Shown in pieces: positions 1 to 49,068 of a DNA stretch of 49,068 bases. Under the pieces are notes generated by a model. It worked only from the letters and a program-made list of their open reading frames with translations. It did no database searches and was not told where the DNA came from. Within the stretch, counting starts at the first letter, position 1; each line of letters begins with the position of its first letter. Position numbers and translations under genes: made by a program. Source of the stretch: an uncultured Bacilli bacterium (GTDB lineage: Bacteria; Bacillota_I; Bacilli_A; RFN20; CAG-826); contig CALWAS010000010.1 of the NCBI GenBank assembly GCA_944375905.1, positions 1 through 49,068 on the forward strand. The letters are read 5' to 3'.

Positions 1-407
1 CAAAGAAAATCGTCAAGGTCCTCAAGATGGAGCTCCCCGGCGGGGAAGCGCATCCGGGACCGAAACTCGCCTCGGCTGGCGTCGTCATGAACAAGTTCTG
101 CACGGACTTCAACGCCAAGACCGCGGACAGGAAGGGACAGGTCGTCCCAGTCGTCATCACCGCTTACGAAGACAAGTCCTACGACTTCGTCATCAAGACC
201 GAACCGGTCGCCAACCGCCTTCTCAAGGCCGCTGGCATCAAGAAGGGCAGCGGCAACCCGAAGAAGATCGTCGGCCACATCACGGAAGCCCAGCTTCGCG
301 AAATCGCCGAATACAAGCTTCCGGACCTCAACGCCAACGACGTCGAGGCCGCGATGAAGGTCGTCGAGGGCAGCGCCCGTCAGATGGGCATCGCCGTCGA
401 TCGCTAA
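1..407 (+). CDS. rplK: Ribosomal protein L11 (5' end outside window)
   Basis: L11 forms the base of the L7/L12 stalk and the GTPase-associated centre of the large subunit. The reading frame is open from base 3 and starts KKIVKVLKMELPGG, so only the first one or two residues are missing; the internal ATG at base 27 is not the start. The C-terminal RNA-binding domain is clear (LPDLNANDVEAAMKVVEG, then ARQMGIAVDR). The N-terminal proline-rich segment reads PGGEAHPGPKLASAGV, about four residues shorter than the Bacillus/E. coli form ([20 protein letters not shown]). As I recall, mycoplasmas share this shortening. It lies 14 bases upstream of rplA in the usual L11-L1 pair. Confidence 0.97.
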   Translation, partial: KKIVKVLKMELPGGEAHPGPKLASAGVVMNKFCTDFNAKTADRKGQVVPVVITAYEDKSYDFVIKTEPVANRLLKAAGIKKGSGNPKKIVGHITEAQLREIAEYKLPDLNANDVEAAMKVVEGSARQMGIAVDR

Positions 408-421
408 AGGAGGGCTAAGCA

Positions 422-1111
422 ATGAAAAAAGGCAAGAAATACCAAGACGCCCTCAAGCTCGTCGAGAAGGGCAAGATCTATACCATCGACGAGGCGGTCC
501 CTCTTCTCAAGAAGACCAGCGTCACCAAGTTCGATTCGACCGTCGACGTTAGCTTCCGGCTCAACGTCAACCCGACGCTTGCGGACCAACTCATCCGCGG
601 AACCCTCGTTCTCCCGCACGGAAGCGGCAAGACCAAGAGGGTCCTCGCCCTTACCAACGGCAAGCAGGACGAAGCGAAGGCCGCGGGCGCTGACTTCGTC
701 GGCGGCAAGGAACTCATCGAGAAGATCCAGAAGGAAAACTGGTTCGACTACGATGTCATCGTCGCTACCCCGGACATGATGGGCGAGCTCGGAAAAATGG
801 GCCGCATCCTCGGTCCGAAGGGACTCATGCCGAACCCCAAGACCGGAACCGTCACGATGGCCATTGGGAATGCCATCACCGAGATCAAGAAGGGCAAGAT
901 CAGCTACCGCGTCGACAAGGACGCCAACCTCAACATCTCGATCGGCCGCTGCTCGTTCTCCGATGCCGACCTCGCCGACAACCTCAAGGCTGTCTGCGAA
1001 GCGATCGTCAAGAGCCGTCCTTCGACGGTCAAGGGATCGTTCATCCTGAACTGCGTCGCCCACACCACGATGGGCCCGGGTCTCAAGATCACGTTCGACG
1101 GACGGAACTAA
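422..1111 (+). CDS. rplA: Ribosomal protein L1
   Basis: L1 forms the mobile stalk at the E site of the 50S subunit and in many bacteria represses its own operon. The 229-residue product has the usual length. It carries the family core MGRILGPKGLMPNPKTGTV at about residues 126-144, and the N-terminus MKKGKKYQDALKLVEKGK matches the family. A strong ribosome binding site, aaaggagg at 407-414, lies 7 bases before the ATG and overlaps the rplK stop, so the two genes are translated as a pair. The L10-type leader follows directly. Confidence 0.98.
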   Translation: MKKGKKYQDALKLVEKGKIYTIDEAVPLLKKTSVTKFDSTVDVSFRLNVNPTLADQLIRGTLVLPHGSGKTKRVLALTNGKQDEAKAAGADFVGGKELIEKIQKENWFDYDVIVATPDMMGELGKMGRILGPKGLMPNPKTGTVTMAIGNAITEIKKGKISYRVDKDANLNISIGRCSFSDADLADNLKAVCEAIVKSRPSTVKGSFILNCVAHTTMGPGLKITFDGRN

Positions 1112-1124
1112 ACGGTCCGAAATT

Positions 1125-1258
1125 CCATTTGGTGAAATGCTTGCTAGCCTAAGAAAGCAACGGGCAAGTGCCTTAATAACAACACGTTGCCGAGGTTAGT
1201 CGTTATGACCCGCTAGTCTAGTAGAGCTTCACGATAGTCTACTTTGAAAGAAAGGAGG
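1125..1258 (+). promoter_or_regulatory. Probable L10 leader (autoregulatory mRNA element)
   Basis: This 154-base gap between rplA and rplJ is where Firmicutes carry the ribosomal protein L10 leader, which the L10(L12)4 complex binds to repress rplJL. It contains a hairpin AGTAGA (1220-1225) pairing TCTACT (1238-1243), and the word TAGTCTA occurs twice (1214-1220 and 1235-1241), allowing alternative pairings. The SD aaggagg (1252-1258) follows directly. Position and hairpins are seen; the family assignment is inferred. A covariance search with the Rfam L10_leader model would settle it. Confidence 0.65.
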
Positions 1259-1265
1259 AACGAGG

Positions 1266-1772
1266 ATGAACCAAGACGCACTTAACGCCAAGAAAGCCGC
1301 GGTGAAGGAAATCAGCGAAGGTCTCGAGTCTTCCAAGACGATGGCCATCGTTTCCTACCAGGGTCTCACGGTGAGCGAGCTCATCGAGCTTCGCCGGACC
1401 CTCGCCCAGAAGGGCAGCCGCCTCGGCGTCTATAAGAACACGATGGTCGCCCGCGCCCTTAAGGACGCCGGCATCGAAGGCCTCAACGAGTACCTCGAAG
1501 GCCCGAACGCCATCGTCTTCTCGGAAGACGTCTCGAGTGGCGTAGCCGCTCTCTACAAGTTCTCCCGTTTCCACGAGAAACTGGTCCTGAAGGCCGGTCT
1601 CGTCGAAGGGAAGGTCGTCGACGCCGACGGTCTTAAGGAAGTTGCGAAACTCCCGAGCAAGGAAGTCTTGCTCTCGATGTTCTGCATGGTCCTCAACGAA
1701 CCGATGGCATCCCTCGCCCGGGCAATCGACGCGATTGCCAACAAAGCCGGAGAAGCTCCGGCCGCCAACTAA
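1266..1772 (+). CDS. rplJ: Ribosomal protein L10
   Basis: L10 anchors the L7/L12 dimers to the ribosome next to L11. The product has 168 residues, close to the usual ~165. The N-terminal 23S-binding domain is recognisable: MNQDALNAKKAAVKEI, then SYQGLTVSELIELRRTL and GVYKNTMVARALKDAG. The C-terminal helix that binds L12 follows (ASLARAIDAIANKAGEA). The start is fixed by the SD aaggagg at 1252-1258. The upstream leader suggests feedback control of this gene and rplL. Confidence 0.97.
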   Translation: MNQDALNAKKAAVKEISEGLESSKTMAIVSYQGLTVSELIELRRTLAQKGSRLGVYKNTMVARALKDAGIEGLNEYLEGPNAIVFSEDVSSGVAALYKFSRFHEKLVLKAGLVEGKVVDADGLKEVAKLPSKEVLLSMFCMVLNEPMASLARAIDAIANKAGEAPAAN

Positions 1773-1790
1773 GCCTAGGAGGTTAAAACA

Positions 1791-2174
1791 ATGGCTGAGA
1801 AACTTACCAACGAGCAAATCATCGATACGCTCAAGCAGATGAGCGCGCTCGAGCTGAGCGCCCTCGTCAAGGACGTCGAGAAGGAATTCGGCGTCACCGC
1901 TGCGGCCCCGGTGGCCGCTGCCGCCCCGGCCGAGGACGAAGGCCCGGCCGCCAAGGGACCGACCGAGGTCAGTCTCATTCTCAAGGGCATCGGCTCTGGG
2001 AGCAAGGTTGCCGTCATCAAGGCCGTCCAGGCCATCACCGGCCTTGGCCTCATGGATGCCAAGAAGCTCGTCGATGCTTGCCCGGCGACCGTGAAGGAGA
2101 AGATCTCCCCGGTCGAGGCCGAGACCCACAAGAAGGCCCTCACCGACGTCGGCGCCGAAGTCGAAATCAAGTAG
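1791..2174 (+). CDS. rplL: Ribosomal protein L7/L12
   Basis: This is the multicopy acidic stalk protein that recruits EF-Tu and EF-G. The 127-residue product has the standard layout: an N-terminal dimerisation domain (residues 1-35), an Ala/Pro-rich hinge at about 37-58 (AAAPVAAAAPAEDEGP), and a C-terminal factor-binding domain with TEVSLILKGIGSGSKVAVIK and ITGLGLMDAKKLVDACP. An aggagg SD precedes the ATG. A hairpin 30 bases after the stop probably reduces read-through towards rpoB, consistent with the need for more L12 than polymerase. Confidence 0.98.
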   Translation: MAEKLTNEQIIDTLKQMSALELSALVKDVEKEFGVTAAAPVAAAAPAEDEGPAAKGPTEVSLILKGIGSGSKVAVIKAVQAITGLGLMDAKKLVDACPATVKEKISPVEAETHKKALTDVGAEVEIK

Positions 2175-2203
2175 TTTCGACTTCCTTACAACTTCACCCG
2201 AAA

Positions 2204-2245
2204 CCCTGTCCTTGGGGCGTTTCCCCCAAGGGCGGGGATTTCTCC
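2204..2245 (+). terminator. Hairpin terminator or attenuator after rplL
   Basis: Bases 2204-2217 pair with 2224-2237 (core CCTTGGGG/CCCCAAGG plus outer CCC/GGG, with two G-T pairs) around a 6-base loop. The following tract is only moderately T-rich (atttctc). This is the usual place of the attenuator separating rplJL from rpoBC, so partial read-through is likely. Confidence 0.6.
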
Positions 2246-2266
2246 GCTTATATATAAGGATATTGA

Positions 2267-2874
2267 ATGGCCCCTCAGTACTTCGACAACGTAGCTGATC
2301 TCTCCCATGAGGACATCGTCTACGATTGCGAAGTCCTAGGGAACAAATATGTCCTTCATAGCGACCGCGGAGTCTTCTCGAACCACGAACTCGATCTTGG
2401 CAGCAAGATCCTCTTGGAGACGATCGGGCGTCTCGAGCTCGGGAAAGAGATCCTCGACCTTGGCTGTGGGGTAGGGGCAATCGGCTTGATTCTCCTCTCC
2501 ATCGATCCCAATCGCATCGCGACGCTCAGCGACGTGAACGAGCGGGCCCTTGCCCTTTCGAAAGAAAATGCCCGACACATGGGGCTTAGCGAAAGGTGCA
2601 CCATCGTCGAAAGCGACGTCTACGACCACATCGACTCCCTTTTTGACTCAATCGTCTCCAATCCCCCCATCCGGGCCGGAAAGAAGGTTACCTATCGGAT
2701 CTACGACGAGGCGCCTTCCCACCTGAAGGACGGGGGTTCGCTTTATCTCGTTGTACGGCGGAAGCAGGGCGCAGAGAGCGTCCTCTCGCATCTAAGGGAA
2801 TTCTTCCCTTTTGTCGAGGTAATCGAAAAAAAGAAGGGCTATTGGGTCATACATGCCAGAAAAGGAGCTAATCA

Positions 2875-2878
<4 letters not shown>
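2267..2878 (+). CDS. ybxB: Class I SAM-dependent methyltransferase, YbxB/RsmC-like
   Basis: Probable rRNA guanine-N2 methyltransferase of the RsmC-like family; the substrate is inferred. The 203-residue protein has the SAM-binding glycine motif [15 protein letters not shown] at about residue 64, an acidic residue after strand 2 (LSDVNERAL), and the catalytic-type motif SNPPIRAGK at about 130, the NPP(I/F) of base-amino methyltransferases. The position between rplL and rpoB is the same as ybxB in Bacillus subtilis. The start follows an aagga SD at 2256-2260. Its stop overlaps the rpoB start by four bases (ATGA), so translation is probably coupled. Confidence 0.88.
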
Positions 2879-6627
<3,749 letters not shown>

Positions 6628-6644
6628 GTAGAAGGAGGTTAACG

Positions 6645-10610
<3,966 letters not shown>

Positions 10611-10628
10611 GTTAGTCCTCGAATAAAT

Positions 10629-10658
10629 GGGTCTTTGGGAAACCAAAGGCCCTTTTTT
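10629..10658 (+). terminator. Intrinsic terminator after rpoC
   Basis: A ten-pair stem (10629-10638 with 10643-10652) is closed by a GAAA tetraloop and followed directly by six T residues (10653-10658). It separates the rpo operon from the str operon. Confidence 0.92.
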
Positions 10659-10670
10659 GATGGGAAATGC

Positions 10671-10684
10671 ATGAAAACGCTTAC
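10671..10684 (+). promoter_or_regulatory. cre-like palindrome upstream of the str operon
   Basis: The 14 bases atgaaaacgcttac fit the Bacillus CcpA site consensus (TGWAANCGNTNWCA) at every specified position from 10672 except the final one, where 10685 is C instead of A. It lies about 75 bases before the -35 box of the rpsL promoter. Binding is inferred only; the same word occurs before the rRNA operon. The remaining gap up to the promoter shows nothing else I can name. Confidence 0.3.
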
Positions 10685-10759
10685 CGGCAGCCGAGGTGGA
10701 AAATTGGGGGTTCAGGTTACCACCGGTTCAGGCGTGTCAAAATGGATGTCAATTCGGTG

Positions 10760-10788
10760 TTGACTATCTTTTTCAAGGGTCCTATATT
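10760..10788 (+). promoter_or_regulatory. Promoter of the rpsL-rpsG-fusA operon
   Basis: TTGACT (10760-10765), a 17-base spacer and TATATT (10783-10788) form a near-consensus housekeeping sigma promoter. Transcription would start near 10795, giving a leader of about 44 bases that includes the rpsL SD. Confidence 0.85.
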
Positions 10789-10838
10789 CTTGCCCGGACA
10801 CTCCCGAGGGGGAACGTCTTTTTTAAGGAGAAAAAGCA

Positions 10839-11258
10839 ATGCCTACCATCAATCAGTTGGTGCGCGAAGGCCGCGAAAGCTCAAGGGTCAAATCCAAGAG
10901 CCCGGCCCTTGGCAAGCGGTGGAATGCCCTTACCAAGCGCTCTTCGAGCCAGCCTTCCGCCCAAAAGCGCGGGGTTTGCACCCGTGTCGGCACGATGACG
11001 CCGAAGAAACCGAACTCGGCCATGCGCAAGTACGCCCGTGTCAAACTCAGCAACGGCTACGAAGTCACCGCCTACATCGGCGGGGAAGGACACAACCTTC
11101 AAGAGCACTCCACGGTCATGATCCGCGGAGGCCGTGTCAAGGACCTTCCGGGCGTTCGTTACCACATCATCCGCGGCTGCCTCGACTGCGCCGGAATCGA
11201 AGCCCGTCGCCAGGGCCGCTCGCTCTACGGCACCAAGAAGCCGAAAGAAAGCAAGTAA
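10839..11258 (+). CDS. rpsL: Ribosomal protein S12
   Basis: S12 lines the decoding centre and is the classical streptomycin-resistance target. The 139-residue product contains the decoding loops [15 protein letters not shown] (with the lysine that corresponds to the streptomycin-sensitive form) and [19 protein letters not shown], and the family end [13 protein letters not shown] clear aaggag SD lies before the ATG. It is the first gene of the str operon. The rplGB-type gene that Bacillus carries between rpoC and rpsL is absent here. Confidence 0.98.
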
Positions 11259-11274
11259 ATAGGAGGAAGAAACA

Positions 11275-11745
11275 ATGTCACGCAAAGGCAAGGCCGAAAA
11301 ACGGGACGTCCTTCCGGATCCTGTTTATAACAGCAAGCTCGTCACCCGCCTCATCAACCGCGTCATGTACGACGGGAAGCGGGGCACGAGCCAAACCATC
11401 ATCTACCACTCCTTCAAGATCATCGAGGAGCGTACGGGCAAGCCGGCCATCGACGTCTTCGCGACGGCGATCGGCAACATCATGCCCGAAGTCGAGCTCA
11501 AAGTCCGCCGCATCGGGGCTAGCAACTACCAGGTCCCGGTCGAGGTGAGCCCGGAAAGGAAGCAGACCCTCGGCCTCCGCTGGCTCGTCACCTATTCGCG
11601 CCTCCGCGGCGAAAAGACGATGGAAGAGAAGCTAGCCGCCGAGATCATCGATGCCGCCAACGGCACCGGCGCTTCTGTCAAGAAGAAGGAAGACGTCCAC
11701 AAGATGGCCGAGGCCAACAAGGCCTACGCCCATTACCGCTGGTAA
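11275..11745 (+). CDS. rpsG: Ribosomal protein S7
   Basis: S7 nucleates assembly of the 30S head and contacts tRNA at the E site. The 156-residue length is standard. Family landmarks are [40 protein letters not shown], and ALRW-like [17 protein letters not shown], with the C-terminal [14 protein letters not shown]. The SD aggagg precedes the start, 16 bases after rpsL, so the genes are co-transcribed. Confidence 0.98.
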
Positions 11746-11774
11746 TACGGGTAAGCGAATAGGAGGAAATGACA

Positions 11775-13877
<2,103 letters not shown>

Positions 13878-13895
13878 AAAAAGGCTTCAACGAAG

Positions 13896-13924
13896 TTGCC
13901 TTTGAAAAAGCGTTGCTCTATCAT
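13896..13924 (+). promoter_or_regulatory. Probable promoter of tuf
   Basis: TTGCCT (13896-13901), a 17-base spacer and TATCAT (13919-13924) lie in the 89-base gap between fusA and tuf. No terminator is visible between the genes, so tuf may be read both from here and from the str operon. Confidence 0.55.
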
Positions 13925-13966
13925 AACTAGCGCGTTTCAAGAAACCATTTGGAGGAAATTGACAAA

Positions 13967-15160
<1,194 letters not shown>

Positions 15161-15193
15161 TTAGGGTCACCGGCGTAGAGCGTTGAGCAAATA

Positions 15194-15223
15194 GGGCTTG
15201 GGGGTTGCCCTCAAGCCCTTTTC
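15194..15223 (+). terminator. Intrinsic terminator after tuf
   Basis: GGGCTTG (15194-15200) pairs with CAAGCCC (15212-15218), extended inward by a G-T and three G-C pairs to a 3-base loop, and is followed by ttttcttg. Confidence 0.88.
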
Positions 15224-15237
15224 TTGTGCTTTCGCGC

Positions 15238-15258
15238 GGGCGCGCCCTCGTATAAACT
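15238..15258 (+). promoter_or_regulatory. -10 region and GC palindrome before the RDD genes
   Basis: A -10-like element tataaact (15251-15258) ends 9 bases before the ATG at 15268, and no SD is visible, so the transcript would be nearly leaderless. Immediately upstream is the perfect 10-base palindrome GGGCGCGCCC (15238-15247), in the spacer/-35 region, where a recognisable -35 box is missing. The palindrome could be an operator; this is inference. Confidence 0.45.
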
Positions 15259-15267
15259 TATTGCGTT

Positions 15268-16842
15268 ATGGATTCCGCACTTAAGGAAGCGGGGCTGTTT
15301 CGCCGCTTCGTCGCCTTCATCATCGACCTAGCCATCGTGGCCGGGGTCTGGGCCCTTCTTTCCCTTTTCGTCACGAGTCGCTTTTTGGCCCCGGCGCTCG
15401 GGACCGACCGCCTTGAGGAAGACCGCATCGGCTATTTGACCGATGTCGGGCTTTTCCCGATCGAGTACGGGGAGGGCGGGGAGATTGCCGGAATCGATCC
15501 CTATTACTATTTCAATCCGGATCCCTCCTCGGATGCCAAGGAAGACGATAACGGCAATGCCTACGACGAGCTGCCGGTCGGCTTCGAATATGCCTACGAG
15601 GCCTATTTCGCCCTTGCCTATCAATACGTCGTCGAGACGCTTCCCACCTACGAGGAGGACCCGAGGTTCAGCCCCGTTCCCGTGCCGGGGGAAGAAGGGA
15701 AGCTCGTGGGCGAGCTTTCCTATTACACTTACCTCGATTATTTCGCCCAGGAATTCTTCGGCCTTCCGTCGCGGACGGAAGTCGATTATGCGGCGGACGA
15801 TGACCCGACGAGGCTTTCGGGCGACTCCGAATACTACCAATACCAGACGATGGAAGACGGCTTTACGCCGAATTTCGACGTCGCTCCGGTTCTCCGTCCG
15901 ACCATTCAGGAGAAAGTCGATGCCGGGGACAAGGCAATGCTTGAGAACCTCGCCCTCTTTTTCCTCAATCCTTCCTCGAGCGACATCTCCAATATGGGCG
16001 TTTACGGACATGCGGTGGCCATGGCCCTCGGAAGCGACGACAATCCGTCCCAAGCCTATTACACGAATGTCCTAAACGACATCAACACGATCAACTGGAT
16101 AGCGACCCTTCCGGCCTACCTACCCATCAATTTCATCGTCTTCTTCCTCGTTCCGGTCCTAAGCAAGGACAACCGGACCATCGGGAAGTGGATCATGCGC
16201 CTTTCGGTGATATCGGTCGACGGTTTCGTCATTTCCCCGAAGGAAAGGATCTTCCGCTCGCTTTACATGTTCCTCCTAGGGTCGATCCTCGCCCTTCCAT
16301 GGACCCAGATCTGCTTCTTCCTTTACCTCATCCTCGTCCTCATCGACTACATGGCATTGGTCCTGAGCAAGAGCAAGCAGTCGATCCACGATAGAATCGC
16401 CCATACTCTCGAAGTCGATGCCCGCTCTTCCATCTTCTTCCACGACGAAGAGGAGAAAGAGGAATTCATGCATCACCATCCGGAACTGTTCCCGGGGTAC
16501 AAGGATCCGGAGGCGGAAGCCCAGAACGCGCACATCGCGATGCTCGACTCGATCCTCGATTCCTCGACCATCGACCGCAATAGGAACGAGGCGCGGAACA
16601 TCACGAGCTTCGACGAATACGAGAAAATGAAGGACGATGAGTTCACGGCCGCCCTTGCCAAGCTCGCGGAAGACCGGGAAAAAGGCTATGTAGTCAAAAA
16701 CTCGGCACCCGTTAACCTCAACAAGGAGGAGGCGCCCGAAAAGAAGGAAAGCGCCGCCCCGCGGCCTGCCGAGACTCCGGCCAAGGAAGAAAAAGAGGAA
16801 ACCGTCGACGAGGATGCCTATGTCGACGGCAGCGGCAAGTGA
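15268..16842 (+). CDS. RDD-family membrane protein with large extracytoplasmic insert and acidic tail
   Basis: The function is unknown; RDD proteins are polytopic membrane proteins, some linked to ion transport. The 524-residue protein opens with FRRFVAFIIDLAIVAGVWAL (the Arg and Asp of the RDD signature in helix 1). A loop of about 240 mostly acidic, Tyr-rich residues follows, predicted outside the cell. Further helices lie at about 275-300 and 330-370 with the domain word TIGKWIMRLSVISVDG. The last ~130 residues are a highly charged, probably cytoplasmic tail rich in Glu and Lys. The start lacks an SD. Its stop overlaps the next gene (GTGA). Confidence 0.8.
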   Translation: MDSALKEAGLFRRFVAFIIDLAIVAGVWALLSLFVTSRFLAPALGTDRLEEDRIGYLTDVGLFPIEYGEGGEIAGIDPYYYFNPDPSSDAKEDDNGNAYDELPVGFEYAYEAYFALAYQYVVETLPTYEEDPRFSPVPVPGEEGKLVGELSYYTYLDYFAQEFFGLPSRTEVDYAADDDPTRLSGDSEYYQYQTMEDGFTPNFDVAPVLRPTIQEKVDAGDKAMLENLALFFLNPSSSDISNMGVYGHAVAMALGSDDNPSQAYYTNVLNDINTINWIATLPAYLPINFIVFFLVPVLSKDNRTIGKWIMRLSVISVDGFVISPKERIFRSLYMFLLGSILALPWTQICFFLYLILVLIDYMALVLSKSKQSIHDRIAHTLEVDARSSIFFHDEEEKEEFMHHHPELFPGYKDPEAEAQNAHIAMLDSILDSSTIDRNRNEARNITSFDEYEKMKDDEFTAALAKLAEDREKGYVVKNSAPVNLNKEEAPEKKESAAPRPAETPAKEEKEETVDEDAYVDGSGK

Positions 16843-17927
16843 AAGAAGAGAAAACGCCTCTCAGGTCGGATAGCCTCCCGCCAGCCCGCCGGGGCCGGCG
16901 CTTCGGAAGCCATTTCGTCGACGTTGCCGTCGTGGCCATGGCCTCGATGATCGTTTTCGCGGCGGCCGGGGCGCCCATTTTCGATTACTACGGAAAGGCC
17001 GAGCGGGTAAACGCCGATTATTCGTCCTTGAAGCAAGAGGCGGCGAAGACGCACCTTCTTGAAGACGGCGGGGCCATCCCGAGCGACGACGGGGCTTCCG
17101 AAATGGCCAAAAACTGGCTCTATCTGCAAATAGAAGGCCGTTTTGCCGACGATTTCCTTCTTTATGCCGACACGAATTACCTTTCGCTAAGCCTCGAGGA
17201 ACATAATGAGCGGTTCTTTTCCCTAGAGAAAGGATCCGAGTGCTTCTCGCTCGGCGAGGAGGGGACGGCGGTGCTCTCCCATTCCTTTTCGGAGAGCGTC
17301 GATCTCTACCTTAACGGCGGCTACCGCGACGAAGCGACCGCTTCTTCCTATGGGAAGGCCCATCAAGCCGTCCTCGAGGTGTATCAGCAAATCTGGATCG
17401 ACATCGGAAGCGACGCGTCCCTCCCTTACCGCGGCCTTCTCGAAACGTACGGCTACGCGACAAACGACGTCCGGTTTGCCGGAGGCGGGGCTTCCCTCGT
17501 TTCCTATTTTCTCACGGCCCTCATTTTCTATGTGGCGGTCCCCCTCATCGTCCATCGCGGAAGGACTTTCCCGAAGGTTTTCACCCGGCTCGAGGTATGC
17601 GGCCCCTTGGGGAAGCCGCCGAGCCCTTACCAAATCGTTTCCCGGGGAGTGATCCTTTCCCTCGAGACGATGTGGCTCGCGATTTTCGCCCCGTTCTTCT
17701 TCCTTTCCTTCAACGGCGTTTCCCTTCCCGTCTTTTCGATTGGGCCGGTTTCCTTCGAGCTTTGGCACGTCGCCCTCGCCGGCATCCTGCTCGAGCTCTT
17801 CTCCGGCATCCTCACTTTCTTCACTCCCCATCGCTCGACCTTGCATGACCTTTCAACCTTCACTCGGGTTGTCGAGCGGGGGGACCTCGAAACCTACTTG
17901 CTGAAGTACGATGAGGAGAGCAAATGA
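16839..17927 (+). CDS. RDD-family membrane protein, second of three
   Basis: This 362-residue protein starts with GTG at 16839, overlapping the preceding TGA by three bases. Helix 1 is at about 24-45 (GSHFVDVAVVAMASMIVFAA), followed by a ~175-residue predicted external region rich in Asp, Glu and Ser. Three more helices follow at about 225-245, 275-300 and 305-330. The RDD-like features are the segment TFPKVFTRLEVCGPLGKPPS and the end HRSTLHDLSTFTRVVE, resembling the typical 'D..(A/S)GT.VV' close of the family. The function is unknown. It resembles its neighbours in architecture rather than in close sequence. Confidence 0.7.
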   Translation: MKEEKTPLRSDSLPPARRGRRFGSHFVDVAVVAMASMIVFAAAGAPIFDYYGKAERVNADYSSLKQEAAKTHLLEDGGAIPSDDGASEMAKNWLYLQIEGRFADDFLLYADTNYLSLSLEEHNERFFSLEKGSECFSLGEEGTAVLSHSFSESVDLYLNGGYRDEATASSYGKAHQAVLEVYQQIWIDIGSDASLPYRGLLETYGYATNDVRFAGGGASLVSYFLTALIFYVAVPLIVHRGRTFPKVFTRLEVCGPLGKPPSPYQIVSRGVILSLETMWLAIFAPFFFLSFNGVSLPVFSIGPVSFELWHVALAGILLELFSGILTFFTPHRSTLHDLSTFTRVVERGDLETYLLKYDEESK

Positions 17928-18982
17928 TGGACGACGAGAAAAAGGGCCCGCTCGAATTGACATATCGCGTCGTTTCCCGCTGGAAGAGATTCTTTGCCTT
18001 CCTTCTCGACGCTTGCCTCGTCATCATCGTCGGCCTTGCCCTAGCCTCGGCCTCGACCAACGTCGCGTACAACCTGCCGGTCTACCAAGAGAACGTCGAG
18101 ACGATGATGGAGATCGAAATCGAGAGCGGGCTTTATTTGCGGGACGGAAACGGCGGCACCGTCGACATCATCGAGGAAGCGGATTTGAGCGAAACCTCGA
18201 CCGAAGCCGATTACCGGGCGGCCAATTCGTCCTTCGATTCCGCCTTGACGGAATTTTTCGCCTCCCCTTATTTCTTCCCGGACGGAAACGGGAACTCGAT
18301 TTATGAGGGTCTCAAGGCCGGAGAGAATTGCCTTAAGGCCGAAATCGACGGCAAATCGACGCCTTATTTCACGGAAAACGCGGAAGGCGCCTTGGTACCG
18401 GCCTTCGATGAGAAGACGATGTATTCCTTTTACGTCGAGGCGATCGACGGCACGGCCATTCCGTTGATTGCCACGCTCGAGCCTTACATCGATGCTTCGC
18501 GTGCCGTCTTCCTCAGCATGGTCATTGGGATCGGGATCGCGGTTCTTCTTTCCCTCATGCTCGTTTTCCTCGTCCCGCCCCTCTTCTTCAAAAGGGGACG
18601 TCAAACGCTTGGCCTCAAGGCCTTCCGCCTGGCCGTCCTCACGCCCGAGGCCGTCCCGCCCTCCATCAAGAGAACCCTCTCAAGGGGAGCGATCCTCGTT
18701 TTCGTCGAACTCGGGCTCTCCTTCTTCAGCTTCGGGGTGCCGTTCCTGCTCACGGCGACCATGTTCATGCTTAGGAAGGACCGTTCTTCCTTCCATGACT
18801 ACGTGACCGGCACCTACGTGGTCGACGCAAGCGAGATGCCCGTCTTCCTTTCCGTCGAGGACTACAAGAAGAAAACGGGTGCCTCGACGCCCATCGACCT
18901 CGTGACCCCGACTAACGACATGGGCAGGCCCAAAGTTTCCTACCGCAAGGCCCCGGATGGCGGCGAAGACACCGAAAAGTAG
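17924..18982 (+). CDS. RDD-family membrane protein, third of three
   Basis: This 352-residue protein overlaps the previous gene by ATGA. A second ATG follows immediately (MMDDEKK), so either methionine may be used. Helix 1 carries RWKRFFAFLLDACLVIIVGL with the RDD Arg and Asp. A ~165-residue predicted external insert follows, then helices at about 185-208 and 255-285 around KRGRQTLGLKAFRLAVLTPE, the clearest RDD core of the three. It ends in a short basic/acidic tail. No separate promoter is visible, so the three proteins are probably made together and may assemble as a complex; the role is unknown. Confidence 0.78.
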   Translation: MMDDEKKGPLELTYRVVSRWKRFFAFLLDACLVIIVGLALASASTNVAYNLPVYQENVETMMEIEIESGLYLRDGNGGTVDIIEEADLSETSTEADYRAANSSFDSALTEFFASPYFFPDGNGNSIYEGLKAGENCLKAEIDGKSTPYFTENAEGALVPAFDEKTMYSFYVEAIDGTAIPLIATLEPYIDASRAVFLSMVIGIGIAVLLSLMLVFLVPPLFFKRGRQTLGLKAFRLAVLTPEAVPPSIKRTLSRGAILVFVELGLSFFSFGVPFLLTATMFMLRKDRSSFHDYVTGTYVVDASEMPVFLSVEDYKKKTGASTPIDLVTPTNDMGRPKVSYRKAPDGGEDTEK

Positions 18983-19005
18983 GAAAGGAACGGCTTTCTC
19001 GCGTA

Positions 19006-19034
19006 TTGTCAGGGGTGCGCATTCTACTTAGAAT
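19006..19034 (+). promoter_or_regulatory. Promoter of the ABC transporter-nuclease operon
   Basis: TTGTCA (19006-19011), a 17-base spacer and TAGAAT (19029-19034) precede the ATPase gene. Transcription would start near 19041. An aggag SD lies in the ~26-base leader. Confidence 0.8.
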
Positions 19035-19066
19035 GATTGAAGGCACGAGCCCTCTAGGAGATTGGC

Positions 19067-20224
19067 ATGGAAATAAGACTCAAGCATCTTACGAAGATCT
19101 TCCCGGGGAACCCGAAGAAAAATATCCCTGACACGCACGCGGTCGAGGATTTGAATCTCACGATTCCCGATGGGAAGCTTTACGCGCTTCTCGGTCCGTC
19201 GGGGTGCGGCAAGTCGACGACCCTCAACATGATTGCCGGACTTAGCGAGCCCTCTTCGGGCGAAATCTGGTTCGGGGACGAAGACGTCACCGACCTCTCC
19301 CCGGAAAAGCGCGGAATCGGGTTGGTCTTCCAGAACTACGCCCTTTACCCCCACATGACGGTCTACAAGAACGTCGCCTTCCCCCTTACCAATCTCCGGG
19401 TGGAAGAAGAAGTGAAGGACGCTAGCGGCAACACCGTCCTCGACGGGGAAGGAAAGCCCCTCATCAAAAAGCGCAAGCTAACCAAGATCGAGATCGACAA
19501 GCTCGTCCGGGAGACCGCCAAGATCGTCCAGATCGAGGAATACCTTTGGAGAAAGCCCAATCAGCTCTCCGGCGGTCAGCAGCAGCGCGTAGCCATCGCC
19601 CGGGCCCTCGTCAAGCACCCGCGCGTCCTCCTTCTCGACGAGCCGCTATCGAACCTCGATGCCCGGCTCCGCCTCCAGACCCGCGAGGAAATCCGCCGGA
19701 TCCAGAAATCGACCGGAATCACGACTATCTTCGTTACCCACGACCAGGAAGAAGCGATGTCGATTTCCGACGAAATCGTCGTCATGAAGCTCGGCGTCGA
19801 GCAGCAAAGCGGCCTTCCCCAAGAGGTTTACAACGAACCGGCGAACCGCTTCGTCGCCAACTTCCTTGGCACCCCGCCGATCAATTTCTTCCATGGCGAA
19901 ATCAAGGACAACAAGATTTACGTCGGCGACGCCATGGTCAAGGAAATCGTCGATAAGAAGCTGCCCGACCAGAAAGTGACGGTCGGCATCCGCCCGGAAG
20001 GCATCGTCCCGAATCCGAAAGGGGTCTTGCCTTTCCACGTCGATCAGATCATCACCCAGGGACGCGACATTCTCATCCAGGGCGACCATCCGGAAGAGAC
20101 GAGGCCCTGCAAGTTCGTCGTCGACGCCTTCACCGACGTGAAGGTCGGCGACATCCGCTGCGACGTGAAGCCGCACAAGTGCTTCGCCTTCTCGCTTGAG
20201 GGGAACGAAGAGAGGATTGCCTGA
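19067..20224 (+). CDS. ABC transporter ATPase, UgpC/MsmK type
   Basis: This is the ATP-hydrolysing subunit of a CUT1-family importer, often shared among carbohydrate-type systems. The 385-residue protein has Walker A GPSGCGKST (43-51), Q-loop VFQNYALYPHMTVY, signature LSGGQQQRVA (from 167), Walker B VLLLDEPLSNLD, switch FVTHDQEEAM, and a C-terminal regulatory OB/TOBE domain from about residue 250. A roughly 20-residue insert with the words DASGNTVLDGEGKP lies between the Q-loop and signature, longer than in E. coli MalK or UgpC. It is the first gene of a long operon; the two permeases follow directly. Confidence 0.93.
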   Translation: MEIRLKHLTKIFPGNPKKNIPDTHAVEDLNLTIPDGKLYALLGPSGCGKSTTLNMIAGLSEPSSGEIWFGDEDVTDLSPEKRGIGLVFQNYALYPHMTVYKNVAFPLTNLRVEEEVKDASGNTVLDGEGKPLIKKRKLTKIEIDKLVRETAKIVQIEEYLWRKPNQLSGGQQQRVAIARALVKHPRVLLLDEPLSNLDARLRLQTREEIRRIQKSTGITTIFVTHDQEEAMSISDEIVVMKLGVEQQSGLPQEVYNEPANRFVANFLGTPPINFFHGEIKDNKIYVGDAMVKEIVDKKLPDQKVTVGIRPEGIVPNPKGVLPFHVDQIITQGRDILIQGDHPEETRPCKFVVDAFTDVKVGDIRCDVKPHKCFAFSLEGNEERIA

Positions 20225-20227
20225 TCC

Positions 20228-21145
20228 ATGATCAAGAAGAACAACTGGAAAGGGTGGCTCTATCTGGCGCCGATCATCATCTTGATGTCGGTGTTCACTT
20301 TCTACCCCCTCATCTCGACCTTCCTCATCGCCTTCATGAAGAACTACGACTACCAGGTTCAGACTTCGGAAGGCTTTACCTTCGACAATTTCGGGATTGT
20401 CCTCCATATCATCCCGATCGTATCCGGAAACGCCGAGCCGGCTTGGGTGACCGATGTCATCGAGTATGCCATCCCGAACACCCTCATCATCACGTTCGTG
20501 ACGGTTCCGCTCTCGATCATTATCGCCCTCGCGATCGCGGTGGGCCTCAATTCCATCCCGAAGTTCCAGAAGATCTTCCAGACCATCTTCTTCATACCTT
20601 ACGTCACGAATTCCATTGCCGTCGGCATGGTTTTCGCCGTCCTTTTCGACTACAAGGGAATCATCAACTTCCTCATCGGCGACATGGGCTCGCCATGGAT
20701 CGACCAAGGCGCCCCGCGCTGGAAGGCCATGATTGCCCTTTGCATCTACATCATCTGGAGCTCGCTCCCATTCAAGATCCTGATCTTCCTTTCGGGCCTT
20801 GCGGGCATCGACAAGCAGTATTACGACGCCGCCAAGATCGATGCGGCCGGCCGCTTCAAGACGCTAATGCACGTCACGGTCCCGCTTCTTTCCCCGCAGA
20901 TCCTCTACGTGATGATCACTTCCTTCATCGGGGCCTTCAAGGAATACGACAGCGTCGTCGGCCTCATCGGGAAGCCTGGTACCGACGCCGGGACGAACAT
21001 GTACACCGTCGTCTACTACATCTATGACTCGATCGGCCGCAACCAAGTAGATTACGCCTCGGCGGCGGCGGTGCTTCTATTCATCGTCATCCTGGCCTTT
21101 ACCGGAATTCAGTTCTGGGTTTCCAAGAAGAGGGTGCATTACTGA
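20228..21145 (+). CDS. ABC transporter permease, MalF/UgpA type
   Basis: This 305-residue inner-membrane component has six predicted helices, starting WLYLAPIIILMSVFTFYPLI. The coupling loop that contacts the ATPase is present as DAAKIDAAGRFKTLMHVTVP (the EAA-type motif, from about residue 199). It starts 3 bases after the ATPase stop with only a weak upstream SD-like agagga, so coupled translation is likely. The family is that of carbohydrate importers (CUT1), but the substrate cannot be read from the permease. Confidence 0.93.
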   Translation: MIKKNNWKGWLYLAPIIILMSVFTFYPLISTFLIAFMKNYDYQVQTSEGFTFDNFGIVLHIIPIVSGNAEPAWVTDVIEYAIPNTLIITFVTVPLSIIIALAIAVGLNSIPKFQKIFQTIFFIPYVTNSIAVGMVFAVLFDYKGIINFLIGDMGSPWIDQGAPRWKAMIALCIYIIWSSLPFKILIFLSGLAGIDKQYYDAAKIDAAGRFKTLMHVTVPLLSPQILYVMITSFIGAFKEYDSVVGLIGKPGTDAGTNMYTVVYYIYDSIGRNQVDYASAAAVLLFIVILAFTGIQFWVSKKRVHY

Positions 21146-21147
21146 TT

Positions 21148-22266
21148 ATGGAAAAGAAAAAGAAGAAAGCGCCGGAACTAGAAACGGCCGAGGCCAACGC
21201 GGAAAGCGCGGGCAAGAAGGGACTGAAGGAGCGGTGGAACGCCTTCCGTCTCAAATGCCGCGAGTCTTTCCTGAGGGTCAAGAAGTTCCTTCATCAGTTC
21301 ACCGCGGACGGCCGCTATCAGAAGATGCTCTCTTCGCCGGCCTATGAGGCGACCTCGGTGAAGGGGATGAAGCTCGTCCTCCAGGAAAGCGGGCAATCCG
21401 TCCAGACGATCGAGAAGGCTCAGAAAGTGGGGCGCATCATCTCCCTCATCGTCACCTATGCCTTCATCGGGTTCATGGCCCTCATCGTCCTCTTCCCGTT
21501 CTACTGGATGATCATCACCTCCCTCAAGTCGACGACCGAAATCAGGCAAACCGAGCAGACCTTCTTCCCGGCCACGGTCCTTTGGAGCAACTTCGTCAAC
21601 GTCTTCAAGTGGTTCGACTTCGTGACCTATCTCCGCAACACCATCATCGTCGGCGTCATCTCGACGCTCGGCACCCTGGTAACGACGATCTTAGCGGCGT
21701 TTGCCTTCGCAAGGCTCGAGTTCAAGGGAAGGGACTTCTTCTTCCTGGTAATACTCGCCACGATGATGATCCCGGGCGAAATGATGGTCATCACCAACTA
21801 CATCACCGTTTCCTACCTCGGCTGGCTCGGGAATGCCATCGGCGTCTTCTCGGCCATGATCGTCCCCTTCTGGGTATCGGTCTTCTACATCTATCTCCTC
21901 CGCCAGAACTTCAAGCAGATTCCGAACGAGCTCTACCTCGCGGCGAAAGTCGACGGCAAGAGCGACTGGAGCTTCCTCTGGCAGGTCATGGTTCCGCTCG
22001 CCGCCCCGACGATCATCTCGATCTTCATCCTCAAGCTCATGGGCGCGTGGAACTCCTACGTTTGGCCGAACCTCGTCGCTTCCCGCGAAGAGTGGCGGCT
22101 TATCACCAACGGATTGCGGAACTCCTTTACGACAACCTCGGGCGATCCGCAGTACGGACTTCAGATGGCAGCTACCATTCTCGTCACCGTCCCGCTCCTC
22201 CTCCTATTCATCTTCTTCCGGAAGTACATCATGCGCGGCGTTGGCCGCGCCGGCATCAAGGGCTAG
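21148..22266 (+). CDS. ABC transporter permease, MalG/UgpE type, with N-terminal extension
   Basis: The second permease has 372 residues, about 90 more than typical MalG-type proteins. The extra part is an N-terminal, highly charged, probably cytoplasmic segment (MEKKKKKAPELETAEANAES and on to about residue 95). The helices follow from IISLIVTYAFIGFMALIVLF. The coupling-loop motif is YLAAKVDGKSDWSFLWQVMV. It starts 2 bases after the first permease stop. A hairpin overlaps the end of the gene (22258-22280). With the ATPase it forms a complete importer core. Confidence 0.93.
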   Translation: MEKKKKKAPELETAEANAESAGKKGLKERWNAFRLKCRESFLRVKKFLHQFTADGRYQKMLSSPAYEATSVKGMKLVLQESGQSVQTIEKAQKVGRIISLIVTYAFIGFMALIVLFPFYWMIITSLKSTTEIRQTEQTFFPATVLWSNFVNVFKWFDFVTYLRNTIIVGVISTLGTLVTTILAAFAFARLEFKGRDFFFLVILATMMIPGEMMVITNYITVSYLGWLGNAIGVFSAMIVPFWVSVFYIYLLRQNFKQIPNELYLAAKVDGKSDWSFLWQVMVPLAAPTIISIFILKLMGAWNSYVWPNLVASREEWRLITNGLRNSFTTTSGDPQYGLQMAATILVTVPLLLLFIFFRKYIMRGVGRAGIKG

Positions 22267-22287
22267 CCGTGATAGCCCTTTCAATTT
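22258..22287 (+). terminator. Weak hairpin between permease and binding-protein genes
   Basis: AAGGGCTA (22258-22265) pairs with TAGCCCTT (22273-22280) around a 7-base loop, followed by tcaattt. The T tract is poor, so it is more likely an attenuator or a 3' end stabiliser that adjusts the ratio of binding protein to permease. Confidence 0.4.
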
Positions 22288-22307
22288 AGGTTCTAACCCG
22301 TAATGGG

Positions 22308-22313
22308 TAGAAT
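22308..22313 (+). promoter_or_regulatory. Possible internal promoter before the binding-protein genes
   Basis: A -10-like TAGAAT at 22308-22313 lies 35 bases before the first solute-binding protein gene. The base run 17 upstream (TTTAGG at 22285) is a poor -35, so support is limited. Extra transcription of binding proteins would fit their usual excess over permease. Confidence 0.35.
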
Positions 22314-22348
22314 AGACGAGAAGATTCATATTGAAAGGAGATCTTCGA

Positions 22349-23764
22349 ATGAAACTGAGGAAAGCAATCACTATCCTCTCCCTCCTCGGCGCCGTCGGCG
22401 TCCTAGCCGCCTGTGGCCCCACGACCAATACCACGTCCAACGAATACGAATTCGGAGACGACTGGGACATCCCGGCCGACTACCAGGCATTCGAAGGGGA
22501 CCCGAAGGAGCTTACCGCGACCATCGAAATGTGGCACACCTTCGGCGAATCCTCATCTCCCAACTACAACAACCTCAAGGCGATCGTCACCGAGTTCCAT
22601 AATCGCTACCCGAACATCACGGTGAACATCGTCAACCACTCTTCCTACGACACCATCTACACCGACCTCCGCTACGCGGTTAGGGCCGGCACCCTTCCGA
22701 CGATGGCCATCGCCTATCCCGACCACGTCGCCGACTATCTCGAGAGCGGCGTCGTCGAGAACATGGCCGGATATGTCTTCGACCCGACCATCGGGCTCGG
22801 CATCGAGGACGATACCGAAGCCGGACCGATCGACGATTACTACAGCGGATATCTCGACGAGTCGACCGACTATGCCCGGACTGGCGTCTATTCGATGCCT
22901 TGGAGCAAGTCGACCGAGGTCATGTTCTACAACAAGACCAATTTCGACGAGTACGGCCTCACCGTCCCGCGCACTTGGGAAGACCTCTGGGAAGTTTGCG
23001 CCCAGATCAAGGATATCGATCCGGATGTGATCCCCTTTGGCTACGACAGCGATGACAACCTCTTCATCACCCGCCTTGCCCAGGACAACATCCCCTATAC
23101 CTCGCTCGATGCCAATAACCACTTCCTCTTCAACAATGCCGATGCCAAGGCGATGGTCCAGGAACTCAAGACCAATTACGACCTCGGCTACCTGACGACG
23201 AAGGGAACCTCGGCCAACGGCTCCTACACTTCCACGATGTTCACCAATCAGGAACTCTGGATGACCGTCGGCTCCACGGGCGGCACCTCCTACAACTACA
23301 CGAGCAACTTCGAAATCGGCATCGCCGCGGTTCCGCAGAGCGACACCGAGAACTCGAAAGTCATCTCGCAGGGTCCGTCGGTTTGCTTCTTCTCGAGCGC
23401 CAGCCAGGATCAGCTTTACGCGGCTTGGCTCTTCTACAAATTCGCGACCAACGCCAATAACACCGGTAACCTCTCGACCCTCTCGGGATACAACCCGGTC
23501 CGCCGGAGCGCCTTCGAGACCGAATACTACAAGAACTGGGCGAGCCAGACCGCGACCCAGGGTTCTTCCAAGCTCATCCGCGATACCCTCGAGTTCGCCG
23601 ATGACACGTATGCCGATGCCTACTTCACTTCCCCGGCCTTCCGCGGCTCCGCGACTTGCCGGACCGAGGTCGGCGGCATCATCACGAATGTCTTGCTTGG
23701 CACCCTCAGCGTCGACGAAGCCTTCTCGAAGGCCTACGCCAACGCCGTCATTGCCGGCAACTAA
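22349..23764 (+). CDS. ABC transporter solute-binding lipoprotein (family 1), copy 1
   Basis: This is an extracellular, membrane-anchored substrate receptor. I chose ATG 22349, 8 bases after gaaaggag; an upstream in-frame TTG lies inside that SD. The 471-residue protein has a lipoprotein signal ending VLAAC (Cys22), then the family-1 binding fold: ELTATIEMWHTFGES, FHNRYPNITVNIVN, GTLPTMAIAYPDHVADYLES, and the C-terminal signature FRGSATCRTEVGGIITNVLL. It is a paralogue of the next gene. The CUT1 class usually binds sugars, but the neighbouring nuclease suggests nucleosides or nucleotides; the substrate is inferred. Confidence 0.92.
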   Translation: MKLRKAITILSLLGAVGVLAACGPTTNTTSNEYEFGDDWDIPADYQAFEGDPKELTATIEMWHTFGESSSPNYNNLKAIVTEFHNRYPNITVNIVNHSSYDTIYTDLRYAVRAGTLPTMAIAYPDHVADYLESGVVENMAGYVFDPTIGLGIEDDTEAGPIDDYYSGYLDESTDYARTGVYSMPWSKSTEVMFYNKTNFDEYGLTVPRTWEDLWEVCAQIKDIDPDVIPFGYDSDDNLFITRLAQDNIPYTSLDANNHFLFNNADAKAMVQELKTNYDLGYLTTKGTSANGSYTSTMFTNQELWMTVGSTGGTSYNYTSNFEIGIAAVPQSDTENSKVISQGPSVCFFSSASQDQLYAAWLFYKFATNANNTGNLSTLSGYNPVRRSAFETEYYKNWASQTATQGSSKLIRDTLEFADDTYADAYFTSPAFRGSATCRTEVGGIITNVLLGTLSVDEAFSKAYANAVIAGN

Positions 23765-23782
23765 AGAAAGGAGCTTCCTGGA

Positions 23783-25189
23783 ATGTCCAACGTATTGAAA
23801 AAAGGGATTCTGGGACTTGGGCTCTGCGCTTTCCTCGCGGGGGTCGCTTCTTGCGGCCCCTCGGGAAACGACGCTTCCTTCTCCTATCAACCCTATGACA
23901 CTTCGGTCTACGGAGACCCGAGTCAATTGACCGCCACGGTCTATTTCTGGCACACGCTTGGCCAAAACAACCGCGGTTGGCTCGAAACCCTCATCAGCGA
24001 GTTCAACAAAGTCTACCCGAACATAAGGATCCAAGCCTCCCAGCAAGGCAGCTACGACGACATCAAGACGAAGATCGACCGGGCGATTGCCGCCGGCGGA
24101 ACCGAGCTTCCGACGATGGCGTACTGCTATCCCGACCACGTGGCCGACTACATCGCTTCCGGGGCCGTCATTCCGATGGATGGCTTCGTCGACGACGAGG
24201 CGATCGGCTTCACGGTCGAGGATGGCTCCCATGTCGAGGACGGGGAGACCGTCTATGGCGCCGGCGATTTTGTCCAGACGTACTGGAATGAGGGCAAGGC
24301 CTATCAAAAGGAAGGCCTCTACTCGCTTCCTTGGACCAAGTCGACGGAACTCCTTTTCTACAACAAGGACCTGTTTGACCAGCAGGGATGGACGGTTCCG
24401 ACCACTTGGGAAGACATGTGGAATCTCTGCCGGATCATCAACGAGGACTGGGGCAGCCAAGTCAATGGATGGTATGCGCCGCTCGGCTACGACAGCGACG
24501 AGAACATGTTCATCACCTTCTGCCGTCAGAACGACATACCCTATACCTCGAACGAATCGGACAACCGCGTCCTCTTCAATAACGACCAGGCCAAGTCGAT
24601 GGTTACCACGCTGAAGGGCTACTACGACGAAGGGCTCTTCAAGACGAAGGGCACCGGCCCGAACAACACCTACACCTCTTCGTTCTTCGAATCGGGGCAG
24701 GTGGCCATGATGATCTCTTCTTCAGGCGGAACGAGCTATGCCAACACGCCGAACTTCAATGTCGGCGTTGCCCCGGCCCCCTATTCGGGCGAGGCGGCCT
24801 ACGTTTCGCAGGGACCGTCGCTTTGCTTCTTCGCCAATTCAAGCTGGGAGCAGCGCTATGCTGCCTGGCTCTTCTACCGTTTCTGCACGGAGAGCACCAA
24901 CAGCGCCCTCATCGCCACTTCCTCGACCGGCTATGATCCGGTTCGGATTTCGAGCTACGAAACCGAGTATTACCTCAATTGGGTAGACGACCAGAAGGAT
25001 TCCCTTTTCGGCCAAGCCTCTCAGGTAACCGAGGAGATTCGCGACGACACTTTCTTCACGCCGGTTTTCCCGGGCTCGGCGACTTGCCGGACCGAGGTCG
25101 GCGGCATCCTCACCAACGTGCTTCTCGGCACCCGGACGGTCGACCAGGCCTTCTCCGAGGCCTATAGCCGCTGCATTGCGGCCCTTTAA
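23783..25189 (+). CDS. ABC transporter solute-binding lipoprotein (family 1), copy 2
   Basis: This 468-residue second receptor has a lipobox ending GVASC (Cys24). It parallels copy 1 along its full length: QLTATVYFWHTLGQN, FNKVYPNIRIQASQ, ELPTMAYCYPDHVADYIASG, LPWTKSTELLFYNKD, and the end FPGSATCRTEVGGILTNVLL. An aaaggag SD lies before the ATG, 18 bases after the first copy. The divergence between the two is substantial, so they probably bind different or differently sized ligands for the same permease pair. No dedicated second permease set is present in the window. Confidence 0.92.
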   Translation: MSNVLKKGILGLGLCAFLAGVASCGPSGNDASFSYQPYDTSVYGDPSQLTATVYFWHTLGQNNRGWLETLISEFNKVYPNIRIQASQQGSYDDIKTKIDRAIAAGGTELPTMAYCYPDHVADYIASGAVIPMDGFVDDEAIGFTVEDGSHVEDGETVYGAGDFVQTYWNEGKAYQKEGLYSLPWTKSTELLFYNKDLFDQQGWTVPTTWEDMWNLCRIINEDWGSQVNGWYAPLGYDSDENMFITFCRQNDIPYTSNESDNRVLFNNDQAKSMVTTLKGYYDEGLFKTKGTGPNNTYTSSFFESGQVAMMISSSGGTSYANTPNFNVGVAPAPYSGEAAYVSQGPSLCFFANSSWEQRYAAWLFYRFCTESTNSALIATSSTGYDPVRISSYETEYYLNWVDDQKDSLFGQASQVTEEIRDDTFFTPVFPGSATCRTEVGGILTNVLLGTRTVDQAFSEAYSRCIAAL

Positions 25190-25201
25190 GGAGGGATGAA
25201 G

Positions 25202-26650
25202 ATGAAAAATCTCAGCAAAACCCTTCTCTTCGGGGCGATTGTCCTCGCCCTCGGCGCCTGCGCCCCCAGCGGCCAAAGCGAAAGCCAAAGCTCTGGAGCC
25301 TGCGACACCACCGTCTATAGCGACGAATGCCATCTCTCCCTCGATTACAAAGGCCACAATTTCGTGACCGACGGAGTAGGGGAAGTCCAGTACGTTCGCC
25401 ACATCGACGGCGACACCACCCATTTCTACGCGCTCAAGGCCGATGGGACGGTCGACAATACCGAGCTCATCAAGGCCCGTTACAACTGCATCAACACCCC
25501 GGAATCGACCGGCTCGGTCGAGGACTGGGGCTACGATGCCTCCGACTATACCCATGGCTTCGTCGAAAACGCCAAGACGATCGTCCTCTCGAGCAATCGG
25601 ACCGATTATGGCAATCCCGAGATGGACGGCAACGGCCGTTACCTTTGCTATGTCTGGGTTTCCGACAAGGAAGATGCCTCGCTTGAGGACCTTAAGCTTC
25701 TCAACCTCATGATCGTCGAGGCCGGCTTCTCCCCGGCCCAAGGCGCCGAGGATTCGATTTACGCCGACTATTTCTACGACGCCGACCGAAAGGCCAGCTG
25801 CGAAGGCAATTACATCTGGTCCAACGAGGAAGACCCGCGCGTTCCGACCGCGGCCATCTCGACCACTCTCCAGGAACTCGTCGAAGGCGTCCGCCTCAAT
25901 CCCGAGACCGAGGAGTACGAGACTTTCAACTGGACCGATCCGAGCGCCAACCCGCATGAGGAAGGGGAAGCCGTTCCTTCTTCCTACCGCGTGAGCTTCC
26001 CTTGCACGGTCGCCTATAGCTACGAGGACGGCGGCGACAATGCCTACGTCTATGCCGATTACTCGCTTCTCGACGATCCGTCGACCACGCGCCGCTATGG
26101 CATCTACGTCTTCGGCGGCTACAAGACCATCACCCCGCTCCGGCGGCCCGGATGGAAACTGCAGATGAACGGGATCGTCGCCTCTTACAACGGCAATCTC
26201 CAAATCACCGACGTTTCCTATAGTGCCCTTTACCCTGGCGACGACTACATCGAGGTCATCGAGCAAAGCGATGCCGCCTACGTTCCGCCGGTGGTCACGG
26301 CTGCCGATCTCCAAGACGACTACTACGTTAACCAGGTCGTCGAAATCAAGAACCTCCACGGACTTTCCGGCGAGTGGGGGACCTATGGCGACGAATCCGG
26401 CACCGGATACACGATCCTCTGCGAAGACGGCTCCGGTTACCGGACCTACATCCGCGCCTATAGCGGCACGATCCGCGACCGCAACAACAGCAAGGTCACG
26501 ATCACTGCCGAGAATTTCGAGGAATACTTCTGCAAGGAAGGCGAGACCTTCAACGTCATCGGACCGGCCGTCCGTTACGTGAATTCGAAGGGCGATACCT
26601 TCATCCAAGTCCAGATTCTCAAAAACGAGAACCTCACCTTCAACGACTAA
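25202..26650 (+). CDS. Membrane-anchored staphylococcal-nuclease-like lipoprotein
   Basis: Probable secreted thermonuclease-family (SNase) enzyme that cuts DNA or RNA outside the cell. I chose ATG 25202 because the SD aaggagg (25188-25194) abuts the ATG at 25196. The 482-residue product has lipobox LGAC (Cys20). The SNase core aligns without gaps at the key sites: IDGDT (D69, D71), R93, N98-T-P-E101 and GRYLCY (R146), matching D19/D21, R35, D40, E43 and R87 of staphylococcal nuclease, but with Asn at the D40 position. The closing YDADRKA...YIWS also fits. Residues ~300-482 look like one or two OB-type beta domains. It lies in the transporter operon. Confidence 0.8.
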   Translation: MKNLSKTLLFGAIVLALGACAPSGQSESQSSGACDTTVYSDECHLSLDYKGHNFVTDGVGEVQYVRHIDGDTTHFYALKADGTVDNTELIKARYNCINTPESTGSVEDWGYDASDYTHGFVENAKTIVLSSNRTDYGNPEMDGNGRYLCYVWVSDKEDASLEDLKLLNLMIVEAGFSPAQGAEDSIYADYFYDADRKASCEGNYIWSNEEDPRVPTAAISTTLQELVEGVRLNPETEEYETFNWTDPSANPHEEGEAVPSSYRVSFPCTVAYSYEDGGDNAYVYADYSLLDDPSTTRRYGIYVFGGYKTITPLRRPGWKLQMNGIVASYNGNLQITDVSYSALYPGDDYIEVIEQSDAAYVPPVVTAADLQDDYYVNQVVEIKNLHGLSGEWGTYGDESGTGYTILCEDGSGYRTYIRAYSGTIRDRNNSKVTITAENFEEYFCKEGETFNVIGPAVRYVNSKGDTFIQVQILKNENLTFND

Positions 26651-26677
26651 AGTTTCATCATTCAAGGAGGACCAAAA

Positions 26678-28231
26678 ATGAAACTCAAGAAAACCATCGC
26701 CCCGCTAGCGGCGTCGCTGCTCCTTCTCGCGGCTTGCGGCCCGACTGGCACCTCGACCTCTTCCCTTTCCTCGCGCCCGGTTGCCTCTTCGAGTGCCGTT
26801 GACCCCCTCTATGCGGCGGCCGAAAACGCGATCGGAAAGCTTGGATCGACCTTGGCCGAGCAGGGCCTTGGCGGTCTCCACGATCGTACCTTCGAGCTTC
26901 AGACGACGATCGAGAGCGACGGCTACGACTTTGATGTCGTCTACACGATGAAGGCCAATCCCGATTATCTCTACGAGGGATGCGAGGCGACCCTTTTCAC
27001 CGTCGCCAATCAAATCCGCGCTACCGTCGGCAAAGGCGAAGACGCGTTCGACTTCTATCTAGCGACTTCCGGAACATATGACACCGTCTCGGCTACCGCC
27101 GTTTCGAATTACTCGGATAGCGGGCGCAACACCGCCCACCTTTTCTCGAGCAAGCCGACCGATCCCGACGATCTCGGGGAGGAGATGGCGGCCGGAACCT
27201 ACAAAATCGGCTTCTATCAAAAGGGGCTCGGAAAATGGCTTTTCATCAACGGCCTAATGGATGGCTTCTATTTCGGGACCACTGATGATTATTCTAAAGC
27301 TGCCGAAATTACCGTCGAGGCCATGGAAGGCGGATTCAGCCTCAAGATCACGAAGATGGCTCCGTCGACCCCGGCGACCTCGAGCGAAGCCGCCGTTGGC
27401 AATACCGGTAAGTATCTTGCTGCCGTCAAGGACGGAAAATACACCAACCTCGCCTTTACGGATACTCCCTTTGCCTGGACGACCGACGCGAGCCATACCT
27501 ATGTCTCGACGAGCTGCGTCGAGGAAGACCCCGAACTCGGCGAGGGGCCGGCTGTCTACATTCTCTTTGCCGCCGTCCTTCACGATGGGGTCAAGATGTT
27601 TTCCGACACCTGGAACATCCGCATCGATCCTCTTAAGATCACCAAGCTTGCCGACGTCCCGTCGATGACGAGCGGATCGGCCGTCGTCACCTATGGTATC
27701 TACACCGGCGGCTACAATTCCGGCGCTTACAGCGACGAACGCTACCACTGGGTCGCCGACGGCGAAGCCGGAATGACGCTCTATGGCAAGATCGATAAAA
27801 ACATCAAGGTTGGCGACATCCTCAAGATCAGCGGCGAGTACAGCCCCTATAGCGGACTCCCCGAAATCGTCCCGACCTCCATTGAAGTCGTCGATCCGAA
27901 GGAAGATAGCAACGCCGCGGCCGTCAAGGCGGCGGTGACCATCGAATACACCGGCCAGGAGCTTACCTCCTCGATGATCTCGCTACCGATCAAGGCCACC
28001 GGCGAAATCGCCTCCGGCTCGGGTAGCGGCGACAAGTACAGCTTCTCCCTTAAGATCTCCGAAGGCGTGACGATCGACCTTTATGGCGAAAACGACAAGG
28101 ACGGCGCCGATGGCTTCAAGGCCATGTCCGCCCTCAAGAAGGGAGACAAGGTCACGATCAACGGCTGGCTCGGCAATCACAACGGTACCTACCAGATCAT
28201 TGCCGGCACCCCGACGACCGCGGCCGAATAA
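26678..28231 (+). CDS. Large lipoprotein with predicted OB-type domains
   Basis: The function is not known. The 517-residue product has a lipobox LLAAC (Cys20) and a Ser/Thr-rich spacer (GTSTSSLSSRPVASSS). A central part contains GKYLAAVKDGKYTNLAFTDT and similar beta-rich words. Two C-terminal stretches, GMTLYGKIDKNIKVGDILKI (about 365-385) and LKKGDKVTINGWLGNHNGTY (about 485-505), have the G-D-x-(V/I) strand pattern of OB folds found next to secreted nucleases. An aaggagg SD precedes it; it is the last gene before the operon terminator. I infer a role in binding nucleic acid at the surface with the upstream nuclease. A fold prediction would test this. Confidence 0.55.
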   Translation: MKLKKTIAPLAASLLLLAACGPTGTSTSSLSSRPVASSSAVDPLYAAAENAIGKLGSTLAEQGLGGLHDRTFELQTTIESDGYDFDVVYTMKANPDYLYEGCEATLFTVANQIRATVGKGEDAFDFYLATSGTYDTVSATAVSNYSDSGRNTAHLFSSKPTDPDDLGEEMAAGTYKIGFYQKGLGKWLFINGLMDGFYFGTTDDYSKAAEITVEAMEGGFSLKITKMAPSTPATSSEAAVGNTGKYLAAVKDGKYTNLAFTDTPFAWTTDASHTYVSTSCVEEDPELGEGPAVYILFAAVLHDGVKMFSDTWNIRIDPLKITKLADVPSMTSGSAVVTYGIYTGGYNSGAYSDERYHWVADGEAGMTLYGKIDKNIKVGDILKISGEYSPYSGLPEIVPTSIEVVDPKEDSNAAAVKAAVTIEYTGQELTSSMISLPIKATGEIASGSGSGDKYSFSLKISEGVTIDLYGENDKDGADGFKAMSALKKGDKVTINGWLGNHNGTYQIIAGTPTTAAE

Positions 28232-28247
28232 GCCGATTGTCCAAGCT

Positions 28248-28276
28248 AAGGAGCGGTGGAAGCCGCTCCTTTTCTT
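28248..28276 (+). terminator. Intrinsic terminator of the transporter-nuclease operon
   Basis: AAGGAGCGG (28248-28256) pairs with CCGCTCCTT (28263-28271) around a 6-base loop, continuing into ttcttttg. Confidence 0.88.
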
Positions 28277-28289
28277 TTGCCTACGGCAA

Positions 28290-28318
28290 TTGAAGGAAAT
28301 CGCCTCTTTCCCTATAAT
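28290..28318 (+). promoter_or_regulatory. Promoter for a leaderless lipoprotein gene
   Basis: TTGAAG (28290-28295), a 17-base spacer and a perfect TATAAT (28313-28318) end only 8 bases before the ATG at 28327. The transcript should begin at or next to the start codon; there is no room for an SD. Confidence 0.85.
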
Positions 28319-28326
28319 GGCTCGTG

Positions 28327-29208
28327 ATGAAAAGCAGGATCTTCATTTTGGTTGTCTCTGCCCTCCTACTTGCCGGATGCGGGGGAACGGAGGCTTCTTC
28401 CTCTTCTGGCTCTTCCTCTTCGGCTAGCCTCGCCTCGCGGCCGGTCCTCGAGGATGCGCTTGCCCGTTTCAATCGGGCCGGACGCAACAACATCACGTTC
28501 AATTTCATTGCCTCCAATCTCCAGGACTCTTCCTCGCCGATTTCCTACGTGAACCCGGAAATCAGGATCGGGTATAGCGAAAAGGGCTATTTCGCCGAGC
28601 CTCAGGAAGATACCGGCTGGCCGGAAACGCTACCGGACGGCTTTGGCGTCATCGAATTCAAGGAAGGCGAAATCGACGACTACGAAGCCGGCGTCTACCT
28701 AACGAGCGGGACCCTGAACGACGAGAGCGCAAGCTCTAGTTCGTCCGAGGCCGCGGCCAATAAGTGGAACCTGCAAATCGGCGAGAAGACGGACCTCCTC
28801 GATCCCTACGAGGGCGACACCCCGCAGTATCTCAGCGACCATGGCGAGGAAATCGCCGAAAAGTTCCACAAGGGCATATCGAGCGAAATCGAGACGACCG
28901 AGGACAAGGCGACGATGGAGCTCATCGCCCGCTGCATGAGCGTCGACGGCGTCATCAAGAACGTCTATCCCGAATTCGAGTATTCCCAGGTCGACATCTT
29001 CTATGGGCGTTCGGCGACGACGTTCACCTTCTCCTTCTACGGCTATGTGGATCCCGAACACGACGATCCCTCGACCCTTGGCAACGGTTTCTGCGTGGCC
29101 GAAGCCGTACTTCTCCCGAATGCCAATTTAAAGATCGATGCCTACGACGAGTTCTTCGAGGCCAACGCGCCCGAGGACTCCTCTTCTTCGAGCGAGGTGA
29201 GCGCATGA
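28327..29208 (+). CDS. Lipoprotein of unknown function
   Basis: The 293-residue product has a lipoprotein signal MKSRIFILVVSALLLAGC (Cys18) followed by a serine-rich spacer. I recognise no enzyme motif. The body is acidic and beta-strand rich, with further Ser-rich linkers at about 138-145 and at the C-terminus (EDSSSSSEVSA). A GTG directly precedes the ATG in frame (28324), so initiation could begin there. The -10 box lies 8 bases upstream and no SD exists, which points to a leaderless mRNA. Its TGA overlaps the next gene's ATG (ATGA), so the two are probably functionally linked. Confidence 0.75.
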   Translation: MKSRIFILVVSALLLAGCGGTEASSSSGSSSSASLASRPVLEDALARFNRAGRNNITFNFIASNLQDSSSPISYVNPEIRIGYSEKGYFAEPQEDTGWPETLPDGFGVIEFKEGEIDDYEAGVYLTSGTLNDESASSSSSEAAANKWNLQIGEKTDLLDPYEGDTPQYLSDHGEEIAEKFHKGISSEIETTEDKATMELIARCMSVDGVIKNVYPEFEYSQVDIFYGRSATTFTFSFYGYVDPEHDDPSTLGNGFCVAEAVLLPNANLKIDAYDEFFEANAPEDSSSSSEVSA

Positions 29209-29792
29209 AAAAGGAAAGCACGACCCCTTCCCGCGGCTATTGCCCGGATTGCAAAAAAAGCTTCGATTACCATAAGCACGGCGATACTTGCCCCTTTTGC
29301 GGCAAGAAGATCCCCGAGACGATAGACCAGGAAATCCGCACGCCCCTCGTCCAATCCCTTCATAGGGAGGCGAATCGAATCGGGGACAAGCGCGACGGGG
29401 CCATGAGCTTCCTCGTTCTCGGAGCCATCTTCCTCATCGTCGGCATCATCTTCGTTTCCCTTTCCTACAAACCGATATCGGCGACCAATACGACGAAGGC
29501 CATCCGCTTCGATTCCCTCGAGTTCGTGATTTCACTCCTCGGCATCGTCATCGGCGGGGCTTCCTTCCTATATGGGCTCGTCCGGGCCATCCTCTTCACG
29601 AGGAAGATCAGGGTCCTCCATCACGACATCGCCTACATCAATTCCAAGATGCGGCTCGACCCGGGCCCGACCCCCCTTCTCGTAAGCGAAGTCTATTCGA
29701 ATCTCTCCCTCCGGCTAAAGAACTACCTGCTCATCAAGAAAGTCGAGCGGGAAAACAAATCCGCGGCCAAGGGCAAGGAAGGGAAAGAATAA
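29205..29792 (+). CDS. Zinc-ribbon membrane protein
   Basis: The 195-residue protein has unknown function. An N-terminal zinc ribbon (CPDCKKSFDYHKHGDTCPFC, about residues 14-33) supplies two CxxC pairs. Two predicted membrane helices follow at about 66-87 (MSFLVLGAIFLIVGIIFVSL) and 105-127 (FVISLLGIVIGGASFLYGLV). The C-terminal ~65 residues are basic and probably cytoplasmic, with predicted helix. The start at 29205 overlaps the lipoprotein stop by four bases. The same reading frame is open far upstream, but that part is antigenic to the lipoprotein frame and has no start signal. The pair could form a membrane sensor or assembly factor; that is a guess. Confidence 0.75.
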   Translation: MKKESTTPSRGYCPDCKKSFDYHKHGDTCPFCGKKIPETIDQEIRTPLVQSLHREANRIGDKRDGAMSFLVLGAIFLIVGIIFVSLSYKPISATNTTKAIRFDSLEFVISLLGIVIGGASFLYGLVRAILFTRKIRVLHHDIAYINSKMRLDPGPTPLLVSEVYSNLSLRLKNYLLIKKVERENKSAAKGKEGKE

Positions 29793-29799
29793 TTTCTCC

Positions 29800-29828
29800 T
29801 TGCCACTTCGGCAAAGCCAGACTATTAT
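29800..29828 (+). promoter_or_regulatory. Promoter of tRNA-Lys
   Basis: TTGCCA (29800-29805), a 17-base spacer and TATTAT (29823-29828) end 9 bases before the mature tRNA 5' end. Confidence 0.82.
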
Positions 29829-29837
29829 TGTCGGGCT

Positions 29838-29913
<76 letters not shown>

Positions 29914-29924
29914 AGCACGAAAGC

Positions 29925-29952
29925 ATCCGGCCTATGGCCGGATTTTTCTTTC
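29925..29952 (+). terminator. Terminator of tRNA-Lys
   Basis: ATCCGGCC (29925-29932) pairs with GGCCGGAT (29936-29943) around a 3-base loop, followed by tttttcttt. Confidence 0.92.
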
Positions 29953-29958
29953 CTCCGA

Positions 29959-29988
29959 TTGATTGCCTCTTCCCCTAAAGGCTATAAT
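29959..29988 (+). promoter_or_regulatory. Promoter of the 30043-31926 gene group
   Basis: TTGATT (29959-29964), an 18-base spacer and TATAAT (29983-29988). Transcription near 29995 gives either a 6-base leader to an ATG at 30001 or a 48-base leader with an SD to the ATG at 30043. Confidence 0.72.
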
Positions 29989-30042
29989 GCCTTTCGAGAT
30001 ATGGAAGCCACCGAAAGAAAAGAAGAAAGGAAAGGGTTCGCA

Positions 30043-30669
30043 ATGACGCTTTCCTCCCTCCGTGCCGGACAATGGATGCGACTGGTCGCCGTCGCGGTTT
30101 GCCTCATCGGCCTCGTCCTCTACCTCTGCCTTCCGCAGATCAAGATCGACTATCAGCTCTACGACTCGACCGTGACGGTCGGCGATAGGGTATACGATTT
30201 CCCGACCCAGCTCATTTCCGGCATCAACAACTTCTTCGGCGGAACGAGTTTCTGCTATTACAAGAACAGCGATTACCAAGGCGTTGAGGTCTTGGTGAGC
30301 CAAGTCGCCAAGTTCAATTGGTTTGCCCTCGGCATGTTCCTCGTCGCCCTCATTGCCTGCGCGATGACGATTTGGCTCAACTTCACGAGGAAGAACGAGA
30401 AGTGGTCGAAGCTCGTCACGCTCTTCTATTTCGTCTGCGGGCTCATGGCGATCATGGGGCCGATCTGGTTCCTCGCGACGAACGGCTTCGGCGGGGCCGA
30501 TTACACTCAGAACACCGATTCCTCCCAATATTGGAACTATTACCAGCTCTACGTCCACGACGCCTACGGGGCCCTCGTGAGCGGCGTGACCATCATTGCC
30601 GCGAGCATTTGCTTCGGGATCGGGACTTCGCTTGAAGGAGGAGACAAGAACGATGCGCGCCAAGGCTAG
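30043..30669 (+). CDS. Four-helix membrane protein of unknown function
   Basis: The 208-residue product has four predicted membrane helices: about 14-32 (VAVAVCLIGLVLYLCLP), 95-113 (FALGMFLVALIACAMTIWL), 127-147 (TLFYFVCGLMAIMGPIWFLA), and 180-200 (YGALVSGVTIIAASICFGIG). An external loop of about 60 residues, rich in Asp and Tyr, separates the first two. I recognise no family. Two starts are possible: ATG 30043 behind the SD-like aaaggaaaggg, which I prefer, or ATG 30001, 12 bases after the -10 box, adding 14 charged residues. Its end overlaps the next gene by 17 bases. Confidence 0.7.
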   Translation: MTLSSLRAGQWMRLVAVAVCLIGLVLYLCLPQIKIDYQLYDSTVTVGDRVYDFPTQLISGINNFFGGTSFCYYKNSDYQGVEVLVSQVAKFNWFALGMFLVALIACAMTIWLNFTRKNEKWSKLVTLFYFVCGLMAIMGPIWFLATNGFGGADYTQNTDSSQYWNYYQLYVHDAYGALVSGVTIIAASICFGIGTSLEGGDKNDARQG

Positions 30670-31507
30670 TTTGCTTCTTTTGGCCATCTGCGGCTTCGCC
30701 CTGGCTTCGTGCCAGGTCGAGGAGTACGCGGGCATTCCTTCCTCCGAAGGGGACTTCGTCGCGGTCATCGTCGAAGACGAGTACCGTCCTTCTTCCTCGA
30801 TCGTTACCATCCCGCAGCTTGCGGCCGCCATCTCGAGCCCTTCGACGGCCGTTTCGCTTTTCCCCTTCTCCGGAATGGAAAGCGACGGCATCAGGGAAAT
30901 CCATTTTTACAACAACGACGGGTTCTCCTTCCCCTACGGAAGCCAGACCGTTACCGGGGTCTATGACCGGACCGACGACTACTATTACCTTTTGATGGGC
31001 AGCGGCTCTTCGGCCAAGGGACTCGTCTATACCGATTCGAAGAGGCTAGACGAACTAGCGAGCCAGGCCCACGCCCTCTACGAGCACGATTATGCCGTTT
31101 GCCTCGCCGGCTACGAGACTTTCCAGGGAATCGCCCTCGGCACTCTCTCCGGTTTCGATGCCTCCCTTTACTCGAACATAACTTTCGGGTACTCGAATGT
31201 CGGGAATACGGCCGGCTACAGCCTCGTGATGGAACGCGACAACGTCAACGGAAACGACTACAAGCTGGAATTCAACGTCACGATGGATCTATTCGAGGAC
31301 GGGCTTTACGCCATCACCGATTGCTCTTACCGGATCAGGGAGCTCTCCCTGCAGTTCGGAAGTTCCCGCCATTACGTCAAGGAATACAAGTTCGCCTCGG
31401 CGGCCGAGATGGACGATTATACGCTCACGAAGAGCAACTATGTCCTTTCTTTCGTCGGCGCTTCGGCCGACGACGTGAGCGAAGGCGACTTCTTCGGGGT
31501 GTTCTGA
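30653..31507 (+). CDS. Lipoprotein of unknown function
   Basis: The 284-residue product has a lipoprotein signal ending ALASC (Cys20), so it is probably anchored outside the cell. The start is set by aaggagg (30635-30641), 11 bases upstream; the gene begins inside the end of the previous one. The mature part is strand-rich with many Tyr, Ser and Asp residues and shows no motif I recognise. Its stop TGA shares one base with the next ATG (TGATG), so a three-gene group with coupled translation is likely: membrane protein, lipoprotein, Rex-like protein. Confidence 0.78.
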   Translation: MRAKASLLLLAICGFALASCQVEEYAGIPSSEGDFVAVIVEDEYRPSSSIVTIPQLAAAISSPSTAVSLFPFSGMESDGIREIHFYNNDGFSFPYGSQTVTGVYDRTDDYYYLLMGSGSSAKGLVYTDSKRLDELASQAHALYEHDYAVCLAGYETFQGIALGTLSGFDASLYSNITFGYSNVGNTAGYSLVMERDNVNGNDYKLEFNVTMDLFEDGLYAITDCSYRIRELSLQFGSSRHYVKEYKFASAAEMDDYTLTKSNYVLSFVGASADDVSEGDFFGVF

Positions 31508-31926
31508 TGGCCCTTCCCCGGATCAAGGACATCCGGCAGGCCCTGCGCTTCCTTTCGCGGAGCAAGGCCAAATACGTCTCCCTCGACATGTGCGCGGAGG
31601 CGATCGGGATCTATTCCGACGTCCTCGGGGAGGAGCTCTCCTATTTCGCGCCCTCGATCATGCTCGACCCTTCCTTCAACCTCAAATCCCTCGTTCCCTA
31701 TCTCGAGTCCTACCTCGAGGAAAGGAAGAAGGAGCGCAGGCACGTCAAGCCGGCTTCCAAGAAGGAAGTCGACGAATATTCCTCGGTCGGCGACTTCCTT
31801 TACAGGAAGATGACGACGGCCGGCGGCCTCGTCGACAGTTCCGTTACCCTCGACGACCACGACCTGCGGCTACTATCGAAAATCGTCCGCCGCGAAAGGG
31901 CCGCCCTGAAGTCCAAGAAGAAGTGA
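31507..31926 (+). CDS. Stand-alone protein resembling the Rex N-terminal winged helix
   Basis: The 139-residue protein resembles the DNA-binding half of the redox repressor Rex without its NAD(H)-binding Rossmann half. The stretch from VSLDMCAEAIGI to SLVPYL (about residues 24-66) aligns gap-free with VSSAELSDAVKV to YLLSFF of B. subtilis Rex as I remember it, including LSYF. However, the recognition-helix arginines (IRRD in Rex) are replaced by VLGEE, so ordinary operator binding may be lost. The C-terminal ~70 residues are lysine/arginine-rich helix. It starts by TGATG overlap after a lipoprotein gene and lies just before nifJ, a typical Rex-type target. The homology is by eye. Confidence 0.5.
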   Translation: MALPRIKDIRQALRFLSRSKAKYVSLDMCAEAIGIYSDVLGEELSYFAPSIMLDPSFNLKSLVPYLESYLEERKKERRHVKPASKKEVDEYSSVGDFLYRKMTTAGGLVDSSVTLDDHDLRLLSKIVRRERAALKSKKK

Positions 31927-31982
31927 CCGCCTAGAAGGGGCAGTTTTCTTTTGGGCGGTTCTTGGTTAGCCTTACCTTACCT

Positions 31983-32018
31983 CGCTTTTCCCTTAGCCCC
32001 TATGGGGCTAGAAAAGCG
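31983..32018 (+). other. Long inverted repeat upstream of nifJ
   Basis: CGCTTTTC and TAGCCCC on the left pair with GGGGCTA and GAAAAGCG on the right (31983-32000 with 32004-32018), giving 15 pairs, a 3-base bulge and a 3-base loop. No T run follows on the + strand, so it is a poor terminator; it ends 10 bases before the -35 box of nifJ and could be an operator. The preceding 56 bases after the Rex-like gene hold only a weak GC hairpin. Confidence 0.5.
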
Positions 32019-32027
32019 AAAACCTCA

Positions 32028-32056
32028 TTGCCTCGTCCTTTGGGGGGCCCTATACT
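32028..32056 (+). promoter_or_regulatory. Promoter of nifJ
   Basis: TTGCCT (32028-32033), a 17-base spacer and TATACT (32051-32056). The leader is about 23 bases and contains aggag at 32067-32071, 14 bases from the ATG, a rather long spacing. Confidence 0.78.
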
Positions 32057-32085
32057 AACCCCGGACAGGAGATTTCTTTTATTCA

Positions 32086-35000
32086 ATGAGCGAAATCAAG
32101 AAAACCATGAAGTCCGTCGACGGGAACACCGCGGCGGCAATGGAGAGCTATCTCTTCACCGAGGTAGCTGCCATTTACCCCATCACCCCGAGCTCGCCGA
32201 TGGCCGAACTCGTGGACGTGATGGCCGCTAGGGGCGACAAGAACTTCTTCGGAGCCCCGGTCAAAGTCGTTGAGATGCAATCCGAGGCCGGTGCCTCGGG
32301 CGCCGTCCACGGCGCTCTCCAGGGCGGAGCCCTCGCAACCACCTACACCGCGAGCCAGGGCCTCCTCCTCATGATCCCGAACATCTACAAGTGGGTGGGC
32401 GAGCTCCTTCCGGCCGTCCTCCACGTCTCGGCCCGGAGCCTCGCGACCCGCGCCCTTTCGATTTTCGGCGACCAAGCCGACATCTACGCCTGCCGTCAGA
32501 CCGGCGTCACGATGATTTGCTCCAATAGCGTCCAGGAAATCGCCGACCTTGCCCCGATTGCCCATCTCGTGGCCATCGAGAGCTCGACCCCGGTCATGCA
32601 TTTCTTCGACGGCTTCCGCACCTCCCATGAGGTCCAGAATGTCGAGTTCGTCGATCCGGAAGAATGGAAGAAGCTTCTCCCGATGGACAAGGTCGAGGCC
32701 TTCCGCGCCCGCGCCCTCAACCCGCATACCCATGCGGTTACCCGCGGCGGGGCCGAGAACGACGATATCTACTTCCAGGCCCGCGAAGCCCAGAACGCCC
32801 ACTTCGACGACGTTCTCAAGACGGCCATCAAGTACTTCAAGGAAGCGAGCCGCCTGACGGGACGCGAATATGCGCCGTTCGTCTATTACGGCGCCAAGGA
32901 CGCGACGAAGGTCATCGTCGCCATGGGCTCGGTCTGCGAGACCGCCATGGAAGTGGTGGACGAGCTCAATAAGCGCGGCGAGAAGGTCGGCCTCGTCAAG
33001 GTCCACCTTTACCGTCCGTTTGCCGCCGAGCTTCTCAGCGAAGCCATCCCGGCGACGGTCAAGAAGATCGCCGTCCTCGACCGGACGAAGGAAAACGGCT
33101 CGGAAGGCGAGCCGCTCTACCTCGATGTCGTCAGCGCCCTTGCCAGGATGGGCCGTCATTTCGACCTCATCGTCGGCGGCCGCTATGGCCTTTCGAGCAA
33201 GGACACCCAGCCCAAGCACGTCAAGAGCGTCTACGACTTCCTCGATAGCGAAAAGCCGTTCCACGGCTTCACCGTCGGCATCGTCGACGACCTCACCCAC
33301 AAGTCGATCCCGGTCGACGAAAGCTTCGTCATCGATCACGATTACACTTCCTGTCTCTTCTATGGCCTAGGAAGCGACGGCACCGTCTCGGCCAACAAGT
33401 CGTCGGTCAAGATCATCGGCGACGCGACCGGACAGTATGCCCAGGCCTATTTCCAATACGACTCCCGGAAGGCCGGCGGCACCACCCGTAGCCACCTTCG
33501 CTTCGGCAAGAGCCCGATCCACAGCGAATACTACGTCAAGAACGCCGACTTCATCTCCTGCTCGCTCGATACCTATATCTTCCATTACGACATGGTGAGC
33601 AACCTCAAGGAGGGCGGCACCTTCCTTCTCAACACCGACATGGACGACGAAACCCTCGTCAAGTCGATGCCGAACCGGATGAAGCATCTCCTTGCCGAAA
33701 AGCACGCCCACTTCTACGTCATCGACGCCAACAAGCTCGCGGCCGAGTGCCACATGGGCCGCCACACCAACACGACCCTCCAGGCTGCCTTCTTCAAGCT
33801 TTCCCCGAAGATCATGCCTTACGAGGAAGCCGAGAAGTGGATGAAGAAGTTCGCCGAGAAGTCCTATGCCAAGAAGGGCATGGACATCGTCAAGAACAAC
33901 TGGGACGCCATCGACGCCGGCCCGAAGGGCTTGCGCGAAGTCGCGGTCGACCCGGAGTGGATCAAGCTTCCCTATAACAAGGAAGTCTCGGCCGACACCG
34001 GCGATACCTATTACGACGAATACGTCTCGGTCATCGACCGCCTCGACGGCGACGAGCTCCCGACGAGCGCCTTCGCCAAGCACGAGCTCCTCGACGGCAC
34101 GATGGAGCCGAACATCACCTTCCGCGAAAAGCGCGCGATTGCCGACCGGGTCCCGATGTGGAATCCGAATGCCTGCATCGAGTGCAATACCTGTGCCTTC
34201 GTCTGCCCGCACGCCACAATCCGTCCTTACCTAATCTCCGAAGAGGAACTCAAGGGTGCCCCGGAAGTGGTCAAGAACGGCCTCAAGCCGGTCACGGCTT
34301 CCCCGAAAGCCGCTGCCGCCGGGCTCAAGTTCCGCATCCAGGTCTCGACGATGAACTGCGTCGGCTGCGGCCTCTGCGTGAACGAATGCATGGCCAACAA
34401 GGCCCAGCTCAACCTCGCCAAGAAGACCGGCAAGCCGGTCGACGAGAGCAAGCTTGCCCTCCGCATGGTCGAGGCCAAGTCGCAAAACGAGCAGCAGGAA
34501 GGCGCCGATTACCTCTATAAGCACTGCACCGCGAAGACCGAGTACTTCCCGCTTACCACGATGAAGGGCGTTGGCTTCCTCCGTCCTTACATGGAAGTCT
34601 CCGGCGCTTGCGCCGGCTGCGGCGAGGCTCCGTATTACCGTCTCCTTTCCCAGCTCTTCGGACGCGACATGCTAGTGGCCAATGCCACCGGCTGCTCCTC
34701 GATCTATTGCGGCTCGACGCCGCTTACCCCGTTCGTCCGCGACGAGAAGGGCGAGGGCCCGGCTTGGGCCAACTCCCTCTTCGAGGACAACGCCGAGTAC
34801 GGCTTCGGCATGAGGATCGCGAGCGACTACAAGCTCTCGACCATCTGCTCGATTCTCGATAGGGCCAAGAACGAGGAAATCGAGGAAGAACTCAAGGCGG
34901 CCATCGAAGGCTACGAAGCTCATATCAAGGACCGCGCCTATATCCGCGAAAACGTCCCGGCCCTCGTCGAGCTCATCAAGAAGAGCAAGAACGAGACCGT

Positions 35001-35685
35001 CAAGGGCGTCCTCGCCTATGAACGCGACCTCATCGACAAGTCGGTGTGGATCGTCGGCGGCGACGGATGGAGCTACGACATCGGCTACGGCGGACTCGAC
35101 CACGTCCTCGCCAACGAGGCGGACGTCAACGTCATGGTCCTCGACACGCAGATCTATTCCAACACCGGCGGCCAGGCCTCCAAGAGCTCGCAGACCGGCT
35201 CGATCAACAAGTTCACGGCCTCGGGCAAGAAGGAAGCCAAGAAGAACCTCGCCCTCATGGCGATGGCCTATGGCCACGTCTACGTTGCCCAGATTGCCCT
35301 CGGGGCCAACCCGATGAAGGCCATCCAAGCCTTCAAGGAGGCCGAGAGCTACGATGGGCCGTCGCTCGTCATCTGCTACTGCCCGTGCGCCGAACAGCAC
35401 ATCAAGGGCGGCCTCGTCAACTCGATCGAGGAAGAGAAGAAGGCCGTCGAGTGCGGTTACTTCACTACCTTCCGCTACGATCCGCGCCTCGAGAAGGAAG
35501 GCAAGTCGCCGCTCCAGCTCGACTGCGCCGAGCCCGATTGGACGAAGTTCCAGGACTTCCTCATGCACGAAACCAGGTTCTCCCAGCTCCCGATCGTCAA
35601 CCCGACCCACAGCAAGGAGCTCCTCGAGAAGTGCGAAGCCTACGCCAAGAAGCGGTGGGCTGCCATCAAGAAGTTCGGAGCCTGA
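32086..35685 (+). CDS. nifJ: Pyruvate:ferredoxin (flavodoxin) oxidoreductase
   Basis: This enzyme oxidises pyruvate with CoA to acetyl-CoA and CO2 and passes electrons to ferredoxin; it marks an anaerobic metabolism. The 1199-residue single-chain form has all domains in order: AAIYPITPSSPMAELVD (pyrimidine-binding side), the GAKDATKVIVAMGSV domain, the gamma domain, two ferredoxin 4Fe-4S sites (CIECNTCAFVCPHA from 697; CVGCGLCVNEC from 758, followed by Met instead of Pro), and the TPP domain with the proximal-cluster CAGCGEAPYYR, GDGWSYDIGYGG (near 992) and DTQIYSNTGGQASKSS. It forms a single-gene unit with its own promoter and terminator. Confidence 0.97.
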   Translation: MSEIKKTMKSVDGNTAAAMESYLFTEVAAIYPITPSSPMAELVDVMAARGDKNFFGAPVKVVEMQSEAGASGAVHGALQGGALATTYTASQGLLLMIPNIYKWVGELLPAVLHVSARSLATRALSIFGDQADIYACRQTGVTMICSNSVQEIADLAPIAHLVAIESSTPVMHFFDGFRTSHEVQNVEFVDPEEWKKLLPMDKVEAFRARALNPHTHAVTRGGAENDDIYFQAREAQNAHFDDVLKTAIKYFKEASRLTGREYAPFVYYGAKDATKVIVAMGSVCETAMEVVDELNKRGEKVGLVKVHLYRPFAAELLSEAIPATVKKIAVLDRTKENGSEGEPLYLDVVSALARMGRHFDLIVGGRYGLSSKDTQPKHVKSVYDFLDSEKPFHGFTVGIVDDLTHKSIPVDESFVIDHDYTSCLFYGLGSDGTVSANKSSVKIIGDATGQYAQAYFQYDSRKAGGTTRSHLRFGKSPIHSEYYVKNADFISCSLDTYIFHYDMVSNLKEGGTFLLNTDMDDETLVKSMPNRMKHLLAEKHAHFYVIDANKLAAECHMGRHTNTTLQAAFFKLSPKIMPYEEAEKWMKKFAEKSYAKKGMDIVKNNWDAIDAGPKGLREVAVDPEWIKLPYNKEVSADTGDTYYDEYVSVIDRLDGDELPTSAFAKHELLDGTMEPNITFREKRAIADRVPMWNPNACIECNTCAFVCPHATIRPYLISEEELKGAPEVVKNGLKPVTASPKAAAAGLKFRIQVSTMNCVGCGLCVNECMANKAQLNLAKKTGKPVDESKLALRMVEAKSQNEQQEGADYLYKHCTAKTEYFPLTTMKGVGFLRPYMEVSGACAGCGEAPYYRLLSQLFGRDMLVANATGCSSIYCGSTPLTPFVRDEKGEGPAWANSLFEDNAEYGFGMRIASDYKLSTICSILDRAKNEEIEEELKAAIEGYEAHIKDRAYIRENVPALVELIKKSKNETVKGVLAYERDLIDKSVWIVGGDGWSYDIGYGGLDHVLANEADVNVMVLDTQIYSNTGGQASKSSQTGSINKFTASGKKEAKKNLALMAMAYGHVYVAQIALGANPMKAIQAFKEAESYDGPSLVICYCPCAEQHIKGGLVNSIEEEKKAVECGYFTTFRYDPRLEKEGKSPLQLDCAEPDWTKFQDFLMHETRFSQLPIVNPTHSKELLEKCEAYAKKRWAAIKKFGA

Positions 35686-35703
35686 TCCCGTCTTCGAAAA
35701 GCG

Positions 35704-35734
35704 AAAAGGAGGAGCAAAAAGCCCCTCCTTTTTT
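35704..35734 (+). terminator. Terminator of nifJ
   Basis: AAAAGGAGG (from 35704) pairs with CCTCCTTTT (35724-35732), with a small inner GC/GC helix and a 5-A loop, then further T residues. Confidence 0.85.
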
Positions 35735-35770
35735 CGTTATCGCCTTGAAGGATGCCGTTTCTCAGGCAAG

Positions 35771-35792
35771 AAAAAACCTCCCCGAAGGGAGG
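35771..35792 (-). terminator. Terminator of tRNA-Pro (minus strand)
   Basis: Read on the minus strand, CCTCCC, a TTCG tetraloop and GGGAGG (35792-35777) are followed by six T residues (35776-35771). Confidence 0.9.
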
Positions 35793-35803
35793 ATCTTTCA
35801 AGC

Positions 35804-35880
35804 TGGTCGGAACGACGAGATTTGAACTCGCGACCCCTACCACCCCAAGGTAGTGCACTACCAAGCTGTGCTACGTCCCG
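35804..35880 (-). tRNA. tRNA-Pro (anticodon GGG)
   Basis: Minus-strand cloverleaf with encoded CCA at 35804-35806. The acceptor stem CGGGACG (35880-35874) pairs with CGTTCCG (35814-35808). The anticodon stem CTACC/GGTAG encloses loop TTGGGGT; anticodon GGG lies at 35846-35844 with G37 next to it. The T-loop TTCAAAT is canonical. It is the only minus-strand gene here and has its own promoter and terminator. GGG reads CCC and CCU codons, and a separate tRNA-Pro must exist elsewhere for CCG, which is common in this window. Confidence 0.95.
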
Positions 35881-35888
35881 GCCCGACT

Positions 35889-35894
35889 ATTATA
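35889..35894 (-). promoter_or_regulatory. -10 box of tRNA-Pro promoter (minus strand)
   Basis: On the minus strand a perfect TATAAT ends 8 bases before the tRNA 5' end. The best -35 candidate, TAGCAT at 16 bases, is weak. Confidence 0.65.
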
Positions 35895-35939
35895 GCCATT
35901 TGCCTTTTCTATGCTAGTGATAATGGTGGAGTCTCGTGC

Positions 35940-35979
35940 GTGCGCCTTTCCCCAAAGGGAAAGGGCACTGCGTTATAAT
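35940..35979 (+). promoter_or_regulatory. uvrA: uvrA promoter region with inverted repeat
   Basis: TATAAT (35974-35979) ends 8 bases before the uvrA ATG, with no SD. A near-perfect inverted repeat, GTGC plus CCTTTCCC pairing GGGAAAGG plus GCAC (35940-35968, 4-base loop, one unpaired G), covers the expected -35 position. It may be an operator, since a normal -35 is absent. It does not match the Bacillus LexA box. Confidence 0.6.
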
Positions 35980-35987
35980 CGCCTCGT

Positions 35988-38855
35988 ATGGATCAAACTG
36001 ACGCCAAGCGCTATATCGTGGTCGAGGGAGCGAGGGAAAACAATCTCAAGAACGTCTCCCTTTCGATCCCGAAGGATACTCTTACGGTCTTCACCGGGCT
36101 TTCGGGCTCGGGGAAGTCGACCCTGGCCTTCGATACCATTTACGCGGAAGGGCAACGCCGCTACGTGGAAAGCCTTTCCCCCTATGCCCGGCAATTCCTC
36201 GGCGGGGTCGACAAGCCGGACGTCGATAGCATCGAAGGGCTTTCTCCCGCCATCTCGATCGACCAGAAGACGACCTCGCACAACCCGCGTTCCACCGTCG
36301 GGACGGTTACCGAGATCTACGATTTCCTTCGGCTTCTCTTCGCGAGGGTCGGGGTGCCGTACTGTCCGCATCACCATGTCCCGATTACCGCGACGACCCC
36401 GGTGGAAATGGGCAAGGCCGTCCTTTCCTACCCCGAAGGCAGCAAGCTCATCTTGAGTGCCCCGATCGTCAAACACGAGAAGGGAACGCACAAAGACACC
36501 ATCGAGCGTCTTCGCGGCCGCGGATTCACGCGCCTTAGAGTCGACGGGGAAGACTATCTCATCGAAGAAGTTCCCGAACTCGACAAGAACGTCCGCCACG
36601 ACATCGACGTCATCGTCGACCGCCTCATCGTGAGGCCCGGCATCGAGTCGCGGGTCAACGACGACGTCGAGCTTGCCATCGACGAATCGCATGGCTATCT
36701 CAAGGTTAGGGACGGAGAAGGCAATGAACGCCTTCTTTCCAGCAAGCACTCATGCCCGATTTGCGGCTTCTCGGTCCCGGAACTCGAGCCCCGGCTCTTC
36801 TCCTTCAATGCGCCGCTCGGCTATTGCCCTTCCTGCAAGGGATTAGGCATCTCGAGGACGGTTAGCGAGGAGCTCCTCGTTCCCGATCCGAGCAAGTCGA
36901 TCAACCAAGGCTGCATCCGCTTTTATAGGAACGTCGTCGGCACGATGAACCTCGATTGGCAGAATTTCGAATGTCTGCTCGATTACTACCATGTCCGGAA
37001 GGACGTTCCCTGGAAGGAACTTACCAAAAAGGAAAAGGACATCGTCTTGAACGGCAGCGACCGCCCGATCAAACGGACGATCGTTTCGAGCGGCGGGAAC
37101 ACGATGCACCCCTCGGGCCGGATCGAGGGGGTAAAGGAAAAGATCGAGCGGCTCTACCTCGAAACCAAGAGCAAATGGATGCTCGATTACTACGAGTCCT
37201 TCATGAAGGACGACGTTTGCCCGAAATGCCGCGGGGCTAGGCTCAACGAAGCCGCCCTTTCCGTTTACGTGGCCGGCAAGAACATCAAGGAAGCGACCGA
37301 TCTGACGGTTGATCGACTCCTTTTCTATGTTTCGGAAGTCCGTTCATCGCTCAAGGAGAGCGAGCGGAAGATCGCCGAGCTCGTCCTTAAGGAAATCGAG
37401 GGACGGGCCAAGTTCCTCGTCGATGTCGGGCTCGATTACCTTACCCTCTCGCGCCTCGCGATGACCCTTTCGGGCGGCGAGGCCCAGCGGATTCGCCTAG
37501 CCACGCAGATCGGCAGCCGCCTGACCGGTGTGCTCTACGTCCTCGACGAGCCTTCGATCGGCCTTCACCAACGCGACAACGCGAAGCTCATCGCGACGCT
37601 CAAGGAAATGCGCGATCTCGGCAATACCCTGATCGTCGTCGAACACGACGAGGAGACGATAAGGAATGCCGACTACATCGTCGACATCGGCCCCGGGGCC
37701 GGCGTCCATGGCGGCGAGGTCGTGGCGGCCGGGTCTTTAAGCGACATCGAAAGCGCCCCGCGTTCGGTAACCGGGGACTACCTCGCCGGACGCAAGTTCA
37801 TCTCAGTCCCGCGGCAGCGGAGGAAGGGGAACGGGAAGAAGCTCGTCCTCAAGGGGTGCCGCTGCCATAACCTCAAGAACGTCGATGTCGAGTTCCCGCT
37901 CGGCAAGTTCATCGTCGTTACCGGCGTCTCCGGTTCCGGGAAGAGCTCGCTCATCAACGAAACGCTGGCCAAAGCCCTTCAAAAGGAGGTCAACGGAACC
38001 GACGTAACCCCGGGCGAATATAGGGAAATCAAAGGCAAAACCTATGTGGATAAGCTGATAAACGTGACGCAGGAGCCAATCGGAAGGACCCCGAGGAGCA
38101 ATCCGGCTACCTATACCGGCGTCTTCGACGACATCCGCGCCCTTTTTGCCGAAACGCCCGAGGCCCGCGAGCGCGGCTACGACAAAGGCCGCTTCTCGTT
38201 CAACGTGCCCGGAGGCCGCTGCGAAAAGTGCGGCGGTGCCGGCGTCACCTACGTCCCGATGAATTTCCTCCCCGATGTCTATGTCAAATGCGACGAGTGC
38301 GAGGGCAAGCGCTACAACGAGGAGACTCTGCGCTGCCTCTACAAGGGAAAGTCCATTTACGATGTTTTGGAGATGCGCTGCGAGGAGGCACTGGATTTCT
38401 TTTCGGCCCGTCCCCAGATCGCAAGGAAGATAAAGACCCTCGTCGACGTCGGACTTGGCTACGTGAAGCTCGGGCAGCCGGCCACGACTCTCTCGGGCGG
38501 GGAGGCGCAGCGGGTCAAGCTCGCGAGTGAACTTCAGAAGCGTCCGACGGGGAAGAGCGTCTACATTCTCGACGAGCCGTCGACCGGCCTTCATAGCGAC
38601 GACGTAAAGCGCCTCATTTCGGTCCTCGATGCCATCGTCGACCATGGCGACACCGTCATCGTCATCGAGCACAACCTCGACATTATCAAGGTTGCCGACT
38701 ACATCATCGACCTCGGCCCCGAGGGCGGCGAAAAGGGCGGGACGATCGTGGCGGAGGGGACGCCCGAGCAGGTAAGCGAGGTCAAGGAAAGCTACACCGG
38801 GCGCTACCTCAAGGAGGTGCTCTCCCGAGCAGTGGAAAAAGGGCAGCTTGCCTAG
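35988..38855 (+). CDS. uvrA: Excinuclease ABC subunit A
   Basis: UvrA is the damage-sensing ATPase of nucleotide excision repair that loads UvrB. The 955-residue protein has two ABC modules: Walker [16 protein letters not shown] (near 36) and [14 protein letters not shown] (near 647), two LSGGEAQR signatures, and zinc modules [14 protein letters not shown] with CPSCKGLG, and [12 protein letters not shown] with [10 protein letters not shown]. The conserved start [14 protein letters not shown] is present. The ATG directly follows a -10 box, suggesting a leaderless transcript. uvrB is not adjacent. Confidence 0.98.
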
Positions 38856-38861
38856 TAGAAT
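38833..38861 (+). promoter_or_regulatory. Probable leaderless promoter of lgt
   Basis: TGGAAA (38833-38838), a 17-base spacer and TAGAAT (38856-38861) end exactly 7 bases before the ATG at 38869, which places the expected transcription start on the start codon. The elements lie within the 3' end of uvrA. Confidence 0.6.
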
Positions 38862-38868
38862 TCGTTTT

Positions 38869-40767
38869 ATGTTAGTTCCAAGCATCGTTACGCTCGTCGC
38901 CGGCATCCTCGTGAGCGCTATCGGCGGTTATTTGTTCTATTCGAAAGTGGCCGCCTTCAATAAGGCATCGAGCGTCCTTGCGGCCACGAAGAAGGACATC
39001 GTTCAAGGAGGGATCGGCCTTCTGACGCTGGGCGCGGGCTTCATTCTTCTTTTCCTCACCCCGTTCCTGAACTTCCCGGAATGGGCCAGCTTGGAAGTCC
39101 ATCCGGAAGAAAGCGTCTTCGCCGGGCAGGCGATCAATTACGGCCTCTACCTTTCGAGCGCCCTCATCGGAAGCTTCTTCTTCGGAATCTCATCGGCCAT
39201 CGTCGTCGGCGGTCTTTCCATTCTCATGAAGAAGGAAAAGATGGACCCTTTCCAGAAAAAGGTCCTCAAAACCGTCTTCTATTGCGCGATTCCGGTCCTT
39301 GTTCTCTCCTTCATCCTCGGCTCGAGCGGATTCGGGCCCTATCTCACCTACCCATTGATCAACGGAATCGGCTTCGGCGAAGCCGGCATCTATTGGCTCA
39401 GGGTCGGGGAGCGGGGCGACGGCCTCCATATCACCTGGTATGCCATGTGTTACCTCCTCGGCGTCGCGGTTTGCTACATCATCTGCGACCATGCGATGTA
39501 CAAGCGCTATGGCAAACACGGCATCATCGATACCTTGGTTCTCGTCGCCTTTCCGGCCGGGATCATCGGCGGCCGCATCTGGTACGTGGTCGGCAACTGG
39601 GAACGCGAATTCGCCAGTCGGCCTTGGTATAGCGTATTCGAAATCTGGAATGGCGGCCTCACGATCCTAGGCGGGGCGGCAGCCGGCATCATCGTCGGCT
39701 ACATATTCATGCGGGTCAGGAGGAAATACGTCGACCCGCGCTGGGCCGTCGACGTCATCGTCCCGACCATTCTCCTTGCCCAGTTCGTCGGGCGGTGGGG
39801 CAATTTCTTCAACTGCGAAGTCTATGGCGTCGCGACCGACGTTAGCGGCTGGTCGTTCCTCCCCAATTGGCTTCTCGAGCAAATGCACATTTCCAATAGC
39901 GGAAGCCCGCTTCCGGCCGGAGAGATCTACGTCCCGCTTTTCCTCATCGAGGGCGTCATCAACCTCGTCGGCTATTTCGTGATTGCCAAAGGCCTTCCGG
40001 CCCTCTTCAAGAAGAAGCTTGTCCCCGGCGATCTCGGCGCTGCCTATTTCGTTTGGTACGGGCTCGTCAGGATGATCATGGAACCGCTTCGCGACACCAA
40101 TTTCAACATGGGCACCGACAATGCTTGGAGCGTCGTCAACTCGATTGCCTACATTCTCATCGGCCTCGCGATCTTTCTCCTCCTCCATCTCCACGACGGC
40201 TACAAGGCCAAGGGAAGCTTCCTCCCATACGCGATCAGCGCGGCCGCGATTTCCTTCGTGGCCCTCTTCATGCCGCTTCTTCCTTCGATCAACGTCGTCG
40301 ATGGAAAGGAAGTCGTTTCCTATCTAGGCTATGAGGTCGTTTTCTCTGGTAACGCCCCGGTATTCATGGCCGCCTTCGTGCTCATGGCCGTTTCTTTCGT
40401 TCTTTTCATCGCGTCCCTCATCATGGTCGTCCTCGAGAAGAAGGGAAAATTGACCAAGAACTTTGCCTTCCTGAGCCTTGGAAAAGGCAAAGGGAACGCC
40501 GATCCGCTTCCCCTTTCGTCCGTCGTTGGCTACCTCGCCGCTCCCTTCGCCCTTCTTTCGGGCATCCTTTATTTCGCCGGGACGACGGCGCTTGGCCCCC
40601 TTTTCCTCGTTGGAAGCGAGGCGTCGGCCAACCTATCGTACGGGTTCTCCCTCGCGGCGATTCTATTGATCGTCTCCTCGCTCGTTTCCTTGAGCGAGCT
40701 GCTTGGGCGCTATGACCGCAACAAGGCCATAAGGCGGGAGGGCGAGACTTCTGGCGCGACCCTTTGA
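38869..40767 (+). CDS. lgt: Oversized prolipoprotein diacylglyceryl transferase
   Basis: Lgt transfers diacylglycerol from phosphatidylglycerol to the lipobox Cys of prelipoproteins, needed by the six lipoproteins in this window. The family core runs from about residue 185 (LHITWYAMCYLLG) through GGLTILGGAAAGI and the signature GRWGNFFNCEVYG (near 307) to YGLVRMIMEPLRDTNF (near 400). The protein has 632 residues against the usual 260-300: about 180 extra N-terminal residues with several helices and about 190 extra C-terminal residues with further helices. I prefer ATG 38869 over the in-frame ATG 38848 because of the promoter; neither has an SD. Confidence 0.9.
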   Translation: MLVPSIVTLVAGILVSAIGGYLFYSKVAAFNKASSVLAATKKDIVQGGIGLLTLGAGFILLFLTPFLNFPEWASLEVHPEESVFAGQAINYGLYLSSALIGSFFFGISSAIVVGGLSILMKKEKMDPFQKKVLKTVFYCAIPVLVLSFILGSSGFGPYLTYPLINGIGFGEAGIYWLRVGERGDGLHITWYAMCYLLGVAVCYIICDHAMYKRYGKHGIIDTLVLVAFPAGIIGGRIWYVVGNWEREFASRPWYSVFEIWNGGLTILGGAAAGIIVGYIFMRVRRKYVDPRWAVDVIVPTILLAQFVGRWGNFFNCEVYGVATDVSGWSFLPNWLLEQMHISNSGSPLPAGEIYVPLFLIEGVINLVGYFVIAKGLPALFKKKLVPGDLGAAYFVWYGLVRMIMEPLRDTNFNMGTDNAWSVVNSIAYILIGLAIFLLLHLHDGYKAKGSFLPYAISAAAISFVALFMPLLPSINVVDGKEVVSYLGYEVVFSGNAPVFMAAFVLMAVSFVLFIASLIMVVLEKKGKLTKNFAFLSLGKGKGNADPLPLSSVVGYLAAPFALLSGILYFAGTTALGPLFLVGSEASANLSYGFSLAAILLIVSSLVSLSELLGRYDRNKAIRREGETSGATL

Positions 40768-41407
40768 AAATAGGCTCCTCGTCCTCGACATGGACGGAAC
40801 CTCGCTCGACAGCGAGCTTCTCGTCGTCGTGAGCTGGGTAGAGCTTTACCGCCGCTTTGCCCCAGGAAGGAAGCTATCGCTCATGGATTTGGAGGCTTTT
40901 TCCGGCCCTCCGCTCCTCGATTCCTGCAAAAAGGCCTTTCCCGACCTCGATCCCGAGATGGTGAAAAACGCCTACATCGAGACAAGCGACCCGCTCTATC
41001 CCCTTTATGCCACTCTTTTCCCGTACGAAAAAGAGGCATTGGCCGAGATAAAGAAAATGGGAGCCAAGCTTGCCATCAATACCAACAAACTGCGAAAAGA
41101 AGCCATCATGGCCCTCGAGGAGCAGGGAATTTCGTCCCTTTTCGACGCGGTCGTCGCCGGAGGCGATGCACCGATGAAGCCCGATCCTACCGGGGTTCTT
41201 TCCATCCTTTCCGAGTTTACGATAAAGAAGGAAGACGCGGTTTACCTAGGCGATTCCCGCTATGACTATTTGACGGTGAAAAACGCCGGCATTCCCTTCT
41301 TTGCCGTCGATTTCTATCCGCGCCGCTTCTTGGAAGAAGAGAAGCCTGAGCGCTTCGTTTCGTCCTATCGAGAGCTTTCGTCTATACTTTCCTCGTGGTG
41401 GAATTAG
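40751..41407 (+). CDS. HAD-superfamily phosphatase, probable CTG start
   Basis: A beta-phosphoglucomutase/Gph-like haloacid-dehalogenase hydrolase; the substrate is unknown. Motif I is LLVLDMDGTSLDSE. Its nucleophile Asp (codon 40787) lies just before the first ATG (40790), so a protein starting there would lack the catalytic residue. Upstream in frame to the stop at 40730 there is no ATG, GTG or TTG, but a CTG at 40751 sits 9 bases after GGGAGGG (40736-40742). From there the product has 218 residues. Motif II-type (LAINTNK), motif III KPDP and motif IV YLGDSRYDYLTVKNAGI are intact. It overlaps lgt by 17 bases and trxB by 13. Confidence 0.8.
   Translation: MARPFENRLLVLDMDGTSLDSELLVVVSWVELYRRFAPGRKLSLMDLEAFSGPPLLDSCKKAFPDLDPEMVKNAYIETSDPLYPLYATLFPYEKEALAEIKKMGAKLAINTNKLRKEAIMALEEQGISSLFDAVVAGGDAPMKPDPTGVLSILSEFTIKKEDAVYLGDSRYDYLTVKNAGIPFFAVDFYPRRFLEEEKPERFVSSYRELSSILSSWWN
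41383..41388 (+). promoter_or_regulatory. -10 box before trxB-like gene
   Basis: TATACT ends 6 bases before the first of two tandem GTG codons (41395, 41398); no SD and no good -35 are visible. This is a likely leaderless start inside the end of the HAD gene. Confidence 0.5.
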
Positions 41408-42285
41408 AAGCAGCGATCGTCGGGGCCGGGCCGGCCGGCCTTGCGGCAGCCCTGTATCTCAAAAGGGCCGGCATTTCCTTCGTCCTTCTCGACAAGATGG
41501 GGCCGGGCGGAAAGCTAAACAACATCCATGAGATAGCCAACATGCCGGGCTTCTTGCCCATTTCGGGCCTGAAGCTAGCCAACGAGCTATACGCTTCGGT
41601 CAAGGAAGCGGGCGTCGATTTTTCCTATGGGGAGGTAGTCAGGATTTCGCGCGGCGGAAGGGGCTTCATCGTCGAGACCGACGTCGAAACCTACTCCGTA
41701 TATGGAGTCGTCGTGGCCACCGGCTTCGTTTACGAGGCCGTCGTCAAGGGAGAAAAGGAGCTCCGCGGCCAGGGAATCTCGTATTGCGCGACGTGCGACG
41801 GGCCGATCTACCGCGGGAAGGAAACGCTCGTCTACGGGGAAGGGAACCGGGCCGAGGAAGAGGCCGATTACCTAAGCGGAATCTGCCCCAAAGTGTATTT
41901 CGTTAGCAAATCCCGCTCCCTTTCCCTCAAAAAGCCGAATGTCGTTCCGGTGCTCGATAGCGAGATCGTCGCCTTCGAGAAAAGGGATGGCCTGGTAGTC
42001 GCGCATATAAAGGGCCCCGAAGGCGAAAGGGAAATCGGGGCGAGCGCCTGCTTTCCTCTATATGGGGAAAGAAGCGCCCTTACATTCCTTTCGGGCCTCG
42101 AGGTCAAAGAGGAGCGGGGCTATCTCCTCGTCGACGAAAGGATGAAGACGTCCGTCGATGGTCTCTTCGCCGCCGGGGACATCGTGAAGAAGGGTTTGCG
42201 CCAAGTCGTCACCGCCCTTTCCGACGGGGCCGTTGCCGCGACCTCCCTCGCTTCCTACGTTCGGGGGAAAAGGAAGAATGGATAA
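41395..42285 (+). CDS. trxB: Thioredoxin-reductase-like flavoprotein
   Basis: A FAD-dependent pyridine-nucleotide disulfide oxidoreductase. The 296-residue protein has the FAD motif AAIVGAGPAGLAAALYLKRA, the redox-active pair in SYCATCDG (Cys131, Cys134), and the C-terminal FAD motif VDGLFAAGDIVKKGLRQVVT. The second nucleotide-binding site is unusual: GEGNRAEEEA replaces GGGDSAxEEA, and the HRR that reads the NADPH phosphate is replaced by VSKSRS. It may therefore use NADH or another donor. Start GTG 41395 or 41398. It overlaps rapZ by 8 bases. The position before rapZ-whiA follows the Firmicutes trxB-rapZ-yvcK-whiA order. Confidence 0.87.
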   Translation: MVELEAAIVGAGPAGLAAALYLKRAGISFVLLDKMGPGGKLNNIHEIANMPGFLPISGLKLANELYASVKEAGVDFSYGEVVRISRGGRGFIVETDVETYSVYGVVVATGFVYEAVVKGEKELRGQGISYCATCDGPIYRGKETLVYGEGNRAEEEADYLSGICPKVYFVSKSRSLSLKKPNVVPVLDSEIVAFEKRDGLVVAHIKGPEGEREIGASACFPLYGERSALTFLSGLEVKEERGYLLVDERMKTSVDGLFAAGDIVKKGLRQVVTALSDGAVAATSLASYVRGKRKNG

Positions 42286-43129
42286 GCTCGAACTGATTGT
42301 TTTTTCCGGTGTTTCGGGAGCAGGCAAAACGACATCCCTTTCCGCTCTCGAGGAACGCGGCTATGCGACGATAATGGATCTCCCGGGCGAGCTCATACCC
42401 GGGCTCGTCGCCCTTATGAAGGAACATCCGAAAGTCTATGGGAAGACCGCCATTTCGGTTCCGATCGTCGCCATCAAGGAAGCGGTGGAGGAGATAAGGA
42501 AAGACGAAGCCGTTTCCCTTACGTCGATCGGCCTTTTGGCTAGCCGCGAGGAACTGAGGAAAAGGTATCGCCTTACCCGCCATTCCCATCCGCTCGAAGC
42601 CAAGGGACTCGATCTCGAGGAATGCCTCGACCTCGACGAGAAGGCATGGAACGACGCCCGTCCTTCCTTCGATGCGGTGGTCGACACGACCTCCCTTACG
42701 GCCGGCGAGCTCAAGCAGAGGATTGCCATGCTTACCGACGAGCAAGGGCCGACGATTCTTTTCGAGAGCTTCGGCTATCAGTACGGACTGCCCCTCGACG
42801 CCGACGTCATTCTCGACTGCCGGGCCGTCAAAAACCCCTATTGGATCAAAGAGCTGCGTTCCCAGTCGGGCCTCGACGAGCCGGTTCGCGAATACATCGA
42901 AAAGGACCCCTTGGCCGAGAAGTTCATGGCCATGGCCCTCGAGGTGGCTTCCGTTTCCTTCGATTCGGCCTTGAAGGAAGGCCGGAATCTTGTCGTCTTC
43001 GCCCTCGGCTGTTCGGGCGGGCAGCATCGGAGCGTCTATTTCGCCTCGCGCCTTGCGAGGGAATTCAAGAGGGGTCGAAGCCGTTCCTTCCACCGCGAGG
43101 AAAAGCGGCACGGGCATTATGGAAGCTAA
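42278..43129 (+). CDS. rapZ: RNase adapter RapZ (YvcJ family)
   Basis: An ATP/GTP-binding protein that in other bacteria regulates amino-sugar synthesis or competence-linked RNA processing. The 283-residue product has Walker A FSGVSGAGKTTSL (residues 9-21), DLPGEL in place of the usual DNLP, and the C-terminal domain GCSGGQHRSVYFASRLA near 235. The ATG at 42278 follows aaaagga and matches the family start; the longer in-frame extension to 42233 lies inside trxB and is rejected. It is followed directly by whiA; the intervening yvcK of most Firmicutes is missing. Confidence 0.93.
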   Translation: MDKLELIVFSGVSGAGKTTSLSALEERGYATIMDLPGELIPGLVALMKEHPKVYGKTAISVPIVAIKEAVEEIRKDEAVSLTSIGLLASREELRKRYRLTRHSHPLEAKGLDLEECLDLDEKAWNDARPSFDAVVDTTSLTAGELKQRIAMLTDEQGPTILFESFGYQYGLPLDADVILDCRAVKNPYWIKELRSQSGLDEPVREYIEKDPLAEKFMAMALEVASVSFDSALKEGRNLVVFALGCSGGQHRSVYFASRLAREFKRGRSRSFHREEKRHGHYGS

Positions 43130-44042
43130 GCCCTACTCCTTTTCGAGTGCCTGCAAGGAAGAGGCCGGCGCCCTTCCAAGGGGAAAGGAAGCCTCGCTTT
43201 CCCTCCTTTCCTCCTACTTTCGCCTTCGCGGGGCAAAGGAGGGAACGACCCTGGTTTTCCCTACTGAGCAAGCCAAGATAGCGACCGCCCTTTATTCGAG
43301 GGTCCGCGAGGCTTTCTCGACACGGGCCCGCTTTGCCTACCGCAAAGGCAAGGGCTATCTTTCCCGTACCCTCTACAAGGTCCTGCTGGATGACCCGGAC
43401 GGGGAGAGGGAAGCCGCTCTTGGGATCGCCGGGAAGGAGCCTTCATCAGATCTCGTCGAGGGAGAGGAGAGAGGCGCGGCCTACGCGGCGGGGGCCTTCT
43501 TGGCCCATGGATCGGTAAGCGCGCCGTCCTCGAGCAACTACCATCTCGAGATCGTTTCCCCTTCCGAAGAGGCTCCCTTCCTTCTCCGCTTCCTTCAAAA
43601 GACGGGTCCTCGCTTTCCTTTCCAAACGGCAAAGCGCGGAAAGAAGATCCTCCTTTATCTCAAACGCTCCTCGTCGATCAGCGATTTCCTCATTTACATT
43701 GGGGCTACCGAAAACTGCCTCCGCTTCGAGAACGCCCGGGTCGACCGCGACTTCGCCTTGGTGAGCAACCGCTTTTCAAATCTGGACGGGGCCAATTACC
43801 GGCGGACGGCCAAGGCGGGGGAGGAGCAGCTAGCCGCCATCGCCAGGGCTTCCAAAAACCCGAATTACCTTGCTGCCAATCCCAAGCTCGCCGCCCTCGT
43901 GTCGCTGCGCCTTTCGCATCCCGATTCCTCGATGAGCGAGCTCGCTTCCCTCATGGGCGAGATGCTCGGCTGCACCGTGTCCAAAAGCAATGTCAATCAC
44001 CTTTTCAGGAAGATAATTTCCGACTACGGGGACAGGAAATGA
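43119..44042 (+). CDS. whiA: WhiA-family protein
   Basis: WhiA joins a LAGLIDADG homing-endonuclease-like domain to a C-terminal helix-turn-helix and acts as a regulator of division or chromosome segregation in Gram-positives. The 307-residue product shows AAGAFLAHGSVSAPSSSNYH in the middle, ENCLRFENARVDRD, and the HTH end SMSELASLMGEMLGCTVSKS. ATG 43119 overlaps the rapZ stop by 11 bases with no close SD, so coupling is likely. Its stop overlaps the next start (ATGA). Confidence 0.93.
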   Translation: MEAKPYSFSSACKEEAGALPRGKEASLSLLSSYFRLRGAKEGTTLVFPTEQAKIATALYSRVREAFSTRARFAYRKGKGYLSRTLYKVLLDDPDGEREAALGIAGKEPSSDLVEGEERGAAYAAGAFLAHGSVSAPSSSNYHLEIVSPSEEAPFLLRFLQKTGPRFPFQTAKRGKKILLYLKRSSSISDFLIYIGATENCLRFENARVDRDFALVSNRFSNLDGANYRRTAKAGEEQLAAIARASKNPNYLAANPKLAALVSLRLSHPDSSMSELASLMGEMLGCTVSKSNVNHLFRKIISDYGDRK

Positions 44043-44263
44043 GCTCGGTCAAGGAAGGCTTCCTCATATTTTTGGGGGCGCGCATCGCCTTTCTTAGGAA
44101 GGAAAGGAAGATGTCGCAGTTGAAGCTGGCCCTCGAGTGCGGGGTCTCGAAAAGCTACCTGAGCGACCTCGAAAGGGGAAGAAGGAACCCATCGGCCTTT
44201 ACGCTGAGGCGAATCGCGCTGGCCCTCAAAATCGATCCCGGCAAGCTTCTCGAAGGGCTGTGA
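44039..44263 (+). CDS. Small XRE-family helix-turn-helix regulator
   Basis: This 74-residue protein consists almost only of a Cro/C1-type HTH: LGARIAFLRKERKMSQLKLA, then GVSKSYLSDLERGRRNPSAF, and a final TLRRIALALKIDPGKLLEG. Such single-domain proteins bind DNA as dimers; the target is unknown. It overlaps whiA by four bases (ATGA) and ends the rapZ-whiA group. The next 75 bases contain a CCGGCC/GGCCGG hairpin (44271-44286) without a T run, then the gap promoter. Confidence 0.9.
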   Translation: MSSVKEGFLIFLGARIAFLRKERKMSQLKLALECGVSKSYLSDLERGRRNPSAFTLRRIALALKIDPGKLLEGL

Positions 44264-44270
44264 AAGCCCT

Positions 44271-44286
44271 CCGGCCTTTAGGCCGG
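44271..44286 (+). terminator. GC hairpin after the whiA group
   Basis: CCGGCC (44271-44276) pairs with GGCCGG (44281-44286) around ttta. No T tract follows, so intrinsic termination is doubtful, though it is the only candidate before the gap promoter. Confidence 0.35.
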
Positions 44287-44316
44287 CATCGGAGAATATC
44301 AGCCAATCGGTATTTC

Positions 44317-44345
44317 TTCCCTAATAAAAAAGAGTGTTCTATAAT
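44317..44345 (+). promoter_or_regulatory. Promoter of gap
   Basis: A perfect TATAAT (44340-44345) with a weak -35 TTCCCT (44317-44322) at 17 bases. The leader is about 30 bases with aaggagg at 44363-44369. Confidence 0.7.
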
Positions 44346-44380
44346 CGACTCGCGGTTTAAGTAAGGAGGACATAATCGAA

Positions 44381-45439
44381 ATGTCAATCAAACTCGCAAT
44401 CAATGGGTTCGGCCGCATCGGCCGTCTCGCTTTTAGGAGGGCTTACGAAGTCGGCGGCTTCGAAGTCGTCGCCATCAACGACCTCGTCGATGCCAAGACC
44501 CTTGCCTATCTCCTCAAGTACGATACCACTCAGGGCAGCTGGCACGTCGACGACATCAAGGGCGTCGTCATCAAGGACGAAGCCGGCAACGTCACCGAGA
44601 ACTACATCGAGTTCAAGGGCGTCAAGATCCCGGTTCTCGGCAAGAAGGATCCCCACGATCTCAAATGGGGCGAATACGGCGTCGACATCGTTCTCGAATG
44701 CACCGGACGCCTCAAGAGCCACGAAGACGGCGACGTCCATCTCCACAATGGCGCGAAGGGTGTCATCATCTCGGCTCCGTCGAGCAGCAAGGACATCCCG
44801 ACCTTCGTTTACGGGGTCAACACCGACAAGCTCACCAAGGACATGACCATCATCTCCGGCGGCAGCTGCACGACCAACTGCCTTGCCCCGGTCGTCCGCG
44901 TCCTCCAAGACAAGTACGGCATCAAGGGCGGCTTCATGACGACCGTCCACGCCTATACCAATGACCAGACCATCCTCGACCTCGCGAAGGGCAACCTCCG
45001 TCGCGGACGCGCTGCTGCTAGCAACATCGTTCCGACCACGACTGGCGCGGCCAAGGCCATCAACCTCGTCGTTCCGGAGCTCAAGGGCCGTCTCATGGGC
45101 GGTGCCATCCGTGTCCCGGTCCCGGCCGGATCGCTCGTCGACCTCTCGCTGAACCTCGAGAAGAAGACCACCAAGGAAGAGATCAACGCCGCTCTTAAGG
45201 AAGCCAGCGAGACCACCCTCAAGGGCGTCCTCGGCTACACCGAAGACGAAATCGTCTCGAGCGACATCATCGGCCGTACCGAAGGCTCGATCTTCGATGC
45301 CACCCAGACCGTCGTGTTCGACACGCCGGAAGGCGATCAGCACGTCAAGGTCGTCAGCTGGTACGACAACGAGTTCTCCTTCACCTGCCAGTACGTCCGC
45401 CTTGCCGGCATCTACGGCAAGATCCTCGGCTGCAAGTAA
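44381..45439 (+). CDS. gap: Glyceraldehyde-3-phosphate dehydrogenase
   Basis: A glycolytic enzyme making 1,3-bisphosphoglycerate. The 352-residue product has the NAD motif LAINGFGRIGRLAFRRAY, the catalytic SGGSCTTNCLAPV (Cys codon near 44867), and the phosphate-binding RGRAAASNIVPTTTGAAKA. Asp in the sequence VVAINDLVDAK after strand 2 points to NAD rather than NADP, and the catalytic His lies in TTVHAYTNDQ. aaggagg precedes the ATG. It has its own promoter and terminator. No cggR regulator gene is adjacent. Confidence 0.98.
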   Translation: MSIKLAINGFGRIGRLAFRRAYEVGGFEVVAINDLVDAKTLAYLLKYDTTQGSWHVDDIKGVVIKDEAGNVTENYIEFKGVKIPVLGKKDPHDLKWGEYGVDIVLECTGRLKSHEDGDVHLHNGAKGVIISAPSSSKDIPTFVYGVNTDKLTKDMTIISGGSCTTNCLAPVVRVLQDKYGIKGGFMTTVHAYTNDQTILDLAKGNLRRGRAAASNIVPTTTGAAKAINLVVPELKGRLMGGAIRVPVPAGSLVDLSLNLEKKTTKEEINAALKEASETTLKGVLGYTEDEIVSSDIIGRTEGSIFDATQTVVFDTPEGDQHVKVVSWYDNEFSFTCQYVRLAGIYGKILGCK

Positions 45440-45452
45440 GGTCTATTATCAA

Positions 45453-45478
45453 GGGGGACCCGTTGGGGTCCCCTTTTT
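45453..45478 (+). terminator. Terminator of gap
   Basis: GGGGACCC (45454-45461) pairs with GGGTCCCC (45466-45473) around gttg, followed by five T residues. Confidence 0.92.
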
Positions 45479-45496
45479 CGAACCCCAGGCGGTTCA

Positions 45497-45505
45497 TGCT
45501 AAAAT
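45497..45505 (+). promoter_or_regulatory. Extended -10 promoter of pgk
   Basis: TG (45497-45498), one base, then TAAAAT (45500-45505). No clear -35 is seen, as is common for extended -10 promoters. aaaggag lies in the short leader. Confidence 0.6.
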
Positions 45506-45532
45506 CAGTCATAGCAAAGGAGTTAAAGCTAA

Positions 45533-46759
45533 ATGCTTACTGTCGACAATCTCACTGACCTCAAAGGAAAGAAGGTCTACGTCCGGGTCGATTTCAACGT
45601 CCCGCAGAAAAACGGCGTCATCCGCGACAACAACCGCATCGTTGCCGCCCTCCCGACCATCAAGAAGCTTCTCGATGGGGGCGCCCGGCTCGTTCTCATG
45701 TCCCACCTTGGCAAGATCAAGTGGAAGGAACCCGATCCCGCCAAGATCGAGGAAATGAAAAAGGCCAATGACATGGCCCCGGTCGCCAAGGCCCTCGCCG
45801 AGCTTCTCCCGGGCGTCAATGTCCATTTCTGCCCGGCTACCCATGGCGAAGAACTCAAGAAGGCCGTCGAATCACTCAAGGACGGCGAAATCCTCCTTGT
45901 TCAGAACACCCGTTACGAAAAGGGCGAGGAAAAGAACAATCCGGAACTTGCCAAGGAGTGGGCTTCGCTCTGCGATGCCTTCGTCATGGACGCGTTCGGC
46001 TCGGCCCACCGTGCCCACGCCTCGACCGTCGGCGTTCCGACCGAGATGAAGGCGGAAGGCAAGCCGGTGGCCCTCGGCTATCTCATGCTCAAGGAAGTCG
46101 AGAATCTCTCGCGCTGCGTCGAGCCGACGGAAAAGGACCGTCCTTACGTGGCCGTTCTCGGCGGCTTCAAGGTTTCGGACAAGATCAAGGTCATCGACAG
46201 CCTCCTCAAGAAGTGCGACAAGATCCTCATCGGCGGCGCCATGGCCTATACCTTCAAGAAGGCCCTCGGCGAGAAAGTCGGTTCCTCTCCGGTCGAAGAC
46301 GATCAACTCGACTACGCGAAGAAGTGCTATGAAGAGGCCAATGGCCGTCTCCTTCTCCCGATCGATTCGGTAATCACCGACCATTTCGACGAAACGCCGG
46401 ACCGCGTCATCAAAACCGTCGATGGAGATATCCCGGACGGCTTCGAAGGGGTCGACATCGGCCCGAAGACCGCGGAGCTTTACAAACACGAGCTTGAAAA
46501 GGCCCACCTCGTCTTCTGGAACGGGCCGATGGGCGTCTTCGAGCAGAAGGATTTCCAAGCCGGGACCATCGCGATTTGCGAAGGCATCCGGGCCATCGAA
46601 GGGAAGGCCTTCACCGTCTGCGGCGGCGGCGACAGCGCCTCGGCCGTCAAGCAATTCGGCTACAAGAAGGATTTCTCCCACGTTTCGACCGGCGGCGGTG
46701 CCTCGCTCGAGATGATCGAAAACGACGGGCATCTCCCGGGCGTCGATGTTTTGAGGTAA
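45533..46759 (+). CDS. pgk: Phosphoglycerate kinase
   Basis: It makes ATP from 1,3-bisphosphoglycerate. The 408-residue product has the substrate-binding start YVRVDFNVPQKNGVIRDNNR, RLVLMSHLGKIKWKEPD, ENTRYE-like VQNTRYEKGEE, DAFGSAHRAHAS, and the C-terminal nucleotide site FWNGPMGVFEQKDF and CGGGDSASAVKQFG with VSTGGGASLEM. In the last loop Asp replaces the usual residue before Ser, as in many Firmicutes. The SD aaaggag precedes the ATG. tpiA follows after 4 bases. Confidence 0.98.
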   Translation: MLTVDNLTDLKGKKVYVRVDFNVPQKNGVIRDNNRIVAALPTIKKLLDGGARLVLMSHLGKIKWKEPDPAKIEEMKKANDMAPVAKALAELLPGVNVHFCPATHGEELKKAVESLKDGEILLVQNTRYEKGEEKNNPELAKEWASLCDAFVMDAFGSAHRAHASTVGVPTEMKAEGKPVALGYLMLKEVENLSRCVEPTEKDRPYVAVLGGFKVSDKIKVIDSLLKKCDKILIGGAMAYTFKKALGEKVGSSPVEDDQLDYAKKCYEEANGRLLLPIDSVITDHFDETPDRVIKTVDGDIPDGFEGVDIGPKTAELYKHELEKAHLVFWNGPMGVFEQKDFQAGTIAICEGIRAIEGKAFTVCGGGDSASAVKQFGYKKDFSHVSTGGGASLEMIENDGHLPGVDVLR

Positions 46760-46763
46760 ATCG

Positions 46764-47519
46764 ATGCGCAGGAAACTCCTTCTTGGCAACTGGAAGATGA
46801 ACAAGACCGTCACGGAGGCGAAGGAATTCGCTTCCGCGGCGGCCCCCCTCCTCGAGCTTGCCAAGGCCCATCATGTCGATATCGGCATTGCCCCAAGCTT
46901 TGTCGCCCTCGAGGCCGCGAGGAAAATTCTCCCTCCCGACTTCATCGTCTCTGCCCAGAACGTGAACGAACACGATCATGGGGCCTATACGGGCGAAGTC
47001 TCGATCCCGATGCTCAAGGACATCGGCATCGACTGGGCCATCATCGGTCATAGCGAACGCCGCGAATACAATGCCGAGACCTCCTTGGCTTGCAACGCCA
47101 AGATCAAGGCGCTTCTTTCCGCGGGCATGACCCCGGTCTATTGCCTTGGCGAATCCCTTGCCACCTTCGAGAAGGGGGAGACGAAGTCGTTCGTCGCCCA
47201 TCAGCTCGAGGAAGGCCTCCGCGACCTTACGCCGGACGAGGCGAAGAAAGTCGTCATCGCCTATGAGCCGATTTGGGCCATCGGGACCGGGAAGAGCGCG
47301 ACCAAGGACATTGCCGAGGACGTAATCGGCTTCATCCGCCGGAGCCTCCGCGAGCGCTTTGGCGCGGTCGCCGAGGACATCCGCATTCTCTATGGCGGAT
47401 CGGTCAAGCCCAACAACGTCCGCGAGTACATGGAATGCCCGAATGTCGACGGGGCTCTCGTCGGCGGCGCATCCTTGACCCTCGATAGCTATGAAGAACT
47501 GCTGAGGGGAATGATATGA
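46764..47519 (+). CDS. tpiA: Triosephosphate isomerase
   Basis: It interconverts dihydroxyacetone phosphate and glyceraldehyde 3-phosphate. The 251-residue product starts RRKLLLGNWKMNKTV (catalytic Lys), contains IIGHSERREYNAET (catalytic His), VIAYEPIWAIGTGKSATKD (catalytic Glu) and the phosphate loop LYGGSVKPNN, ending GALVGGASL. Only a weak gaggt precedes the ATG, 4 bases after the pgk stop, so translation is probably coupled to pgk. Phosphoglycerate mutase and enolase are not in the window. Confidence 0.98.
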   Translation: MRRKLLLGNWKMNKTVTEAKEFASAAAPLLELAKAHHVDIGIAPSFVALEAARKILPPDFIVSAQNVNEHDHGAYTGEVSIPMLKDIGIDWAIIGHSERREYNAETSLACNAKIKALLSAGMTPVYCLGESLATFEKGETKSFVAHQLEEGLRDLTPDEAKKVVIAYEPIWAIGTGKSATKDIAEDVIGFIRRSLRERFGAVAEDIRILYGGSVKPNNVREYMECPNVDGALVGGASLTLDSYEELLRGMI

Positions 47520-48286
47520 TCGAACCGCTTACCCCGATGGGCAGCCAGCCTGAGGTAGCCGCGCCCGAAGAGAAGGCACTTCCCAACCGCCTTCTTGCCA
47601 GGACGCTCGGCTATTTCTCGGCGGCCCTCCTCCTTACGGGCGTCGTCGCCTTTGCCTTCGCTTGGATCATGAGCGCTCTTTTCATCGATTCGAGCGGATA
47701 CATAAGCGAGACCGGGGCAACGGTTTTGCTCATCACGCTCTTTGTCTCGCTTATTGCCGGCATCGTAACCGGTTTCGTCTTCACGAAGAACGTCGCGACG
47801 AAGACGAATCCCCCGTGGATCAGCTATTTCCTTTACTCGGCCATCGAGGGAATCCTCTTCGGGAGCTTCATCATCATCCCCGGCGTTACCTTCGGACTCA
47901 TCGGGGAAGCGTTCCTCATCACCTTCCTTACCTTCTTCGCCTGCTTCCTCATCGGCTATTTCGCCAAAGGGGAACTGAGCATCCTGAAGTTCCTGGCCGC
48001 GGCGCTCGGGATCGGGATCCTGATTTCGTCCATCATCTTCCTTCCCATATATATATTTACGGGATATCAGGGAGTGTGGCTCTTCGACTTCGGGATTTCG
48101 GTAGCGGTGGTCATCATCGCGGCGATCCTCGTGGCCCTCGATGCCAGGAATCTCAAGAGGATGGCTTCCGCTGCTGCCAACAACAGGAACGTAGCCATGA
48201 TGTGCGCCATGAACCTCTATTGCGATTTCATGATCATCCTGGTGCGCGTCCTGTATCTCCTTCTTCTTACTAGAAGGCGGAATTAG
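47516..48286 (+). CDS. Bax inhibitor-1/YccA (UPF0005) family membrane protein
   Basis: A seven-helix membrane protein; bacterial members have been described as pH-sensitive calcium-leak channels, but the role here is unknown. The 256-residue product starts with a ~25-residue soluble segment and then RLLARTLGYFSAALLLTGVV. Family words include WISYFLYSAIEGILFGSFII and TFLTFFACFLIGYF, and the end has the conserved-type acidic and polar residues (VALDARNLKRMA, MNLYCDFMIILVRVLYLL). It overlaps tpiA by four bases (ATGA) and closes the pgk operon before a strong terminator. Confidence 0.9.
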   Translation: MIEPLTPMGSQPEVAAPEEKALPNRLLARTLGYFSAALLLTGVVAFAFAWIMSALFIDSSGYISETGATVLLITLFVSLIAGIVTGFVFTKNVATKTNPPWISYFLYSAIEGILFGSFIIIPGVTFGLIGEAFLITFLTFFACFLIGYFAKGELSILKFLAAALGIGILISSIIFLPIYIFTGYQGVWLFDFGISVAVVIIAAILVALDARNLKRMASAAANNRNVAMMCAMNLYCDFMIILVRVLYLLLLTRRRN

Positions 48287-48314
48287 TTCGATAAATTCGA
48301 CAATAATCTAAATG

Positions 48315-48352
48315 TCCGGGAGGGCGTGAAAACGCTTTCCCGGATTTTCTTG
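48315..48352 (+). terminator. Terminator after the glycolytic operon
   Basis: A thirteen-pair stem (48315-48327 with 48332-48344) with a GAAA tetraloop, followed by ttttcttgtt. The right arm overlaps the cre-like word tgaaaacgctttcc (48327-48340), 13 of 14 matches to the CcpA consensus. Confidence 0.92.
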
Positions 48353-48372
48353 TTATTTTCTGCATTTTCCGC

Positions 48373-48400
48373 TTGCACCGGCTTCGGCCTTGGGTAAAAT
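48373..48400 (+). promoter_or_regulatory. rRNA operon promoter P1
   Basis: TTGCAC (48373-48378), a 16-base spacer and TAAAAT (48395-48400), about 285 bases before the 16S gene. The following 70 bases contain no gene and only a short hairpin candidate (GGGAgcaaTCCC-like near 48431). Confidence 0.6.
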
Positions 48401-48471
48401 ACGGTCACTGCCACCTCAAAGGATAGCAGGGAGCAATCCCTCGATGGCGGGTTTAGCACGAGCTAGCGGTT

Positions 48472-48531
48472 AAAAAATCTTAGCAAAAAGATAAAAAAAC
48501 CGTTGACAAGGTTAGCTGAAAAGACTATCCT
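48472..48531 (+). promoter_or_regulatory. rRNA operon promoter P2 with A/T-rich UP-like element
   Basis: A perfect TTGACA (48503-48508), a 17-base spacer and TATCCT (48526-48531). The ~30 bases before it are A/T-rich (aaaaaatcttagcaaaaag and on), unusual in this GC-rich window and typical of an UP element. Confidence 0.85.
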
Positions 48532-48537
48532 AGCGAG

Positions 48538-48686
48538 GCACAACAAATCCGGCCCAGCCGGCGGGACACCCCGAGTTGTGCGGTTCGATCTTTGAAAACT
48601 GAGTAGATGTACAACCTTTAAACAAAGACGTCGATTCCTTAGTTGGAATCATTAACCAGTAATAATTCAATTGAACTAGATCATAA
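48538..48686 (+). other. rRNA leader (antitermination/processing region)
   Basis: The transcribed leader before 16S. It holds a hairpin GCACAAC/GTTGTGC (48538-48544 with 48575-48581) enclosing CCGGC/GCCGG (48549-48561), then gatctttgaaaactgag, a word typical of Firmicutes rRNA leaders, and an A/T-rich stretch to the 16S 5' end. The lower part probably pairs with sequence after 16S to form the RNase III stalk, which lies outside the window. Confidence 0.6.

Positions 48687-49068
<382 letters not shown>

Follow-up and report, generated by a model that had tools for sequence, protein, structure and literature searches.

CTG start codons are usually left out of gene prediction. According to PMC11497404, CUG yields 0.86% of the output of AUG in Escherichia coli and accounts for 0.024% of bacterial start codons. 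A natural example, a low-level internal CTG start, is described for a Salmonella rhs element in PMC7043789. In Caulobacter, a CUG preceded by a Shine-Dalgarno (SD) sequence in dnaA forms initiation complexes in vitro but is unused in vivo (PMC8443254). By analogy, the latter is a warning case that would speak against CTG initiation at the locus reported here.

We analyzed a window of 49,068 nucleotides, which is the whole stretch of DNA under study, from a draft genome of 27 contigs (label G000); all coordinates are forward-strand positions within it. Our data suggest that a gene for a HAD phosphatase, which overlaps the end of lgt, starts at a CTG at 40751, and we give this reading a probability of roughly 0.85. 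As with natural CTG starts in other bacteria (PMC7043789, and PMC11497404 for their general frequency), this gene would have a CTG start codon and a low expected output. It differs from them in that its CTG recurs across five species, all belonging to an uncultured genus, in overlapping lgt, and in encoding a metabolic-type enzyme. Among the papers listed by our literature search on CTG/CUG starts in bacteria and on a conserved Lgt/HAD CUG start, none concerned this gene. CTG starts are a known rarity, of which the HAD gene is a new, comparatively supported, predicted case.

The HAD reading frame and its start region

All features described here lie on the forward strand. From the CTG (40751..40753), the HAD gene extends to a TAG stop codon (40751..41407) and encodes 218 amino acids. 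The frame is closed upstream by an in-frame TAA (40730..40732), followed by GGC GGG AGG GCG AGA CTT CTG(40751) GCG CGA CCC TTT GAA and, from there on, AAT AGG CTC CTC GTC CTC GAC(40787) ATG(40790) GAC. The preliminary description had held that the frame is open back to this TAA and has no ATG, GTG, or TTG before 40790, and our reading confirmed this base for base. From the upstream TAA to the aspartate codon, the frame also contains no other CTG, ATT, ATC, or ATA. The first ATG (40790..40792) encodes the methionine of DMDGT and, as had been claimed, falls inside the DxD motif, after the codon of the first aspartate (40787..40789), the nucleophile in the HAD family. DMDGT fits the DxDxT pattern with both aspartates, but to carry it in full the product must be initiated before 40787; initiation at the ATG would delete the nucleophile. 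The window frame therefore holds no usual start codon able to give a complete HAD protein.

Assignment of the product to the HAD family also held, with a match to PF13419 (HAD_2) of 105.1 bits against a cut-off of 23.8, and alignments agree with it. In a profile comparison, the solved structures nearest to it were 2yy6 and 2nyv, which are named phosphoglycolate phosphatases. The best NCBIfam match is the pyrophosphatase PpaX (NF009804); we did not assign this identity because the score of 84.5 bits is well below the cut-off of 218. We therefore describe the product as a predicted HAD_2-type hydrolase. The gene order lgt-ppaX is found in Bacillus, and the window resembles it in that the HAD gene lies behind lgt.

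The lgt gene (38848..40767) encodes a prolipoprotein diacylglyceryl transferase whose N-terminal part is long; its first listed start, a TTG at 38848, is a candidate. It scores 152 bits with TIGR00544 (cut-off 118.9) and 155 bits with PF01790. Its stop codon, TGA, occupies 40765-40767, so that the HAD gene counted from the CTG overlaps lgt by 17 bases. On the other side, the next gene (41395..42285) begins with a GTG that overlaps the HAD stop codon and encodes a thioredoxin-reductase-like protein (TIGR01292, 232 bits, below the cut-off of 343). Separately, we observed elsewhere (L156:6604-9234) a single ORF of 876 amino acids that joins an Orn/Lys/Arg decarboxylase (PF01276) and a peptidyl-arginine-deiminase-type domain (PF04371).

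The SD sequence GGGAGGG (40736..40742) lies inside lgt. It had been called well spaced with respect to the CTG, and this was borne out, since nine bases separate GGAGG (40737-40741) from the CTG and the predicted energy is -12.2 kcal/mol. SD energies were calculated as duplexes with an assumed 16S tail sequence and were compared with 3000 random window positions. Only 1.0% of these positions were as good as the CTG at 40751, and none of the 12 CTG trinucleotides in the approximately 1.5 kb upstream matched its energy. The ATG at 40790, at -2.4 kcal/mol and lacking an SD sequence, was equalled by 68% of the random positions.

Start codons and conservation in related genomes

Homologues of the HAD protein were found in 36 of 37 genomes of the genus. 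We analyzed the best 20 of these 36, one per genome, with E <= 1e-30; the remaining 17 genomes (16 with weaker matches and one without a match) lie outside the start-codon counts. All 20 orthologues are encoded directly behind an ORF matching the Lgt of the window. In all five members of the close clade (G000, G023, G033, G034, and G030), a CTG precedes the first aspartate by exactly 12 codons, and the same GGGAGG stands before this CTG in the four other species. SD energies at this CTG are -11.2 to -11.4 kcal/mol in these four (-11.2 to -12.2 with the window included), while the ATG of DMDGT reaches -1.1 to -1.8 kcal/mol in them. Among the listed candidate starts, the CTG has the strongest SD near the aspartate in all five species.

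A usual start codon at the position used by other orthologues is absent from all five clade members. The other 15 orthologues of the genus have ATG (14) or GTG (1) at 7-12 codons, counted by eye, before the same aspartate, and in G035 an ATG stands exactly at -12 codons, the place of the CTG of the clade. Thus, none of the relatives compared starts at the equivalent of 40790. The four close relatives are separate MAG records in GTDB release 220, of which CALVSB010000030.1 is from an uncultured Bacilli bacterium and CASFWS010000038.1, CASFVT010000018.1, and CASEWT010000027.1 are from uncultured Firmicutes, with names suggesting a single project. A further search of genome contigs returned the same four genomes, and a search of viral contigs for more relatives gave no match. 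The HAD proteins of the four species are 61-65% identical to that of the window, with the frame intact. All nine aligned sequences share D13 and D15 of DxDxT motif I, and L9, L10, L12, and D13, which lead into the motif, are invariant in all five clade members.

We asked how much of this conservation might belong to lgt. Since G030 and G034 have almost the same HAD protein (99% identity), these two genomes were counted as one, leaving four distinct lineages whose Lgt proteins are 65-87% identical and whose lgt third positions agree at 55-64%. The final 25 sense codons of lgt hold 72 trinucleotides, 7 of which are shared by all four lineages: five overlap within CGGGAGG, one is AAC, and one is the CTG. 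TTTGA, which spans the lgt stop codon, is likewise invariant in the clade. The Lgt residues encoded across the CTG differ between lineages (S-G, S-V, A-E, and S-V), and the Lgt protein therefore makes no obvious demand for those three bases. CTGs in the same phase of lgt occur at eight places in at least one lineage, and only that at the proposed HAD start is kept in all four; the other out-of-frame phase has CTGs at 16 places, of which 3 are conserved in every lineage. Same-phase trinucleotides of any kind are invariant at 107 of 496 places over the whole of lgt and at 3 of 24 within the last 25 codons, where two of the three lie in the SD. Viewed from the HAD protein, only column 1 of its 21 invariant leucine columns is CTG throughout, and CTG makes up 10 of the 130 other leucine codons there; in 136 long ORFs of the window genome, it makes up 9.7% of leucine codons.

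Part of the conservation of the CTG and SD could be lgt's own, since both lie in lgt codons, and with so few lineages the conservation of the CTG by itself is suggestive and not overwhelming. Taken together with the SD and with the lack of any other start in the window, it makes a convincing case, at the level of sequence comparison, for a CTG start. We propose that the initiator tRNA would begin HAD translation at the CTG at 40751, and that the SD within the last lgt codons would capture ribosomes, in part those that have just terminated at the lgt TGA, 11 bases downstream of the CTG. Because CTG pairs poorly at its first position, output would stay low and sensitive to IF3. The expected result is the full HAD enzyme (MARPFENRLLVLDMDGT...) at a small level coupled to lgt.

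Possible frameshifting at the lgt end and other alternatives

The alternative that survives best, although we consider it unlikely, is that the HAD protein arises through a prfB-like +1 frameshift at the end of lgt, yielding an Lgt-HAD fusion beside plain Lgt. The final CTT codon of lgt and its stop codon, CTT TGA (40762..40767), form a possible slip site like that of prfB, where CTT TGA is followed by the new frame; a +1 slip at CTT, followed by GAA, enters the HAD frame exactly. The lgt gene ends in CTT TGA in four of the five species and in GTT TGA at the same place in G033, and the invariance of TTTGA would agree with a slip as well. Moreover, prfB of the clade itself carries CTT TGA C in all five genomes, and the slip is therefore presumably used in these cells if prfB works there as it does elsewhere. 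In-frame Lgt-HAD fusions are found in other genera of the family, with both Pfam domains in all three ORFs scanned (661-721 amino acids; G079, G081, and G119), and open frames of at least 650 amino acids are present in 5 of the 111 genomes with a match.

Three points argue against frameshifting as the source of the enzyme. Programmed frameshifting in prfB involves an SD at a short distance before the CTT slip codon. In the window, an SD at this distance is missing; 19 bases separate the end of GGGAGGG from CTT, as would be expected for initiation at the CTG rather than for a slip of the prfB type. GTT, which G033 has at the slip position, is a poorer slip site than CTT. Finally, frameshifting leaves the shared CTG unexplained. 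A bare AGG does lie two bases before the slip codon in G023, G034, and G030.

CTG initiation and frameshifting could coexist. It is conceivable, though we regard it as quite unlikely, that besides the CTG start the CTT TGA of lgt is a second programmed +1 site, so that a membrane-bound Lgt-HAD fusion would rise when RF2 is scarce, and that other genera of the family fixed such fusions in-frame. Two further observations concern these genes. Lgt and HAD form one ORF with both Pfam domains at L149:981-2966, L150:1872-3857, and L146:2463-4628, of which two are from species of genus g7 and the third is from genus g17, and G080 looks the same by eye. In prfB of the clade (L052-L056), GGTGA stands a few bases before CTT TGA C; the usual upstream element of prfB is AGGGGG.

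It appears highly improbable that starts differ by species, with the CTG incidental in some of them and another unusual codon used in the window. Usual start codons in the open frame of the four relatives lie far upstream or at -4 codons: in G033, a TTG stands at -4 codons from the aspartate (-5.6 kcal/mol), in G023 an ATG lies at -25 codons (-5.9 kcal/mol), and G034 and G030 have an ATG at -85 codons (-6.2 and -3.1 kcal/mol, respectively). The SD energies of the TTG in G033 and the ATG in G023 are moderate and give this idea some substance, but the CTG has the strongest SD near the aspartate in every species, and the window frame offers no other near-cognate codon of the kinds searched that could take its place.

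Initiation at the ATG at 40790, giving a HAD-like protein without the nucleophile, has in its favor that no usual start codon precedes this ATG in the frame; it is implausible in the extreme given its SD energy, the invariant residues that precede the motif in the clade, and the start upstream of the aspartate in all 15 other orthologues. Equally hard to credit is an assembly error or a pseudogene, in which a usual start was lost by a base error or by decay: the window genome is a draft, but the HAD frame is intact and the same CTG and SD recur in four other genomes. An indel that hides a junction to an upstream ATG, which the preliminary description had left to be excluded, is very unlikely, because four separate MAG records share the arrangement and each would need to contain the same error.

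Start codon use in the genome and meaning for the enzyme

We questioned whether the lineage uses CTG starts more generally. In a sample of 394,368 bases (approximately one third of the window genome) with 255 gene-like ORFs, CTGs with an SD energy of -9 kcal/mol or lower near ORF starts were no more common than other codons (3 of 44 compared to 267 of 4311, the latter being codons other than ATG, GTG, TTG, CTG, ATT, ATC, and ATA). For two of the three strong-SD CTGs, a GTG or ATG that follows within one or two codons can share the SD, which leaves the HAD gene alone. These data point to an isolated case rather than to a different start code, and we rejected lineage-wide CTG use, or a relaxed start code, for this 394-kb sample. 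We looked at six of the further ORFs flagged for an ATT, ATC, or ATA with a strong SD or for having no near start; five contain a Pfam domain, each with a usual start codon before the domain, and the sixth has no Pfam match. The coding-potential scans were crude, and most of their top hits look like antisense shadow ORFs.

The initiator tRNA of the genus has the anticodon arm TCAGG CCCATAA CCTGA (L138-L144; G030, G023, G034, G029, G035, G031, and G032), in which, by numbering and usual bases that we partly assume, A29-U41 replaces the usual G29-C41 and C33 replaces U33. A pattern allowing both forms found CAGGCCCATAACCTGAAGG in 25 and CAGGCTCATAACCTGAAGG in 1 of 220 family genomes; the usual initiator form was found in none of the 220, and 194, including G000, had no match of any kind. 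We rejected a relaxed initiator tRNA as a sufficient cause of the CTG start: the initiator was not found in G000, and ATG or GTG is retained in the 15 other genus orthologues, so that an unusual initiator tRNA alone does not explain the CTG.

A near-cognate start with a strong SD is also seen in infC of the clade, which apparently starts at ATC behind AGGAGG (L048-L051; G033, G034, G030, and G023), and an in-frame TTG just before this SD could mislead gene callers. We found infC in four of the five clade genomes and not in G000, possibly owing to an assembly gap. A near-cognate infC start is expected to be sensitive to IF3, as in E. coli infC. The unusual start of infC is a known and widespread case, unlike the CTG of the HAD gene.

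Most likely, the CTG start sets a low level of the HAD enzyme that is coupled to lgt. Gene finding that leaves CTG aside would remove a residue that the enzyme needs, and a draft annotation could in this way make a catalytic enzyme look inactive. With support from across species and not from one annotation, the HAD gene may offer a natural example of why a cell keeps a start codon that, by the E. coli figure, gives less than 1% of the output of AUG.
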